This document shows positions 1 through 64,000 of a stretch of 64,000 bases of DNA, piece by piece. The notes beneath the pieces are model-generated. The model was given only the letters and a program-made list of their open reading frames with translations. It made no database searches and was not told where the DNA came from. The position numbers and the translations under genes were made by a program. Positions within the stretch are counted from its first letter, which is position 1. Each line of letters starts with the position of its first letter. Origin of the DNA: Opitutaceae bacterium (GTDB lineage Bacteria > Verrucomicrobiota > Verrucomicrobiia > Opitutales > Opitutaceae); NCBI GenBank assembly GCA_023269565.1, contig JAHFTD010000002.1, positions 1 to 64,000 of the forward strand. The letters are read 5' to 3'.

Positions 1-271
1 CAAAGGCCTGATTCTCGAGGATGCGCTCTGCGAATCATTCGCCACCATGGGCACCTCGGTAGTCTTCACCGGTTTTTCCCTTGCCATCGGCGTGGGCACC
101 TGGGCGTTCTCCGCGCTGAAGTTCCAAGCGGACATGGGCGTGCTCCTCGCCTTCATGTTTCTCTTCAACATGCTCGGAGCGATGCTGCTGATGCCCGCTC
201 TTGCCCGCTGGCTGTTCCGCCGCCACTCAGGACTCACCCGGGCACCGTTTGCGGTTGCGAAAAACCGTTGA
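1..271 (+). CDS. RND/MMPL-type exporter, C-terminal end (partial)
   Basis: The reading frame is open from the window edge (first full codon at base 2) to a TGA at 271, so this is the 3' end of a longer gene. The visible ~89 residues contain two hydrophobic helices and the segment FSALKFQADMG followed by LLAFMFLFNMLG. Phrases of this kind are typical of the last transmembrane pair of predicted exporters of the RND superfamily (MMPL family), which move lipids or small molecules across the inner membrane using the proton gradient. The ATG at 47 listed in the ORF track is internal. Substrate cannot be told from this fragment. Confidence 0.85.
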   Translation, partial: KGLILEDALCESFATMGTSVVFTGFSLAIGVGTWAFSALKFQADMGVLLAFMFLFNMLGAMLLMPALARWLFRRHSGLTRAPFAVAKNR

Positions 272-327
272 GCGACCGGCGGTCCCCGGCAGGTTGACGC
301 CGGCTGTGCCACCCCTAGCGTTCGTCT

Positions 328-1299
328 ATGGGCTGGGATGTGCGTTTTAATAAAGGTGTTCACCTGCCGCAGGCCGGGCTCTGGCTGGATGCCCGGCACG
401 GCGTCACGCGCGCCTTTGTTTCCCATGCGCACTCCGACCATATCGCCGGCCACCGGGAAATCATCTGCACCGCAGCCACGGCGTGCTTCATGCGCGCGCG
501 GCTGCCGGGCCGGCGCCACGAGGTGATTCTCCCCTTCGGCGAGGCCCATCCGTTGAAATTCGATTGCTTGCTGCGGCTGTTTCCCGCCGGACATATCCTC
601 GGCTCTGCCATGCTCCACCTTACGACGGAGCACGGCGCGTTGCTTTACACCGGGGATTTCAAGACCCGCCCAAACCTCGCCGCCGAATCCTGCGCCGCGC
701 CACGTGCCGACGTGCTCATCATGGAAACCACTTTCGCCCTGCCGCGTTACGTCTTCCCGCCTGATGCGGAAGTGCAGGCTGGCATCATCGCTTTTTGCCG
801 CGAAACCCTTACCACCCCATCCACCCCCGTGCTGTTTGCCTACAGCCTCGGCAAGAGTCAGGAGCTGCTGCAGCTGGTCGGTGGAGCCGGTCTGCCGGTC
901 ATGTTGCATCCCCAGGCATTTGCCATGACACAGCTCTACTCCCAGTTAGGGACGAGTTTGCCGCGCTACACCAAATTCAGTCCCGACCAGCATCGCGGCC
1001 ATGTCGTCATCATGCCGCCGCAGGCCGACAGCCTGCATCTGATTCACCCGAAACGCACTGCCGCCGTCACCGGCTGGGCGATGGATTCCAGCACCCGTTA
1101 CCAGTATGGCTGCGATGCCGCCTTTCCGCTCTCCGACCACGCCGGCTATGACGATCTGCTGGCCTTCGTCGATCGGGTGCAACCGCGTATTGTCTACACC
1201 CTGCACGGCTTTGCCCGGGAATTTGCGGCAACCCTTCGTGCCCGTGGAACGGAAGCGTGGGCCATCGGACAGGGCAACCAGCTGGAACTTTCCTTGTAG
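328..1299 (+). CDS. MBL-fold exonuclease-like hydrolase (mRNA 3'-end processing factor family)
   Basis: This is a 323-residue metallo-beta-lactamase-fold protein. The signature HAHSDHIAGH lies near residues 33-42 and supplies zinc ligands. Further conserved pieces are GHILGSAM, LYTGDFKTR, and a late SDHAGYDDLL plus a histidine in TLHGFA. This pattern matches the YSH1/CPSF-like 'exonuclease of the beta-lactamase fold involved in RNA processing', including the ligase-associated DNA exonuclease branch. No ATP-dependent DNA ligase or helicase, the usual partners of that branch, is next to it here, so the substrate (RNA or DNA) is open. The ATG start follows a 56-nt gap after the exporter. Confidence 0.8.
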   Translation: MGWDVRFNKGVHLPQAGLWLDARHGVTRAFVSHAHSDHIAGHREIICTAATACFMRARLPGRRHEVILPFGEAHPLKFDCLLRLFPAGHILGSAMLHLTTEHGALLYTGDFKTRPNLAAESCAAPRADVLIMETTFALPRYVFPPDAEVQAGIIAFCRETLTTPSTPVLFAYSLGKSQELLQLVGGAGLPVMLHPQAFAMTQLYSQLGTSLPRYTKFSPDQHRGHVVIMPPQADSLHLIHPKRTAAVTGWAMDSSTRYQYGCDAAFPLSDHAGYDDLLAFVDRVQPRIVYTLHGFAREFAATLRARGTEAWAIGQGNQLELSL

Positions 1300-1329
1300 C
1301 GGCCGCACTTCCAGCCAATCCTGCTGTCC

Positions 1330-2121
1330 ATGTCAGCCGTGAGACCGTTCTTGCTCGCCACTTTCCTGGGAACATTCCCACTCGCGTCTGCCGCCCCCTT
1401 CACCGCCTTCCGCGACGGCGAAACTCTCACCTACAAGGTCGGATTTGCCATCTTCAGCCGCGCCGGGGAACTCACCATCGCGGCGCATCAGGACAAGGCT
1501 GAGGGGATCGATATTTTCCGCGTCGCAACCGATACCCGGTCGCGGGGATTCGTGCGCGGGCTCTATGCTTTCGACAATAAGGCGGAGGTGGTCATCGAGC
1601 AGGCCACCGGCCGCATGCTCTCGGTCAGAGAGAGTGGCGCGGATCCCAAGCGCGCCACCGATTCGGAGATCGTCTTCGACTACACCCGGCGGATCGCTCA
1701 CTTCACGGACCGTGTCCGCACCGAGCGCACCGCTGCGGTCGACATCCCCGAAGGCGACCCGCTCGACTTGATCAGTGCGCTCGTGCAGACCCGTGAGTGG
1801 GGCCTCAAGCCCGGCGAGAAACGCGACGTGCTGGTGCAGTTTGGCCGCGATTTCTATCCGCTCTCAATCCATGCCGAGGCCTACGAAACTGTCCATACTC
1901 CTCTTGGCACCTACCGCACCCTGGTGCTGGTCCCGCGGATGGAAAAGGACCCCAAGGGCCTGTTCAAACGCGGTGGCGAGATCAAGGTCTGGATCTCACA
2001 GGACACCCATGCCCTGCCCGTGAAGATGCAGCTCCGCCTCAAGGTTGGCGCGGCCACGCTTCTGCTCACCCGCTACGACCCGGGCGTTCCCGCGCCGGCA
2101 GCTGTTGCGGATCAAAAATAA
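1330..2121 (+). CDS. DUF3108 domain protein, exported
   Basis: The product has 263 residues. It opens with a signal-peptide-like stretch (hydrophobic residues about 5-20, ending ASAAPF), then runs into FRDGETLTYKVGFAIF and a beta-rich body. That opening is characteristic of DUF3108 proteins, periplasmic proteins of unknown function with a lipocalin-like strand pattern. It starts 30 nt after the MBL gene, so the two may be co-transcribed. The last 56 nt overlap, in convergent orientation, the end of the glycosylase gene on the other strand. Function is not known. Confidence 0.75.
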   Translation: MSAVRPFLLATFLGTFPLASAAPFTAFRDGETLTYKVGFAIFSRAGELTIAAHQDKAEGIDIFRVATDTRSRGFVRGLYAFDNKAEVVIEQATGRMLSVRESGADPKRATDSEIVFDYTRRIAHFTDRVRTERTAAVDIPEGDPLDLISALVQTREWGLKPGEKRDVLVQFGRDFYPLSIHAEAYETVHTPLGTYRTLVLVPRMEKDPKGLFKRGGEIKVWISQDTHALPVKMQLRLKVGAATLLLTRYDPGVPAPAAVADQK

Positions 2122-2629
2122 ACCGCCACGGTTTCACCGCCCATTTCGGACCCGCGTAACCGACGCCGATTCGCGGCGTCGCTTCAATCAGCCGGCGAGG
2201 CACGACGATCCCGTGGTTTTCTAAATGGAGACCGCTTTCCCGCGTAGCTTTCACCCCATTCAACCGCCGGCCGATGCCCAGTGCCTTGGTTAGACGCCCC
2301 GGACCAGTGATTTCTTTCACCCCGCGGATTAACACTGCGGAGGGATGCCCCGCTGGTCCCGTCACCAGATTCAGCATCTCGTGCACGCCGTAGCAGAGGT
2401 AAACATACCAGACTCCACCCCGGCCATACAGCACCTCGGTGCGCGCAGTCCGGCCCTTGCTTGCGTGGCAGGCAAGATCGCGCTCGCCGTGATACGCCTC
2501 CACTTCAGTGATTAGCCACGCTTCGCTTCGACCTGCGCAAGTGCGCACTAACAGCTTGCCCAGTAGCCACCTCGCGATGCCGATCGTGTCACGTCGCTGC
2601 AGTTCACTCGCCCGCACTAATCGTCCCAT
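2066..2629 (-). CDS. mpg: DNA-3-methyladenine glycosylase (AAG/MPG family)
   Basis: This glycosylase would remove 3-methyladenine and related alkylated purines from DNA, the first step of base excision repair. The AAG-family hallmarks are visible: ARWLLGKLLV, the catalytic region ITEVEAYHGERDLACHA, GRGGVWYVYLCYG, and near the end the PWRF motif. I chose the ATG at 2629 (187 aa), because the track's ORF begins at a TTG and the extra 12 residues look unconserved. The length suits the family. It is divergent from rplU and its 3' end overlaps the DUF3108 gene by 56 nt. Confidence 0.9.
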   Translation of the reverse strand: MGRLVRASELQRRDTIGIARWLLGKLLVRTCAGRSEAWLITEVEAYHGERDLACHASKGRTARTEVLYGRGGVWYVYLCYGVHEMLNLVTGPAGHPSAVLIRGVKEITGPGRLTKALGIGRRLNGVKATRESGLHLENHGIVVPRRLIEATPRIGVGYAGPKWAVKPWRFIFDPQQLPARERPGRSG

Positions 2630-2687
2630 GTCCGCGAGTTGTGTCACTGGATTCACCCGCGGCAAGCCGGCAGTTGCCCGCGGAATA

Positions 2688-2716
2688 TTGTTTTCCGGGG
2701 GAAAATAAAATAATCC
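2688..2716 (+). promoter_or_regulatory. Possible promoter for rplU-rpmA
   Basis: The 130-nt space between mpg and rplU contains an AT-rich patch in otherwise GC-rich DNA: TTGTTT at 2688-2693 followed 17 nt later by TAATCC. A better -10-like TAAAAT lies only 12 nt away. A sigma-70 promoter here is plausible because the ribosomal protein operon must start in this gap, but the match is weak. Confidence 0.3.
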
Positions 2717-2761
2717 TTGCTTACCCCTCCCCCGCTCCCCTTATTTCGCCCCTTTGAATTT

Positions 2762-3076
2762 ATGAAAGCCACTATCAAGACACAGGGAAAGCAGTTCTCG
2801 GTCAGCGAGGGCGATATCCTCATCGTCGACCGCTATCCCAAGACGGAAACCGGCTCCACCGTTGAGATCACCGAGGTGCTGTCTGCCGGCGAAGGTGACG
2901 CCTTCAAAGTTGGCACTCCCTTCCTCGTCGGCGCCTCGGTCACTGCCAAGATTCTCGAGAACAAACGTGGCAAAAAGGTTATCGTCTTCAAGAAAAAGAA
3001 GCGCAAGGGCTACGAGCGCAAGCGCGGCCACCGTCAGGAACTTTCCGTCATCAAGATTGAATCCATCTCCGCCTAA
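2762..3076 (+). CDS. rplU: 50S ribosomal protein L21
   Basis: L21 is a large-subunit protein that binds 23S rRNA. The 104-residue product starts [12 protein letters not shown], close to the family opening (a short peptide followed by GGKQY in most bacteria), and keeps the basic C-terminal block [14 protein letters not shown] with the usual ending IKIESI. The track starts 45 nt upstream, but the ATG at 2762 matches the family start. It sits 9 nt upstream of rpmA, the standard L21-L27 pairing. Confidence 0.97.
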
Positions 3077-3085
3077 GGATCCGCC

Positions 3086-3325
3086 ATGGCACATAAAACA
3101 GGTCAAAAATCCTCCAGCAACGGCCGGGACAGCCAGTCCAAACGCCTCGGCGTGAAACTCTTTGGCGGCCAGAAGGTCATCGCCGGCAACATCATCGTCC
3201 GGCAACGCGGCACCAAGTATCATCCCGGCCGCGGCGTCGGCGTCGGCCGCGACTGGACGCTGTTCGCCCTGCGCGATGGCACGATCGAATTCGACAAGGC
3301 CCACCGCAAGGTAAACGTCGTCTGA
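3086..3325 (+). CDS. rpmA: 50S ribosomal protein L27
   Basis: L27 lies near the peptidyl-transferase centre of the large subunit. The 79-residue product begins [16 protein letters not shown], with the typical family block [17 protein letters not shown] and [10 protein letters not shown]. There is no N-terminal cleavable extension as seen in Firmicutes. It is slightly shorter than the ~85 residues of E. coli L27 because the C-terminus ends soon after the HRKVNV block. It is co-transcribed with rplU and followed 24 nt later by a strong intrinsic terminator. Confidence 0.97.
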
Positions 3326-3349
3326 GTAGTCTCCCAGAACAGTTTCTCC

Positions 3350-3374
3350 AGCGTGCCCCCTGGCACGCTTTTTT
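3350..3374 (+). terminator. Rho-independent terminator after rpmA
   Basis: An 8-bp perfect stem (AGCGTGCC / GGCACGCT) with a 4-nt loop CCCT is followed by a run of T. It closes the rplU-rpmA operon. Confidence 0.92.
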
Positions 3375-3412
3375 GTTTGTAGGCTTCCTGTGGCCGGCGA
3401 TTCACTCCTCCC

Positions 3413-3757
3413 GTGTCCGACCGTCTGTCAGAACTCCGTCGCCAGCGCGCCCTGCTGCAGGAACACCTCGCATCGCTTGAACGCGAGATCGCTACGGAGG
3501 CATTCCGGCCAGAGATTCCGCCGGACAACAGGGTTGCCCCTAATTCCAAAGTTACCCTTCCATTGCCCACCCTGACTTCTCCGCCTCAGGGCGATGGGTC
3601 CACGTCAGCTGATCCAGAGAAAACACTCGAGCAATACCAGACTGAACCGCAGTCCATCCATCGCGAAGTCAAGCGCGGCTGCCTGTTGTATTTTGCCGTG
3701 GCCTTGGCGATTGTTGTCCTGGGTGTTCTGGCTCTGTATCTGCGTTCCACCAAATAA
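3413..3757 (+). CDS. Small membrane-anchored protein of unknown function
   Basis: This 114-residue protein starts at a GTG. The first ~30 residues (SDRLSELRRQRALLQEHLASLEREI) form a short amphipathic or coiled-coil helix. A proline- and threonine-rich middle follows, then one strongly hydrophobic helix at about residues 88-110 (LLYFAVALAIVVLGVLALYL) and a short basic tail. It is therefore a tail-anchored or single-pass inner-membrane protein. It lies just after the rpmA terminator and converges with the oxidoreductase gene 3 nt away. I do not recognise a family. Confidence 0.6.
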   Translation: MSDRLSELRRQRALLQEHLASLEREIATEAFRPEIPPDNRVAPNSKVTLPLPTLTSPPQGDGSTSADPEKTLEQYQTEPQSIHREVKRGCLLYFAVALAIVVLGVLALYLRSTK

Positions 3758-3760
3758 GCG

Positions 3761-4789
3761 TCAGATCGGTGTGGGCGCTCCAGCGGCGTTCCAGGAAGCC
3801 CACACGGCTTCGGTAAAACGCATGTATTCCACGCCGGTGGCAAAATCCGTCAGCCGCACCGGCTTGCCTTCACGGATGCTCTCGATGAAGTCCGCCTCCA
3901 CGCGCCACCCGCCGCGCTTCTCGGGCGGTATTGTCACGAGTTGCTCGTCTTCACCCGGCCGGCCCAGCCGCAGTTCGTTTTTATGCAAATCCAGTCGCAA
4001 TCCGGCCTTGGCTCCGTTGAGTCTAATCTCGGACCGCGGGGCGCTGGTTTCCGCGCCACTGAAATGCGCCACCAGCCGCGCGCCGTTCGCGTAACGGCCG
4101 CAGATGCTCAGGCTCTCGGGTATTAGCACGGGGTGCATCCGCCCGGCCTCGTCGCTGCGCTCGCGAGTGAAGATCGCCGCGTCAGCCCGCACCCAGGCCG
4201 GCGCCTTACCGAGCCAGCGCAACGCCATCTCGTAATAAATGCCCATGAACATCGTGTTCATGCCGCTCATCTCGTGGTCGAAGCGGAAATTCATCGGCGT
4301 GGAGGGATTCGCCGCCGCGGCGTTGGTGCAGGTCAGCACCACCTCCCGCAGTTCGCCAAGCACGTCCGCCGCCAGCATTTCCCCGACGGTGGCGTCGAAT
4401 GGCAACGACATCGGAGCCGGCACGATTTGCGCCGCGAGTTCAGGGTGCTGTTGCGCTTCGGCGAGCATCGCCTCCGCCTCGACGAGGTTGCACGCCATGC
4501 GGGCCTCGGTCAGCACGTGCTTGCCGGCCCGCAGCGCGGCAACACTCAACTCGGCATGCAGATTGGGCCAGGTGCCAATGCAGACCGCATCGATGTCCGG
4601 AGCCGAGACGATCTGCCTCCAGTCGTCCGCGACGCGGGGGATGCCGAATTCCCGCGCGACTCGTTCGCCGGACTCGCGCGATCGGTTGCAGACTGCCGCG
4701 ACTTCCACTCCGGTGATCGCTTGCAGCCCGGGGATATGCTTCAACCGCGTGTTGGCGCCCGCACCGATCATACCGACCCGAATCGTCAT
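3761..4789 (-). CDS. Gfo/Idh/MocA-family oxidoreductase lacking the usual EKP lysine
   Basis: The 342-residue product has an N-terminal Rossmann fold (VGMIGAGANTRLKHIPG) and the two-domain layout of NAD(P)-dependent sugar or inositol dehydrogenases. At the family's catalytic EKP position (normally CEKPLA) it reads VLTEARMA, so the lysine is absent. This suggests either a variant mechanism or a non-dehydrogenase role. A purine-free AAGGGA ribosome-binding site precedes the ATG. The gene overlaps the upstream chorismate mutase gene by 4 nt (ATGA), so it is the third gene of the scpB-aroQ operon. Substrate unknown. Confidence 0.8.
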   Translation of the reverse strand: MTIRVGMIGAGANTRLKHIPGLQAITGVEVAAVCNRSRESGERVAREFGIPRVADDWRQIVSAPDIDAVCIGTWPNLHAELSVAALRAGKHVLTEARMACNLVEAEAMLAEAQQHPELAAQIVPAPMSLPFDATVGEMLAADVLGELREVVLTCTNAAAANPSTPMNFRFDHEMSGMNTMFMGIYYEMALRWLGKAPAWVRADAAIFTRERSDEAGRMHPVLIPESLSICGRYANGARLVAHFSGAETSAPRSEIRLNGAKAGLRLDLHKNELRLGRPGEDEQLVTIPPEKRGGWRVEADFIESIREGKPVRLTDFATGVEYMRFTEAVWASWNAAGAPTPI

Positions 4790-5073
4790 TTTCCCTTTCT
4801 CCGTGCGCTGCGCTGTTTGCTTTGCAGTTGAACCGACGCAGCGATGATCTGCCGGTAGATGCGGCGGAGTTGCCCGGCGGTGCTCGGTCCGGCATTGGCG
4901 GTGCAGACGTTGCGCAGGATCTCGGCCGAGCGCTTCGGAGAGTAGCTCGCGAGGCCGCGTTCCGCCTTCCAGGTGCCAATGCGCCCGACGGTGGCGAGCC
5001 GTTGGTTGAGGAGTTTCACCAAGCGCCGGTCGAGGATATCGATCTTCGAGCGCAAACGGGTCAGTTCACTCAT
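4786..5073 (-). CDS. Chorismate mutase, AroQ class
   Basis: The 95-residue all-helical protein would convert chorismate to prephenate, the branch point to phenylalanine and tyrosine. It shows the AroQ pattern: LRSKIDILDRRLVKLLNQR, then IGTWKAERG and YSPKRSAEIL, and a last helix IYRQIIAASVQLQ carrying the active-site glutamine region. It is a stand-alone mutase with no prephenate dehydratase or dehydrogenase fusion. Its start overlaps the stop of scpB by 4 nt and its stop overlaps the start of the oxidoreductase by 4 nt, so translation is probably coupled. Confidence 0.85.
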   Translation of the reverse strand: MSELTRLRSKIDILDRRLVKLLNQRLATVGRIGTWKAERGLASYSPKRSAEILRNVCTANAGPSTAGQLRRIYRQIIAASVQLQSKQRSARRKGK

Positions 5074-5870
5074 GAGGGAGGCCGTTCCGTCTGCTCCGTC
5101 GTCGGCCCGAGGGCCATCTGGGCCTCTTCTTTTTCGTCGAGTCCCATGTCAGCATCGGTCGCGTGCCGGGGCTGGCTGGCGGACTGCAGCCAGGCGTCGA
5201 TCTGTCGGGGCGAAAGCACATCCGAGGCGGGCAAATCCTCCAGTGATTTGAGCCCCACGAATTCGAGGAAAATCTCGTTCGTGCCGTATTGGATCGGGCG
5301 GCCAGGCAAATCGGCACGTCCGACAATGTAGATCAAGTCACGCTCCAAGAGCTTGCTCAAGCCGGCATCGGCCGAAACGCCCCGAATCTGCTCAATCTCG
5401 GCGCGGGTCACCGGCTGCCGGTAGGCGATGACGGCGAGTGTTTCCAAAGACGAGGGGCTGAGGCGGACCGGCGGCGGCTCGTTGCGGAGCAGCCTCACCC
5501 AGCGGGCAAAGCGCGGTTGGGTGACGAGCCGCCAGCCGTTGTGTCCCTCCACCAGCAGCAGTTCGCTGTCGGAGGCCTTTGCTTCGGTCGAGATAGTTTC
5601 CATGCCCTCCCGGATTTGGGTCGCCGTCACAAAAGTGGGAACCTCGCGATAGTATTTCTCGTCCTCGACCGCGGCGAAGAGCGCACCGGCGGATTCACCC
5701 TGGACTGGCGTCTCTCCCGGAGCCGCCGGGGCGGCGGACTCATCGGTCAGTGGCAGGTTGGTCGCCTGCTCGTGTAACCGCGCAAACGCCGTCTGGATGT
5801 CTTTCACCGACAGTGGTCCGCTGGACGCGAGCAACATCACTTTCAACACACGCTTGAGATCAAAGGCCAT
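5070..5870 (-). CDS. scpB: Segregation and condensation protein B
   Basis: ScpB is the winged-helix (kite) subunit of the SMC-ScpAB condensin complex that compacts and separates chromosomes. The 266-residue product opens [19 protein letters not shown] and carries the hallmark [28 protein letters not shown] and the second winged helix [34 protein letters not shown]. An acidic, low-complexity insert of ~40 residues separates the first helices from the conserved part. It heads the operon with chorismate mutase. Its partner scpA is more than 50 kb away in this window. Confidence 0.93.
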
Positions 5871-5944
5871 GCTTTCGCTCCAGTGATGCGTCGAAGCACG
5901 GACCGCGCAATCCCGAAAAATGCCCGCTTTTCAGGCTAGCCGCG

Positions 5945-7567
5945 ATGTCCGGCACCGGTTACCAATCACCCAACATGAATTGGGAACGTTTCAAGTCGCT
6001 CCACTGTGCGCCGCCAAAGCTTGGCCTGACTCTCGATGTCAGTCGGATGCCTTTCCCCGGCGATTACCTGGACTCTTTGGCCTCGAGATTCCAGCAGGCA
6101 TTCGCCGACATGGCTGTTCTTGAGCAGGGCGCAGTCGCCAATCCGGATGAAAATCGGATGGTCGGGCACTACTGGCTCCGGGCGTCGCACTTGGCACCGG
6201 CCGAGGAGATCGCCGAGGCTATCACCGGCACACTCGCCTCGATCAAGGAGTTTGCCACCAAAGTCCACCGGGGAGACATCGCCCCGCCCGGCGGCGGCAA
6301 ATTCAGGGAAGTCCTGGTCATCGGCATCGGCGGTTCGGCGCTTGGACCGCAGTTCGTCAGCCACGCGCTCGGCCGGCTGCGCGGACGCCGGGACAAGATG
6401 CGGTTGAGCTTTTTCGACAACACCGATCCCGACGGCATGGACTATGTGCTCGCCGAACTCGGCAGTCGCCTGAAGCACACGCTGGTGCTCGTCATTTCCA
6501 AATCCGGCGGCACGCTGGAAACCCGCAACGGCATGCTCGAAGCCCGGGCCGCCTTCGCGCGTCACGGTCTCGATCATTCCAAGCACTTTGTCGCCGTCAC
6601 CGGGGCGGGCTCGAAGCTCGACCAACTCGCCCAAAAGGAAAGCTGGCAGGCGCGATTTCCCATGTGGGACTGGGTCGGAGGGCGCACCTCGGAATTCAGC
6701 GCCGTGGGTCTATTGCCCGCCGCGCTGCAGGGAATCAAGATTGACCAGATGCTCGCTGGAGCCGCGGCCATGGATGCAGTCACCCGCCAGCCCTCATTGC
6801 GGGGCAATCCCGCCGCCCTGCTGGCCGCGATGTGGCTATGGGCTACGGATGGCCGCGGGGCGAAGGACATGGTCATCCTGCCCTACAAAGACCGCCTGCT
6901 GCTCTTTTCGCGCTACCTGCAGCAACTCGTGATGGAATCGCTCGGCAAGGAACTTGATCTGGCCGGTCGCACCGTTAACCAGGGCATTGCCGTCTACGGC
7001 AACAAGGGCTCGACCGACCAGCACGCCTACGTCCAGCAACTGCGGGAGGGCGTGAACAATTTCTTCGTCACCTTCATCGAAGTGCTCAAGGATCGCGACC
7101 AACCGGCTTCACTTGAAGTCGAATCCGGCGTGACCAGCGGTGATTACCTGCAGGGCTTCATGCTCGGCACCCGCGAGGCGCTCGCCGAGAAGGACCGCCA
7201 CTCCATCACTATTACCATCCCGGACATATCACCACGTTCCATTGGAATGTTGATCGCCCTTTATGAGCGCGCCGTGGGGTTCTATGCCTCGCTGGTTGGC
7301 ATAAATGCCTATCACCAACCGGGCGTCGAGGCGGGCAAGCAGGCCGCCGGTGGTGTCATTGAGCTCCGGCGGCAGATCGTCGCCGCCCTCCACGCAACCG
7401 CTGGCACCGCCTTCACCGCGGAGTCCCTGGCCGCGCGGATCAACCAGTCAGCCACGACGGAACTGGTCTACAAAATTCTCGAGCACCTCGCTGCCAATCC
7501 AGGCAACGGGATCGTCAAGACGCCCCGCAAGCCGTGGCACCAATCAACCTACGCCTTGCTCGCATGA
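5945..7567 (+). CDS. pgi: Glucose-6-phosphate isomerase
   Basis: The enzyme interconverts glucose 6-phosphate and fructose 6-phosphate in the cytoplasm. The 540-residue product keeps the phosphate-binding motifs [10 protein letters not shown] and [12 protein letters not shown] and the active-site region [17 protein letters not shown]. The C-terminal ~80 residues carry a helical extension ending in a winged-helix-like segment ([18 protein letters not shown]). An alternative ATG at 5975 (MNWERF) would drop ten residues. The stop overlaps the next gene by 4 nt (ATGA). Confidence 0.96.
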
Positions 7568-8286
7568 CCGCGCGGACATTCATTGTGTTTCTAGGCGCCG
7601 GTGCACTGGCGCTGGCCGTAGCCTTGGTTTATGCACGCCGGGAAAATCAGCAGCTCATCGCCAGCAATCGTCAAATCTACCAGCAACTCGCCGCCGCTCG
7701 TTACGAGGCCAAGAGTGTCCGGCAACATCTGCGGGCGCTTGAGCAGGGAGCCACCGCACTCGATGCCCAGCTAGGCTCGGCCAAGACCCGCGCCGCAATG
7801 AGTGAATTCAAATCCGTCCTACTCGATCACGAGCTGGGTGCGGTCACCGCCCGGCTCACGGAACGCGAGCAAAGGGAGGTGACCCTGCTGGCCGAGCTCG
7901 CCATGCTCCGCGAGGAGCGCCCGCGGGTGACGGGTGACGGGAACGAACCGAGGGAACTCCAGCAACGAATCACGCGGCTGGAAGGGCAACTGGCGGCGCT
8001 GCTGGTCCGCAGCCTTGAGACATCATCCCCCGCGGCGGCTACCCTTCTGGCTCCCGCGACTTTTTCGGTGGTGAAAGTCGGATTGCGCGAGTCCTTCGTG
8101 GTTGTCGATTACGGCACTGAGCATGGCAGCCGGCCGGGGGAAATTCTTCGTCTCCTCCGGGACGACCGGGCGCTGGCCCTCGTGCAGGTCAGCGACGCCC
8201 GGGACCGCTTTTCGATCGCCCAAGTTCTGCCTCGTTCCCGGAAAGAGCAGTTGCACAGCGGCGATTTAGTCGTATTAGCGAGGTAA
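7564..8286 (+). CDS. Membrane-anchored coiled-coil protein of unknown function
   Basis: I place the start at the ATG at 7564, overlapping the pgi stop, giving 240 residues instead of the longer track ORF. The protein has an N-terminal transmembrane helix ([17 protein letters not shown]), a long heptad-like stretch (about residues 25-145) rich in Q, A, E and R, and a compact C-terminal domain (about 165-240) with [20 protein letters not shown] and SIAQVLPRS. The tail looks like a small beta-barrel. The layout (TM, coiled coil, beta domain) resembles MreC-like cell-shape proteins in outline only; I do not claim homology. It is followed at once by a small lipoprotein gene. Confidence 0.75.
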
Positions 8287-8289
8287 TCT

Positions 8290-8433
8290 ATGCGAAAATT
8301 TCTTTACGCCTTTCTCCTGGCCCTGCTCGGTCTTTGTGGACTCGCCGGCTGCTCTTCGCCAAACGAAGAATCGTCCATCCCGTGGAGCCGGCCCGCTGAC
8401 TGGGAGGGTCGCATTCCGGGCATGGGCAAGTAA
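8290..8433 (+). CDS. Small lipoprotein (47 aa), absent from the ORF track
   Basis: I read this gene directly; it is too short for the supplied track. It starts at ATG 8290, three nt after the previous stop, and ends with TAA at 8433. The product has a basic N-terminus, a leucine-rich hydrophobic core and a lipobox LAGC near residue 21, so it should be cleaved before the cysteine and lipid-anchored. The mature part is only ~27 residues with three tryptophan or proline landmarks (IPWSRPADWEGRIPG). Its position between the coiled-coil gene and a terminator makes it the last gene of the pgi operon. Function unknown. Confidence 0.8.
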   Translation: MRKFLYAFLLALLGLCGLAGCSSPNEESSIPWSRPADWEGRIPGMGK

Positions 8434-8457
8434 TCGCTCGCCGCGTTTTCTCACCGC

Positions 8458-8483
8458 AAATCCGGCCTTGCGCCGGATTTTTT
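8458..8483 (+). terminator. Rho-independent terminator abutting the rsmI start codon
   Basis: The stem AAATCCGGC / GCCGGATTT has nine pairs and a 5-nt loop (CTTGC), followed by a T run. The T run ends directly at the ATG of rsmI (8484), leaving no room for a normal ribosome-binding site. Confidence 0.88.
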
Positions 8484-9200
8484 ATGGCCACCGTCAACGC
8501 TTCGCTCACTCCTCTTCCCGGGCACCTCTATGTGGTCGCCACTCCGATCGGCAACCTTGCCGATCTGACGGAGCGCGCCCGGGCCATCCTCGGCGCCACC
8601 GACCTCGTCGCTTGCGAGGACACCCGCACGACCGGCGCGCTGCTCAAACACCTTGGGTTGCACCGCGAACTCGTTTCCTATCACGAGCACAACGAAACCG
8701 GGGCCGCCGAGAACCTCGCCGGGTTGATCGCCGGTGGCAGGTCCGTCGCGCTGGTCAGCGATGCCGGCACACCCGGTCTGAGCGACCCGGGCTTCCGCCT
8801 CGTGCGCGCCTGCCGCCGCCGCCGGCTGCCCGTTGTCCCCGTTCCCGGGCCCAGCGCCCTGACCGCCGTGCTCTGTGCCGCCGGCCTCCCGACCAACGGA
8901 TTTCTCTTCGTCGGCTTTCTGCCGCCCAAATCCGCCGCCCGCACCGTGTTCCTCGAAAAATACCGCAACTTCGACTACACTCTGGCCCTTTACGAGAGTT
9001 GCCACCGGATTGACAAATTTGCGGCGGAGATTGTCACCGTGCTCGGTCCCGAACGGGTGATTTGCATCGCCAAGGAGGTGACAAAACTGCACGAGACCTT
9101 CCTCGTCGGCCTCGCCGCCGACGTGGCCGGACAGCTCGCTCGAATGAGTCATAAGGGTGAGTTTGTCGTGCTCATTGCGCCGAAGGATTTCACGCCCTGA
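8484..9200 (+). CDS. rsmI: 16S rRNA (cytidine-1402 2'-O) methyltransferase
   Basis: RsmI methylates the ribose of C1402 in 16S rRNA using S-adenosylmethionine. The 238-residue SPOUT-unrelated, tetrapyrrole-methylase-fold protein shows the expected LYVVATPIGNLADLTERA, CEDTRTTG, ALVSDAGTPGLSDPGFRLV and VPVPGPSALTAVL. The family is ~270-290 residues, so this copy is slightly short at the C-terminus. The annotated ATG touches the preceding terminator; no Shine-Dalgarno is visible, so the start may be used on a leaderless or read-through transcript. The next gene begins 2 nt after its stop. Confidence 0.94.
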   Translation: MATVNASLTPLPGHLYVVATPIGNLADLTERARAILGATDLVACEDTRTTGALLKHLGLHRELVSYHEHNETGAAENLAGLIAGGRSVALVSDAGTPGLSDPGFRLVRACRRRRLPVVPVPGPSALTAVLCAAGLPTNGFLFVGFLPPKSAARTVFLEKYRNFDYTLALYESCHRIDKFAAEIVTVLGPERVICIAKEVTKLHETFLVGLAADVAGQLARMSHKGEFVVLIAPKDFTP

Positions 9201-9202
9201 CC

Positions 9203-10138
9203 ATGCGTCCCGTCGTCGCTGTAGTCGATATTGGCAGCAACTCCATCAAGGTGCTGGTCGCTACACGCAGCGACAGCGGCAATATCAGGACGCTCGCTAC
9301 CCGCGCCATCGATGCGCGCATCAGTGCTGGCATCAATCGGACCGAGCCCCGCCTGAGCGCCGACGGGATGGCGCGCGGTCTCGTCGCCACCCGCGAGTTG
9401 CTGGCAGGCGTGGGGGCATACGCTCCCGACCGGATCCTGCTCGTTGCCACCAGTGCGGTCCGCGATGCCGTCAACGGCCCGGAGTTTGGCGCCCTCGTCG
9501 CGCGGGAGACCGGCCACAAAATCCGCGTCTTGACTGGCGAGGAGGAAGCCGCAGGCATCGGTCACGGTCTGACCTGCGAACCTGCGCTGGCCGCCCTGCA
9601 GGATTTTTATGTCTTCGACCTCGGCGGTGGCAGCCTTGAGTGCCTCGCCTTTCGCGGACGCCGGGTGGAGCAATCGCTCAGTTTGCAACTCGGCTGCGTG
9701 CGGCTCACCGAAAAGTTTGTGCCCGACGCCTCGGCGGCTTTCCCCGCCGTTGCCTGCAACCAAATCCAGCAACATGCCAAGGCCGCACTTTCGGCATTCC
9801 GGTTCGCCCTGCCTGCGGCGTCGGTTGGCGTCGGGACGGGCGGGACAGTCGCCAGCATTCGCAGCATTCGTGCCGCCGCCGTCGGTTGCAAAGCCGAGGA
9901 GACTTCCCCGTTGGTTCCACTGTCTGAACTCCGTGATTTGCTTGGCCGACTGGCCCCGCTGACGCTGGCCGAGCGCCGGCAGGTGTCCGGCCTGTCCGCC
10001 GCCCGGGCCGATGTCTTTCCCACCGCCCTCGCGACTCTCCTCGCCATCGCCGAGCAGGGCGGGCTCGGCGCATTTCAGCACTCATTCTATAATCTCCGGT
10101 ATGGCCTTGCCGCTGAATTGCTGGACGAGCTCGCCTGA
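9203..10138 (+). CDS. Ppx/GppA-family phosphatase
   Basis: This 311-residue protein belongs to the exopolyphosphatase / guanosine pentaphosphate phosphohydrolase family. It shows the sugar-kinase-like ATPase motifs AVVDIGSNSIKVLVA at the start, LTGEEEAAGIGHG and FDLGGGSLECLAF. It has only the two N-terminal actin-like domains and not the C-terminal HD-type helical domain of the long E. coli forms. It may hydrolyse polyphosphate or (p)ppGpp derivatives; the sequence alone does not decide. It is 2 nt downstream of rsmI and clearly co-transcribed. Confidence 0.88.
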   Translation: MRPVVAVVDIGSNSIKVLVATRSDSGNIRTLATRAIDARISAGINRTEPRLSADGMARGLVATRELLAGVGAYAPDRILLVATSAVRDAVNGPEFGALVARETGHKIRVLTGEEEAAGIGHGLTCEPALAALQDFYVFDLGGGSLECLAFRGRRVEQSLSLQLGCVRLTEKFVPDASAAFPAVACNQIQQHAKAALSAFRFALPAASVGVGTGGTVASIRSIRAAAVGCKAEETSPLVPLSELRDLLGRLAPLTLAERRQVSGLSAARADVFPTALATLLAIAEQGGLGAFQHSFYNLRYGLAAELLDELA

Positions 10139-10160
10139 AACCTTTTCTCTTGCACACCTC

Positions 10161-12482
10161 ATGAAACACCCCCCCCGCTCCTTGTTTTCGCAACTTTTCC
10201 TCCGCATCGCGCTGCTACTGACGGCCGGCGTGCTGCACGCGGCGGACGATGCCCCGACCTCACTGCTGGGCTTTGCAGCCGGCCGGGTGCCCGCACAGTT
10301 GCAGCGGGAAATATTCTTCGACACCCAGCTCAAGGCTGGCGACCTCCGTGACTGGCTGGAAGTCATGTCCTCCGAGCCTAACCATGTGGGCTCTCCACAC
10401 GACAAATGGAACGCGGAGTTCACGCTCGGGAAATTCCAAGAATGGGGCTGGGACGCCCGCATTGAAACTTTTTATGTGCTCTACCCCACACCCAAGAGCA
10501 CCTCGCTGGAGATGGTGGCCCCGGTCAAATTCACGGCGAAACTCCACGAACCGCCGGTCGCGGGCGACCGCACGTCCGACAAGACCAAGGACGCGCTCCC
10601 TTCCTATCATGCCTACGGCGCCGACGGTGACGTCACCGCCGAACTCGTCTACGTCAACCAAGGCATGCCCGACGACTACAAGGAGCTCGAGCGTCGCGGC
10701 ATCAGCGTCAAGGGCCGCATCGTGATTGCGCGTTACGGCGGCGGCTGGCGCGGCCTGAAGCCCAAGCTCGCCTACGAGCACGGCGCCATCGGCTGCCTCG
10801 TGTATTCCGACCCGCACGACGATGGTTATAGCACCAACGACACCTATCCCAATGGCGGCAGCCGGCCGGCCGATGGCGTGCAGCGCGGCTCGGTCGCCGA
10901 TATGCCGGTTTATCCCGGCGATCCGCTCACGCCCAACATCGGAGCTACGCAGGACGCCAAGCGGCTGACCATAGCCGAGGCAAAGACGGTTCTGAAGATA
11001 CCGGTCATGCCCATTTCCTATGCCGACGCGCAGCCGCTCCTGGCCGCGCTCGGTGGCCCGGTCGTGCCGGCGAACTGGCGCGGCGCGCTGCCTATTACCT
11101 ATCACTTCGGCCCGGGCCCGGCCAAGGTTCACCTCGCCATCTCCTCCGACTGGAGCCTCAAGCCCATCTACGACGTCATCGCCACTATACGCGGCGTCGA
11201 ACTGCCGGACGAATGGATTCTTCGCGGCAATCACCGCGACGGTTGGGTTTTTGGCGCGTGGGATCCCCTCTCCGGCCACGTCGCCATGATGGCCGAGGCC
11301 AAGGCCCTCGGGGCACTCGCCAAGCAGGGTTGGAAGCCCCGCCGGACACTCGTCTATTGCAGTTGGGATGGCGAGGAACCCGGCTTGTTGGGTTCCACCG
11401 AGTGGGCCGAGACCCACGCCGTGGAACTGCAGAAAAAAGCGCTGCTCTACATCAATTCCGATACGAACACGCGCGGCTTCTTCGGGCCGGGCGGCAGCCA
11501 TTCCTTTCAGGGCCTGGTCAGCGAAGTCGCGGCGCAGGTCCGCGATCCCGAGACGGGCGTGTCCGTGCTCGAGCGTCTCCGGGCGAAAATCCTCGTCAAT
11601 GGCGCGAAAAAGACCGCGAGCGAGGACGAGAAAGCGGCGGCGAAATTTGTCGCTACTCTACCGGGTGTGCCCATCGAGGCGCTCGGCTCAGGCTCAGATT
11701 TCACCCCCTTCCTCCAGCATCTTGGCATCACCACCCTGAGCCTCGAATACGGAGGTGAAGACCAGCAGGCGGGCGTCTATCACTCCATTTACGACTCCTT
11801 CGACCACTATGTGCGCTTCGGCGACCCGGGCTTCGCCTACGGCATCACCCTCGCCCAGACCATCGGCCGCGTCATGCTGCGCTTGGCCGATGCCGATGTG
11901 CCCCCGATGCGGTTCGGTGACTTTGCTGACACAGTCGGGCGCTACACCGAGGAGATCCACAAGCTCGCCGACAATACCCGGGAGGGCACCGAGCAGCTCA
12001 ACCGTCTGCTCGACGCGAAGGCCTACCAACTCGCCGCTGATCCCACGGAAACCTACATCTCGCCCGTGCGGGAGACTAGCGTGCCGTTCCTCAACCTCAC
12101 GCCGCTCGACAACGCGGTGCTCCGCCTCCAGGGCAGCGCCAAGGCCTGCGACGAAGCCTGCGCCCGCGCCGTCGCCGCCGGCGTGCCGTTCAGCGCCGCC
12201 CAGCGCGCCGAACTCGCCAGCCTGATGCAAGGCCTGGAGCAAAGTCTTACCAACGAGGGCGGCCTGCCCGGCCGCGAGTGGTTCAAGCACATGATTTACG
12301 CGCCGGGCTTGCTCACCGGCTACGGTGTGAAGACCCTTCCCGGGCTGCGCGAAGCCATCGAGCAACGCCAGTGGACACAGGCCGAGCACTATGCCGCGAT
12401 CATCGCCGGTGTTCTCGACGCCTACCGCGACCGCCTCGACAAGACTGCCACGCTGCTCAAGAGCGCCGCCACTAAGAACTGA
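10161..12482 (+). CDS. M28-family metallopeptidase, glutamate carboxypeptidase II-like, exported
   Basis: The track ORF begins 150 nt too early inside the ppx gene. The ATG at 10161 gives 773 residues with a signal peptide (SQLFLRIALLLTAGVLHAADD). Order of domains: an N-terminal part, a PA (protease-associated) domain at about residues 155-260, the M28 zinc peptidase at about 345-590, and a C-terminal helical dimerisation domain. Probable di-zinc ligands are seen in GNHRDGWVFGAWDP, CSWDGEEPGLLG, YINSDTNT and VYHSIYDSFDHY. This matches the PSMA/NAALADase architecture. It is probably a periplasmic peptidase releasing C-terminal amino acids. Confidence 0.92.
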   Translation: MKHPPRSLFSQLFLRIALLLTAGVLHAADDAPTSLLGFAAGRVPAQLQREIFFDTQLKAGDLRDWLEVMSSEPNHVGSPHDKWNAEFTLGKFQEWGWDARIETFYVLYPTPKSTSLEMVAPVKFTAKLHEPPVAGDRTSDKTKDALPSYHAYGADGDVTAELVYVNQGMPDDYKELERRGISVKGRIVIARYGGGWRGLKPKLAYEHGAIGCLVYSDPHDDGYSTNDTYPNGGSRPADGVQRGSVADMPVYPGDPLTPNIGATQDAKRLTIAEAKTVLKIPVMPISYADAQPLLAALGGPVVPANWRGALPITYHFGPGPAKVHLAISSDWSLKPIYDVIATIRGVELPDEWILRGNHRDGWVFGAWDPLSGHVAMMAEAKALGALAKQGWKPRRTLVYCSWDGEEPGLLGSTEWAETHAVELQKKALLYINSDTNTRGFFGPGGSHSFQGLVSEVAAQVRDPETGVSVLERLRAKILVNGAKKTASEDEKAAAKFVATLPGVPIEALGSGSDFTPFLQHLGITTLSLEYGGEDQQAGVYHSIYDSFDHYVRFGDPGFAYGITLAQTIGRVMLRLADADVPPMRFGDFADTVGRYTEEIHKLADNTREGTEQLNRLLDAKAYQLAADPTETYISPVRETSVPFLNLTPLDNAVLRLQGSAKACDEACARAVAAGVPFSAAQRAELASLMQGLEQSLTNEGGLPGREWFKHMIYAPGLLTGYGVKTLPGLREAIEQRQWTQAEHYAAIIAGVLDAYRDRLDKTATLLKSAATKN

Positions 12483-12492
12483 GTCTCTTCAG

Positions 12493-13419
12493 TTATGCCT
12501 TCTTGGGCTGATGCAAGGCTGTGAGCAAGGCGGTGAAATCCTCCGGCAGCGGAGCATGCAAGTCCATTGTCTTGCCGGACACGGGATGAGTGAAGACGAG
12601 GTGCTCGGCATGGAGCATCACGCGCCGGGGTGCGGGTAGATCAGCCCGCGGTCTCCACCCGTAGACGCTGTCGCCCAGCAGCGGGTGCCCGAGCGATCTC
12701 AGATGCACGCGTATCTGGTGCGTGCGGCCGGTATGGATGCGGCAGCGCACCAGGGCGGCCTTGTCGCCAAATTTTTCCACCACTGCCCAGTCGGTCCGAG
12801 CCGACCGACCGCCCTCGCCCACCGTCATCCGGTGCCGTTGGGTCGGATGCCGGCTGATGGCACGGTCGATGGTGCCGTGGTCGGTCTTCGGCGCGCCGGA
12901 AACGAGTGCGAGATATTCCTTCTTGAGCGTCCGTGACGCAAACTGGTCGGCCAGTGCGCGGTGCGCGGAGTCGCTCTTCGCCACGACAATCAGGCCCGTC
13001 GTCTCCTTGTCGATGCGGTGCACGATGCCGGGGCGTTCGACCCCGCCGATGCCGCTCAGCGTGCCGGCGCAATGCGCGAGCAGAGCGTGCACGAGGGTGT
13101 CCTCGCCCGTGCCCACCCCCGGATGCACCACCATGCCGGCGGGTTTGTTCAGCACGATGAGGTGCTTGTCCTCAAAGATCACTTCGAGCGGAATGTCCAC
13201 CGGCTTCAGCCGGGCAAGCGTTGTTTCCGGAAATGAAAACTCCAGTATTTGGCCGCCGGCGACCGTGTCACTCTGGGCGATTACCTTGCCAGCGGCATTT
13301 ACCAGTCCGGCCTCAAATGCCCGCTGGAAGGCAGCCCGGCTGTGCGCTGGGAAGGCGGCGGCCAAGATCTTGTCCGCCCGTGTGCGACGGACGCTCGGCG
13401 GGACGACGTAGGTGGTCAT
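12493..13419 (-). CDS. RluA-family 23S rRNA pseudouridine synthase (RluD-like)
   Basis: I start at ATG 13419 (308 aa), which overlaps the adenosine deaminase stop by 4 nt; the longer track ORF has an unlikely arginine-rich head. An N-terminal S4 RNA-binding domain (TRADKILAAAF ... RAAFQRAFEAGLVNAAG) is followed by the catalytic domain with HRIDKETTGLIVVAK, whose aspartate near residue 136 is the nucleophile, and the ending motif ALHAEHLVF-like stretch (MLHAEHLVFTHP). It converges with the M28 peptidase gene 10 nt away. Exact uridine targets are inferred from the RluD likeness only. Confidence 0.92.
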   Translation of the reverse strand: MTTYVVPPSVRRTRADKILAAAFPAHSRAAFQRAFEAGLVNAAGKVIAQSDTVAGGQILEFSFPETTLARLKPVDIPLEVIFEDKHLIVLNKPAGMVVHPGVGTGEDTLVHALLAHCAGTLSGIGGVERPGIVHRIDKETTGLIVVAKSDSAHRALADQFASRTLKKEYLALVSGAPKTDHGTIDRAISRHPTQRHRMTVGEGGRSARTDWAVVEKFGDKAALVRCRIHTGRTHQIRVHLRSLGHPLLGDSVYGWRPRADLPAPRRVMLHAEHLVFTHPVSGKTMDLHAPLPEDFTALLTALHQPKKA

Positions 13420-14408
13420 GGCGCGGCAATTACGGCGTCGAGCTGGTCGAGCCAGGGATTTTTCTGCGCTGCGGGCATCAGCGCCACCTCGAAGCCATTG
13501 CGGGCGAGCTGCACCAACTCCTTGCGCGTGAATCCGCAATGGTAAGCCAGCGCCTCATATTCGTCTGTCAAGGCGTTGCCGAAAGATATGGGATCGTCCG
13601 TGCTTACCGTCACCTTCACTCCCGCGTCGAAGAGCTGACGGATTGGATGATTGGCCAGCGTGATGCCGGGCATGAGCTTGTGGTTGCTGATCGGGCAGAT
13701 GTCGAGCGCCACGCGGCTGTGGGCGAGTTCGTCAACGAGCGCAACATTTTCGGCCGCCCGAACGCCGTGCTCGAGGCGATGAGGCTGGAGTTCGTTCAGG
13801 ACACGGCGCACAAAGTCCGCCCCCATGAACTCGCCGGCGTGGGCCTTGGTGTATTTGCCGGCGCGGTGCGCGGCCGCCCAATACTCCGCGGTCCACGACT
13901 CCAGTGGCTGGTCTTCCGGCCCGTGCAGATCGATCCCAGCCAGTTCGGGCCAGCCCAGTGCGTCCTCCAGCACGGGCCGCATTTTCGGGCCGGCACCTGT
14001 GTGGTGGATTCCTAGGAATACACGCACCTCCAGTCCTACGGGAACCGCCGCCCGGATGGCGGCGAGAATCTCGTATCCGTCCAGACCGAGGAGCTCAATC
14101 ACTCCGGAAGCAAAGCTGGTCTCGACGTATTTCACATTCTGGGCGACGTGGCGGGCGAAGACGATCTTCGCGGCCTCATGGTAGCGCTCTGGCGACGTAT
14201 ACCAAGAAATGGCCATGCCGATCAGCTCCTGTTCGAAATGCGCAAAGTCCCGGAACTTGAAGTCCGGAGCCCAGGAATCAGGTGGCCGGCTGAACCCGGG
14301 CCGCGCGCGTTGCAGCAACTCGAACGGCAGTGCTCCCTCGATGTGGAGGTGCGTCTCCGTCTTGGGCAGCGACTGGATAAAGGCGGCGAGAGAGGATTCT
14401 GGGAGCAT
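13416..14408 (-). CDS. Adenosine deaminase family protein
   Basis: The 330-residue protein from ATG 14408 has all the amidohydrolase metal and catalytic motifs of the family: THLHIEGALP near the N-terminus, KAHAGEF, RLEHGVRA and VSTDDPISFG. It should hydrolyse an adenine-containing substrate with release of ammonia. Adenosine, adenine and aminodeoxyfutalosine deaminases share these motifs; the last is less likely here because menF, menD and menB of the classical menaquinone route are in the same window. The stop overlaps the pseudouridine synthase start by 4 nt. Confidence 0.88.
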   Translation of the reverse strand: MLPESSLAAFIQSLPKTETHLHIEGALPFELLQRARPGFSRPPDSWAPDFKFRDFAHFEQELIGMAISWYTSPERYHEAAKIVFARHVAQNVKYVETSFASGVIELLGLDGYEILAAIRAAVPVGLEVRVFLGIHHTGAGPKMRPVLEDALGWPELAGIDLHGPEDQPLESWTAEYWAAAHRAGKYTKAHAGEFMGADFVRRVLNELQPHRLEHGVRAAENVALVDELAHSRVALDICPISNHKLMPGITLANHPIRQLFDAGVKVTVSTDDPISFGNALTDEYEALAYHCGFTRKELVQLARNGFEVALMPAAQKNPWLDQLDAVIAAP

Positions 14409-14470
14409 GGTCTTCAGGTGGGACCCTACTGCCGGGCTTACCGCGCGGCACACGGCCCGGCGCTCTGTCC

Positions 14471-15589
14471 CTACCCTTTCTTGAGCAATTCTTCGGGGTT
14501 CAATTTCTGGAGGGCCTTCGGCACGAACTGACCGTCCTTGCGGACGAGCCTGCCGTCGAACCAGATTTCGCCGCCGCCATAATCAGGCCGCTGGATGCAG
14601 ACCATATCCCAGTGGACGGCGGACTTGTTGCCATTGCCACCGGTTTCGTAGGCTTGGCCGGGCGTGAAGTGAAACGAGCCGGCTATTTTTTCGTCGAAGA
14701 GAATGTCACGCATCGGCTGCTGGATGTGCGGGTTGAACCCGAGGGCGAACTCGCCGATGTAGCGCGCGCCGGCATCGGTATCCAGAATGTCGTTCAACCG
14801 TTTCGTGTTGTTGCTCGTGGCCTCGACGATCCGGCCCTGCTTGAAGATGAGGCGGATGTTGTCGAACGAGGTGCCAAGGTAGACGGTTGGGGCGTTGTAT
14901 TGGATGACTCCCTCGACCGATTCCTTCACGGGACAGGAGAAAACCTCGCCGTCCGGGATGTTCTTGGTGCCGCCGCACGGCACGGAGCCGATGCCCTTGA
15001 TGGAGAAACGCAAGTTCGTGCCCGGACCCTTGATCTCGACCCGGTCGGTCCGGTCCATCAGATCGGCGAGGGCCTTCATGCCGGGTCCGTAGCGCCGGTA
15101 GTCGAAGGTGCAGACACGGAAATAGAAATCCTCGAATCCCTCGGAGCTCATGCCCGCCTGCTGCGCCATCGCGGACGTAGGCCAGCGCAGCACGACCCAC
15201 TTCGTCTTGTTGACCCGGTAATCGAGCACGGGCTTGAGGATTTTCGCCGTCAATTGCACGCGCTCAGACGGCACATCGGAAGTTTCGAAGATGTTGTCCG
15301 AACCCCGGACGGCGATGTAGGCCTGCATCCGCTGCATGCGGATCAACTCCACATCGGCAATGGTCTGGTATTGCTCGGCAGTGGCGGCCCGCAGCATCTC
15401 GCGGGTGATGCGCGCACGCTGAATGTTGACAAAGGGTATCGCCCCCCGGTCCCGGACGGCGCGGATCAGCGCGCCGACAAAGGTATCCGGAATGTCAAAC
15501 GCGTCGATCAACACGCGCTCGTTTTTTTGCAAATTGATGGAAAAACCGGTCAGCACTTCCGCCAGCCTGTTGTAACGGGGATCACTCAT
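14471..15589 (-). CDS. Aminopeptidase, M29 (thermophilic metalloprotease) family
   Basis: The 372-residue product is a full-length M29 peptidase, a cytoplasmic dinuclear metal aminopeptidase. The family's C-terminal metal-binding block is clear: [10 protein letters not shown], then [28 protein letters not shown]. The N-terminal domain carries [14 protein letters not shown], the usual GExVlI-like strand. It lies between lpxK (42 nt upstream) and adenosine deaminase (62 nt downstream) on the same strand. Confidence 0.92.
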
Positions 15590-15631
15590 GTCCCAGCTAT
15601 CACGACTCGCAGCGGGGCGTTCAACCCCAAA

Positions 15632-16846
15632 TCACTCCGCCGTCCCGCTGCCGGTGTCGTCCGCTGGCCGGCCGCGGGGAAAGCAGATTTTTCCCACCGC
15701 CTCGTCGAAGTCGGCCGCCCCGCGGAGAATGTCGATTTCCAGGCGCAGGTAATAGCAGGGTAGCGGATATTTCTCGTCCGCCGCGAGCCGCACGGCGTCC
15801 TTTTCCGTTGTCACGACAAACTCAGCGCCCGCCTGCACCGCTCCGGCAAACACCTCCTGGATATCTTCATGGGTGAAACGGTAGTGGTCGAGGTAGCGTT
15901 GCGTGTGCACGAGCCGGGCGCCGGCCTCGCGCAGGAACGCCTCGAAACTCTCCGGCGTCGCAATCCCGCTGAACGCGGCGATGCTCCGGCCGCGCAGCTC
16001 GGCCAGTTCGCACCGTTCGCCGTTGCCGATTCGCTGCAGGTATTGCGGTTGATGGGCGCATTCGATGATTTCCACGTCCGGGTTGAAGCGGCGGATGACG
16101 GCTTCGAGCTCCTCGTCGCGGTGGCCGCGGGACTTGGTCAAAAAGACATAGGAGGCGCGGCGAAGATGCCTCACCGGCTCGCGCAGGATGCCGCGCGGAA
16201 GCAGGTGGCCGTTGCCGAACGGGTTGGTCTTGTCGACGAGCAGGAGATTGAGCCGGCCCTTGAGCGGGAGGTATTGGAATCCGTCGTCCAGCACGAGGGT
16301 ATCGCAGCCGAATTTTTTGATCGCATACGCGCCGGCTTTCACTCGGTTTTTGTCCACGAGGACGACGACGCCCGGCAGGTTGCGCGCAAGCATGTAGGGC
16401 TCGTCACCGGCGAGTTCCGAGTCGAGCAGCACCCGCGCACCGTCGCTCACCACGCGCGGCGGCGGTTCCTCGGTGTGCGTGATCCAGAACCACCATTTTT
16501 TCCAGAACGGCGGCGCCTTGCTCATGTAGCCGCGGCTGAGAATGGCGACCTTGCGGCCGCGGTCGCGCAGTGAACGGGCGAATTTCTCCACCACCGGTGT
16601 CTTGCCCGTGCCGCCGACGGTCAGGTTGCCCACCACCACCACGAGACAGCCCAGCGGCTGGTCGCGGAGGATGCGGTGCCGGTAGAGCCACAGTCTGAGT
16701 TGCACAATGCCGCTGAAGAGATTCGAGCACACCTGCAGGAACACCGCGAGTAGGGCCGCCGCCGTCCCCTCGCGCCGGCCCATGATGACATCGATGGCGA
16801 ACTGCTCGAATTCGTTGGCCTTGGTGCGAATCCAGCGTTTGGGCAT
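15632..16846 (-). CDS. lpxK: Tetraacyldisaccharide 4'-kinase (lipid A biosynthesis)
   Basis: LpxK phosphorylates the 4' position of the lipid A disaccharide at the cytoplasmic face of the inner membrane, so the organism makes lipid A. The 404-residue protein has an N-terminal membrane-associated helix, then [21 protein letters not shown] (Walker A near residues 74-82), [36 protein letters not shown] and [10 protein letters not shown]. These are standard LpxK motifs. It is longer than the ~330 residues of E. coli because of an N-terminal extension of about 50 residues and a larger loop after SRGY. Confidence 0.95.
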
Positions 16847-16937
16847 GAGGGAGAAAGGCTTTGACCTGCGGGGGCGTGGGTTGGTGAATCCTTGCTAGAC
16901 GCCGGGCCCGCGACATGCAACACCAGCGTCATCAACG

Positions 16938-18020
16938 ATGACCTACAAGCTTTTCATCCCCGGTCCCGTGGCCGTTTCGGAAAAAACCCTGCGCGCCATG
17001 ACCCGGCCCATGATCGGCCACCGCAGCAACGATTTCGTCGCACTCTACCGCTCGCTGCAGCCGGAGTTGCAGGCGCTCTTCGGCACCCGCGACCCGGTAT
17101 TTCTCGGCACCAGCAGCGCCTGGGGCGTGATGGAGGGCGTGCTTCGCAATGTGGTCCGGCGAAAGGTGCTCTGCTGCATGAATGGGGCGTTCTCGGACAA
17201 ATGGCTCGACGTCGCCTGCCGTTGCGGGCTCGACGCCGCTCCGCTGCAATTTGCTTGGGGCCAGCCGGTCGATCCCGCCGCCCTCCGCGCGGAACTGGCC
17301 AAAGGCGGCTACGACGCCGTGACGCTCATCCACAACGAGACTTCGTGCGGCTGCATGAGCGACCTGCCGGCATTGGCCGCGGTGCTGCGCGAGTTCCAGG
17401 ACGTCCTCAGTATTGTGGACACGGTCAGCTCCTTCAGTGCCATACCGCTTCAAAAGGATGCGCTCGGGCTCGACATCATCATCGCCGGTTCGCAGAAGGC
17501 GCTCGCGCTGCCCCCCGGACTGACGCTCTGCACCGCCTCGGCGCGCACACTGGCGCGGGCCGCCACAGTCGCCGGCCGCGGTTATTATTTTGATTTGCTC
17601 GAGTTTCAGAAAAACCACGAGGCCGGCATGACTCCCAGCACGCCTGTCATCCCGCTTATCTACGCGCTGGAATCAAAGCTGGGGGACATCCGTGCCGAGG
17701 GACTCGAGGCCCGCTACGCGCGGCACGCACGCCTGAATCGCACCGTCCGCGACTGGGGCCACGCGCGGGGCTTCACGCTTTTCCCAAAAAAGGACTACGG
17801 CTCGGTCACGTTGAACTGCTTCGCCAACACCCGCGGCGTCGACCTGGTTGCCCTCAACAAGGCGCTGAAACAGCAACACGGCTTCGTCATCGATGGTGGC
17901 TACGGCCCGCTGAAGGGAAAAACTTTCCGCATCTCCAACATGGGAGACGAGACCGACGAGACGATCGCCGCGCTGCTCAATGCGCTCGACGCCGTCCTCG
18001 TCGACCTGGGCGTGAAATAA
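16938..18020 (+). CDS. Class V aminotransferase (alanine-glyoxylate / serine type)
   Basis: This 360-residue PLP enzyme opens with YKLFIPGPVAVSEKTLRAM and IGHRSNDF, the usual start of the alanine-glyoxylate / serine-pyruvate aminotransferase subgroup. The PLP lysine lies in IIAGSQKALALPPG. NETSCGCMSDL holds the substrate-side loop, and the C-terminal domain includes FRISNMGDET. It is a single gene, divergent from lpxK across 91 nt. Substrate specificity (serine, alanine or phosphoserine-like) cannot be fixed from sequence alone. Confidence 0.88.
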   Translation: MTYKLFIPGPVAVSEKTLRAMTRPMIGHRSNDFVALYRSLQPELQALFGTRDPVFLGTSSAWGVMEGVLRNVVRRKVLCCMNGAFSDKWLDVACRCGLDAAPLQFAWGQPVDPAALRAELAKGGYDAVTLIHNETSCGCMSDLPALAAVLREFQDVLSIVDTVSSFSAIPLQKDALGLDIIIAGSQKALALPPGLTLCTASARTLARAATVAGRGYYFDLLEFQKNHEAGMTPSTPVIPLIYALESKLGDIRAEGLEARYARHARLNRTVRDWGHARGFTLFPKKDYGSVTLNCFANTRGVDLVALNKALKQQHGFVIDGGYGPLKGKTFRISNMGDETDETIAALLNALDAVLVDLGVK

Positions 18021-18096
18021 GCCCTCGCGCGCGCGTCTCACGGAAAAAAGTATTGCTTGCGCTTGGCGACGGCCCGCCCTAACGGCTCGCCCCCAC

Positions 18097-20889
<2,793 letters not shown>

Positions 20890-21004
20890 CAGCGTCAGCC
20901 GGTTGACTCGCATGCTTTAGTCGCGCTTCAGACCATGGCGCTGGAGGGAATAGCCTTGTCGTGGCCTGGCCCGGCTGGATACTGGGCGCAACCGTCAACC
21001 CGCC

Positions 21005-21955
21005 ATGATCGTTACGACCGCCCAGCTCTTCAAACACGCTTACGGCAAATACGGCGTAGGCGCCTACAACATCAACAACGCTGAGCAGGCCATGGGCCTC
21101 TTCCGGGGCTGCCTCGAGGCCAAGGCCCCCTTCATCATCCAGATCTCAAAGGGCGCGCGCAAATACACCGACAAGCGCATGCTTGAAGCGGTCATCCGTT
21201 CGGCCGAGCAGATTTTCCCCGAAGCCATCTTCGCGGTCCATCTCGACCACGGTGACGAGGAGACCTGCTACGATTGCATCAACTCCGGGTTCTATTCGTC
21301 CGTGATGATCGACGCTTCGCATGATCCGTTCGCCAAGAATGTCGAGATCACCAAGCGTGTCGTCGAGGCCGCGCACAAAAAGGGCATTTCCGTCGAGGCC
21401 GAGCTGGGCATGCTTGGCGGCGTTGAGGAGGACATCAAGGTCGAGGAAGGCCATGCCTGCCTCACCAACCCCGCCGAGGTGCAGGACTTCGTAGGCAAGT
21501 CCCAGTGCGACTCGCTCGCCTGCGCCATCGGCACCAGCCACGGCGCCTACAAATTCAAGGGACGGCAATCGCTCCACTTCAACGTGCTCCGGGAAATCCA
21601 GCAGAAGATGCCGGGCTATCCCCTGGTCATGCACGGCTCCTCGTCCGTGCCGCAGGAAGAGGTGCGCCGCATCAACGCCGCCGGCGGCCAGCTGGGCAGT
21701 GCCGTGGGTGTCGATGAAAACGAGTATCTGCCCGCCGCCAAACTCGGCGTCACGAAGATCAACATCGACACCGACGGCCGTCTTGTCTGGACCCGCGTGC
21801 ACCGCGAGTTTTTCCGCGACAACCCCAAAGAGTTTGATTTCCGCCCGCCGGGCAAGGTCTTCATGGACGAATACGCCAAGTTCATCGCCCACAAGAACGG
21901 GAAACTCGGCTCCGCTGGCCAGCTCGACGACCTGCGCAAATCGCTGGGCAAATAG
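21005..21955 (+). CDS. Class II fructose-bisphosphate aldolase
   Basis: This zinc aldolase of glycolysis and gluconeogenesis cleaves fructose 1,6-bisphosphate. The 316-residue product shows AVHLDHGDEE with the first zinc histidines, DASHDPFAKN, GTSHGAYKF and MHGSSSVP for the remaining ligands and phosphate site, and NIDTDGRLVWT at the C-terminal end. The form resembles the larger class II type used in many Verrucomicrobia. A near-perfect terminator hairpin follows within 25 nt. Confidence 0.93.
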   Translation: MIVTTAQLFKHAYGKYGVGAYNINNAEQAMGLFRGCLEAKAPFIIQISKGARKYTDKRMLEAVIRSAEQIFPEAIFAVHLDHGDEETCYDCINSGFYSSVMIDASHDPFAKNVEITKRVVEAAHKKGISVEAELGMLGGVEEDIKVEEGHACLTNPAEVQDFVGKSQCDSLACAIGTSHGAYKFKGRQSLHFNVLREIQQKMPGYPLVMHGSSSVPQEEVRRINAAGGQLGSAVGVDENEYLPAAKLGVTKINIDTDGRLVWTRVHREFFRDNPKEFDFRPPGKVFMDEYAKFIAHKNGKLGSAGQLDDLRKSLGK

Positions 21956-21978
21956 CACGCTGTCCCTATCCTCCCCCG

Positions 21979-22009
21979 CCAGCGAGAGTCCGTGCTTGCT
22001 GGCCTTTTT
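21979..22009 (+). terminator. Rho-independent terminator after the aldolase, touching the next start codon
   Basis: The stem CCAGCGAG / CTTGCTGG (eight pairs, one G-T) with an 8-nt loop is followed by CC and five T residues. The T run ends at the ATG of the next gene (22010), a repeat of the arrangement seen before rsmI. Confidence 0.75.
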
Positions 22010-22543
22010 ATGAATCTCGTCCTTCTGCATGGCGCGCCGGCCAGCGGCAAATACACCGTCGGACAGGCGCTCGCCGCTCTGACCGGCTACCCACTCTACC
22101 ACAATCATCTCGTGGTGGATGAGGTCTTGCAGCGGCACGCTTTCGGCACGCCGGAATTCATCGCGGCACGCGACCGCGCCTGGCGGGATTACTTCACCCA
22201 AGCGGCACAGCAACAGACGCCGGGTGTAACGTTCACATTCAATCCCGAGAACACCGTTCCTCAATCATTCATAGACTGGCTGTTTGGCGACCTGCCACGG
22301 CAAGGCGTGGGGATTATTTCCGTCGAACTTCTTGCGACCGAAGCCGTGATCGAAGCGCGGCTTGCCGAGGCGTCACGCCGGCGATTCCGCAAGCTTACTG
22401 ATCTGATGCTCTACCGGCAGCAGCGCGACTCGGGCTCGTTTCGCACGCCGCTCATTCCCCGCACAGACCTGCGGATCGATACAGAAAAGGAGAAGCCGAC
22501 GGCCGCCGCGCGGCGAATCACGGAATATTTCCATCTCTGCTGA
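22010..22543 (+). CDS. P-loop kinase-like protein
   Basis: The ATG at 22010 gives 177 residues beginning MNLVLLHGAPASGKYTVGQAL, a Walker A motif (GAPASGK) close to those of shikimate- and adenylate-kinase-like small-molecule kinases. A short LID-like region and basic helices follow (EARLAEASRRRFRKLTD). The C-terminal RTDLRIDTEKEKPTAAARRI resembles the end of small AAA-type kinases. The substrate is unknown. It begins on the T run of the aldolase terminator and ends 9 nt before the sigma-factor gene, so it may be part of either unit. Confidence 0.7.
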   Translation: MNLVLLHGAPASGKYTVGQALAALTGYPLYHNHLVVDEVLQRHAFGTPEFIAARDRAWRDYFTQAAQQQTPGVTFTFNPENTVPQSFIDWLFGDLPRQGVGIISVELLATEAVIEARLAEASRRRFRKLTDLMLYRQQRDSGSFRTPLIPRTDLRIDTEKEKPTAAARRITEYFHLC

Positions 22544-22552
22544 CGCCCCCAA

Positions 22553-23191
22553 GTGCGAGACCCGGAACCGTCTCCCGTCTCTCCTGTCCCCATTGTCGTC
22601 GTGCTGCCTGCTACTCCGCCTCCCGCCGAAGTCGACCCCGAGTTGCTGCGTCGCGCACAGGCTGGTGATGAGGCGGCATTTGGCACCCTGATGCGCACAC
22701 ACTACAACGCCATTTTCCGGCTTGTTTATTCGATCGTGCGCCACGAGCACGATGCGCGCGATGTCTGCCAGGAAATCTGGCTGACCGTCTGGCGCGAGCT
22801 GCCGGGATTTCGTGGCACGGCCAAATTCCGCACCTGGCTCCACCCCATTGCCGTCCGGCGAGCACTGGATCATCTGCGCAAACGCCGCCGCTGGTATGAC
22901 CGCTTTCTGTCTTTCTCTACCGGAGACGATGCCATGGGAGCCGTGCCGGAACCCGCAGCCGATGTGGACACCCATCAACCGATCGAAGGTGCCGACCGCG
23001 TCATGCAAGTCCGGCGTGCGCTGGAAGCGCTGCCGCCAAAACTGCGCGTCGTGCTTGCCTTGCGGGAGATCGAGGGGCTTACATACGAAGAAATCGCCCA
23101 GACTGTCGGTGTCCCCGCCGGCACAGTCATGTCCCGCCTTTATCACGCGCGCCGTCAAATGGCGCAAAAACTAAGGAAACTCCCTTCATGA
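22553..23191 (+). CDS. ECF-type RNA polymerase sigma factor
   Basis: The 212-residue product starts at GTG 22553. After a proline-rich head (~25 residues) it has sigma-70 region 2 (AFGTLMRTHYNAIFRLVYSIVRHEHDARDVCQEIWLTVWR) and region 4 (LEALPPKLRVVLALREIEGLTYEEIAQTVGVPAGTVMSRLYHARRQM), with no regions 1 or 3, which defines the extracytoplasmic-function class. It should direct RNA polymerase to a small regulon. It overlaps the next gene by 4 nt and shares a cluster with a zinc-finger anti-sigma candidate three genes downstream, which makes membrane-signal control likely. Confidence 0.93.
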   Translation: MRDPEPSPVSPVPIVVVLPATPPPAEVDPELLRRAQAGDEAAFGTLMRTHYNAIFRLVYSIVRHEHDARDVCQEIWLTVWRELPGFRGTAKFRTWLHPIAVRRALDHLRKRRRWYDRFLSFSTGDDAMGAVPEPAADVDTHQPIEGADRVMQVRRALEALPPKLRVVLALREIEGLTYEEIAQTVGVPAGTVMSRLYHARRQMAQKLRKLPS

Positions 23192-23640
23192 ATACGCCTC
23201 GCTTCCTGCTAGCCTTCTGCCTTCTGGCAACGTTGCCCAGCCTTAGCCTCACCGTCCGCGCCGCCGAACGCGCCACCATCCAGGGCATACTCCTCACCGC
23301 TTCGACTGCGCGCGGCCAGACCGACAGTCGGCTGGCGCCCTACGAGCCGACTCTGCGCCGCATCCTGCGCTTCGAGAGCTACCGTTTCATCGGCGAGGAC
23401 GCCGCCGCGCTGGCCGTTCCCGGTGAAGGGAGCCTGTCCCTCGGGAACGGACATAGACTCGAAATCGAGACAGAGCGCGCGGAGGGCCGGAATGTGCGGC
23501 TGAAAGTGCGCTGGTTCGGGGGTGGCCGCACGCTGATGAGCACGGGACTCGTCCTGCGGCCGGGTGTTCCCGCGGTGCTGGGTGGTCCGTCCACCGGCAG
23601 CAAGGGCGAGGTTTATGCCGTGATTGTCACCGAGCGATAA
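23188..23640 (+). CDS. Exported protein of unknown function in the sigma-factor operon
   Basis: This gene starts inside the end of the sigma gene (ATGA) with an AAGGAAA ribosome-binding site, so the two are translationally coupled. The 150-residue product has a clear signal peptide (FLLAFCLLATLPSLSLTVRAAE). The rest is a small beta-rich domain with charged strands (LEIETERAEGRNVRLKVRWFGGG) and the late phrase MSTGLVLRPGVPAVLGGP. I do not recognise a family. Its coupling to the sigma factor suggests a periplasmic role in what the sigma factor senses or controls. Confidence 0.75.
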   Translation: MNTPRFLLAFCLLATLPSLSLTVRAAERATIQGILLTASTARGQTDSRLAPYEPTLRRILRFESYRFIGEDAAALAVPGEGSLSLGNGHRLEIETERAEGRNVRLKVRWFGGGRTLMSTGLVLRPGVPAVLGGPSTGSKGEVYAVIVTER

Positions 23641-23748
23641 TCCTTAAGTCCAAAGCACTATGGGGGCAGGCGGGAGAAAATCCTGAATTAATTGAATAAA
23701 CCTGCCGTGAGCTTCGTCCCAAGGAATGAACACAACCTTGGAGGAACC

Positions 23749-24171
23749 ATGAAAAACCAACTCACCGCTCTCACCCTTGCCGCCGTCACCGCCTTGTCCC
23801 TGACACCGAAGCCCGCCCAGGCCAGCGACCGGGGGCTCGCCGTGCTCGGTGGCTTTATCGGCGGCATGATCGTGGGTTCGGCCATCAACGAAAATCGTCA
23901 CGATTCCTACCCGCAGCGCCGCACGACAGTGATCGTCGCAGACCGCGATGACCGTTGCGAGGAACGTCGCGACAGCGGTTATTGGGAAGACATTACGGTG
24001 CAAGCCTGGGTGCCCGGCTGCTGGGTCTTCGAGCGCGGCTACCACGGCCGCTCCTACCGCCGCTACGTCGGTGGCCACTACGAATACCGCACCGACCGCG
24101 TCTGGGTGTCCTCCGAGCGGCATGGCGGCCAGCACCGCGAGACTGGCTACGGTTATGGACACCGGCGCTGA
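23749..24171 (+). CDS. Exported glycine-zipper / WXXGXW-like protein
   Basis: The ATG at 23749 has a strong GGAGG ribosome-binding site; the track start is 57 nt too early. The 140-residue product has a signal peptide ending QASDRG, then a glycine-zipper helix (LGGFIGGMIVGSAI) that could sit in or cross a membrane, and an aromatic, arginine-rich tail with WVPGCW and several GxYxYR-like repeats, resembling the WXXGXW repeat of Verrucomicrobia and Planctomycetes exported proteins. The 108-nt space before it has an AT-rich patch but no clear promoter. It is the only gene in this cluster with a strong RBS of its own. Confidence 0.75.
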   Translation: MKNQLTALTLAAVTALSLTPKPAQASDRGLAVLGGFIGGMIVGSAINENRHDSYPQRRTTVIVADRDDRCEERRDSGYWEDITVQAWVPGCWVFERGYHGRSYRRYVGGHYEYRTDRVWVSSERHGGQHRETGYGYGHRR

Positions 24172-24186
24172 CGCCAAGGACTTCCC

Positions 24187-24675
24187 ATGAACTGCCACGA
24201 TGCCGAGCCGCTGCTCCTCGCCGAGTCCGATGGCGTGCTGACTTCCGCTCAGCACGCCGCGCTTTCGGCGCATCTGGGCTCCTGCCCTGCATGCCAGCAA
24301 CTGCGTGCCAATGTGGCTGAGGCATTGAGCACCCTGAAGTCCGAGGCCGCCAACGTCTCGGTGCCTGATGCCGGTGGAGAGTGGCGGACGATCCGGGCGC
24401 AGTTACAAAGTGCATTTCGTGAGCCAGAGAAAAGGCGTCCGTCTGCTCCGATCCTCTGGCTTGCCGTCCCGCTAGCCGCCGCTCTGGTCTTAGCCTTCTT
24501 CATCGGCCTGCCGACACCCGGATCCCCGGATTTCGTCGTGCAGGTTGCGGAGGGTGCCCGTGCCGACTTTGTCGAGGTCGACGATGCCAATGTCTCCACG
24601 ATGGTCTATGTCGACAAGGACAGCGGCTGGCTCGTCGTCTGGGCGGTGGATGAATCCTCCGCCACTAGCGGCTGA
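24187..24675 (+). CDS. Putative anti-sigma factor with zinc finger and one transmembrane helix
   Basis: The 162-residue protein begins MNCHDAEPLLLAESDG and has the HxxxCxxC zinc motif AHLGSCPAC near residues 37-45, the ZAS-type layout of anti-sigma factors that hold ECF sigma factors inactive. One hydrophobic helix (ILWLAVPLAAALVLAFFIG) spans the membrane at about residues 93-114, leaving a ~45-residue outer domain (VQVAEGARADFVEVDDANVSTMVYVDKDSGWLVVW). Order on the DNA (sigma first, anti-sigma last, two exported proteins between) is unusual, as the two are normally adjacent. The assignment rests on the motif and context. Confidence 0.75.
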   Translation: MNCHDAEPLLLAESDGVLTSAQHAALSAHLGSCPACQQLRANVAEALSTLKSEAANVSVPDAGGEWRTIRAQLQSAFREPEKRRPSAPILWLAVPLAAALVLAFFIGLPTPGSPDFVVQVAEGARADFVEVDDANVSTMVYVDKDSGWLVVWAVDESSATSG

Positions 24676-24696
24676 TATACGGCACCGGCCGGCGGC

Positions 24697-25530
24697 CTAC
24701 GGCAGCCACGGAAATTTTCCCACCTTTGGCTTTCGCTTTTCGCGCTGCGCGGTCATGAACTCTTTCGCCTCCGCGGTCATGTAGTAGAGCATGGTGGCGT
24801 TGCCGGCGAGTTCTTGGATGCCGGCCTGGCCGTCGAGTTCGGCGTTGAAGGCGGCTTTGAGGCAGCGGATGGCGAGCGGGCTGCGCTGCAGAATCTCCCG
24901 CGCCCATGCGACGCCCTCGGTCTCGAGTTTTTTGACTGGCACGACCTTGTTGACGAGGCCCATCGCGAGCGCCTCCCGCGCCGAATACTGCCGGCAGAGG
25001 AACCAGATTTCGCGGGCCTTCTTCTGGCCGACCATCCGGGCGAGGTAACTCGCGCCAAAACCGCCATCGAAGCTGCCCATCTTCGGCCCGACCTGCCCGA
25101 ACACGGCGTTGTCCGCCGCGATGGTGAGGTCGCACATCACGTGCAACACGTGGCCGCCGCCGATGGCGTAACCGGCGACGAGGGCGATCACCACCTTGGG
25201 CATCGAGCGGATGAGTTTCTGCACTTCGAGGATGTTGAGCCGGGGCACACCCTTGGCGTCGATGTAGCCGCCATGACCGCGCACCGTCTGGTCGCCGCCG
25301 GCGCAGAAGGCGTATTTGCCGTCTTTCGCCGGCCCGGCGCCGGTGAGCAGGACCACCCCAATCGACAGATCCTCTCGGGCGTCCAGCAAGGCGTCATGCA
25401 GCTCAACCACCGTCTGCGGCCGGAAGGCGTTGCGTCTTTCCGGTCGGTTCAATGTGATCCGGGCCATGCCTTCAGCTTTATGATAAAGAATATCCGAGTA
25501 AGATTTGGCGGTTTTCCAGCGGAGAAGCAT
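24697..25530 (-). CDS. menB: 1,4-dihydroxy-2-naphthoyl-CoA synthase
   Basis: MenB cyclises o-succinylbenzoyl-CoA in menaquinone biosynthesis. I start at ATG 25530 (277 aa); the longer track ORF runs into the kup promoter region. The crotonase fold shows [59 protein letters not shown], and [13 protein letters not shown], each almost identical to well-studied MenB. C-terminal [19 protein letters not shown] is also typical. It is divergent from kup and lies ~2 kb from menD. Confidence 0.95.
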
Positions 25531-25660
25531 GTCTGCACCTTGTCCGAAAAGCACTGGGCCGCAACCGTTTTTGCCTTCGCCCAGGTTTTTACTAAAATCG
25601 GTCAAGTAGTATTTGGACTTTTTTGCGAAACTGCTTGGAGTTACCGGCGCTAGCCCGAGA

Positions 25661-27559
25661 ATGGTCGGCTTAATGCAAAAGAACGGACAGCCGGTCAAGG
25701 CCGCCGCCAGTGCCGCGCTCACGCTCGGGGCGCTGGGCGTAGTGTTTGGCGACATCGGGACTAGCCCGCTCTATGCTCTCCGGGAGTGCCTGAACGCCCT
25801 GCCCGCAGGCGACCGCTCCGCGGCCACCCTCGGCGCATTGTCGCTGGTCACGTGGGCCCTGCTGCTCGTGGTCTGCGTGAAATACTTGGCTGTCGTCATG
25901 AAGGCCGACAATCGCGGCGAAGGCGGTATCTTCGCCCTGCTCGCATTGAGTCATGGAGAACGCAACCGCAAGGATTCCGGTGTCGGTGCATTCACTATCG
26001 TCGTCCTCTTTGGCGCCGCTCTGCTCTACGGCGACGGTGTCATCACCCCCGCGATCTCCGTGCTTGGCGCCGTCGAGGGCTTGAAGAGTTACGCCCCGGG
26101 CCTCGCCTCGTCGATTCCTGCCATCACTTGCGTGATTCTGGGTGCGTTATTCCTTTTTCAAGCCAAGGGCACCAAGACTATCGGCGGCGTGTTCGGCCCT
26201 GTCATGCTGGTCTGGTTTGTCGTCATCGGCCTTATCGGACTGTGGCATGTCATCGAGCGCCCCACGGTGTTGTTCGCTCTTAACCCCATGCATGGTGTCA
26301 CCCTGCTGATCACGCACCCCGGCCACGCCACGGCCATCCTCGGGGCCGTAGTGCTGGTCATCACCGGGGCGGAAGCGCTCTATGCCGACATGGGCCATTT
26401 CGGCCGCAGCACCATCATGAAGGCGTGGTATTATGCCGCCTTTCCCGGATTGCTGCTGAACTATTTCGGCCAGGGCGCCCATGCCCTCGACCACCCCGAG
26501 CAGATCAACGAGCTGTTCTTCGCTCTGGTGCCGGCGGGACTGCCCCGCCTGCTCCTGATCGGCCTCTCGATCGCCGCCGCGGTAATCGCCAGCCAGGCGC
26601 TCATCTCAGGCACCTATTCGCTGACGCGGCAGGCCATCCAGCTCGGCTACTTTCCCCGCCTCAAGGTGCTTTATACCAATCCCGACCTAGCCGGGCAGAT
26701 TTACCTGCCGCTGGTCAACGCCGCTCTCGCCTTCGGCTCGATCTACATCGTGCTGATGTTCCGCTCGAGCGAAAATCTGGCCGCGGCCTACGGCGTTGCG
26801 GTCACAGGCACAATGCTGGTCACCACGCTCGCTTTCTGGAAGGTCGCGCGGGTGCGCTGGCACTGGTCGCTGTGGAAAATCATCCCGCTTGGCTCGCTTT
26901 TTCTGGCCGTGGAGGCCGTCTTCCTTGGGTCGAACATCCACAAATTCTACGACGGCGGCTGGCTGCCCATCCTCATCGGCCTCCTGCTTCTGGCCATCAT
27001 GCACACCTGGAAGCGCGGCAAGTCGGAGATCTTCCGCCGCGTCTATGCCAACGAGATTACTGAGGATGAGCTCAGTGCCATTGCCTGCTCCGAGCACATC
27101 ACTCGCGTGCGCGGCACCGGCGTCTTCATGGCCGGCAACCCCCACGGCACACCGCTTGTGCTCCTGCACCATGTAAAGGCCAACAAGGTCCTGCACGAGA
27201 CCGTCATCCTGCTCAGCATTCTCACCGAGGACGTGCCGGTCGTGCCCGAGGCAGAGCGGCTCACGGTTTCCGAAATCGGCCACGGAGTCTGGCGCGTCAT
27301 CGGCCGCTACGGCTACATGGAGTCGCCCGACGTCTCTGCGCTGATGGAGCGGGTCCGCGATTCCGGCGTCCCCACCAAGCTCAACGAGGCCACCTACTAC
27401 TTCAACCGCGAGATGATCATCACCGGCGGCGAGGCCCGCATGTGGGAATGGCAGAAACGCTTCTACTCCCTGCTCAGCCGCAACGCCCGGCCGGTGCGCG
27501 ACTACTACCGGCTGCCGCCGATGCAGATCATCGAGGTCGGACTGCCGATCCAGCTCTAG
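25661..27559 (+). CDS. kup: Kup-type potassium uptake protein
   Basis: Kup is a low-affinity potassium/proton symporter with about twelve transmembrane helices. The product (632 aa from ATG 25661; 25673 is also possible) has the N-terminal signature [21 protein letters not shown], and [33 protein letters not shown] and [29 protein letters not shown] cytoplasmic C-terminal domain of ~170 residues follows. It sits between menB (divergent) and menD (convergent, 4-nt overlap) on the opposite strand, so it interrupts a menaquinone gene neighbourhood. Confidence 0.94.
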
Positions 27560-29346
27560 TCCAGCGCGCGCTCCACCGTCTGCGCCGCTGCGGCGAAGAG
27601 CTTCTGCCGGAACGCCGCATCCAGTTCCCGGTCGGTCCGCAGCTCCAGCACCCGGATGCCGCGCCGCGGCAAGTGTGAGACGAGTTCTCCAAACTGACGC
27701 CAACTCTTGACGACCACATGCGCGACACCGTGCGCGGCGCAGAGTTTCCGGAAGTCGGCGTGCTGCGGAGTGGCGAAGTATTTCTCAAAGAGTGCCTCGA
27801 ACCGCGCAATGGGCAGGTGCTCGAAAATGCCGCCGCCATTATTGTTGATCAGCACGATGGTCAGACTGCCACTAAAATGCGGCCGGAGGAGGAAGCCGTT
27901 GGCGTCGTGCAGCAGGGCAAGGTCGCCGGTCAGCAGGACGGCAGGACGGTTGCCGTGCGCCACGCCGAGCGCGGTCGAGAGCGTGCCGTCGATGCCATTG
28001 GCGCCGCGGTTGAAGAAGATCCGGTGCCCGTGATCGTTGGCCGACCAGAAAAACTCCGCGTCGCGCACCGGCATGCTGTTGGCAATGAACACCGGGGTCC
28101 GGGGTGGCAGCAGCATTGGGAGGAGCGCGCTCGCCTTGCCCTCGAACATCCGGCGCAGCCGGTTCATCTCGCCACTCAGACGCCGCACCATCAGGCGGTC
28201 GGCGGACTGCCAGGTTTGGAGCCAGACGCTCAATTTCACGGAGGGACGGACGCTCGCGGCAAGGGTTTCCACCGAGCAGCGGAGCACCCGCGCGCGGGCA
28301 TGCAGGGCGTCGGGATTCTGCGGCTGCCGGCTGACCATGAACACCTCGGGGTCTGCTGTCTGCAGCCAGTTGCGCAGCGTCTTGCTCGTCGGCCACCCGT
28401 CCACACAGAGGGCATAGTCTGGTTTCAACTTTTTCGCGAGCCGCGTCGCGCGAGCGATGAGGTCGTAGGTGGTGATCAGGTGCGGTTGCAGACGGGCATA
28501 GTTGCGCACTGGCGAGAGGGCGTCCGCCAGCACCGGCCAGCCCAGCGCCGAGGCCAGCCTGCCGATGGCGCCGGCATAGGCCTCGGGCTCCTCCGGTTGG
28601 GCGCTGCCCACCACGATGATTCCGTGACTGAGGGAATTGAAGCCAATGCCTCCCTCCCGGGCGAACTCGATCACATCTGCTCCCGCGTTATCGTCAACCG
28701 GCTGCTCCCATGAGTCCTGGGCCGAGAAAAATTCATTTATCCGGATGGATTTCCGCAGCGCCTTCACGGTGTCGTCTTCAACCGGCGGCAGCGGGTCACG
28801 AAACGGCGCGTTGAGATGCACCGGTCCTGCTAAGGGCCACTGCGTCCGCTCCCAGGCGTGTGCCACGGTTTGCCGGAGGTAGCGCAACAGCGGCAGACTG
28901 GCCTCGGGCACCGCCAGTTCGTGGTGGAAATTCACATGGGAGCCGTAAAGCTTCCGCTGGTCGATGGTCTGGCCGGACCGGCAATCGCGCATTTCCGGCG
29001 GACGATCCGCGGTGATGATCAGCAACGGCACGCCGCTTTCCTGCGCCTCGATCACCGCCGGGAAATAATTCGCCCCCGCCGTGCCGCTGGTGCAGAGCAA
29101 CGCTACCGGCCGGTGATGCTGCCGCGCCAGCCCGAGGGCAAAAAATGCCGCCGAGCGCTCGTCGAGCACCGGCACCGCCTCGATCTGCGGATGCCCGGCG
29201 AAAGCCACCGTCAGCGGCGTGGAACGCGATCCGGGCGAGATGACCGCGTGCCGGAGGCCGAGCCGCGCCAACGTCTCCACCAGCACGCTGCCCCACAGAC
29301 AGTTGGTGTTGCGAAAATCCAGCTGAATTGGCGTGGGGCGGCTCAT
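27556..29346 (-). CDS. menD: SEPHCHC synthase (MenD), ThDP-dependent
   Basis: MenD joins 2-oxoglutarate to isochorismate. The 596-residue ThDP enzyme has the N-terminal glutamate and pyrimidine-binding stretch (WGSVLVETLARLGLRHAVISPGSRSTPLTVAF), CTSGTAGANYFPAVIEA, ITADRPPEMRDCRSGQTIDQ, and the diphosphate motif TGDLALLHDANGFLL...VLINNNGGGIFEHLP. It is the last gene of the six-gene minus-strand operon, overlapping menF by 4 nt, and converges with kup by 4 nt. Confidence 0.96.
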   Translation of the reverse strand: MSRPTPIQLDFRNTNCLWGSVLVETLARLGLRHAVISPGSRSTPLTVAFAGHPQIEAVPVLDERSAAFFALGLARQHHRPVALLCTSGTAGANYFPAVIEAQESGVPLLIITADRPPEMRDCRSGQTIDQRKLYGSHVNFHHELAVPEASLPLLRYLRQTVAHAWERTQWPLAGPVHLNAPFRDPLPPVEDDTVKALRKSIRINEFFSAQDSWEQPVDDNAGADVIEFAREGGIGFNSLSHGIIVVGSAQPEEPEAYAGAIGRLASALGWPVLADALSPVRNYARLQPHLITTYDLIARATRLAKKLKPDYALCVDGWPTSKTLRNWLQTADPEVFMVSRQPQNPDALHARARVLRCSVETLAASVRPSVKLSVWLQTWQSADRLMVRRLSGEMNRLRRMFEGKASALLPMLLPPRTPVFIANSMPVRDAEFFWSANDHGHRIFFNRGANGIDGTLSTALGVAHGNRPAVLLTGDLALLHDANGFLLRPHFSGSLTIVLINNNGGGIFEHLPIARFEALFEKYFATPQHADFRKLCAAHGVAHVVVKSWRQFGELVSHLPRRGIRVLELRTDRELDAAFRQKLFAAAAQTVERALD

Positions 29347-30767
29347 GCGTCGGTAAGGGCTTCGATCAGAGCCTGGAACTTCAACTCGGTCTCGGCAAAT
29401 TCGTTCTGAGGTGTCGAACCGGCCACAATACCCGCGCCGGCGTAGACCGTAGCGGTGTGCCCGTCGATCAAAGCACAGCGCAGGCCGACAAAAAATTCGC
29501 CACCACCCCGGTGATCCACCCAGCCAAGCGCCCCAGCGTATAGACCGCGGGCAAATGGCTCGAGCCGGCGGATCGCCGCCACCGCGGGTTCGCGCGGGGT
29601 GCCACCGACGGCCGGCGTCGGGTGCAGCCGTGCCAGCAGATCGAGAATATGGACGCCGTCCGGGAGCGTGGCGCTCACCGGGGTGTGCAAATGCTGCACG
29701 TTCGCCAGCGCCAGCAGACGCGGCTGCGCGAGGTGCTCGAGCTTGATGCCGAGACCGGCGACGCTCCGGCCGATCGAGTCGAGCACGAGCTGGTGCTCAC
29801 GGCGGTCCTTGTCGCTCAGCAGCAGCGCCCGGGCAAGGGCGGCATCCTCGCTGGCCGTGCGCCCGCGCGGAGCGGAACCGGCGAGGGCCTCGGTGTGCAT
29901 CCGGCCGCCTGCGACCCGCACCAACCGCTCGGGACTGGCGCCGATGAAACTTTGCCCATGCCCGTTGGCGGTGGAAAATGCGTAGCAGCCAGGATAGCGC
30001 TGCCGCAGATGATTGAGCACGCCGAGCGGATGGAATTCCTCGGTGGTGGTCAGCCGTCTGGCGCGCGCGAGCACGATTTTCTCGTAGTCACCCCGGGCGA
30101 TTTCCTGCAGTCCTTGGGATACGGCGTGCCGGTAGGTGCCTTCGCCGCCGATTTCCTCCATCTGCCGTGGGGCTGACGGCCGCTCCCGCTGCATGGCCGT
30201 TCGATAATCGAAGGAGCGGAACTTGGCGTGCGCCTTCCACACCTTCGCCGCGAGCAACTCGACCGGCGCGGACTCAGTTACCAACAGATTAGCCACTGCC
30301 ACCGAGCCGTCTCCCTGTCGGGACACCTGCCACCGCGGAATGAACAGTCGCAGTGAAGGAAACGGGGCACCGGCTGTCGCCTCGTCCGTGAAACCTGCCG
30401 TGAGGAAAAAATGCGGCCCCGCCAGCGGTTCGTCCACCGCACCGACGGCGATGGTGTCGGCGAGCGTGGCGAGGATGAATTCCTTCGCAGCCGCGAATCG
30501 GTCCGGGCCCCGCGTGGAATAATCGAGGACGGCTTCCGCCCCCGCGATGGCAAATCCCTGGGCCGGACGCTCGGCATAAAAATGCAGTTCGCCCGGTTCG
30601 AAGATCGACTCGAGCACGGCGAGGGGATCCAAGCTATCAACGGTCACGCTGATGCTGACCAGTTGCGGGCGGCCGCTGGCCCGGGCCGTGGCGCGGCATT
30701 CGCCGAGGAAGTTCCGCAGCGCCTCGGGGGACTGGTTCTCGGTCGGATTGACCGGCAGGGTCTTCAC
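29343..30767 (-). CDS. menF: Isochorismate synthase
   Basis: The enzyme turns chorismate into isochorismate, the first committed step of menaquinone synthesis. The real start is a GTG at 30767, which overlaps the metG stop (GTGA), giving 474 residues; the track ORF begins far upstream in the metG gene. The chorismate-binding domain shows YEKIVLARARRL, GASPERLVRV, EALAGSAPRG, HQLVLDSI, LHPTPAVGGTP and GALGWVDHRGGGEFFVGLRCALI, with the LHPTPAVGG segment typical of isochorismate rather than anthranilate synthase. The ~150-residue N-terminal part is less conserved. Confidence 0.94.
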   Translation of the reverse strand: MKTLPVNPTENQSPEALRNFLGECRATARASGRPQLVSISVTVDSLDPLAVLESIFEPGELHFYAERPAQGFAIAGAEAVLDYSTRGPDRFAAAKEFILATLADTIAVGAVDEPLAGPHFFLTAGFTDEATAGAPFPSLRLFIPRWQVSRQGDGSVAVANLLVTESAPVELLAAKVWKAHAKFRSFDYRTAMQRERPSAPRQMEEIGGEGTYRHAVSQGLQEIARGDYEKIVLARARRLTTTEEFHPLGVLNHLRQRYPGCYAFSTANGHGQSFIGASPERLVRVAGGRMHTEALAGSAPRGRTASEDAALARALLLSDKDRREHQLVLDSIGRSVAGLGIKLEHLAQPRLLALANVQHLHTPVSATLPDGVHILDLLARLHPTPAVGGTPREPAVAAIRRLEPFARGLYAGALGWVDHRGGGEFFVGLRCALIDGHTATVYAGAGIVAGSTPQNEFAETELKFQALIEALTDA

Positions 30768-32293
30768 GACTTGGCGGGTGGCGGAGGCTTGGGAAAAAGA
30801 ATCTCCACCGGTCGCAGTGTGGCGCCCGCCAGGCGGTTGCTCCAGTCGAGTTCTCCAGCCCAGCTGATCAGCGGTGCCTGCCCCAGCCCGGCGCGAACCT
30901 TGTCGGCCGTGGCGGGCATGACGGGCCAGAGGAGTGTGGTGGCGAGGCGCAGCGCCTCCGCCATGGTGGCGAGCGAGGTTCGCAGCAGTGCTTGCGCCGG
31001 TGCGGAGGTGTCCTTGGCAAGTTTCCAAGGCGCCCGGCGCTCGATGTAGGCGTTGATGGCGGTGACGAATGTCATCGTGCGTTCGAGCGCGACGTGGAAT
31101 TGCAGGTCGGCGTTGAGCCTGGCAACCTCGTCGCGCGTTTGCGTCCAGAGGGCCTGAAGCTCGCGCTCGGCGTCCTCACAGGGTCCGGCCGGAGGCACCG
31201 TGCCGTCGGCGAAGCGCACGGTCATATTGAGTGTGCGGTTGACGAGGTTGCCGAGATTGTTCGCCAGCTCGCTGCTGTAGCGCACAAGAAATTGTTCGCG
31301 CGAGAAGTCGCTGTCCTGGCCGACCGCCATTTCGCGGATCATGAAGTAGCGCAGGGCGTCGACGCTCCATTCGCGGCAGAACGCCACCGGGTCGATGAAG
31401 TTGCCGGTGCTCTTGGACATCTTCTGGCCGTTGACCGACCACCAGCCGTGGACGAGGAGGGTGCGCGGCGGCGGCTGGCCCAGCGCGTGGAGCATGATGG
31501 GCCAGTAGATGCCGTGCGCCGGGATGAGGATGTCCTTGCCGATGATGTTGTAATCGGCGGGCCAGCGGCCGAGGTCCTTCACCGCCGAGTAATAGTTCAG
31601 CAGCGCGTCGAACCACACATAGGTCACGTAGTTTTCGTCGAACGGCAGCGGGATGCCCCACTCCAGCCGCTCCTTTGGTCTCGAAATGCAGAGGTCGTTG
31701 AGCGGGTCGGCGAGGAACTCGAGAAGTGATTTGCGGCGGTGCGCGGGGAAGACGAAGTCCTCGTGCGCCGTAATGTAGTCGATGAGCCACTGCTGGTAAC
31801 TGGCGAGCTTGAAGAAATAGTTGGCCTCGGTGATTTCGGTCACCTCGCCATAAATCTCCGGCCAGGAGCCGCCCGGCAGGCGGTCCTTTTCCCGTAGGAA
31901 CTGCTCCTGCCGCGTCGAGTAGAAGCCCTTGTATTCGGCGCGGTAGATCTCGCCTTTGTCGAACAGCTGCTGGAGCATGGCGCGCACGACTGCTTTGTGC
32001 CGCGGCTCGGTGGTGCGGACGAAATCGTCGTTGGAAATATTGAGCAAACGGCAGAGATCGCGGAACTCCCCGGCAACCTCGTCGCAGAATTGCTGCGGCG
32101 GCACGCCGCGGGCTTGCGCGCTTTGCTGGACCTTTTGTCCGTGCTCGTCCGTGCCGGTGAGGAAATGCACATTCTGCCCCTGCAACCGCCGGCTCCGCGC
32201 GATGACGTCCGCCAGCACCTTCTCGTAAGCGTGGCCGAGGTGTGGCGAACCGTTGACGTAGTCAATCGCGGTGGTGAGGTAGAACGGTCTCAT
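30764..32293 (-). CDS. metG: Methionyl-tRNA synthetase
   Basis: The class I synthetase charges tRNA-Met. The 509-residue protein (ATG 32293) has the HIGH motif as YVNGSPHLGHAYE, the ATP motif GKDILIPAHGIYWPIML, and KMSKSTGNFIDP. The connective-peptide zinc cysteines are not obvious, and there is no C-terminal tRNA-binding (EMAP-like) domain, so this is the short MetG form. It is 45 nt downstream of rdgB and overlaps menF by 4 nt, tying a translation gene to quinone genes. Confidence 0.96.
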   Translation of the reverse strand: MRPFYLTTAIDYVNGSPHLGHAYEKVLADVIARSRRLQGQNVHFLTGTDEHGQKVQQSAQARGVPPQQFCDEVAGEFRDLCRLLNISNDDFVRTTEPRHKAVVRAMLQQLFDKGEIYRAEYKGFYSTRQEQFLREKDRLPGGSWPEIYGEVTEITEANYFFKLASYQQWLIDYITAHEDFVFPAHRRKSLLEFLADPLNDLCISRPKERLEWGIPLPFDENYVTYVWFDALLNYYSAVKDLGRWPADYNIIGKDILIPAHGIYWPIMLHALGQPPPRTLLVHGWWSVNGQKMSKSTGNFIDPVAFCREWSVDALRYFMIREMAVGQDSDFSREQFLVRYSSELANNLGNLVNRTLNMTVRFADGTVPPAGPCEDAERELQALWTQTRDEVARLNADLQFHVALERTMTFVTAINAYIERRAPWKLAKDTSAPAQALLRTSLATMAEALRLATTLLWPVMPATADKVRAGLGQAPLISWAGELDWSNRLAGATLRPVEILFPKPPPPAKS

Positions 32294-32338
32294 GGTGCGG
32301 ACAGGCCAAGCAAGCAAAGTTGGCTGAAATGTCCACCG

Positions 32339-32947
32339 CTAAGCCGGCAGCCGCGGCCGCAGCCACTCCGCCAGGCGCCCCCAGGCGCGCGCCCGATGAC
32401 TGAGTTGACACTTCTCGGCGTCGCCCAGTTCGGCATACGTCTGCGTGCAACCGGTGGGCACGAACAGCGGATCGTAGCCGAAGCCGTTGCCGCCAGCGGG
32501 GGCCATGGCCAGCGCACCATCGCAGCGGCCCTCGAATAGTAGTTCGCCATGCGCGGGCGTCACCAACGCCAGCACGCAGATGAAATGCGCGCCGCGACGC
32601 TCCGGCGGCACGTTGCGCATAGCCTCGGTGAGTTTATGCAGGTTGGCCGCACCGTCGCCCGCCGGCCCGGCGAAATAGGCCGACTCAACGCCCGGTGCGC
32701 CGCCGAGGGCGTCCACACCCAGACCGCTGTCGTCGGCCAGCACCCACGCGTCAGGAAGCAGCAGCGGTAGGAGCGCGTAGGCCTTCTTCCGTGCATTGCC
32801 GGCAAACGTCCCGGTGTCCTCCGCGACAGCCGGCATCGCTGCGGCTGCCACTACGCTCACTTGCAAGCCCGAGGCATCCGCCAGCGCCTGCATCTCCCGC
32901 GCCTTGTGCGCATTGCCGGTGGCGAGATGAAGCGGCAGGCGATTCAT
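32339..32947 (-). CDS. rdgB: RdgB/HAM1 non-canonical purine NTP pyrophosphatase
   Basis: The enzyme hydrolyses ITP, dITP and XTP to the monophosphates, keeping deaminated purines out of DNA and RNA. The 202-residue protein has the family opening LATGNAHKAREM, the catalytic region VLADDSGLGVDALGGAPGVESAYFAG, and the ending GFGYDPLFVPTGC with MAEL-like TYAELGDAEKCQLSHRARA. The start overlaps the ribD stop by 4 nt. Confidence 0.94.
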   Translation of the reverse strand: MNRLPLHLATGNAHKAREMQALADASGLQVSVVAAAAMPAVAEDTGTFAGNARKKAYALLPLLLPDAWVLADDSGLGVDALGGAPGVESAYFAGPAGDGAANLHKLTEAMRNVPPERRGAHFICVLALVTPAHGELLFEGRCDGALAMAPAGGNGFGYDPLFVPTGCTQTYAELGDAEKCQLSHRARAWGRLAEWLRPRLPA

Positions 32948-34113
32948 TCGCCGTAAAGCGGACGGGTGAACACAGCCTCGTCAATTAACATTTTTTCGGG
33001 ATATCGCACGAAGCCGCGCGTCAGGGTATCGTCGCCGTGCCGCTCGTGACGCACGTGCTCCAGGCGGATGGCACTGCCGAGGGATTCCGTGCGCAAACCG
33101 TGCAAGATGCTCTTGGCCTTGTCGTCGGCAAACAATACCGGTGCCTGGTAGGTGAACAGATAGTCCAGTTCGCGTGCCTGGAGGAGTTCGCTGAACAGTT
33201 GCGCGCCTCCCTCGAAGAAAACGCCCGTGATGCCCTCGGCCGCACAGCGCTGGCGGAAATCCGCGAAGTTCACTCGGGGCGAAGTCGACGGTAGCACCCA
33301 GGTCTTCACGCCCAGCGAGTTCAGTTTGCGCACATAACCCATGCCGCCGTGCGACGTCGTGACAACGATGGTGCGCTCGCGGAACTCGTCCGTATAAACG
33401 GCGGGCATCGCCTGGTCGGCCACGGTGCGCAGCAGCCCGTCGAAAACAAACCGCCACGGGCACCACTCGGTCTCCTCTGCCCGTGCAGTCAGCCGGGGAT
33501 TGTCGGACCGGATGGTGCCGGCGCCGACGGCGATGGCCGGAAAATAGCGCCGCCAGCGGTGGCCGTCCGCCCGGGCATGCTCACCCGTGATCCACTTTGA
33601 TTCGCCGGTGCGGGTGGCCACCTTGCCATCGAGCGTGACGCCGGACTTCGCGGCGAACAGCGGGCGTCCAGAGGCGATCCAGTGGTTGAAAATCAGGTTC
33701 AGATCAGCGCAGTCATCGGCCAGCACGCCTGTCACTACCTCGATTCCGGCCGCGCGCAGCTGGTCGAAGCCGCGGCCGGCGTGAGCGGGATTTGGGTCAA
33801 CCATCCCCGCGACCACGCGCGCGATGCCGGCCGCAATCAGCGCGGCGGTGCATGGCGGAGTATGCCCGTGCGTGGAGCAGGGCTCCAGGGTCACATACAT
33901 GGTGGCGCCGCCGCGCGGGTTGCGGATGAGTGTCCGCAGCGCGTTGATCTCGGCGTGCGGCTCGCCAGCTTTTTCGTGCCAGCCCTCGGCGACAATTTCG
34001 CCTTCCTCGACAATGACGGCCCCGACCATCGGATTGGGATCGGTGGTGCCCCAACCGCGCCGCGCCACGTCGAGAGCGTGCCGCATGAACCTGGCATGAT
34101 CGGGGGTGTTCAT
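32944..34113 (-). CDS. ribD: Bifunctional riboflavin deaminase/reductase
   Basis: RibD carries out the deaminase and reductase steps that follow GTP cyclohydrolase II in riboflavin synthesis. The N-terminal deaminase domain (about 1-145) has the zinc motif HAEINAL and PCSTHGHTPPC; the C-terminal reductase domain (about 150-389) has AKSGVTLDGKVATRTGESKWITG and FFEGGAQLFSELLQA. At 389 residues it matches the family. It overlaps rdgB by 4 nt downstream and the MBL gene by 4 nt upstream. I see no FMN riboswitch upstream of the operon. Confidence 0.95.
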   Translation of the reverse strand: MNTPDHARFMRHALDVARRGWGTTDPNPMVGAVIVEEGEIVAEGWHEKAGEPHAEINALRTLIRNPRGGATMYVTLEPCSTHGHTPPCTAALIAAGIARVVAGMVDPNPAHAGRGFDQLRAAGIEVVTGVLADDCADLNLIFNHWIASGRPLFAAKSGVTLDGKVATRTGESKWITGEHARADGHRWRRYFPAIAVGAGTIRSDNPRLTARAEETEWCPWRFVFDGLLRTVADQAMPAVYTDEFRERTIVVTTSHGGMGYVRKLNSLGVKTWVLPSTSPRVNFADFRQRCAAEGITGVFFEGGAQLFSELLQARELDYLFTYQAPVLFADDKAKSILHGLRTESLGSAIRLEHVRHERHGDDTLTRGFVRYPEKMLIDEAVFTRPLYGE

Positions 34114-34754
34114 TGGACCGCAGCCATCACAAAAGGATTGCCCGTTTTTTCCGCGCCGACAGTCGTGCGCGGGCCGTGACCGGAAAAAACCACAGTATCA
34201 TCCGGGAGCGTGTAGATTTGCTCGCGGATGGACTGCTCCAGCAACTCAAAGCTTCCGCCCGGCAGATCCCAGCGGCCGACGCCGCCGTTGAAGAGCGCAT
34301 CGCCAACAAACGCCGCCTTGGCGTCCGCGGCGTAGAACAGCACATTACCCGGACAATGCCCCGGCACGTGCCGCACCTCGAATTCGCGGCCGAGCGCCGT
34401 AAGTCGATCACCCTGCCCCACCCAGCTGTCGACCTTTATCCCCTCGAGTCCCAGCCGGGCGCCCATGAATTCCTCCATGATTTCCGGCGTCTCGATCAAC
34501 GGTTGATCGGCCTGGTGGGCACGGATCAGGACACCCGTTGCGCGCTTCAACCGGGCGGAATCCTGCGTGTGATCCCAATGTCCGTGCGTCAGCCACAGCT
34601 CGGTGAGTTTGCAGCCTTCCTTCGCGAGAATCGGCTGGATTTTCTCCCAAATCCCGCCCGGGGCATCGAGCAGGATGGCCACGCCGAGCTTGGCGTCGGT
34701 CAGCAGGTAGCCGTTGGTCTGGATCGGTCCGGACGGCAGGACATGAATCTTCAC
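34110..34754 (-). CDS. MBL-fold hydrolase, glyoxalase II-like
   Basis: The 214-residue protein starts at a GTG (34754) and is the first gene of the operon leading to menD. It has the THGHWDH zinc motif at about residue 58, a following histidine in HVPGHCPGNVLFY and a final VFSGHGPRTT. These are the ligands of the hydroxyacylglutathione-hydrolase / YcbL subgroup, cytoplasmic thioester hydrolases. The in-operon partners (riboflavin, nucleotide clean-up, quinone genes) do not reveal its substrate. Confidence 0.85.
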   Translation of the reverse strand: MKIHVLPSGPIQTNGYLLTDAKLGVAILLDAPGGIWEKIQPILAKEGCKLTELWLTHGHWDHTQDSARLKRATGVLIRAHQADQPLIETPEIMEEFMGARLGLEGIKVDSWVGQGDRLTALGREFEVRHVPGHCPGNVLFYAADAKAAFVGDALFNGGVGRWDLPGGSFELLEQSIREQIYTLPDDTVVFSGHGPRTTVGAEKTGNPFVMAAVQ

Positions 34755-34858
34755 ACGCCCTTAGTTGCGCAAGCCCCGCCGAGCCGCAAACGTAAATTAG
34801 CACGAAGGGTATGCGAAAAAATCCTTCCATCGCACCCCTCCCCCTTGTTAGCTGCACC

Positions 34859-34890
34859 ATTCTGAATCCTGGATTCTGCATCCGGATTCA
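34859..34890 (+). repeat. Short imperfect tandem repeat upstream of alaS
   Basis: Two and a half copies of a ~13-14-nt unit (ATTCTGAATCC, ATTCTGCATCC, then ATTCA) lie just before the alaS start. On the other strand they would read AESRIQN-like codons. Sequences of this kind, scattered in intergenic DNA, are a recognisable low-complexity element in Verrucomicrobia; that link is from memory and not verified here. Confidence 0.6.
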
Positions 34891-34897
34891 TCTCCTC

Positions 34898-37672
34898 ATG
34901 ACTTCCGCCCAGATCCGTTCGTCGTTTCTCGACTTCTTTAAGTCGAAACAGCACGCCATCGTGCCGTCGTCCTCGCTCATGCCGACGGCCCCGAACCTGC
35001 TGTTCACGAACGCCGGTATGAACCAGTTTGTGCCCTACTTCCTCGGCGACCAGCCCGCCCCGTGGAAGCGCGTGGCCGACACCCAGAAGTGCATCCGCGC
35101 CGGCGGCAAGCACAACGACCTCGAGGACGTCGGCTTCGACACCTACCACCACACGCTGTTCGAGATGCTGGGCAACTGGTCCTTCGGCGACTACTTCAAG
35201 CGGGAGTCGCTCACCTGGGGTTGGGAACTGCTTACCAAGGTCTGGGGCATCCCGCCGCAGCGACTCTTCGCCACGGTCTACAAACCCGGCCAGGGCGACC
35301 CGTCCGAGACCGACACTGAGGCCTACGACATCTGGGCCGGCATCTTCAAAGCCGCCGGACTCGATCCGAAGGTCCATATTGTTTACGGCAACAAGAAGGA
35401 CAATTTCTGGATGATGGGCGACACCGGCCCCTGCGGCCCGTGCTCGGAGATCCATTTCAATCTGCTGCCCTCCGACGACGAAGCCGCCGGCCGCGCGCTC
35501 GTCAACGCCGGTTCGCCGCGCTGCATCGAGATCTGGAACCACGTCTTCATCCAGTTCAACGCGAACGCCGACGGCACTTTTGCGCCGCTCGCCGCCAAGC
35601 ACGTCGACACCGGCATGGGCTTCGAACGCGTCGCCGGCATCCACGCCACGACGAAGGGTTTCAAGGACTTCTCGGCCGAGCCTTCGAACTACAACGCCGA
35701 TGTCTTCAAGCCGACCTTCGACAAGATCGCCGCGCTCTCTGGCAAGAGCTACACTGGCACCGTGCCCACCGAGCGCACTGGGCTCAGCGAGCAGCAGCAG
35801 ATCGACATCTCCTTCCGCGTCCTCGCCGACCACGCCCGCTGCGTCTCGTGCGCAATCGCCGACGGCATCCTGCCCGGCAACGAAGGCCGCAACTACGTCA
35901 TCCGCCGCATCCTCCGCCGCGGCATCATGTATGGGCACAAGAACCTCGGCCTGAAGACCGGCTTCTTCGAGCAACTCGTCGCCCCGGTCGTCGAGTCGCT
36001 CGGCAGCGTGTTCCCAGAACTTAAAACGCAGCGCGTCATGATCGAGCGCGCCATCCGCTCCGAGGAGGAATCGTTCGGTAGAACGCTCAGTAACGGTCTC
36101 GTAATATTCCAACTTGGTCTCAGCGAGCCCACGGTGATTAATGAAGACCTGAAAGTAGTTAAGACTTCCACTGGTGTCATCGGACTAGAATTCACGGAGA
36201 CCAAGGCCTACCCTTCGTTTTCCAAAATCTACTCGGGCAAAGCTGCGTTCGAGCTCTATGACACCTACGGCTTTCCACTCGACATGACCCAGCTCTTGGC
36301 CGCCGAGCGTGGTCTAACTGTCGATGTCGCCGGTTTCGAAGTCGAGATGGAGCAGCAGCGCAAACGCAGCCGGGCGGCGTGGAAGACCGACGTCATCGTC
36401 GGCGCCACTGAGAGCGATACCAAAGCCGAGGCGACGAAGTTCACCGGCTACGAGGTCGACTCCACCCACGCCGCGCACGCCAAGGTCGTCGACGTGATAA
36501 AGACCGAGAAGGACACCTTCTTCGTGTTCGACCAGACGCCGTTCTACGCCGAGATGGGCGGCCAGGTCGGCGATGCCGGCGACGCCTTGATCGGCGGAGT
36601 GGCGTTCAAGATATTCGACACCATCAAAGACAAAGCCGGCCGATACCTTCATCGCGTCACATCGGCGGAAGCTCCAAGCTCCATACTCCAAGCTCCAAAT
36701 GTCGGTGCCGCCGCCACGTTGAAGGTGGATGTGCTGCGCCGGCGCGCCATCTCCCGCCACCACACCGCCGCGCACCTCGTGCATTGGGCGCTGCGCAAGA
36801 TGCTCGGCACGCACGTCCGGCAGTTCGGCACGCACAAGACGCCCGACCGGCTGCGGTTCGACTTCACCCACTTCGAGGCGCTCACCGCCGCGCAGATCAA
36901 GGAGTGCGAGCAGCTGATCAACGAGAAGGTCCTGGATAACGCCAAGGTCGAGTGCTACGAGGTCGACTACGACAAGAAACCCGACGATGTGCTCGCGTTC
37001 TTCGGCGACAAATACGGCAAGCGCGTCCGCATCGTCGACATCGGCGGCTACTCCAAGGAACTCTGCGGCGGCACCCACGTCGGCCGCACGAGCGAGATCG
37101 GCGTCATCAAGATTGTCGCCGAGATGGCCATCGCCGCCGGCACGCGCCGCATCGAGGCCGTGGCCGGGCAGGCCGCGCTGGACTTCGTCGCCACCGAGGA
37201 AGCCGCGCTGAAGACCGTCAACGCCCGGTTGAACGCCGGCGTGCAGGACGTGGCGCACAAGCTCGAGTTGCTTCTTATCCACCAAAAAGAATTGGAGAAG
37301 AAATTGAAAGCCTTCGAGTCCAAGGCGTCCGCCGGCCTCGCCGGCGAACTCGCCGCCAAGGCGGTGACTAAGGACGGACTAAAGTGGGTCTCCGCCGTTG
37401 TCACTGCGGACAATCCCGAGGCGCTCCGCTCGCTCGGCAACCAGGTGTTAAACAATCTCGGCGAGGGCGTCGTTCAGCTCGGCGCGGCGTTTGGCGACAA
37501 GGCCAGCGTGGTGGCGTTCTGCTCGCCTGCTGCGATCAAGGCCGGCTATCAGGCCGGCAAGCTTGTGGGCGAGTTGTCCGCGAAGCTCGGCGGCAAGGGC
37601 GGCGGCAAGCCGGACTTCGCCATGGGCGGCGGCAAGGAGCCGGCGAAGCTGGCCGAGGCTTTGAAGCTGTAG
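34898..37672 (+). CDS. alaS: Alanyl-tRNA synthetase with two in-frame inserts
   Basis: The enzyme charges tRNA-Ala and edits mischarged serine or glycine. The ATG at 34898 gives 924 residues; the track start is 87 nt upstream. The class II core has FTNAGMNQFVPYFLG, DLEDVGFDTYHHTLFEMLGNWSFGDYFKRE and ADHARCVSCAIADGILPGNEGRNYVIRRILRR. The editing domain shows HTAAH near residue 622 and CGGTHV near 722, and a C-terminal DHHA1-like part is present. Two oddities: an extra ~40 residues at about 400-440 in a place where the family is normally continuous, and a short repeat-derived insert at about 590-602. The stop codon belongs to a REP-like palindrome. Confidence 0.95.
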   Translation: MTSAQIRSSFLDFFKSKQHAIVPSSSLMPTAPNLLFTNAGMNQFVPYFLGDQPAPWKRVADTQKCIRAGGKHNDLEDVGFDTYHHTLFEMLGNWSFGDYFKRESLTWGWELLTKVWGIPPQRLFATVYKPGQGDPSETDTEAYDIWAGIFKAAGLDPKVHIVYGNKKDNFWMMGDTGPCGPCSEIHFNLLPSDDEAAGRALVNAGSPRCIEIWNHVFIQFNANADGTFAPLAAKHVDTGMGFERVAGIHATTKGFKDFSAEPSNYNADVFKPTFDKIAALSGKSYTGTVPTERTGLSEQQQIDISFRVLADHARCVSCAIADGILPGNEGRNYVIRRILRRGIMYGHKNLGLKTGFFEQLVAPVVESLGSVFPELKTQRVMIERAIRSEEESFGRTLSNGLVIFQLGLSEPTVINEDLKVVKTSTGVIGLEFTETKAYPSFSKIYSGKAAFELYDTYGFPLDMTQLLAAERGLTVDVAGFEVEMEQQRKRSRAAWKTDVIVGATESDTKAEATKFTGYEVDSTHAAHAKVVDVIKTEKDTFFVFDQTPFYAEMGGQVGDAGDALIGGVAFKIFDTIKDKAGRYLHRVTSAEAPSSILQAPNVGAAATLKVDVLRRRAISRHHTAAHLVHWALRKMLGTHVRQFGTHKTPDRLRFDFTHFEALTAAQIKECEQLINEKVLDNAKVECYEVDYDKKPDDVLAFFGDKYGKRVRIVDIGGYSKELCGGTHVGRTSEIGVIKIVAEMAIAAGTRRIEAVAGQAALDFVATEEAALKTVNARLNAGVQDVAHKLELLLIHQKELEKKLKAFESKASAGLAGELAAKAVTKDGLKWVSAVVTADNPEALRSLGNQVLNNLGEGVVQLGAAFGDKASVVAFCSPAAIKAGYQAGKLVGELSAKLGGKGGGKPDFAMGGGKEPAKLAEALKL
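36670..36700 (+). repeat. In-frame 'SLELG'-type repeat inside alaS
   Basis: The string of AGCTCCA-type units (AGCTCCAAGCTCC, then TACTCCAAGCTCC) lies inside alaS at codons ~591-601, reading APSSILQAPN. On the minus strand the unit reads as repeats of SLELG/GVWS codons. It has three ~10-13-nt units and keeps the reading frame. Confidence 0.7.
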
Positions 37673-37728
37673 GAGCGGCTTTACGCCGCGAGAATGATGC
37701 CGCATCGCGGGATAAACCCGCTCCTACA
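37668..37728. repeat. REP-like palindrome at the end of alaS
   Basis: An 11-bp perfect inverted repeat (TGTAGGAGCGG ... CCGCTCCTACA) bounds a 61-nt element with a second imperfect arm inside (GCCGCGA / TCGCGGG). TGTAGGAGCGG..TTTA..CCGCGA matches the consensus style of REP elements known from Pseudomonas and other bacteria, where they are moved by RAYT transposases. The left arm contains the TAG stop codon of alaS. It may also act as a transcript-end hairpin. Confidence 0.85.
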
Positions 37729-37782
37729 ATTCCGAACAGTCACGCTGTTGCCAATTGCCGCATGTTGGGTAGCGTCGCCGGC

Positions 37783-38235
37783 ATGGTAATCCTCAACGCC
37801 CCCGACTTCACCCAGCATCCGCCCCGCAGCCCGCGCTGCCGGCTTGGCGGCTTTGTCCACCTTCCGCGCCTGCTCGACAAGGCGCGCGCCCACGCCGCCG
37901 GCAAGCTCGGCGAATACAAATGGAACTGCGCGCTCGACCAGCGCTTCACGGCGTTCACGGGTATGGACATCGAGGCGCTGCTCGCCGAGGTGAAGAAAGG
38001 CCGCAGCGACACCGAGATGCTCGCGTGGGTGACGGCCAACTCGAAGCCCCAGTGCGCCGCGTGGGAAATTGCCGCCTGGTCGGACTGGCTGACCAACCTC
38101 GCCGCCGGCAACGAAGCGCGGCACACGATGTTCGCCGAGGAGATCAAACGGAATGCCCCGGGCCGCGAGGACATCGTGACATTTTTCGATCGGCTGGAGC
38201 TCGACGACTTCGTCTCCTACGGCGGCAAAGGCTAG
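37783..38235 (+). CDS. DUF5069 domain protein
   Basis: I start at ATG 37783 (150 aa); the track ORF extends back through alaS. The sequence PDFTQHPPRSPRCRLGGFVHLPRLLDKARA, with GEYKWNCALDQRFTAFTGMD and WEIAAWSDWL, is characteristic of DUF5069, a short family common in Verrucomicrobia and Planctomycetes with no known function. No signal peptide or membrane helix is seen. It follows alaS across the REP element and overlaps pdxH by 4 nt at its 3' end. Confidence 0.85.
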   Translation: MVILNAPDFTQHPPRSPRCRLGGFVHLPRLLDKARAHAAGKLGEYKWNCALDQRFTAFTGMDIEALLAEVKKGRSDTEMLAWVTANSKPQCAAWEIAAWSDWLTNLAAGNEARHTMFAEEIKRNAPGREDIVTFFDRLELDDFVSYGGKG

Positions 38236-38870
38236 GGCATCAGACGCTCGATCTTCCAGGAGGCGTCGGGCTGGCGCGTGTAGCGGAAGCGGTCGTGCAG
38301 GCGATTCGGGCGGCCCTGCCAGAATTCGAAACCAGCCGGCGTGATGCGGTAGCCACCCCAGAAATCCGGCAGCGGCACCTGGCCGTCCGCGAACTTCGTG
38401 CGCATCTCCGCAAACTTGGACTCGAGCAGCGAGCGAGTGGTGATCACGTCGCTCTGGCGCGATGCCCAGGCGCCGATCTGACTATTGCGCGGACGGGTAA
38501 GAAAATACTTCAGTGACTCGGCAGCGGAAATCTTCTCCGCTCGGCCGGTCACGCTCACCTGCCGTTCGAGCGGCAGCCATTGGAACAGACAGGCGACGGA
38601 GGGATTGCCGGCGATTTCGCGGGCCTTGGCGCTGGAGAAATTGGTGAAGAAGACCAGACCGCGACTGTCGAAACCCTTGAGGAGAACCGTGCGCAGGGAT
38701 GGCTGCCCATCGGAGTTAACAGTCGCCAGCGACATGGCGTTGGGCTCAAGCAGCTGCGTCTCGACAACCTCGCGCATCCAGCGGTCGAACTGGACGAACG
38801 GACTGGGATCGAGGTCGGGGAGATCGAGCGAGCGCGCCGCGTAGGAGCGGCGCATTTCCTCAAGGTTCAT
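38232..38870 (-). CDS. pdxH: Pyridoxine/pyridoxamine 5'-phosphate oxidase
   Basis: PdxH is an FMN enzyme that makes pyridoxal 5'-phosphate, the cofactor for the aminotransferase above. I start at ATG 38870 (212 aa). The family motifs are there: MSLATVNSDGQPSLRTVLLKGFDSRGLVFFTN, ACLFQWLPLERQVSVTGRAE, SRQSDVITTRSLL and WGGYRITPAGFEFWQGRPNRLHDRFRY. Length is normal. It is convergent with the DUF5069 gene. Confidence 0.96.
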   Translation of the reverse strand: MNLEEMRRSYAARSLDLPDLDPSPFVQFDRWMREVVETQLLEPNAMSLATVNSDGQPSLRTVLLKGFDSRGLVFFTNFSSAKAREIAGNPSVACLFQWLPLERQVSVTGRAEKISAAESLKYFLTRPRNSQIGAWASRQSDVITTRSLLESKFAEMRTKFADGQVPLPDFWGGYRITPAGFEFWQGRPNRLHDRFRYTRQPDASWKIERLMP

Positions 38871-38951
38871 GAGGAGATAGGATGCGGCCCGGCGGACCGG
38901 ACGCAAGCACGGCGCAGTTGACCCGCCACACGATTGTGCTTCCGTTGGCGC

Positions 38952-40691
38952 ATGTCCGAGACTCCGGCCGATGCGCCCATGATGTTCCTGTTACTCGCCT
39001 TCAACGAAAGCAACCAATTGGCCGTGCGGCGCGGCGGCAACCGGCTGGGCCACGCTTTTGTCGGGGCAACTGAGACGGCGGCGCGCGCACGACTGGAAGC
39101 AAACTTTCCCGGGCATACACCTCCGGCGGAGTATTTCACGGCACCAGCCGGCAGTGTGATTTACCGGGTATTTCTGACTCAGGTGCAGGGAGAATCGACC
39201 GACGGTGAGATAGAGTTCCATTCCCTGGAGGACTTGGAAAAACGACGCGCAGCACTCAGTCCGTCGCTGACCGTGGTTCTGGACGGCCTGGAGCCGCACC
39301 TAATGGCGGTTCCCTATCTGCAGCTGGGAGAGAACGACTATATCTACAAATTCCGGGTCGAGAAGGACCGCAACCAGGACATCTACCAGCAGGACGCGGC
39401 GGCGCGTGATCTCTACCAGAGCCACCTGTGCGAGGCGATCAAGGCGCTGGCGCGCACCAGCGAACGCACGGCCACGCGCCCGGCGCGGCTCGACTTCGGC
39501 GCCGTGCGTTATGTCATTCCCAGCCACTTCGGATTCTGCCTCGGGGTGAAGAACGCCATCGAGCGAGCCTACGAGACGCTCGCCGCCAACCCCGCCCGCC
39601 GGGTGTTTATGCTCAGCGAGTTGATCCACAATCCGTTTGTAAACGAGGATCTGCTCCGCCGCGGGCTGCGCTTTCTGCAGACGGACAAAGGGCTGCCCTA
39701 CACGCTGAGCGGCCGGATGGCCCAGACGCACAGCGGCGAGCTATCCCTATGGGATTCGCTCACCAGCGAAGACATCGTGATTATTCCAGCGTTCGGGGCG
39801 ACGGACGAGGACAAGAAACGCCTCGTGCGGAAGGGCATCCGCGTGGCGCAATACGACGCCACCTGCATGCTGGTGGAAAAGGTCTGGAAAGCCGCGCGCG
39901 CTTTCGGCCGCGAGGGCTTCACGGTCATCATCCACGGCAAAAGTGAACACGAAGAGACCAAGGCCACGTTTTCCAACACGCGGCGGCACGCCCATTCCAT
40001 CATCATCCGCACAATGGAGGAAGCCCGTCTGCTCGGCGACTTCATTGGCTGGCCCACTGAGGATAAGCACCGGGCGATACTCGTCCGCTTCGCCGGTTTA
40101 TATACGCCGGGCTTTGACCCTTCCCGGCATCTCGACCGCATCGCCATCGTCAACCAGACCACGCTACTCATGAACGAGACCGCGGCGATCATTGACTACT
40201 TCAAGGTCATTTTTGCGGAGAAATATGGAGAGTTGGACGGTCTGGCTCATGTCGGTGGTGCGGGCAAGAAAGACACACTCTGCTACGCCACCCAGGTCAA
40301 CCAGGATGCGCTCCGCCGCGCCCTGGAGGAAAGTCTCGACGCGGCTTTCATCATCGGCGGGAAAAACAGTTCCAACACCTACCAACTCTACCGTCTCTGC
40401 GAGGAGAAACTGGGCAAGCGGGCCTACTTCATCCAATCGGAGGCCAACATCCGCAACCGCGACGAGATTGAGCACTATGTTTTTCCTGCCGGGCATGGCC
40501 AGGGTGGCCGGACCGAGGTGCATCCGCTCTGGCCCAAAGACAAGACCGCTAAGGACGTGCTGATCACGGGCGGAGCTTCCTGCCCTGACGGACTGATCCA
40601 GCAAGTGATCATCCGCATAAATTCCCACTTTGCGCCCCAGCAGCTGCGCCGCGTAGAGGATGTGCTCCGGGATTTAACCGGCGGCGTTTAG
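38952..40691 (+). CDS. ispH: 4-hydroxy-3-methylbut-2-enyl diphosphate reductase with a long N-terminal extension
   Basis: IspH makes IPP and DMAPP in the last step of the MEP pathway using a [4Fe-4S] cluster. Motifs: SHFGFCLGVKNAI at about residue 190, YDATCMLVEKVWKAA, IHGKSEHEETKATFSN, IVNQTTLLMNET, GGKNSSNTYQL and ITGGASCPDGLIQ. The HGKSEHEET form matches the plant/cyanobacterial branch, not the short E. coli type. With 579 residues (ATG 38952) it is far longer than the ~310 or ~400 typical lengths, because about 185 residues precede the first cluster motif. I do not recognise that N-terminal part. The convergent OMP gene overlaps the stop by 4 nt. Confidence 0.92.
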   Translation: MSETPADAPMMFLLLAFNESNQLAVRRGGNRLGHAFVGATETAARARLEANFPGHTPPAEYFTAPAGSVIYRVFLTQVQGESTDGEIEFHSLEDLEKRRAALSPSLTVVLDGLEPHLMAVPYLQLGENDYIYKFRVEKDRNQDIYQQDAAARDLYQSHLCEAIKALARTSERTATRPARLDFGAVRYVIPSHFGFCLGVKNAIERAYETLAANPARRVFMLSELIHNPFVNEDLLRRGLRFLQTDKGLPYTLSGRMAQTHSGELSLWDSLTSEDIVIIPAFGATDEDKKRLVRKGIRVAQYDATCMLVEKVWKAARAFGREGFTVIIHGKSEHEETKATFSNTRRHAHSIIIRTMEEARLLGDFIGWPTEDKHRAILVRFAGLYTPGFDPSRHLDRIAIVNQTTLLMNETAAIIDYFKVIFAEKYGELDGLAHVGGAGKKDTLCYATQVNQDALRRALEESLDAAFIIGGKNSSNTYQLYRLCEEKLGKRAYFIQSEANIRNRDEIEHYVFPAGHGQGGRTEVHPLWPKDKTAKDVLITGGASCPDGLIQQVIIRINSHFAPQQLRRVEDVLRDLTGGV

Positions 40692-41935
40692 AATTTGATA
40701 CTAAGGCCGCCGCGCACGCCTACGGTGCCACTGAGGTCGATCTTGGCCGTCCGGCCGCCAACCGATTGACTGTAGTTGCCGATACTTTCGTAGCTGACAC
40801 CGGCAAAGACCCCGGCGCGATCATTCAACTGCCATTGGGCGTCCATGTTGGCATAATAACCGGAAAAATATTTACTCGCCACACTGTCCTCAGATACGGA
40901 AATGGGATCAGTAATACCCGTGGCTTTGAAAGATTCTGTCGCACTGTAGACACTGCCAGCGTAGGCGGCGGAGAAACCAATGCTGGTATTGATACTGATA
41001 TCCTTGGTCAACATGGCGCGGAGCTCGGGCCCGACACGCATGATGTAGTAAGCGCCTGATATTTTCCAAACCCCGTTCACATTCGCCGCCCCGGGAGTGG
41101 AAGTTTCGCGGTGACTGGTTGCATCTGGAACTGTAGCAAGAGGCACAGTGGTCTCAACACCCGACCCTACCACCGTGTTATCTGGCAATGTAAGGGCCGT
41201 AAAGGTTGGCGCAATATAACCCGCAGCAGGTATGCCCTGGTCAGGTTGCAGATTTAACAAAAAGATATCTTGGACGGAGTTTAACGTTGATTGGACATCA
41301 CCAGCTTTATTGCCACTGATGGTGCTGATGGCCAGTCCGGCCACCAAATTCACCTCCCAATGCTTGCCGAGTTTGCCAAGCAGTCTTTCCACTTGGAGTT
41401 CGACCCCGCTTGAATATTTGCTCTTCGTGTCGAATCCCGCCCCAGCGCTGGTTGCGCTATACGAATTCATCGCGATACCCGTGCCATTGCCCAGAGCGAC
41501 TACTTGTGAGGCATTGGAATAACTCCAATAGCGTGTTTGTCCGGGAGTATAGCTTAAATAGGGTCCCGTGGTCACATTATTGGTATCGGTGACGTAATAG
41601 ACACCGCCTGGGGCGGAGGTTTGCCGGCCGGCAGAATCTGCTTCATTCTGTGGCCCGGTAATGCGGAGACTGTCCTTGATGACACCTCCGTCGGTATATT
41701 TTCGATCGACTTCACCTGAGGAAGGTAAGGCAATGGGATTGGGGAAGGGCACCGTGCCTAGATTGCCAAAATGCACCTTGGGGCCGGTAGCCAAACGGAA
41801 TCCAAATTTCAGGTTGTTTTTTGCATCCGAGAAAAAACCGAGATCCCCCAGGTCCGTGTCCTCCTCCTCCTCGGCAATAATTTTCGGCCCAAAGGCCAGA
41901 CAGATGGCAGCGGCCAGATAAATGCGGATTTTCAT
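40688..41935 (-). CDS. Probable outer-membrane beta-barrel protein of the ParA cluster
   Basis: The ATG at 41935 gives 415 residues with a signal peptide (IRIYLAAAICLAFGPKIIA) and an acidic start to the mature chain. The body has alternating hydrophobic strands rich in Gly, Ser, Thr, Asn and Tyr (RLATGPKVHFGNLG, ISINTSIGFSAAYAGSVY, AGVFAGVSYESIGNY), and the chain ends with phenylalanine (GLSIKF), the usual signal for outer-membrane insertion. The gene is visibly more AT-rich than its neighbours. It is the last of four minus-strand genes headed by the ParA-like ATPase. No family recognised. Confidence 0.7.
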   Translation of the reverse strand: MKIRIYLAAAICLAFGPKIIAEEEEDTDLGDLGFFSDAKNNLKFGFRLATGPKVHFGNLGTVPFPNPIALPSSGEVDRKYTDGGVIKDSLRITGPQNEADSAGRQTSAPGGVYYVTDTNNVTTGPYLSYTPGQTRYWSYSNASQVVALGNGTGIAMNSYSATSAGAGFDTKSKYSSGVELQVERLLGKLGKHWEVNLVAGLAISTISGNKAGDVQSTLNSVQDIFLLNLQPDQGIPAAGYIAPTFTALTLPDNTVVGSGVETTVPLATVPDATSHRETSTPGAANVNGVWKISGAYYIMRVGPELRAMLTKDISINTSIGFSAAYAGSVYSATESFKATGITDPISVSEDSVASKYFSGYYANMDAQWQLNDRAGVFAGVSYESIGNYSQSVGGRTAKIDLSGTVGVRGGLSIKF

Positions 41936-41994
41936 ATGTTCAACGGAGATAGCGAATGCCGGCGCTTGGGAAAAGGCCAGAGCAATAAAGTTCC

Positions 41995-42738
41995 TCAAGC
42001 TTTTTCCATCGGCGCTTTCGGCTCGTCCTTCAGCAGGCCCATCTGCCGGAGCTTGCGTTTGATGTCCTCGCCCTGCTGTTCCAATTCCGTCTCTTTCTCC
42101 TGCTGTAGCTGCATTTTCTCAAAGAGGGTGGTTTCGCTTTGGTCCAGGAATTCCTCGCGCTCCTTTAGTGCCTGCCGCTGCTCCTTGATTGACTGTTCTT
42201 GCCGATCCAGCTCCTCCCTGAGTTTCCGCAGGGCCTCCTCCTGTTCGGGCAACGCCGCGGCACCGCCGGCAGCGGGCTGGTTTTGCATCGAGGCGATGAC
42301 CAACTCGCGGGCCTTGAGCAAGGCTTCGGCCTCCGCCAGCGCACGCTCGCGGTCCGTCAGCCTGGATTCAAGTGTGGCCAGGGCCATGTCGCGCTCCCCG
42401 AGCTTGGCTTCGAGGGTGCGAATGGCTTTTTCCAGTTCGGTGACCTGGCCGCCGGTCAGGGCTGCCTCACCCGACCAAGGGGCGCGGGATTTGGAAATGA
42501 TGGCGTCAATCGAGCGGCGCGCATCAGCCGTGGCCTGCGTTGCCTCCTGGGCGCGCTGCAGGGGGCTGATGCGGCGCTGGAGAACAAGAGGCTTGGGTCC
42601 GGAGGGTCGGGTCGCGGGATTGCCCGGCGGCGGGGCGAACTTAGGTGGGCCGGGCGGACGCAGCGACGGCGGAGGTGCGGACGACGGCGGAGGTGCAGAC
42701 GGCGGCGGGAGTGCGGACGGCGGCGGGGGGGCTTCCAC
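41995..42738 (-). CDS. Proline-rich coiled-coil protein of the ParA cluster
   Basis: This 247-residue protein starts at GTG 42738. The first ~50 residues are a flexible, low-complexity head with PPPSAP repeats. From about residue 85 to 235 it is almost entirely a long coiled coil (VTELEKAIRTLEAKLGERDMALATLESRLTDRERAL, then EQEEALRKLREELDRQEQSIKEQRQ), with no membrane helix or signal peptide. Such a layout (disordered arm plus rod) is common in cytoplasmic scaffold proteins. The gene is 15 nt downstream of the 325-aa gene and 59 nt upstream of the OMP gene. Confidence 0.75.
   Translation of the reverse strand: MEAPPPPSALPPPSAPPPSSAPPPSLRPPGPPKFAPPPGNPATRPSGPKPLVLQRRISPLQRAQEATQATADARRSIDAIISKSRAPWSGEAALTGGQVTELEKAIRTLEAKLGERDMALATLESRLTDRERALAEAEALLKARELVIASMQNQPAAGGAAALPEQEEALRKLREELDRQEQSIKEQRQALKEREEFLDQSETTLFEKMQLQQEKETELEQQGEDIKRKLRQMGLLKDEPKAPMEKA
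42660..42735 (-). repeat. GC-rich tandem repeat coding PPPSA units
   Basis: An ~18-nt unit (GCGGACGACGGCGGAGGT on the plus strand, with variants) is repeated about four times at the start of the coiled-coil gene and encodes its PPPSAP head. Such in-frame repeats can vary in copy number by slippage. Confidence 0.7.
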
Positions 42739-42753
42739 GGAAAAGGTGCAGGG

Positions 42754-43731
42754 CTAGCGCTTGCCGAACAACCGGGAGAACAACCCGGCCTTTTTCTCCG
42801 CTCCGGCGGCCGCGGCGGCAGCGGCAGGTTTCGTCCTGGCGAGCTGGCTCTTCAGGATATCACCAGTCAGTCGGGCCGCCACAGCCTCGCAGGCCGGGTC
42901 ATTTAGCGTAACCAAGTAACGCTCGAGCGAGGCGCCATCGGAGAGATTCTTAACCAACGCCGCCTGTTGATCTTTGAACCAGCCCAGCGTAGCTTCGATA
43001 TTCCGGCGCACGACGGCCTCGGTCTTGGCCAGTGATTCCGGGCCCATCGTCTTGGCCGCCGCCGCATCGGCCGGGCTGACCTTAGTGCCGTAGGACTTGG
43101 CCAAGGCCAGTTGCTCGGGACGCGGCAGCATTGCCACGGCGAGTCCCAGCGCCTCGGCGAGGTGCAGGCCGGTGGCGCCGCGGCGGTAGGGCAGGAATTT
43201 TCCAATGCCTTCCTCGTCGCCGTGCGTGAGCGCGTTCAGCATGTGGCGGAAATCACCGCCGAGCACAATGCGCGTGGACATCTGCTGGCCCAGGTTGGCG
43301 AATTCACCGATGGTCTTGATGCCCTCCGAGGAGCAGACCGAGCGCGTGCCGTCGCTCATTACGACCAGCGAAAGCGGATACGGCTCGGGGATGCTGAGAC
43401 GGGAGAGGGTTTTGAGGATGGGATTCTCCTTGGCGGAAGTCTCCTCGACCTGCGCCACCATGTCGCCGAACGGGTCGTCGAAGGAAAGGGTTTCTGAGAG
43501 AATGCTGGCGAGATGGTCGGCGCGGTCGGTTTTGCCCGCGATTTCCGGGAGCATCAACAGTTCCTCGTAGTTAAAATTGATATATTTGGTAGGTTTCTCG
43601 TCATCGGCTTTCAGCGGCCAGTCCTTGATTTCCAGGTTTTGGGCCAGGCTGACCAATGAAGTGTCAGCCATGATGGAATTGCGGAACTTGGTGCGGATAT
43701 CATCCCAGTCTTTGGCAGTATATTTGGCCAT
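42754..43731 (-). CDS. Cytoplasmic helical protein of the ParA cluster, unknown function
   Basis: The 325-residue protein has no signal peptide or membrane helix. It begins KYTAKDWDDIRTKFRN; the middle contains LSRLSIPEPYPLSLVVMSDGTRSVCSSEGIKTIGEFANLGQQM, which looks like a helix-hairpin-helix segment similar to the RNA-polymerase alpha C-terminal domain style (TIGEL/TIGEF motif). Then come helices and an alanine-rich linker (KPAAAAAAAGAEKK) that ends in a short basic-aromatic tail, GLFSRLFGKR. The tail after a linker looks like a targeting or docking peptide. It lies 26 nt after the ParA gene. Confidence 0.75.
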   Translation of the reverse strand: MAKYTAKDWDDIRTKFRNSIMADTSLVSLAQNLEIKDWPLKADDEKPTKYINFNYEELLMLPEIAGKTDRADHLASILSETLSFDDPFGDMVAQVEETSAKENPILKTLSRLSIPEPYPLSLVVMSDGTRSVCSSEGIKTIGEFANLGQQMSTRIVLGGDFRHMLNALTHGDEEGIGKFLPYRRGATGLHLAEALGLAVAMLPRPEQLALAKSYGTKVSPADAAAAKTMGPESLAKTEAVVRRNIEATLGWFKDQQAALVKNLSDGASLERYLVTLNDPACEAVAARLTGDILKSQLARTKPAAAAAAAGAEKKAGLFSRLFGKR

Positions 43732-43757
43732 GGCTCGTGAGTTTTGGTTATAGGAAG

Positions 43758-44651
43758 TTAACTGGAGGAGGTGTGCTCGATGATCTCGTTTGCCAGCCGG
43801 AGGTAGTCGTTGGCCACACTGTCTTCTTCCGTCCCCTCCGTGCCGACCAGGAAGACCGGCAGGCCCAGCGTGACGGCGCGTCGCACCACCATCGCGTCGC
43901 GGATCTGCGTGCCCATTAGTTTGGCGATCGGAGAGACGCCGCGCTTCTGCTGCTTAAACTGATTCAGGCGGAGTTGCATCCGCATCTTCGGCACCTCGAT
44001 GTCCACGTTCTGCTTGATGGAATTGAATACAATGCCGAAAACCATCGCCGCGGGCCCCATCGCCGTGGTGCGGAAGCTGGCAGAGGTTTGCTGGAAGCGG
44101 ACGAGCTTCTCGATGAGCAGCGTGAAGCCAATCAGACTCAGAGCGTCGGGATTGGAGGGCACATACATCTCGTTGGCGCAATAGACGCCGTTTTGGGAGG
44201 CGCGCAGGATGTTGGGCGGGCAGTCGAAGAGGATGAAGTCGTAATTCTTCTCAATCTCCGCCAGCTGCTCCTGGAAGATGACGTAGGAGGGTCGTTTGGG
44301 GTCGGATTTGTAATCGCCCTCGAGGTCGACGAGATTGAACGAGGTCGGGATGAGGTCGAGTCCGGGGAGGAGTTTCTCTCCTTCCTTACCCTCGAGCACG
44401 TCCTTGATCACACAGTCTTTCAAGCGCTGCGTGCCAGGATCAAAGATGGAATAAACCGAACCCGTGCCAGTCGCGTTGATCTTATTCCAGCGATCAAGCT
44501 TCATCAGCCAGATGCTGGCATTCGATTGCGTATCGAGGTCGATCAGCAGCACGCGCAGCCCGCGTTTGACGAGACTGGCTGCCGTGTTGACGATCAGCGA
44601 CGTCTTGCCAACGCCACCCTTGTAGTTGATGAATGCAATCTTGCGCACCAT
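43758..44651 (-). CDS. ParA/MinD-family ATPase
   Basis: The 297-residue protein has the deviant Walker A KGGVGKTS at residues 11-18, a switch region LIDLDTQSNAS with the ParA-type DxDxQ, and the Walker B region FILFDCPPN. It lacks the N-terminal DNA-binding helix-turn-helix of plasmid ParA and the C-terminal amphipathic helix of MinD. No parB, parS-like repeats or origin lie nearby, so it is an orphan positioning ATPase instead of the chromosome ParA. It heads a four-gene cluster and is divergent from a thioesterase gene across 143 nt. Known ParA relatives place cargos such as carboxysomes, chemotaxis arrays or secretion systems. Confidence 0.9.
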   Translation of the reverse strand: MVRKIAFINYKGGVGKTSLIVNTAASLVKRGLRVLLIDLDTQSNASIWLMKLDRWNKINATGTGSVYSIFDPGTQRLKDCVIKDVLEGKEGEKLLPGLDLIPTSFNLVDLEGDYKSDPKRPSYVIFQEQLAEIEKNYDFILFDCPPNILRASQNGVYCANEMYVPSNPDALSLIGFTLLIEKLVRFQQTSASFRTTAMGPAAMVFGIVFNSIKQNVDIEVPKMRMQLRLNQFKQQKRGVSPIAKLMGTQIRDAMVVRRAVTLGLPVFLVGTEGTEEDSVANDYLRLANEIIEHTSSS

Positions 44652-44794
44652 GATGTTTGTTTGGGTCTAAAGCTTTATTCGTGCAAGATGCCACAGCGGC
44701 GTCGCTGCGCGAGTTAAAAATAAGATGACCTAAAGCCCGGCGCGGTGGAAGATTTTTGTTTTCAGGGCGTTGAATTTCGCATCGGGTAACGGTC

Positions 44795-45259
44795 ATGGAC
44801 GAAACCTGCCTGCAGGAGCGCTTTTCCCCCGCCAGCATCTGCTTTGGCTGTGGCCCAGCCAACCCCCGCGGACTTCATGTGCGCAGTTTTGTCCGGGGCG
44901 ACGAGGTCGTGGCCATCTGGCGTGCCGAACCGCACCACGAGGCTTTCCCCGGCATGCTCAACGGCGGCATCATCGGTTCGCTGCTCGACTGCCATTGCAA
45001 CTGGACCGCCGCCTGGCACCTCATGCAGCGCCAGCAACTCGAGCAGCCTCCCTGCACTGTCACCGCCGATTATGCCATCAAGCTGCTGCGCCCCACTCCA
45101 ACTGATGGCCCCATCGAACTCGTCGCGCGGGTGGTGGACTCCGCCGCTGCCCGCGTCACGGTGGAGGGCACGCTTAGCGCCGCCGGGAAAGCACGGGCCA
45201 CTTGCCGCGGCACCTTTGTCGCCGTGCAACCCGGCCACCCCGCCTACCACCGTTGGTGA
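44795..45259 (+). CDS. PaaI-family hotdog thioesterase
   Basis: The 154-residue product has the N-terminal CFGCGPANPRGLHV motif and the hotdog helix GMLNGGIIGSLLDCHCNWTAA with the conserved Asp/Asn region. Proteins of this group hydrolyse acyl-CoA thioesters; natural substrate unknown. No signal peptide. It is a single gene between the ParA cluster and tonB. Confidence 0.83.
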   Translation: MDETCLQERFSPASICFGCGPANPRGLHVRSFVRGDEVVAIWRAEPHHEAFPGMLNGGIIGSLLDCHCNWTAAWHLMQRQQLEQPPCTVTADYAIKLLRPTPTDGPIELVARVVDSAAARVTVEGTLSAAGKARATCRGTFVAVQPGHPAYHRW

Positions 45260-45316
45260 GGAATGGACGGCGCGGACGGCCTGATCCGATCACGCGCCCG
45301 CGTGGCCTGCACCAAT

Positions 45317-45994
45317 TTAGTCGGCGGCGAGCGTGAATTCCAACGGCACAGTCAGTCGGAATGAAACAATGCGGCCGTTGCGCCGGCCGGGCTGAAAACG
45401 CCATTTCATCACCGCGCGCATCGCCGCTTCGGCAAAATCGGGATCGGTCGCATGCAGGATGGTGACCGTCACCACTTGTCCGCGCCCGTCGACGACAAAT
45501 TGGACTTCCGCAGTGCCATTTACGCCGGCTTTTCGCATGGTCCAAGGATACTCGGGCGGTGGTTGCACGATCGCCCGCGGCGTCTGGTCGAGTTTGCTGC
45601 CAGGTATGACTCCGGGGCCGTCAGAGGAAATCCAGCGTCCTTCCTGCGGACCACCGGGCAGACCGTTGGGCAGCTGAAAGGTGGCTGATGTCGGCTTAAG
45701 CGCCGAGTCCACCATCGGCACAATGAACACGACCCTCTCTGTAACCGGTCGGGGCAAGTCGCTTTGCTCGGGCACCGCACTGCGACCGCCGCGCGGTGGC
45801 AGATTGCGATCCGTTTCGTGCTCTTGCTCCGTGGTTACGGATTCAATGACCTGAGTCGGCGAGGTAATCTGTGGCGGTTGCACAGACGGGAGAACCGGGT
45901 TGATTGCCGACGGCTTGGCTTTGAACCCGAACAGCAAGACGGCGTGCAATGCCGCTGCGATCAATACTGGAATCGTGTAGCGTCGTTTGTTCAT
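45317..45994 (-). CDS. TonB-like energy transducer
   Basis: The 225-residue protein has one N-terminal transmembrane helix (IPVLIAAALHAVLLFGF), a proline-rich periplasmic region, and a C-terminal TonB domain (PEYPWTMRKAGVNGTAEVQFVVDGRGQVVTVTILHATDPDFAEAAMRAVMKWRFQPG). It would transmit proton-motive energy from ExbB/ExbD to outer-membrane receptors. No receptor gene and no exbBD are next to it; an exbBD pair lies 14 kb away at 59.7-60.7 kb. Confidence 0.88.
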   Translation of the reverse strand: MNKRRYTIPVLIAAALHAVLLFGFKAKPSAINPVLPSVQPPQITSPTQVIESVTTEQEHETDRNLPPRGGRSAVPEQSDLPRPVTERVVFIVPMVDSALKPTSATFQLPNGLPGGPQEGRWISSDGPGVIPGSKLDQTPRAIVQPPPEYPWTMRKAGVNGTAEVQFVVDGRGQVVTVTILHATDPDFAEAAMRAVMKWRFQPGRRNGRIVSFRLTVPLEFTLAAD

Positions 45995-46094
45995 GTTTTG
46001 CCTCCATCTTCATGACGTGCGGCAGCCGGGTTTCTTAGAGCCAGAGCAAACGGCATTGCCAAGCGCGCCCCACCGCGCGTGATATCGTCTCGCG

Positions 46095-46535
46095 ATGAAG
46101 CCCACCGATCTCGCGCTCAACCAGACCCTCGGCATCGCTGATGCGCCCGCCGCCGCGACGCACGTTCTCGAGCTGCCGTTCACCCACCTCGTGCGCAACC
46201 ACATTGGCACGGTCCATGCCGCCGCCCAATTCGCGCTGGCCGAGGCGGCCGCCGCCGAGCGGTTGCGCCGGGATTTTGGCGCCCAGGCCGGTGACGTGGT
46301 GCCCATCATGCGGAGCGTCGAACTGAAATACCGGCAGCCAGCCACCGGCGATCTCCTTGCCTACGCCAGCGTCGCACCGGACGACCGCAGGCACCTCCTC
46401 TCCGATCTCGTGCAGTCCGGCCGCACCCTCGTGACTGTCGAGGTCGAACTGAAGGACCGCACCGGTGCGCTGACCTTTACGGGCAAGTTCCGTTGGTTCA
46501 TCGTCCGGAAGGACAAGTTCCCCGTGACATCATGA
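46095..46535 (+). CDS. Hotdog-fold thioesterase-like protein (DUF4442 type)
   Basis: The 146-residue protein shows LPFTHLVRNHIGTVHAAAQFALAEAAAAERL, a hotdog-fold helix and strand pattern seen in DUF4442 and acyl-CoA thioesterase-like proteins, and VELKYRQPATGDLLAYASV. It lacks a signal peptide. It ends in an ATGA overlap with the next gene, an exported protein. Function inferred from fold only. Confidence 0.7.
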   Translation: MKPTDLALNQTLGIADAPAAATHVLELPFTHLVRNHIGTVHAAAQFALAEAAAAERLRRDFGAQAGDVVPIMRSVELKYRQPATGDLLAYASVAPDDRRHLLSDLVQSGRTLVTVEVELKDRTGALTFTGKFRWFIVRKDKFPVTS

Positions 46536-47248
46536 GCCGCAGCTGGCAACTGCCCCGCGCCGTGCCATTGCTGCTGCTGGCCGCACTCATCCCCGGCAAG
46601 ACAGTGGCCGCCAGCATTCCAGATTATGTGCGGCACGCACTGGCCCAATTTACCGGCGATGCGCCCAAGGGGTGGGCGTATACTCTGACGACGCACAACG
46701 GCAAGGAAACCACGGTCGAGCGCTATGATCCCTCCCAGCCGCCTGGCCGCCAATGGATGCTCCGCGGCCGCAATGGGCGCGCTCCTACCGCTGCCGAGCT
46801 GGAGCAATACGCCAAATTCAAGGCCCGTTCCGCTCCGGCAGTGGCGCGCGCTTCCTTCGACAAGAGCGACATCGATATCGGCGCGGTGCAATTGCTGCAC
46901 GAAGACGCCAACCGCGCGGAATTCGATGGCCGGTTTCGCAATGACAACGGCGACAAGATGCTCGCCCACCTGGGCCTTCGGCTTACCGTAACGAAGCAGC
47001 CCGCTGCCGTTGAATCCTTCCGTCTCCGACTCCTCGCGCCATTTTCCCCCATCCTTGGCGTGAAAATCCAGAAACTAGAGGTCGAACTGACCAATTCACC
47101 GCCCGCAGCAGATCGCCCCGCCCTACCGCTGCACAGCCACGCCCAATTTCAAGGGCGGCTGTTTTTCATCAAAACCATTGAGGAAACCGAAGAGATCAGC
47201 TATTCCGACTACCTGCAGACAACAAGCTCCCCGCCGCCTTCAAAGTAA
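46532..47248 (+). CDS. Exported protein of unknown function
   Basis: ATG 46532 overlaps the previous stop (ATGA), so the track start is 39 nt too early. The 238-residue product has a signal peptide (AVPLLLLAALIPGKTVAAS). The mature part has alternating charged and hydrophobic stretches with no clear repeat. Phrases such as YTLTTHNGKETTVERYDPSQPPGRQWML suggest a periplasmic folded domain. Verrucomicrobia-like; no recognised family. Confidence 0.7.
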   Translation: MSRSWQLPRAVPLLLLAALIPGKTVAASIPDYVRHALAQFTGDAPKGWAYTLTTHNGKETTVERYDPSQPPGRQWMLRGRNGRAPTAAELEQYAKFKARSAPAVARASFDKSDIDIGAVQLLHEDANRAEFDGRFRNDNGDKMLAHLGLRLTVTKQPAAVESFRLRLLAPFSPILGVKIQKLEVELTNSPPAADRPALPLHSHAQFQGRLFFIKTIEETEEISYSDYLQTTSSPPPSK

Positions 47249-47296
47249 GCGCTTGCCGGGCTTGCGCTCTCGCCGTCGACCGCTAGTCTCCGCTTT

Positions 47297-49663
47297 ATGA
47301 AGGGCCTCCCGTTTCGCTGGAAGATTACGCTATTGATCGTGCTCGTCAGCGGTTTTGGCCTTGGGCTGGCTTTCTTGGGTATCTATATCGCCGACAATCT
47401 CCGCTTTCACACTGAGGTTGAGCGGCGGCTTGAGACCACGCGCCGACTGCTCCTCAACGCCGTTGTCCCTGTCCTTGAAAATGACCCGAATCCGAGCAAC
47501 CTGCAGCTGGAAAAACTGATCGTCGCCGATCCCCAACTTGTGGCCGCCGCCGTCTACGCGCCCGACGGACGGCTAATCGCCCGCTATGTGCGGCCGGACG
47601 TCACCGAGTTCATCCCGCTGCCTCGGACCATTGGGCGGTTGATGGCCGCGGAGCGCACCGTGGTCATCACCTCCATCCGCTCAGGGGGCCACAACCTCGG
47701 CACCCTCTACCTCAAGGCCGAGATCAGCGAGACCGACCGCGAACGCTTCAACAGCCTGTTTCGCGGCGGCGGCATCGTCTTCCTTATCTCCGCCCTGCTG
47801 GCCTTCGCGATTGCCTACGCACTGCAGCGCGGGATTTCCCGGCCCATCACCGAGCTGGCCGACGTTGCCGCCCGGATCACCCGGGAGCGTGACTACTCCG
47901 TGCGTGTCGGCCAGTCCGCCACAGGCGAGATCGGTGCGCTCATCGCCTCCTTCAACACGATGCTGCAGACTATCCAGCAACGCAACTCCGAGCTGGAAAC
48001 CGCCCGGATCGCCGCTGAGGTCGCCCGGGAAAAAATCCATGAGATCAACCAGGAGCTGGCTGAGATCAACCGCACGCTCGAGGCGCGTGTCGCGGAGCGC
48101 ACCCAGCAGCTGGCCCAGGCGGTGCAGGCCGCGGAGCAGGCCAACAAATCCAAGAGCCTCTTCCTCGCGAAAATGAGCCACGAGTTGCGCACTCCGCTCA
48201 ACGCCATCATCGGCTACAGCGAACTGCTGCAGGAGGACGCCACCGACGCGGGCAACACCGCCGTGGTCGAGGACCTGAGCAAGGTGCTGGGGGCGGCCCG
48301 ACATCTGCTCGGCCTGATCAACGACGTCCTGGATCTTTCCAAAATAGAGGCCGGCCGCATGGAATTGTTTATTGAATCCATCGACCTTGGCGCTTTGGTG
48401 AAGGAAGTCGCCGCTACGGCGGCCCCGCTGATCGAGAAGCGGGGCAACTCGCTCGTCCTCGCCTGTCCGGCCGAGATCGGCTCCCTGCGCAGCGACGGCA
48501 CTAAGATCCGCCAGGTGCTCTTCAACCTGCTGAGCAACGCCAGCAAGTTCACGGATCGCGGCAGCATCAGTCTCACCGTCGAACGGGTGGTGCAGCCCCG
48601 GGGCGACATGATAAGCTTCAAGGTGAAGGACAGCGGCATCGGCATGAATGACGAGCAAATGGGAAGGCTCTTCAAGGCCTTTAGCCAGGCCGATCAATCC
48701 ACCAGCAGCAAGTTTGGCGGCACGGGCTTGGGCCTGGCCATCTGCCGCCAATTCGCCCGCATGCTGGGCGGCGACATTTCCGTCGCGAGCACGCCCGGGC
48801 AGGGAGCGACTTTCCAAGCCGTAATTTCCGCCGAGGCCAAGGAAACCAAGACCAAACCCGCCGGTCCCGGCACCGGCCTGACCCAGGCGCCCTTCGCCAT
48901 TAAGGTCCGGCCCAAGATTCTCCTGATCGTCGACGATCTGGAGGTGCGGCAGCTCATGGCCCAGCTGCTTATCGCGAGTGAATATGAGGTGATCGAGGCC
49001 ACGGGCGGTCAGGATGGACTCGAACTGGCCCGCAGCCAGACGCCCGCACTAATTCTGCTCGATGTGATGATGAAACAGATAGACGGCTGGTCCGTGCTGA
49101 CCGATCTGCAAACAGAAGCCGCGCTGCACGATATCCCCGTAATAGTCCTCAGCGCGCAGTCCGACGCCAACCTGGCTTTCTCGTTCGGCGCCTCGGGGTT
49201 CATGTCCAAACCCGTCGAGATGGCCAGCCTCAACGCCGAGATTGCCCAGCTCTTGCAGCCCAACGATCCGCGCACCATCCTGCTCGCCGACAGTGACCAG
49301 GTCTCGCGCGAGCTTCTCATCCGTATGCTGCAGCGGGCCGGCTGGCCGGTGCGGCAGGCTGGCAGCGGTCACTTGGCGCTCAAATTCCTCAAGCAATCCC
49401 CGCCCGCCGCCATTATCCTCGATTTACTCCTCCCCGGTTTGGATGGCTTTGCGCTCATTGAGTGGCTCCAAGCCCACGCCGCTTGGAATAACATCCCCGT
49501 CATTGTCATCACCTCGCTCGACATCACCCAGGAAATGCAAAAACGGCTCGGTGTTCGCGTCTCTTCCGTGATACAGAAGGGGCAGGTCAACAAGGAGGAG
49601 CTGCTCCGCCTGCTCCGGCCCGCCGTCGAGCAACACGCTCCTGCCCCGCCCGCCCCGTCCTGA
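47297..49663 (+). CDS. Hybrid sensor histidine kinase with two receiver domains
   Basis: The 788-residue protein has a transmembrane helix at about 14-33, a periplasmic sensor of ~120 residues in the CHASE8 style, a second helix near 155-172, a HAMP domain, a coiled coil, HisKA with the H-box [20 protein letters not shown] near residue 295, and an ATPase domain ([32 protein letters not shown]). Two receivers follow: REC1 ([24 protein letters not shown], about 540-655) and REC2 ([28 protein letters not shown], about 658-775). It would autophosphorylate and pass phosphate to REC1/REC2 and the next genes. Confidence 0.93.
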
Positions 49664-49689
49664 GTCCACCCTCTCACCCCCGGACCGCC

Positions 49690-50070
49690 ATGGCCAAAAT
49701 CCTCCTCGTCGAAGACAATGAAATGAACCGCGACATGCTCTCCCGCCGCCTGGCGAAGCGCGGTTATATCGTCCTGACGGCGGTCGACGGCGGCGCCGGC
49801 GTTGCCATGGCCAAGACAGATTCCCCCGACCTGATTCTCATGGACATGAGTTTGCCTGTAATCGACGGCTGGGAAGCAGCGCGCCAGCTCAAGGCCGATC
49901 TGGCCACCGCCCGCATCCCCATCATCGCCCTCACCGCTCACGCCATGGCCAGCGATCGCGAGCAGGCGCTGGCCGCCGGCTGCGACGAGTTCGACACCAA
50001 GCCGGTGGATTTGCCGCGCTTGCTTGGGAAAATCGAGGCGTTCCTCAACCCCGGCGCACCCCCCGCATGA
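49690..50070 (+). CDS. Single-domain response regulator (DivK/CheY type)
   Basis: The 126-residue protein is a lone receiver domain. It shows ILLVEDNEMNRDMLSRRL, the phosphoacceptor in LILMDMSLPVIDGWEAARQL, and IPIIALTAHAM with the conserved threonine, plus the lysine in DTKPVDLPRLL. It lacks an output domain, as in DivK. It lies 26 nt after the hybrid kinase and overlaps the cyclase gene by 4 nt (ATGA). Confidence 0.93.
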   Translation: MAKILLVEDNEMNRDMLSRRLAKRGYIVLTAVDGGAGVAMAKTDSPDLILMDMSLPVIDGWEAARQLKADLATARIPIIALTAHAMASDREQALAAGCDEFDTKPVDLPRLLGKIEAFLNPGAPPA

Positions 50071-51719
50071 ACCCGTTCCCCGGCACAGAATCCGCGCCCG
50101 CCGGCGGCGACCGGCCCGCGGGCGGCTCCGCCTCGCCGCAATCGCTGCTGCCCACTCTCCGCAAACTCCGACCCGGCGACCGGGAGTCCCTGGCCAATTT
50201 CCGCCATGCCCTCCGCACGCCGCTTAATCAGATCATCGGCTACTGCGAGATGCTGATGGAAACGACGGAGGAGCTGAACGCCACCGAGCTGCTGCCCGAG
50301 CTCAAGCGCATCCATACCTCCGGTGGGCAGCTTCTCTCCCTGATCACCGACTCCCTGGCGCCGTGGAAAGTCGAGAGCATGGCCATTGACTTCTCCATTC
50401 TCCGGCGCGACATCCGGCCGCCCCTCAGCGGCGTCATCGACAACACGGAAATCTGCCTGCAAGCCGCCGCAACTGCCGGGCAGCCGACCCTCCTCTCCGA
50501 TCTGCGGAAAATCCGGCAGGCCGCGCAGAATCTCTCCGAGCTTTTCGAGAGCGAGGATTTTCCCGCCAAGATGAACTTCGCCCGGACCGAGGCCGCCGGC
50601 ACGCCGCCACTGCCCGTCGATCTGCTCAGCCCGGGCGGCTCGATTGCTCCGACCCCGATGGCCGAGGGCCTGACGGGTGCACGACTCCTCGTGGTCGAGG
50701 ACGACCCGATGAACCGCGACATGCTCTGCCGCCGGCTGCAACGCCTGGGGCATGTCATCACCGAGGCGGAGAATGGCCGCGTCGCACTCAAGCGGCTTCG
50801 GGAGCAACCGTTCGATCTGGTCTTGCTCGATCTGCTGATGCCGGAAATGGACGGCATCCAGACCTTGGAGGCGATGAAGTCCGACGCCCGGACACGCCAC
50901 TTGCCGGTCATCATGCTCACCGCGATGGACGACGTGGAGAGCACGGTCCGTTGCCTTGATGCCGGCGCGGATGACTTTGTTCCCAAGCCGTTCAATCCCG
51001 TCATCCTGCGGGCGCGCATCTCCGCTTCGCTTGAAAAAAAGCGCCTCCGCGACAAGGAGCAGGCGTATCTCGCGCAACTCCAGAGCGAGCGGGCGAAATC
51101 CGAGCGTCTTCTGCTCAACGTGCTGCCCAAGGCCATCGCCGACCGGCTCAAGCACGGCGAGCGGACGATCGTCGACAGCATTCCCGACGCCACGGTGATG
51201 TTCGCCGACCTGGTGGGCTTCTCGAAGTTCGCGTCGAACAACACGCCCGATCGCACGGTGCAATTGCTCAACGAAATCTTCTCCTCATTCGACCGTATTG
51301 CCGAGCAGCACGAACTGGAAAAAATCAAGACCATTGGCGACTCCTACATGCTGGTGGGCGGGGTGCCGACGTCCCGGACCGACCACGCCGAGATCTGTGC
51401 CCTCTCCGGTCTCGAGATGCTGGGCGCGATCGCGGCCTTCAACAAACGCAACCAGCTCGACTGGAAAATCCGCATCGGCATTAACACTGGGCCCGTCGTC
51501 GCCGGCATCATCGGCACGCAGAAATTTTCCTACGATCTTTGGGGCGACACTGTGAACATCGCCAGCCGCTTGGAAGCGAACGGTCAGCCGGGCCGGATCC
51601 AGGTCTCGGAGGCGACCATGCGATTGCTGGAGGGCAAATTCCTGTTGGAATCCGTCGGCCTGATCAACCTCAAGAATGTCGGTCCCGTGCACGCCTACCT
51701 TGTGCTGGGCCTGAAATAG
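50067..51719 (+). CDS. Receiver-regulated adenylate cyclase with a kinase-like phosphotransfer helix
   Basis: The 550-residue protein has three parts. At about 45-110 there is a helix with FRHALRTPLNQIIGYCEMLME, the H-box of a histidine kinase; no ATPase domain follows. At about 204-325 there is a receiver (LLVVEDDPMNRDML, LVLLDLLMPEMDG). A coiled linker leads to a class III cyclase domain at ~375-550 with metal aspartates in VMFADLVGFS and KTIGDSYM, the substrate lysine in LEKIKTIGD, and YDLWGDTVNIASRLE. The lysine/aspartate pair predicts adenylate, not guanylate, cyclase. It would make cAMP in response to phosphorylation. Confidence 0.9.
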   Translation: MNPFPGTESAPAGGDRPAGGSASPQSLLPTLRKLRPGDRESLANFRHALRTPLNQIIGYCEMLMETTEELNATELLPELKRIHTSGGQLLSLITDSLAPWKVESMAIDFSILRRDIRPPLSGVIDNTEICLQAAATAGQPTLLSDLRKIRQAAQNLSELFESEDFPAKMNFARTEAAGTPPLPVDLLSPGGSIAPTPMAEGLTGARLLVVEDDPMNRDMLCRRLQRLGHVITEAENGRVALKRLREQPFDLVLLDLLMPEMDGIQTLEAMKSDARTRHLPVIMLTAMDDVESTVRCLDAGADDFVPKPFNPVILRARISASLEKKRLRDKEQAYLAQLQSERAKSERLLLNVLPKAIADRLKHGERTIVDSIPDATVMFADLVGFSKFASNNTPDRTVQLLNEIFSSFDRIAEQHELEKIKTIGDSYMLVGGVPTSRTDHAEICALSGLEMLGAIAAFNKRNQLDWKIRIGINTGPVVAGIIGTQKFSYDLWGDTVNIASRLEANGQPGRIQVSEATMRLLEGKFLLESVGLINLKNVGPVHAYLVLGLK

Positions 51720-51730
51720 CCCCCGCGGTG

Positions 51731-54010
51731 CTACTTCCGCCGGGGGGAACGGACTTTCTTGGCGGGTGGTAGTTTGGCGACTGATTCCTTCCTCGGCGGC
51801 GGCTCCGTCCACTTGAAGATCAACGTGGACAGGCCCGGCAGAGTCAGCACCAGCGAATGGTTGTAGCCGTCGGCGCGCGCCTCCTCACTCGCTCGTCCGC
51901 CTTGGTTGCCCTCGCCTCCGCCGCCGTAATAGGTCGAATCGGTGTTGAGCACTTCCCGCCAGAAACCGGCCAGCGGCACGCCGACCCCGTAATCATGCCG
52001 CATCACCGGCGTGAAATTGCAGATGATAAGGTAACACGTCTGCATCGCCTCGTCCAAGCGCAGAAAGCTGAGCACGCTCTGCGCGGCATCGTTGCAATTG
52101 ACCCAGCGGAACGACGCCGGGTTGAAGTCGTTCGCACTGATGGTCGGCTCGCCGGCGTAGAGCCGGTTGAGGTCGCGCACGAGCAGGCGCAGCCCCTCGT
52201 GCTCGGGTTGCCGGCAGAGATGCCAGTCAAGGCTCGCCTCATGGTTCCACTCGCTGCGCTGGCCGAACTCCTGGCCCATGAAGAGCAGCTTCTTGCCGGG
52301 ATACGCCCAGACGTAGCCGTAGAGCGCGCGCAGGCTGGCCGCCTTGCCGGCGATGCTGCCCGCGCCCATCTTGCCGAGCAGTGAGGCCTTCAGGTGCACG
52401 ACCTCATCGTGGGAATAGACCGTGATGAAATTCTCCGAATACTGGTAGAGCATCCCGAACGTCAGCTTGGAATGCTCCCATTGGCGGGCGATGGGATCTT
52501 TCTGAAAATACTTCAGCGTATCGTGCATCAGCCCCATGTTCCATTTGTAGTCGAAGCCCAGTCCGCCCCCGCTTGCGGGGTGGCAGACCCCGGGGAACGA
52601 AGTCGATTCCTCGGCGACCATCACGGCGCCGGGATAATAGTGGTGCACCAGCCCATTGATCTGCCGCAGAAATGCAATGGCCTCGAGGTTCTCGCGCCCG
52701 CCGAATTTGTTGGGCACCCACTCGCCTTCCTTGCGCGAGTAATCGAGGTAGAGCATTGAAGCCACCGCGTCGACCCGCAGGCCGTCGATGTGGTAGCGGT
52801 CGAACCACGCCAGCGCGCTCGCCACGAGGAAACAGCGCACCTCGTGGCGGCCGTAGTTGAAGATTAGCGTGCCCCAGTCCATGTGCGCGCCGAGCCGGGG
52901 GTCGGCGTGCTCGTAGAGATGCGTGCCGTCGAACCCGGCCAGCGCGAAACTGTCCCGCGGGAAATGCGCCGGCACCCAGTCGAGGATGACACCGAGGCCG
53001 CGCTGATGCAGCTGGTCGACAAAATACTGGAAGTCCTCCGGTGAACCGTAGCGGTGCGTCGGGGCAAAGTAGCCCGTGACCTGATAGCCCCACGAGCCGG
53101 TGAAGGGATGCTCGCTCACCGGCATGAGCTCGATGTGCGTGAAGCCCATTTCCACCGCATAGTCCGCCAGGGCCGGGGCAAGCTCGCGGTAGTTGAGCGG
53201 CTGGTTGGCGTCCTCCTCCCGGCGACGCCAAGAGCCGAGATGCACCTCGTAGATGGACATCGGCCGGTCGAGCCGGTCCGCCTGTTCCCGCCGCCGGGCG
53301 AGCCACGCAGCGTCGTTCCATTGGTAACGGCCTGCATCAAAGACAATGGCGGCGTTGGTCGGCGGCGCTTCGAAGTAGCTGCCATAGGGGTCGGTTTTCA
53401 TCCGCATAACGCCCTGCCGGTCCCAGAGGGTGAACTTGTAGACCTCCCCCTCGTGCAACCCGGGCACGAACAGCTCCCACACGCCGGACGCGCCGAGCGG
53501 TCGCATCGGATGGTAGCGCGGGTCCCAGCCGTTGAAATTGCCGACGAGTGATACCCGTGTGGCGTTCGGCGCCCAGACGGCGAAGGAGACACCGGGCACC
53601 TGGCCGAGCTGGCGCGGCTGCGCCCCGAGCTTTTCGTAGATGCGGTGCTCGTTGCCTTGGTTAAAAAGGTAGAGGTCCTGTTCGCTCAGCGTCGGCAGAA
53701 ACGAGTAGGCGTTGTGCACTTGATGGATGTCGCCCCAGGCAGTCTCGTAGCGCAGCTGATAGGCGAAGACCTCCCGCTCCGGGATGAAGACCTCGAAGAA
53801 TCCCTCCGGGGCGAGCAATTCCATCGGCCGCGCCGGTGTGCCGCCCGCGCCGAGGTCGACTACGGCGCAACTTTTCGCCGCGCGCACGAACGCCCGCACC
53901 ACGACTCCCCGCCGACCCGCCTGCTCAACCGGGTGCATGCCGAGCCACCCGTGGGGATTGGCCTGCCGGTTGCCGAGGAAGGCGGTCAGCTCATGTTCGG
54001 GGATCAGCAC
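51731..54010 (-). CDS. glgB: 1,4-alpha-glucan branching enzyme
   Basis: GlgB forms alpha-1,6 branches in glycogen. The 759-residue protein starts at GTG 54010. It has an N-terminal N1 region, a CBM48 module (VSFAVWAPNATRVSLVGNFNGWD), and a GH13 core with the nucleophile in GLRVDAVASMLY (about residue 412), the acid in VMVAEESTSFPG (about 467) and TVYSHDEVVHLK. The C-terminal domain is complete. It converges with the cyclase gene and is divergent from the lptD-like gene. Confidence 0.95.
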   Translation of the reverse strand: MLIPEHELTAFLGNRQANPHGWLGMHPVEQAGRRGVVVRAFVRAAKSCAVVDLGAGGTPARPMELLAPEGFFEVFIPEREVFAYQLRYETAWGDIHQVHNAYSFLPTLSEQDLYLFNQGNEHRIYEKLGAQPRQLGQVPGVSFAVWAPNATRVSLVGNFNGWDPRYHPMRPLGASGVWELFVPGLHEGEVYKFTLWDRQGVMRMKTDPYGSYFEAPPTNAAIVFDAGRYQWNDAAWLARRREQADRLDRPMSIYEVHLGSWRRREEDANQPLNYRELAPALADYAVEMGFTHIELMPVSEHPFTGSWGYQVTGYFAPTHRYGSPEDFQYFVDQLHQRGLGVILDWVPAHFPRDSFALAGFDGTHLYEHADPRLGAHMDWGTLIFNYGRHEVRCFLVASALAWFDRYHIDGLRVDAVASMLYLDYSRKEGEWVPNKFGGRENLEAIAFLRQINGLVHHYYPGAVMVAEESTSFPGVCHPASGGGLGFDYKWNMGLMHDTLKYFQKDPIARQWEHSKLTFGMLYQYSENFITVYSHDEVVHLKASLLGKMGAGSIAGKAASLRALYGYVWAYPGKKLLFMGQEFGQRSEWNHEASLDWHLCRQPEHEGLRLLVRDLNRLYAGEPTISANDFNPASFRWVNCNDAAQSVLSFLRLDEAMQTCYLIICNFTPVMRHDYGVGVPLAGFWREVLNTDSTYYGGGGEGNQGGRASEEARADGYNHSLVLTLPGLSTLIFKWTEPPPRKESVAKLPPAKKVRSPRRK

Positions 54011-54130
54011 GTTGCTCCCCTACTTTGGCCGGGCGCCGCCGCGGGTCTAGTATAAACCGGAACCATCGGGCCGCCCGGAGGTATTATTCTCGTTGCGCCT
54101 CGCCTTCGCCCCGACTTCATTTTCAACCAC

Positions 54131-56215
54131 ATGCCCGCTGCCCGCGCCCGCCGCATTCTTGTTGCGCTCTCCCTCGGCCTGCTGGCCGGGTCGGTGGTTG
54201 CGCAGGAGAAACCCGAGGCCTCCGGACAGAAATTCTACTATGACGACCCGACCAAGGAATCCGTCTTCGTCGGTGGCGCGCGGCTGGTCTACGGCGACCT
54301 GCTCCTGACCGCCGACGAAATCCGCTATAACTCGACGACCAGCCTTACCACCGCCAGCGGCCACTTCGTGCTGACTTCGGGCGGACGCCGCTTGGTCGCC
54401 GACGACGGCACCTACAACCTCGCCACCAAGACCCTCCACGTTCGCAATCTCCGTCTCGGCCAGTTTCCCCTCTACCTCACCGGCGAAGCGGCCGACGGTT
54501 CACTCGACGAGCTTGTGTTCACCAACGCCACGGTCTTCTTCCGCGAGCACGCCTCCTACACGCCATCCCTCCACGCCGGCAAACTCACTTATCAGCGAGG
54601 CCGGATCGTCTCCGGCGAGGACGTGCGGATTGGATTGCTGGGCGGTCATTTCATCCATTTGCCCAAGCTGGAACAGCGGCTTGACGTGCCGTTTCTCAAC
54701 CATGTGGTCGCTCGACTCGGCTACCGCGGCAGCCTCGGCGCCTTCGGTGAGGCGGGACTGCAGGTGCCCGTCAGCCGCGACTTCAAGCTCGGCGCCGACG
54801 CCGGGCTCTACTCCAACCGCGGCTTCATGATCGGCCCGTCCGGCACCTACGAGCGCAGCGACAATGACAACGCGGTCAGTGGTTATTTTCGTTCCGGTTA
54901 CATCAATGATTATGGCGACCGCAAGACCGACATTCTCGGCCGCCCCGTGCCGAAGACCCGCGACTATTTCTCCTGGCTGCACCGGCAGCGCATCGGCGCG
55001 CACTTCACGCTTAACGGCGAATTCAACTACTGGAGCGACTCCGAGATCCTGCGCGACTTCCGCCCGCACGAGTTTTTCCCTGTGCAGCAGCCCGACTCGT
55101 TCCTCGAGGCCGCCTACAACGGCGACAACTACGTCCTCAGCGCCTTCGCCCGGTTGCACCCGAACCACTATCAGCTTGTCACCGAGCGGCTGCCGGAAGT
55201 GCGCTTCGATTTGCTGCCCACGCCCGTGCCGGGCGGGGCCTACCAGCGCCTCAACGCTAGCCTGGCCGTGCTTGAGGATAACGGCATCGGCGGGCCATTC
55301 AAGCAGCACAGCACGCGGCTCGACGCTTACTACGGCCTCTCCCGGCCCATCGCACCTGTGGAGTGGTTTACTTTCACGCCAGTCGCCGGCGGCCGTGTCA
55401 CTTATTACGCCGACGCCACTGGGGGCCGCGACCACTATACGCGCACTATCGGCGAAGTCGGCTTCGATGCCGTGCTTCGAACCAGCGGCACGTCTGACTA
55501 CAAGAGCGAACTCTGGGACATCGACGGACTCCGTCATCTCTTCACTCCGAAACTATCATACCGCTTCGCACCCGAGGCAGGCAGCGGTCGTCGCTACATC
55601 CCGCCGCTTGAGTCGCGCGTCTTCTCCTCCTACCTGCCGCCGCTGTCGATTGCCGACAGTCGCAATCTCGACGATTTGCACCGCCTCGACACACTGCGGA
55701 TCGAGTTGGACAACACCCTGCAGACCCGCGATCCGCTTTACGGTTCGCGCGACCTAGGCAGCCTCAATTTCTCTGCCGACTACCGCTTCCCCCGTCTGCC
55801 CGGCGAGCGCCACCTCTCCGATATTCACACCGAGCTCGCGCTCAGGCCCGCGCCGTGGCTGCGCCTCGAGGTCTATCACCGTTTCACCCCGCGAGACTCC
55901 GCGCAGCAGGAACTCAATGCCGGCTTCGAGCTCATCGACCTGGACTGGTGGTCGCTGCGCCTGTCCACTCATTTCCTCCGGCACGATTACGAGGAATACC
56001 TGCTCGATTACCGGCAGCGGCTCAACGAGGTTTACGACGTGTATGGCCGCTGGCGCTACGATGCCCGCCTCAGCCGTTTCAACGAGCAGACCTACGGGCT
56101 CCGGCAGCGCCTCGGCCAGACCTGGGCCATCCGCTACGAACTTGCCTTCACCGAGGGCGCGCGCCGGGAAAGCTCGTTCGGCTTCAACGTCGAGGTCGAG
56201 TTGCTGCGCTTCTGA
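54131..56215 (+). CDS. LPS-assembly outer-membrane protein, LptD-like
   Basis: LptD inserts LPS into the outer leaflet of the outer membrane. The 694-residue protein has a signal peptide (RRILVALSLGLLAGSVVAQ), an OstA/LptA-like jellyroll at about residues 35-130 (RLVYGDLLLTADEIRYNSTTSLTTASGHFVL, a typical LptA/LptD repeat), and a long beta-barrel ending in phenylalanine. No cysteine is visible in the whole translation, so the disulfides that gate the E. coli protein are absent. It leads an operon with rsmB-like, scpA, an 83-aa gene and trxA. Confidence 0.82.
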   Translation: MPAARARRILVALSLGLLAGSVVAQEKPEASGQKFYYDDPTKESVFVGGARLVYGDLLLTADEIRYNSTTSLTTASGHFVLTSGGRRLVADDGTYNLATKTLHVRNLRLGQFPLYLTGEAADGSLDELVFTNATVFFREHASYTPSLHAGKLTYQRGRIVSGEDVRIGLLGGHFIHLPKLEQRLDVPFLNHVVARLGYRGSLGAFGEAGLQVPVSRDFKLGADAGLYSNRGFMIGPSGTYERSDNDNAVSGYFRSGYINDYGDRKTDILGRPVPKTRDYFSWLHRQRIGAHFTLNGEFNYWSDSEILRDFRPHEFFPVQQPDSFLEAAYNGDNYVLSAFARLHPNHYQLVTERLPEVRFDLLPTPVPGGAYQRLNASLAVLEDNGIGGPFKQHSTRLDAYYGLSRPIAPVEWFTFTPVAGGRVTYYADATGGRDHYTRTIGEVGFDAVLRTSGTSDYKSELWDIDGLRHLFTPKLSYRFAPEAGSGRRYIPPLESRVFSSYLPPLSIADSRNLDDLHRLDTLRIELDNTLQTRDPLYGSRDLGSLNFSADYRFPRLPGERHLSDIHTELALRPAPWLRLEVYHRFTPRDSAQQELNAGFELIDLDWWSLRLSTHFLRHDYEEYLLDYRQRLNEVYDVYGRWRYDARLSRFNEQTYGLRQRLGQTWAIRYELAFTEGARRESSFGFNVEVELLRF

Positions 56216-56229
56216 CCGCGCCCCGCGCC

Positions 56230-57456
56230 ATGGGCATCGCCGCCAACCAGCAGCGGAGATTTCTCGACTACCTCGCGCTACTGCGCCCGCACCTCACCCG
56301 CGACTCCGCCCTGCCCCGCCGCATCAAGGAACTCCTCGGCCGCGACCGAGCCATCGGCGCGCGCGACCGCCGACTTTACCGGGAGCTCATTTACACCACG
56401 CTCCGCTACCTGCCTTGGATCGAACCCTGGCTCGACCCCGCACTCGACACCGCCGCGCGCATCGCCGCTTGGCTGGCACCGGAAATGCGCGACACGGCAA
56501 ACTACCGGCGCGAGCTGACCGTTGGCTGGCCCGCGGTGCCCGAGTCGCTCGCTGCCAAGGCATTCGATCTCACCAGTCTGACCGGCCGCACCTGCGATCC
56601 GCAGGATCTGCTTCCCGGCTGGTTCCGCGAGGAATGTCCCTTGGCCTTCGAGGAACCGCACCTTTCGTCGCTGCTCAGCCGCGCGCCAATCTGGGTGCGC
56701 CTGCAATGTCAGGACCGCGAGCGCGTCCTCCGTGAATTTCTCGATTGCGGCTGGGTGCTGGGCATTCCGTCCGCCCCTGCCGACGCCGTCTGCCTGCCGC
56801 CCGACGCCGATGTCGCCAAGACCGACGTCTACCGACGCGGATTCGTAGAAATCCAGGACCTCGGTTCGCAGTTCGTTCTGGCCCACGCGTCCGTGGTTCC
56901 CGGCCAGCACTGGCTCGACGCTTGCGCCGGCGCCGGTGGCAAGACACTCCAGTTGGCACGTTTGGTCAGTCCCGGCGGCCAGGTCGATGCCGCCGACATC
57001 CGCCTCGAGGCACTGGCCGAACTGACTGAACGCGCCCGGCGCGGCCGCGCCGAGAACATCCGCATCATGAGCGAGCCGCTGGCCGGCGCGGAATACGACG
57101 GCGTGCTCGTCGACGCCCCCTGCTCCGGCACGGGCACTTGGCGCCGCCAGCCGCACTTGAAATGGCTGACCCGTTCCGAGCACCTCAACCGGTTCGCCGC
57201 CGTGCAGCTCCAGCTTCTCCGCGCCAACGCCCCGCGCGTGCGCCCCGGCGGTGTGCTTGTCTACGCCACCTGCTCGCTCGCCCGGCGCGAAAATCTCTTC
57301 GTGGCCGCCGAATTCGCCTTCTCTCATCCCGACTTCACCCCGGAGCCGCCCAGCAGGGATTACGGCGGCGCGTGGGACAACTATGGCACCACCCTCCTGC
57401 CGGGGACGCACAACACCGACGGCTTCTACGTGGCGGTCTTCCGCCGCCGTCACTGA
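56230..57456 (+). CDS. RsmB/NOL1-family RNA m5C methyltransferase
   Basis: The ATG at 56230 (408 aa) follows the lptD-like stop by 14 nt; the track ORF overlaps lptD in another frame. The S-adenosylmethionine motif WLDACAGAGGKTLQLA and the two catalytic cysteines (VDAPCSGTGTWRRQPHLKW, YATCSLARRENLF) identify the NOL1/NOP2/Sun family. The N-terminal ~150 residues resemble the NusB-like domain of RsmB, supporting 16S rRNA C967 as the target, but that is inference. Confidence 0.88.
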   Translation: MGIAANQQRRFLDYLALLRPHLTRDSALPRRIKELLGRDRAIGARDRRLYRELIYTTLRYLPWIEPWLDPALDTAARIAAWLAPEMRDTANYRRELTVGWPAVPESLAAKAFDLTSLTGRTCDPQDLLPGWFREECPLAFEEPHLSSLLSRAPIWVRLQCQDRERVLREFLDCGWVLGIPSAPADAVCLPPDADVAKTDVYRRGFVEIQDLGSQFVLAHASVVPGQHWLDACAGAGGKTLQLARLVSPGGQVDAADIRLEALAELTERARRGRAENIRIMSEPLAGAEYDGVLVDAPCSGTGTWRRQPHLKWLTRSEHLNRFAAVQLQLLRANAPRVRPGGVLVYATCSLARRENLFVAAEFAFSHPDFTPEPPSRDYGGAWDNYGTTLLPGTHNTDGFYVAVFRRRH

Positions 57457-57476
57457 TTTTTCCGATTGCTAGCCGC

Positions 57477-58277
57477 ATGGCCGCTCCCTCGACTCAGTCC
57501 GTGCCCGCTGCAGCCGAATACCACATCAAGCTTCCCGTCTTCGAGGGGCCGCTCGACCTGCTGCTGTTCCTCATCCGCAAAAACGAGCTCGATATCTACG
57601 ACATCCCGATCGACACCGTCACCCGGCAATACCTGGAGGTCCTCTACGCCCTGAAAGACCTCCAGCTCGACGTGGCCGGCGAGTTTTTCGTCATGGCCGC
57701 GACGCTGATGGAGATCAAAAGTCGCCTGCTCCTCCCCAAGCACGAGCAGGCCGTCGACCCCAACGCCGGGGAGGACGACCTCGATCCGCGTTGGGAACTC
57801 GTCCACCAGTTGCTGCAATACAAGAAATTCAAGGAAGCCGCCGGCAACCTCGGCCAGATGGCGGGCAACGCCCAGGACATGCTGCCGCGCTCCACTTCCA
57901 TCTTCACGCCCGCCGCCGACCGTCCGCTGCGACCCGTCGACCGCCTCGATCTGTGGAGCTCCTTCAACATAGTCCTGCGCCGCCTCGCGGAGAAACTCGT
58001 CGTCGGTGAAATTCACGCCGAGCAGGTGACCGTCGCCGACCAGATGGAATACATTCTCGCGCACCTAGCCGCTCGGCGTCGCTTCACCTTCTCCAGCCTG
58101 TTTGACCACAAAATCTCACTCCGCCGGCTCGTGGCCACTTTTCTCGCCCTGCTCGAACTCGCCCGCCTCCGCCAGCTCACCCTCCAGCAGAACGAGGCCT
58201 TCGACGACATCGAATGCACCGCGGTGGAGGAAAACGCTCTTGAAACGCCGCCCACCGCGGACACCTTGGCGACGTAA
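57477..58277 (+). CDS. scpA: Segregation and condensation protein A
   Basis: ScpA is the kleisin of the SMC-ScpAB condensin complex. The 266-residue protein (ATG 57477) has the kleisin motifs YHIKLPVFEGPLDLLLFLIRKNELDIYDIPI and FFVMAATLMEIKSRLLLPK, an acidic middle, and a C-terminal winged helix. Its partner scpB is 52 kb upstream in this window, on the other strand; the two are often next to one another in other bacteria. Confidence 0.94.
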   Translation: MAAPSTQSVPAAAEYHIKLPVFEGPLDLLLFLIRKNELDIYDIPIDTVTRQYLEVLYALKDLQLDVAGEFFVMAATLMEIKSRLLLPKHEQAVDPNAGEDDLDPRWELVHQLLQYKKFKEAAGNLGQMAGNAQDMLPRSTSIFTPAADRPLRPVDRLDLWSSFNIVLRRLAEKLVVGEIHAEQVTVADQMEYILAHLAARRRFTFSSLFDHKISLRRLVATFLALLELARLRQLTLQQNEAFDDIECTAVEENALETPPTADTLAT

Positions 58278-58278
58278 G

Positions 58279-58530
58279 ATGAAAAAAACTCCACGCCGCC
58301 GCGCCGCCAAGGCCCACCTGCTCGGGCTCGGACTTGACCACACCGACGGCCACAAACGCCTGACTTCCGCCGAGCAGTTCACCATCATTGGCGGCTCGGA
58401 GGAGACCCACGGCCGCATGACGGAGACCGTCGTCAAAACCTTCGAGGTGCTGAAACAGCGCCGTAAGCCGCTCGATGCGGTCGAGCCCGCCGAGCTCGCC
58501 GAAATCATCCACGAGTCCACGCCCGAATAA
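58279..58530 (+). CDS. Small conserved hypothetical protein
   Basis: The 83-residue protein begins with a basic stretch (KKTPRRRAAKAHLLGLGLDHTDGHKRLT) and ends acidic (EPAELAEIIHESTPE). No signal peptide. The start codon follows the scpA stop by 1 nt, so it is translated with scpA. The phrase HKRLTSAEQFTIIGGSEETHGRMTETVVKTFEVL looks well folded and helical. I do not recognise a family; it may be a kleisin-linked or Verrucomicrobia-specific protein. Confidence 0.75.
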   Translation: MKKTPRRRAAKAHLLGLGLDHTDGHKRLTSAEQFTIIGGSEETHGRMTETVVKTFEVLKQRRKPLDAVEPAELAEIIHESTPE

Positions 58531-58573
58531 GCTGCCGTTTGATTTTCCCGCCAACCTGACTAGTCTCCCCGCC

Positions 58574-58897
58574 ATGTCCGCCAAAATCGCCCAACTCGAT
58601 GCCAGTAATTTCCAGTCCACCATCGCCGGTGCCCAGCCCGTGCTTGTGGACTTCTGGGCCCCGTGGTGCGGCCCGTGCAAGGCCATCGCCCCCATCCTGG
58701 AGGAGTTGGCCACCGAGTTCGACGGCAAGCTCAGCATCGCCAAGGTCAACGTCGACGAGAACAGCGACCTCACCGTGCAATACAACGTCCGTGCCATCCC
58801 CACGATGCTGCTTTTCAAAGGCGGCCAGGTGATCGACCAGTTCGTCGGCATGATGGACAAGGCCACACTCAAGACCAAGCTCGCTGGCAAAATCTAA
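58574..58897 (+). CDS. trxA: Thioredoxin
   Basis: The 107-residue protein is a classical cytoplasmic thioredoxin with the redox motif FWAPWCGPCKAIAP, the cis-proline in AIPTMLLFKGGQ and the usual length. It reduces protein disulfides. It is the last gene of the lptD-like operon, 43 nt after the 83-aa gene. Confidence 0.96.
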   Translation: MSAKIAQLDASNFQSTIAGAQPVLVDFWAPWCGPCKAIAPILEELATEFDGKLSIAKVNVDENSDLTVQYNVRAIPTMLLFKGGQVIDQFVGMMDKATLKTKLAGKI

Positions 58898-58955
58898 GAA
58901 GCGCGCCGGCTAAATCGCCCCAGTGGCATCATCCTGGGCGCAAGGGCGGACGGAT

Positions 58956-59639
58956 TCAGCCCTCCACGCCGGGCACGCTGACTGACCGGCCATTGTCCTT
59001 CGGTCCCAGTGAGAGAATGAAGGGCGCGGCGGTTTCGGCCCACTTATCCGGCTTGGGGTGGCTGGAAGCGCCGTCGCTCCAACTCTGCCGGAGCATGTCG
59101 GTGTCGATGACGCCGGGGTTTAGCGGCACGACGGCCATGCCGGCGGGCAGTCCCTGGGCGAGCGCCTTGGACAGTCCCTCGATGGCGTATTTCGAGGCGC
59201 AATAGGGAGCGAAGTCGGCGGCCGCGCTCCGGCCCCAGCCGGAGCTAAGATTGACGATCACGCCGCTGCCCCGCGCCACCATCGCGGGGACAAAATGCCG
59301 GATGACGTTCGCCACTCCCTTCACATTCACATCAATCAGCTGGTCGAACTCGCGCGCGGGAATTTTCCAGAGCGGTGCGGGATTGTTCATCAGGGCAGCG
59401 TTGTTGATCAACAGATCCGGCGCGCCGTGCGCCGCGAGCACTTTCTCCGCCCAGAGGGCGACCCGGTTGTCCTGCGCCACATCGACCGCGGCGAAATCGT
59501 GCGGGAGCGGATGGGTGAATCGCAGCTCCACCACTGCGGCGCTCCGTCCACAGCCAATGACGGTGTGTCCGTGGGCGATATACCACTCGGCCAGAGCGCG
59601 GCCCAGGCCGCGGGTGACGCCGGTGATGACGATCTTCAT
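58956..59639 (-). CDS. SDR-family oxidoreductase
   Basis: The 227-residue short-chain dehydrogenase/reductase (ATG 59639) has a glycine-rich nucleotide site written TGVTRGLGRAL, NNAALMN, the catalytic serine in VNLSSGWG and the YCASK tyrosine/lysine pair. Substrate unknown. It is 73 nt downstream of the exbD stop on the same strand. Confidence 0.88.
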   Translation of the reverse strand: MKIVITGVTRGLGRALAEWYIAHGHTVIGCGRSAAVVELRFTHPLPHDFAAVDVAQDNRVALWAEKVLAAHGAPDLLINNAALMNNPAPLWKIPAREFDQLIDVNVKGVANVIRHFVPAMVARGSGVIVNLSSGWGRSAAADFAPYCASKYAIEGLSKALAQGLPAGMAVVPLNPGVIDTDMLRQSWSDGASSHPKPDKWAETAAPFILSLGPKDNGRSVSVPGVEG

Positions 59640-59713
59640 CCTGGCAGTAGTGCGGAGCGAAAATCGCGGAGCGAGCAGAAAGCAGTCTGGCTCACGCACC
59701 GCTCCCTTCGCGG

Positions 59714-60124
59714 TTACCGCGATTGCAGACGAATTTTATTCATCCCGCGCTTGCGACAGGCATCCATCGCGGCGGTGAGGAAGCGCAGCGGGGTGTTCTC
59801 ATCCGAGCGGATGAGCACGGTGACATCCTTCGAGACGTTGCCGACCTGGGCCATGAGGTTGTCAATGTCCTCCAGCTTGGCCGGGATGGACTTCGCTCCG
59901 GCGACGATGGTGTATTCGCCGGCCTTGGTGATGTTGACGGTCAGCGAGTCCTTCAGCTCGCTCTTGCCGGCGGTCTCCACCTTGGGGAGCGTGAGGTTCA
60001 TCGTGGCGATCGTCTTGAACGACATGGTGACGAAGGCGAAAAAGATCAGCATAACGAGCACGTCGATCAAGGGCACGAGGTTCATCTCAGGCCGCCGGCG
60101 CCGTTTGCGGTAGAGTGCGCTCAT
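59714..60124 (-). CDS. exbD: ExbD/TolR-type proton-channel protein
   Basis: The 136-residue protein (ATG 60124) has the N-terminal transmembrane helix MNLVPLIDVLVMLIFFAFVT, with the key aspartate in PLIDVL, and a periplasmic domain. It pairs with ExbB to drive TonB or TolA. The track's 306-residue ORF is a shadow of exbB upstream. The start overlaps the exbB stop by 4 nt. Confidence 0.9.
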   Translation of the reverse strand: MSALYRKRRRRPEMNLVPLIDVLVMLIFFAFVTMSFKTIATMNLTLPKVETAGKSELKDSLTVNITKAGEYTIVAGAKSIPAKLEDIDNLMAQVGNVSKDVTVLIRSDENTPLRFLTAAMDACRKRGMNKIRLQSR

Positions 60125-60684
60125 GGCCGGGTATGCCGGCCGAGCACGCGTTCGAGCAGGAGGTCGATCTTGACCGCGTAATTCTCGACCTTGCGCTGGA
60201 GGAATCCGCTGCCAACCAGTGACGGGATGGCGATGGAGAGGCCGATGACCGTGGCCGAGAGCGCCAGTGCCACGCCCTTGGTGAACGCCACCGGATCGGG
60301 CAGGCCCGTGTCGGGGGCGATTTGCGAAAAGACCTGCAGCAAACCCGTGACGGTGCCGGTGAGTCCGATGAGCGGCGCGGTCGCGTAGATGACGTCGAGA
60401 TAGGGGATGCCGCGCTCGAGGCGGTTGATCTCGAGCCGGGCGAAGGCCTTCACCGCCTCGGGATCCGCCTTGTGCTCGTTGGCGAAGCCAAGGATGCGCG
60501 CCAGCACCGAGTGCGTGCCGCCGGAATACGCCCGCCCGTGCACCACGGCGTCCACCAGATCGTCGGGCAGCACCGCACCCTTGCGCAGGGCGTAGAGGCG
60601 TTCGCAGATGATAAAGACCGCGGCGATGGAGCAAAGCGCGAGCGGATAGATGAGCAGGCCGGCGCCTTTAAAGATATCAAGCAT
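60121..60684 (-). CDS. exbB: ExbB/TolQ-type proton-channel protein (MotA family)
   Basis: The 187-residue protein (ATG 60684) has three transmembrane segments and the MotA/TolQ/ExbB core LDVIYATAPLIGLTGTVTGLLQVFSQI...VAFTKGVALALSATVIGLSIAIPSLVG. With ExbD it forms the inner-membrane motor for TonB-dependent transport. The ATG is preceded by a usable GA-rich site. The transglutaminase-like gene ends 75 nt upstream, so the three may share a transcript. Confidence 0.9.
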   Translation of the reverse strand: MLDIFKGAGLLIYPLALCSIAAVFIICERLYALRKGAVLPDDLVDAVVHGRAYSGGTHSVLARILGFANEHKADPEAVKAFARLEINRLERGIPYLDVIYATAPLIGLTGTVTGLLQVFSQIAPDTGLPDPVAFTKGVALALSATVIGLSIAIPSLVGSGFLQRKVENYAVKIDLLLERVLGRHTRP

Positions 60685-60758
60685 GGACGTGGGGGTTGAG
60701 TGAAATCGGCTTATAGACGCGCACAAGCCGGAAAAGGTTCATGGGCGGGGCATTTTTT

Positions 60759-62549
60759 CTAATTTTTCCCGGTCTTGAGCCGGGTTGCGAGCGCGTTCAT
60801 CTCCATCTCCAACTGCCGGCCCGATTCCACGCGGAGCGTCTGGCGCGCGCGCTCAAGCATCTGGAGTGCTGCCGGTGTCTCGCCGAGGCCTTGCAGGTGG
60901 TTGATGAACGGAGCGACGACCTGATCGAAGAAATCGATGCTCGCCCCGCGACCTTCGGTGTCGAGGAGATGCTTGAAGGTGCGGATTTGATCGGCCAGGT
61001 CCTCCTCGCGAATACTCCGCTCCATGCGCTCGGTCGACTGCCGGATGCTGAGGTCGGTGCGATCCGAGCTGTATTTGCGTGTGAGCCGCTGTTCCTCGTG
61101 GTTCGCCGCGCTCAGTTCGCCGCGCGCGCGCAGACTCTGGGCGATCTGCCGCTTGAAAGCCGCCTCGATATCCGGGTAACGCTGGAAAGCGATCGCTGCC
61201 TCGTGCAGCGTGACCTCGATCATGCGCGCGTCCACCCCCGCGCTCGTCTGGACGCGCAGCAGCATCCGCCAAGCTTCGAGGTTGCGATGCTCGCGGTTGA
61301 CGGCCTCGCGGGCGGCGCGCACCGCTCCGGCTAGGTCGCCGGTCCGGAGGTATTCGCCCGCAAAGGCGGTATGGAGTTGCGAGAATTTGTAGCCGGGCAG
61401 CGCGTGAAAGTGCTCGGAGAGGAACACCAGCTCGTGGTCGGTGACGTTGGCCCAAGTCTGCGGATCCCAGGCGAGCCCGACCACGAATTTCTGTTCGGCG
61501 TAGCGCCCGCAGTCGAGCACCCAGCCGTCGCCGCCGAGGTAGCCGAACCACGCGTGCCGGCCATCGAGCCCAGCGCCGCGGAGGAGGATGGTCGGGATGC
61601 CCTTGGCCTTGCCGGCGCTGTAAGCGAAGTAGGCCTGGTCGACGCAGATACCGCCCTCCTGCCGGATGGTGGCGAGCCGGTAGTCGGGCTTCTTCCAGTC
61701 GGACTGGTTGGCCACCAGCCGATCCTTGCGATAGCGGATGAGATCGTAGGCTTTGGCGAAGTCGGACAGCACCCACGGCACGTTGCTGCGCGCCCAATCC
61801 AGTTCGACAAAAGGCGCGGGCGAATCGACGACATATTTCAATTCGACGGCGGACAGACGCTTGAAGCGGTGCAAGGACTGGCCGCTGCGGTCGAGTTTAA
61901 TCCAGTAGGCAAAGGCGTCGGACGGCGCGGGAAATTCGCGCGGCAGCACGGAAGCGCTCACCTGTCCGTGCGGCCAGAACGGCGGCGGAGGCACGTCGAA
62001 CACCACCGCGATTGCGAGCGCGAGATTCTGGTAATCCGCGAAGTGCGCGGAGTCGGCGGTGTAGAGCTGCTGCAGAATGTCGAGCACGCGCAGCGGGTGG
62101 TCCACGGGCTGGAGCGTGGTGAAGAATTCCTCGGAGAAGGCGGCCGAGCCCAGTGCGTGGAGCTGCAGTTCGCGCGACAGGTGCGCCGCGGCTGAGCCAG
62201 GGCCCCACTGGTAGCGCGTGGCCATGTTGGCGTGTCCAACCTTCGCGGTTTTGACCGCGTCAACCCAATCGCGCACAGCCTTGCCGTCGGGTTGCCCGAG
62301 CAAATCGGCCCAGCGATAGAGATAATACCACGCCGCCGCCGCACCGCGGCCAGACTCGTAGGCGGCGAAGGCAGCGCGACGTAGCATCGCAACCTGCGAA
62401 CCCCAGCTGGTCCGCTCCGCTTCGTCCACCAGCGCAGTCACACGGCCGGGCGCGGGCACGCGGGCCAGCTCCGCGGAGGTTATGTCGTCGAGGGCCGCGA
62501 GGCGCGTGGCGGAGCAGAGGCTCAGCAGGAGGGCGATGCGCAGATGCAT
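60759..62549 (-). CDS. Exported transglutaminase-like protein with a helical C-terminus
   Basis: The ATG at 62549 (596 aa) is preceded by the true 5' boundary; the 706-aa track ORF runs into the CPBP gene. A signal peptide (RIALLLSLCSATRLAAL) is followed by an N-terminal helical part and a transglutaminase-like core with the cysteine in GGICVDQAYF (~302), the histidine in GRHAWFGYLG (~332) and the aspartate in WVLDCGRY (~345). The last ~200 residues are helical and look TPR-like (AGAVRAAREAVNREHRNLEAWRMLLR). It may be a peptidase or cross-linker acting in the periplasm. Confidence 0.78.
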   Translation of the reverse strand: MHLRIALLLSLCSATRLAALDDITSAELARVPAPGRVTALVDEAERTSWGSQVAMLRRAAFAAYESGRGAAAAWYYLYRWADLLGQPDGKAVRDWVDAVKTAKVGHANMATRYQWGPGSAAAHLSRELQLHALGSAAFSEEFFTTLQPVDHPLRVLDILQQLYTADSAHFADYQNLALAIAVVFDVPPPPFWPHGQVSASVLPREFPAPSDAFAYWIKLDRSGQSLHRFKRLSAVELKYVVDSPAPFVELDWARSNVPWVLSDFAKAYDLIRYRKDRLVANQSDWKKPDYRLATIRQEGGICVDQAYFAYSAGKAKGIPTILLRGAGLDGRHAWFGYLGGDGWVLDCGRYAEQKFVVGLAWDPQTWANVTDHELVFLSEHFHALPGYKFSQLHTAFAGEYLRTGDLAGAVRAAREAVNREHRNLEAWRMLLRVQTSAGVDARMIEVTLHEAAIAFQRYPDIEAAFKRQIAQSLRARGELSAANHEEQRLTRKYSSDRTDLSIRQSTERMERSIREEDLADQIRTFKHLLDTEGRGASIDFFDQVVAPFINHLQGLGETPAALQMLERARQTLRVESGRQLEMEMNALATRLKTGKN

Positions 62550-62620
62550 GGTGCGAGCAAAGGCAATGCTCCACCCGCATGCAATCCGCCTTCCGTTCCG
62601 ATTTCCAAGCCGGGCCAGTT

Positions 62621-63319
62621 CTACAAACCCGGCATTGTCCCTGAATAGATGAGGGCAAACCCGATCGTATCCAGCGTGCCGTGCATGATGATCGAGACCC
62701 AGAGATTGCGCCCGCTCAGATAATACGCGAGGCACTGCATGACTCCGCCGAGTCCAGTGCTCAACATGCCGGAGGTTCCCTGGTAGCTGTGCAACGATCC
62801 GAAAAGGATGCTGCTCAGAATCACCGCGATTATTTTCCCGTCGAGCCGCTGTCCAAAGATGTCGGTCAGCCGATTGCACAGGTAGGCCCGGTTGATGATT
62901 TCCTCACCGAAGGCGGCAAACGTCCACGACAGCGTCAGGGCCACCAGCAACAGCCGCCAGTTACCAATCATGGGACGGAAGGAACTGAGGTCGGGCGGAT
63001 GGCTCGTGATCATAGCGACCAGCGGGTCAAACACCCAATTGCTGAGCGCGCCGGCGACCAGGCCGGCCAGCAAGCCCCAGCCGATTGTGCGCGGCCAGCC
63101 CATCGCGGGTCGGCCCATGCCGATTCCACGCCAACCAACGCGACGCAACATCAGCGACAGCCAGCCCAGCACCATCAGGGTCGGTGAGATCTGGATGCCA
63201 AAGCCAAGAAATTGGATGGAAGTTACCGCCCCAAGCAACAGCAGCTCCAGCATGGCGAGCGGCCGGCTCTGCGCATAAGCGTTGCGCCAATCGGCTGGCG
63301 CCGGGTGAATTTCATTCAT
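62621..63319 (-). CDS. CPBP-family intramembrane metalloprotease
   Basis: The 232-residue membrane protein has five or more hydrophobic helices and the CPBP (CAAX protease, bacteriocin-processing) motifs: EEIINRAYL near residue 138, FGSLHSYQG, and IIMHGTLDT. Such proteins can cleave prenylated or membrane substrates in the bilayer, but many have unknown targets. The start at ATG 63319 (two residues after the track start) is preferred. It lies 71 nt upstream of the transglutaminase-like gene. Confidence 0.86.
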   Translation of the reverse strand: MNEIHPAPADWRNAYAQSRPLAMLELLLLGAVTSIQFLGFGIQISPTLMVLGWLSLMLRRVGWRGIGMGRPAMGWPRTIGWGLLAGLVAGALSNWVFDPLVAMITSHPPDLSSFRPMIGNWRLLLVALTLSWTFAAFGEEIINRAYLCNRLTDIFGQRLDGKIIAVILSSILFGSLHSYQGTSGMLSTGLGGVMQCLAYYLSGRNLWVSIIMHGTLDTIGFALIYSGTMPGL

Positions 63320-63484
63320 GGGCACACGGTGACGGGCTTCCCTCGATGGGCAAAGCGTTCTCGACGAGTGTGCTCGTATCCGCGTTGAGCACCCCCGGCC
63401 TTGCGTTAGGGGGACCGGACGCTCCCCCGGCCAGCAAGGTCGCGCTCGTTCGATCCATTGGAAGGACCGGCGAATGCGGGCCTC

Positions 63485-63742
63485 TCAAAATTTCGGGATC
63501 ACCCCGCGGGAGTTTTCCGGAACCTTCGGCGTTCGCCCGGCCGCGGCCGGGGCCCGGTTGACCACACTGGACTGAATGATCAACCCGTGGACTATGGGAA
63601 TGGCCTTATCGCCGCCCGGCGTGTAGTAATAGGAAACAGTATTGTCGCTCAACTGCAGTTCATTCCATTTGGTTCCATAGGCGCTGAGGGTCGATTGGAT
63701 TTGCTCCTCCGTCCAAGCGACCGGCAGCGTCAATTTCGCCAT
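63485..63742 (-). CDS. Small protein of unknown function
   Basis: The ATG at 63742 gives 85 residues: AKLTLPVAWTEEQIQSTLSAYGTKWNELQLSDNTVSYYYTPGG, then a proline-rich tail ending VPENSRGVIPKF. No signal peptide. It may be the intact end of a formerly longer gene (see the following entry). I do not recognise a family. About 165 nt without a gene separate it from the CPBP gene; I see nothing there. Confidence 0.5.
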   Translation of the reverse strand: MAKLTLPVAWTEEQIQSTLSAYGTKWNELQLSDNTVSYYYTPGGDKAIPIVHGLIIQSSVVNRAPAAAGRTPKVPENSRGVIPKF

Positions 63743-63782
63743 GAGGGGACGCAGGGAGGGCATGGCAAGGTGACCTCGACCG

Positions 63783-63890
63783 TCAGATCGCCCGCGCAAA
63801 CTCCTCCGGCGGGATGCCGACGGCCTCCTGGGCCAGCGCCCAGCCGGGCAGCAGTTGCAGCAAAATGATGGCGACACGCCTCAGCACCAC
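63783..63890 (-). pseudogene. Signal-peptide-like fragment, possible gene remnant
   Basis: From a GTG at 63890 the frame reads VVLRRVAIILLQLLPGWALAQEAVGIP, a convincing signal peptide and cleavage site, but stops after 35 codons. The next small gene on the same strand begins 40 nt downstream in a different frame. Either this is a very short secreted peptide, or a larger gene has been broken by a frameshift. The evidence is limited to the signal-like stretch. Confidence 0.3.
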
Positions 63891-64000
63891 CCGAGCAAAA
63901 CAAAACCCCGCCGGCACGCAATCCGCCTTCACACCGCGGCCCATGAATCGAATCGACACCGCCGCGCCATGTGTCACGTTCGCCGCCATCACCCCTCGCC

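Follow-up and report, generated by a model that had tools for sequence, protein, structure and literature searches.

A conserved three-gene set of Opitutales with an orphan ParA-type ATPase and features of a positioning system

Described systems and the layout of the locus

Most large structures in bacterial cells are placed by ParA-type ATPases, many of which are orphans whose partner is not known. ATPases of the ParA/MinD (A/D) group form ATP-sandwich dimers, are stimulated by a cognate partner and contact their positioning matrix either by a basic C-terminal region, in the case of the nucleoid, or by a membrane-targeting tail. In the ParABS (Soj/Spo0J) system ParB is encoded together with ParA and parS sites lie nearby, in MinCDE the amphipathic membrane tail is carried by the MinD ATPase itself, and in McdAB, ParC/ParP, PpfA and other orphan ParA systems the ATPase acts with a partner that is specific to the lineage and unrelated in sequence. 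For binding, the partner proteins of ParA/MinD ATPases use an N-terminus that is charged and disordered (PMC10241942). In the PomX/PomY/PomZ system of Myxococcus xanthus, PomX consists of a Pro-rich N-terminus, a basic activating peptide and a C-terminal coiled coil (PMC7993993, PMC13170346), and PomY contains a globular winged-helix domain with its activating region in the disordered C-terminus (PMC13170346).

We analyzed a window of 64,000 nucleotides from an Opitutaceae bacterium (GenBank assembly GCA_023269565.1, contig JAHFTD010000002.1, positions 1 to 64,000). The four minus-strand genes that a preliminary description had placed in tight order were all found to be real open reading frames, at the coordinates and in the order given in Table 1, with gaps of 26 bp between ParA and P325, 15 bp between P325 and the rod, and 59 bp between the rod and the ATG of the barrel. 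On the coding strand of these three gaps no terminator-like sites were found, and the frequency of terminator-like sites was not above that of shuffled DNA. The genes for ParA, P325 and the rod are referred to below as the trio.

Table 1. Features of the locus in window coordinates
Feature	Position	Strand	Basis and remarks
ParA-type ATPase, orphan, 297 aa	43758..44651	-	PF13614; parB not adjacent
P325, all-helical protein of unnamed family, 325 aa	42754..43731	-	AlphaFold; family searches without match
P325 C-terminal tail KKAGLFSRLFGKR, candidate MinD-like membrane-targeting helix	42757..42795	-	conservation, tail matrix
Rod, proline-rich N-terminus and coiled coil, 247 aa, GTG start	41995..42738	-	conserved downstream of P325; composition, heptad z
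Rod residues 1-50, proline-rich, presumably disordered N-terminus	42589..42738	-	short or missing in distant relatives
Rod residues 51-62, conserved basic peptide LVLQRRISPLQR, candidate ATPase-activating peptide	42553..42588	-	32 rods
Rod residues 96-235, coiled-coil region	42034..42453	-	heptad periodicity
Outer-membrane beta-barrel, signal peptide, C-terminal Phe	40688..41935	-	AlphaFold, OmpT-type fold matches; probably non-core neighbour

Conservation of the trio and comparison of its proteins

ParA, P325 and the rod form a conserved three-gene set. The ParA gene lies directly upstream of the P325 gene on the same strand in 101 of 102 testable loci (48/49 and 53/53 in two sets), and the rod gene follows directly downstream, again on the same strand, in 94 of 101 (45/48 and 49/53); the two sets share species, and the rod of one locus counted as lacking it (L047) is in fact present. 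An order found again in about 100 loci is not to be expected by chance by a wide margin, and the gene-order conservation in relatives that the preliminary description had proposed to look for is present rather than absent. The pairwise identities of the three proteins covary across 24 loci (r 0.82-0.90), much of which is explained by common descent alone. P325 was found in the order Opitutales only, and the trio is missing from many related genomes; in two genomes (G022 and G031) the seeming absence was a contig break. The rod is absent from some P325 relatives (L078, L106, L111 and L112). Other partners also occur in relatives.

The conserved neighbours of the trio are ispH, alaS, pdxH, a thioesterase gene and TonB, and neither microcompartment genes nor a co-travelling cargo gene was found among them. 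Two further candidates were rejected: a "MRKFKV" protein of about 240 aa as a fourth part, which did not occur in the Opitutaceae of the sample, and a defence system, for which the PADLOC matches were P-loop and coiled-coil cross-matches only.

ParA was assigned to PF13614 (AAA_31, 6.6e-36), and no NCBIfam equivalog scored above cut-off. The deviant Walker A motif KGGxGK[T/S] with the signature lysine of the ParA/MinD (A/D) group is present as KGGVGKTS in 31 sequences; this motif, DTQSN and FD.PPN are invariant among 31 relatives, with a mean column identity of 75%. The best matches of ParA are Soj/ParA proteins and its best solved relatives are Soj proteins, while a plasmid origin was rejected, as the best plasmid match was only about 30% identical. 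We also observed a basic C-terminal stretch with a net charge of +8 over residues 200-262 and several conserved K/R residues, for which no one-to-one match to the known DNA-binding lysines of Helicobacter pylori ParA was found. The protein ends in EHTSSS, with no MinD-like C-terminal helix. In its nucleotide motifs, its basic C-terminal stretch and its lack of a membrane tail, ParA of the trio may be similar to the nucleoid-binding members of the ParA/MinD family (PMC10241942).

Although this ATPase is Soj-like, its locus contains no ParB gene, in contrast to ParABS and in agreement with the preliminary description. The same genome encodes a Soj-type ParA (contig C58) and a ParB with no adjacent ParA (contig C71) on other contigs, which makes the ParA of the trio a second, orphan copy. 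A parB elsewhere that pairs with this ATPase, which the preliminary description had named as a refutation, was not found, the chromosomal ParB having the separate Soj-type ParA available.

The GTG start of the rod is kept in close relatives. Pro makes up 44% of residues 1-55, and the last 150 residues are heptad-periodic (z 6.2 against shuffles), so that the proline-headed coiled-coil rod described earlier was confirmed. A protein with a Pro-rich N-terminus and a coiled-coil C-terminus encoded with the ATPase is the arrangement of PomXYZ, and the likeness of the trio to that system, as judged from published descriptions, lies in the ParA-type ATPase and in the combination of Pro-rich segment, basic and putatively activating peptide and coiled coil in one protein. 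Of 32 rods, nearly all carry a basic LxLxRR / KRxLSLR motif towards the N-terminus, which is weak or questionable in two (L075 and L076); it lies at about residue 10 where the proline insert is missing and at about residue 50 here. The basic peptide precedes the Pro-rich segment in PomX, whereas it follows this segment in the Opitutaceae rod. The N-terminus of the rod is basic, while that of P325 is neutral or acidic. As a basic, disordered peptide usually marks a ParA-activating partner, the rod, and not P325, probably carries the peptide expected of the ATPase partner and is a candidate activator; the roles given in the preliminary description, which had taken P325 as this partner, are probably reversed.

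No family match for P325 was found in Pfam, NCBIfam or PHROG, nor a sequence match in the PDB. Its AlphaFold model is all-helical (pLDDT 89), and no fold match at E<=0.001 was obtained in the PDB or BFVD. Of the two features described earlier, the basic-aromatic tail proved to be real and conserved, set behind a variable linker, whereas the helix-hairpin segment remained weak, with a single match to the RAD51C N-domain (prob 0.28). When placed on the P325 tail matrix, the E. coli MinD tail EKKGFLKRLF scored 15.6, compared with 3.3 for the best background protein, and none of 485 reached as high a score. This motif test was substituted for a per-sequence test of the amphipathic moment, in which most sequences, taken singly, did not differ significantly from shuffles, and the case for membrane targeting draws on motif similarity and conservation. 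The resemblance of the P325 tail to the membrane-targeting helix of MinD is strong, and the tail is a candidate membrane anchor. The set is similar to MinCDE in having a tail of this type, but differs in that P325, rather than the ATPase, bears it. PomY has no counterpart in the locus, P325 being one helical protein that ends in a MinD-like tail.

The ORF of the barrel was listed from a TTG at 41998; its likeliest start is the ATG at 41935 (415 aa), where the signal peptide begins. With this correction, the signal-peptide-bearing barrel of the preliminary description stands: the protein was predicted to be a beta-barrel (AlphaFold pLDDT 86), with a C-terminal Phe and OmpT-type fold matches (E 5.5e-6).

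A proposed positioning system and its alternatives

On balance, we favour the view that ParA, P325 and the rod are one ParA-type positioning system of Opitutales, based on nucleoid ParA and acting on a membrane-attached cluster. The genes, their order and taxonomic range, the likeness of the P325 tail to that of MinD, the basic peptide and coiled coil of the rod, and the separate Soj and ParB were observed directly, whereas we infer nucleoid binding by ParA, membrane binding, ATPase activation and clustering. ATP-bound ParA dimers would coat the nucleoid, and the basic, disordered N-terminal peptide of the rod would stimulate the ParA ATPase and release ParA. The coiled coil of the rod may oligomerise into a scaffold, and P325, anchored to the inner membrane by its MinD-like tail, would form a helical platform that links this scaffold, or else ParA, to the membrane. 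The nucleoid would then be the reference for placing the cluster, be it at midcell, with even spacing or at a pole. Of the undescribed envelope-positioning system suggested earlier, the conserved orphan-ParA set was retained and a link to the envelope is plausible through the P325 tail, but the barrel as a part was not.

Chemotaxis arrays and flagella are unlikely as the cargo, because both CheW and FliG are missing from 9 of the 25 genomes with P325. We found no association of the trio with either structure and no chemotaxis or flagellar genes adjoining it. With McdAB, ParC/ParP, PpfA and similar systems the trio has in common a ParA combined with a lineage-specific partner, but in its gene neighbourhood it differs from these and from FlhG, as microcompartment genes are not adjacent either.

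Among more specific readings, a tentative one is division-site placement in the manner of PomXYZ, in which the rod would correspond to PomX and ParA to PomZ, the cluster would mark midcell for FtsZ, and P325 would replace PomY as the membrane tie. As judged from published descriptions, the architecture of PomX is similar (Ala/Pro-rich 27-182, coiled coil 222-401, N-terminal basic activating peptide; PMC7993993). MinC (MinC_C) was absent from all 57 relatives in a search that detected it in the controls E. coli and B. subtilis, so that these bacteria need some other way of placement, and the trio is retained in genomes without flagella and chemotaxis. However, MinC is also missing from trio-less relatives, so that its absence does not follow the distribution of the trio, no division gene adjoins the trio, and P325 has no PomY feature and no fold match.

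Somewhat less probable is nucleoid anchoring, in which ParA would tether the chromosome to a fixed, membrane-bound cluster of P325 and rod, the nucleoid itself being the cargo. The parts suit this role, as ParA is likely DNA-binding and its partner is putatively membrane-anchored, and chromosomal parB is nearly universal in relatives but lies apart from parA. Yet a separate Soj-type ParA exists, and many related genomes that lack the trio must still segregate their chromosome.

That the set places an envelope machine, for example that of type II secretion or type IV pili, is improbable. In one genome (G038) a divergent ParA gene is convergent with gspF-gspE-gspD (locus L135), and weak T2SSF matches were obtained for 5 of 36 P325 proteins (best 5.5e-4). 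These matches were below cut-off and on differing stretches, the profile probability against GspF was 0.7%, and the GspF fold was not found; a GspF-like origin of P325 was rejected, and no secretion gene is conserved beside the trio. We consider equally improbable a non-spatial, regulatory or assembly role of the ATPase, as for some BcsQ-, Get3- or Mrp-like P-loop ATPases: AAA_31 members are diverse in function and no equivalog was assigned, but the best matches are Soj/ParA proteins, and a coiled-coil partner together with a membrane-tailed partner is typical of positioning systems. Least probable is the original four-part envelope system with the barrel as its working part. The barrel comes directly after the rod in 14 of 25 P325 genomes of the relatives sample and in 32 of 46 testable GTDB loci. 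Of the 25 genomes, however, 7 carry it away from the trio and 4 gave no match to it; it also occurs in 9 of 32 P325-negative genomes, and in G018, which lacks the trio, it has kept its place next to ispH. This marks the barrel as a neighbour and probably no core part.

Implications

The trio appears to be an undescribed relative of the machines by which bacteria position large structures in their cells, and the partners of an orphan ParA are visible here from conserved gene order, in a phylum with little-studied cell biology and in an order that shows no MinC. If the reading is right, P325 represents a new all-helical protein family. ParA nucleoid binding and MinD-type membrane targeting would then reside on two proteins joined by a PomX-like rod; that such a set is an undescribed ParA system setting the division site without MinC is doubtful but conceivable. 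The positioning system we propose would exemplify a nucleoid ATPase whose coupling to the membrane is the task of another protein, one with a MinD-like tail.

The four genes and the place of the barrel

The reading frames and gene order given in the preliminary description were found to be correct for all four genes, which are separated by gaps of 26, 15 and 59 bp; the start of the barrel gene is better placed at the ATG where the signal peptide begins. ParA passed none of the NCBIfam equivalog cut-offs, and P325 (the 325-aa protein) and the barrel matched no family in Pfam, NCBIfam or PHROG.

Features of the window and of loci in relatives (L-numbers)
Feature	Position	Strand	Details
Four-gene head-to-tail set	44651-40688	minus	
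ParA-type ATPase	43758-44651	minus	297 aa; PF13614, 6.6e-36
P325	42754-43731	minus	325 aa
Rod	41995-42738	minus	247 aa, GTG start; proline-headed coiled coil
Outer-membrane barrel	start ATG 41935	minus	
IspH (LytB)	38934-40691		585 aa
251-aa protein	46493-47248		
Chromosomal parB/LysM arrangement	L119:3950-5478; L120:3268-4062; L121; L122		
Kinase/~240-aa gene/ParA/diverged P325 operons	L123:3980-7761; L124:5767-9544; L126:6178-9949		
Divergent ParA and head-to-head protein	L132:7106-8913; L133:6370-8609; L134:4266-6977		
Second trio-type ParA, genome G038	L135:6038-12943		convergent with gspF, gspE, gspD (type II secretion/pilus genes)
Three P325-like genes, genome G265	L129:3003-4340; L130; L131		L129 gene 445 aa, no adjoining ParA

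Approximately 100 P325 loci were collected from a one-genome-per-species scan and from searches of relatives, and a profile of each protein was run on them. In the two locus sets, which share species, ParA lay directly upstream of P325 at 48/49 and 53/53 testable loci, and the rod lay downstream at 45/48 and 49/53. The rod counted as missing at L047 is actually present there, and it is apparently absent from L078, L106, L111 and L112. The four-gene order previously proposed as a unit is thus conserved in relatives for ParA, P325 and the rod.

Structure prediction makes the barrel a true beta-barrel: the pLDDT is 86, the C-terminal residue is Phe and the fold matches are of the OmpT type. Among 25 P325-positive genomes, it adjoined the trio in 14, lay at another site in 7 and escaped detection in 4, one of which (G032) has a contig ending inside P325; it was also found in 9 of 32 P325-negative genomes. 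Two of the negatives, G022 and G031, are explained by a broken contig, as a fragment of the rod stands at its end. In G018, however, ~320 bp stand where the trio would be, and the barrel is flanked by ispH and the gene for the 251-aa protein (P251). Its occurrence does not track the trio, and the most suitable view of the barrel is that of a neighbour tied to ispH, probably not a core part of the system.

The Pfam domain of IspH covers only residues 197-562, and the long form, with its N-terminal extension of ~195 residues, is conserved in Opitutaceae. The 251-aa protein had no Pfam or NCBIfam match and is conserved in this same neighbourhood in the family.

P325, the rod and the ATPase partner

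The AlphaFold model of P325 was all-helical and confident (pLDDT 89), and neither the PDB nor the viral libraries yielded a matching fold; none of the libraries searched contained the P325 family. A variable linker joins the globular part of P325 to a conserved tail, whose consensus is KKxGxFxRLFGK. The tail of MinD is a membrane-targeting helix, and that of E. coli MinD (from NC_000913) scored 15.6 on the P325-tail position matrix, against a best score of 3.3 among 485 background proteins. P325 is therefore likely to be a peripheral protein of the inner membrane; taken alone, the tail's helical moment was not decisive. MinD-like ATPases use an MTS (PMC10241942).

Partners of ParA-type ATPases characteristically act via a positively charged, disordered N-terminus (PMC10241942). 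Residues 1-55 of the rod are 44% proline, and heptad periodicity runs across its last 150 residues. A basic motif, LxLxRR or KRxLSLR, was found in nearly all of 32 rod relatives (L075 and L076 have a weak or doubtful version), near residue 50 in the window's rod and near residue 10 in distant forms without the proline insert. In contrast, the P325 N-terminus is helical and neutral or acidic. P325 had been proposed as the ATPase partner; these N-termini probably reverse the roles and make the rod the better candidate for the activating partner.

Range of the trio and related ARRANGEMENTS within the order

P325 was present in 43/384 genomes of a class sample and 41/388 of an overlapping phylum sample, every one in Opitutales; named loci came from Opitutaceae, Opitutus, Lacunisphaera, Didemnitutus, Cerasicoccus and other Opitutales. 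One ParB was present in the window's genome, which is 84% complete: it lies on contig C71, adjoining a LysM protein with no ParA beside it. The genome has one other ParA, on contig C58, whose C-terminal motif, RLSEAPSFGQ, is that of Soj. Two complete relatives likewise had parB beside the LysM protein gene and apart from a Soj-type parA. Given these separate ParB and Soj-type ParA genes, a ParB that pairs with the trio ParA appears unlikely.

Families f11 and f22 have a paralogous pair of ParA and P325 genes without a rod, preceded by a gene for a Ser/Thr kinase and one for a ~240-aa protein (MRKFKV...PTIDDF) that has no Pfam family; the ~240-aa gene is divergent and just upstream of ParA at Cerasicoccus loci L055, L058 and L084. 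Three relatives without P325 (L132-L134) carry a divergent ParA orthologue, 43-46% identical, head-to-head with a different protein of 234-559 aa, which has a basic N-terminal segment (ARRRERSGRLSRL), an acidic middle and a conserved tail, KKKxSLLDSYFKGL. Judging by these operons and proteins, the trio-type ATPase has evidently had several different partners in Opitutales.

Cargo and comparison with known systems

No cargo gene was conserved beside the trio outside Opitutaceae. CheW and FliG were both missing from 9 of 25 P325 genomes, and six of those nine are 94% complete or better; neither chemotaxis arrays nor flagella are thus a likely cargo. MinC was not found in any of 57 relatives, a gap that another division-placement system could fill; it is no proof of one, because P325-negative relatives also have no MinC.

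The features tested for ParABS and MinCDE were not found in the trio, which is a member of neither. The closest design is PomXYZ (PomX, PMC7993993; PomY and PomZ, PMC13170346), a likeness of parts; unlike PomXYZ, the trio has no PomY-like protein, and membership is not claimed. From sequence, gene order and predicted structure, we infer that the trio would work, by its parts, like a ParA-type positioning system.
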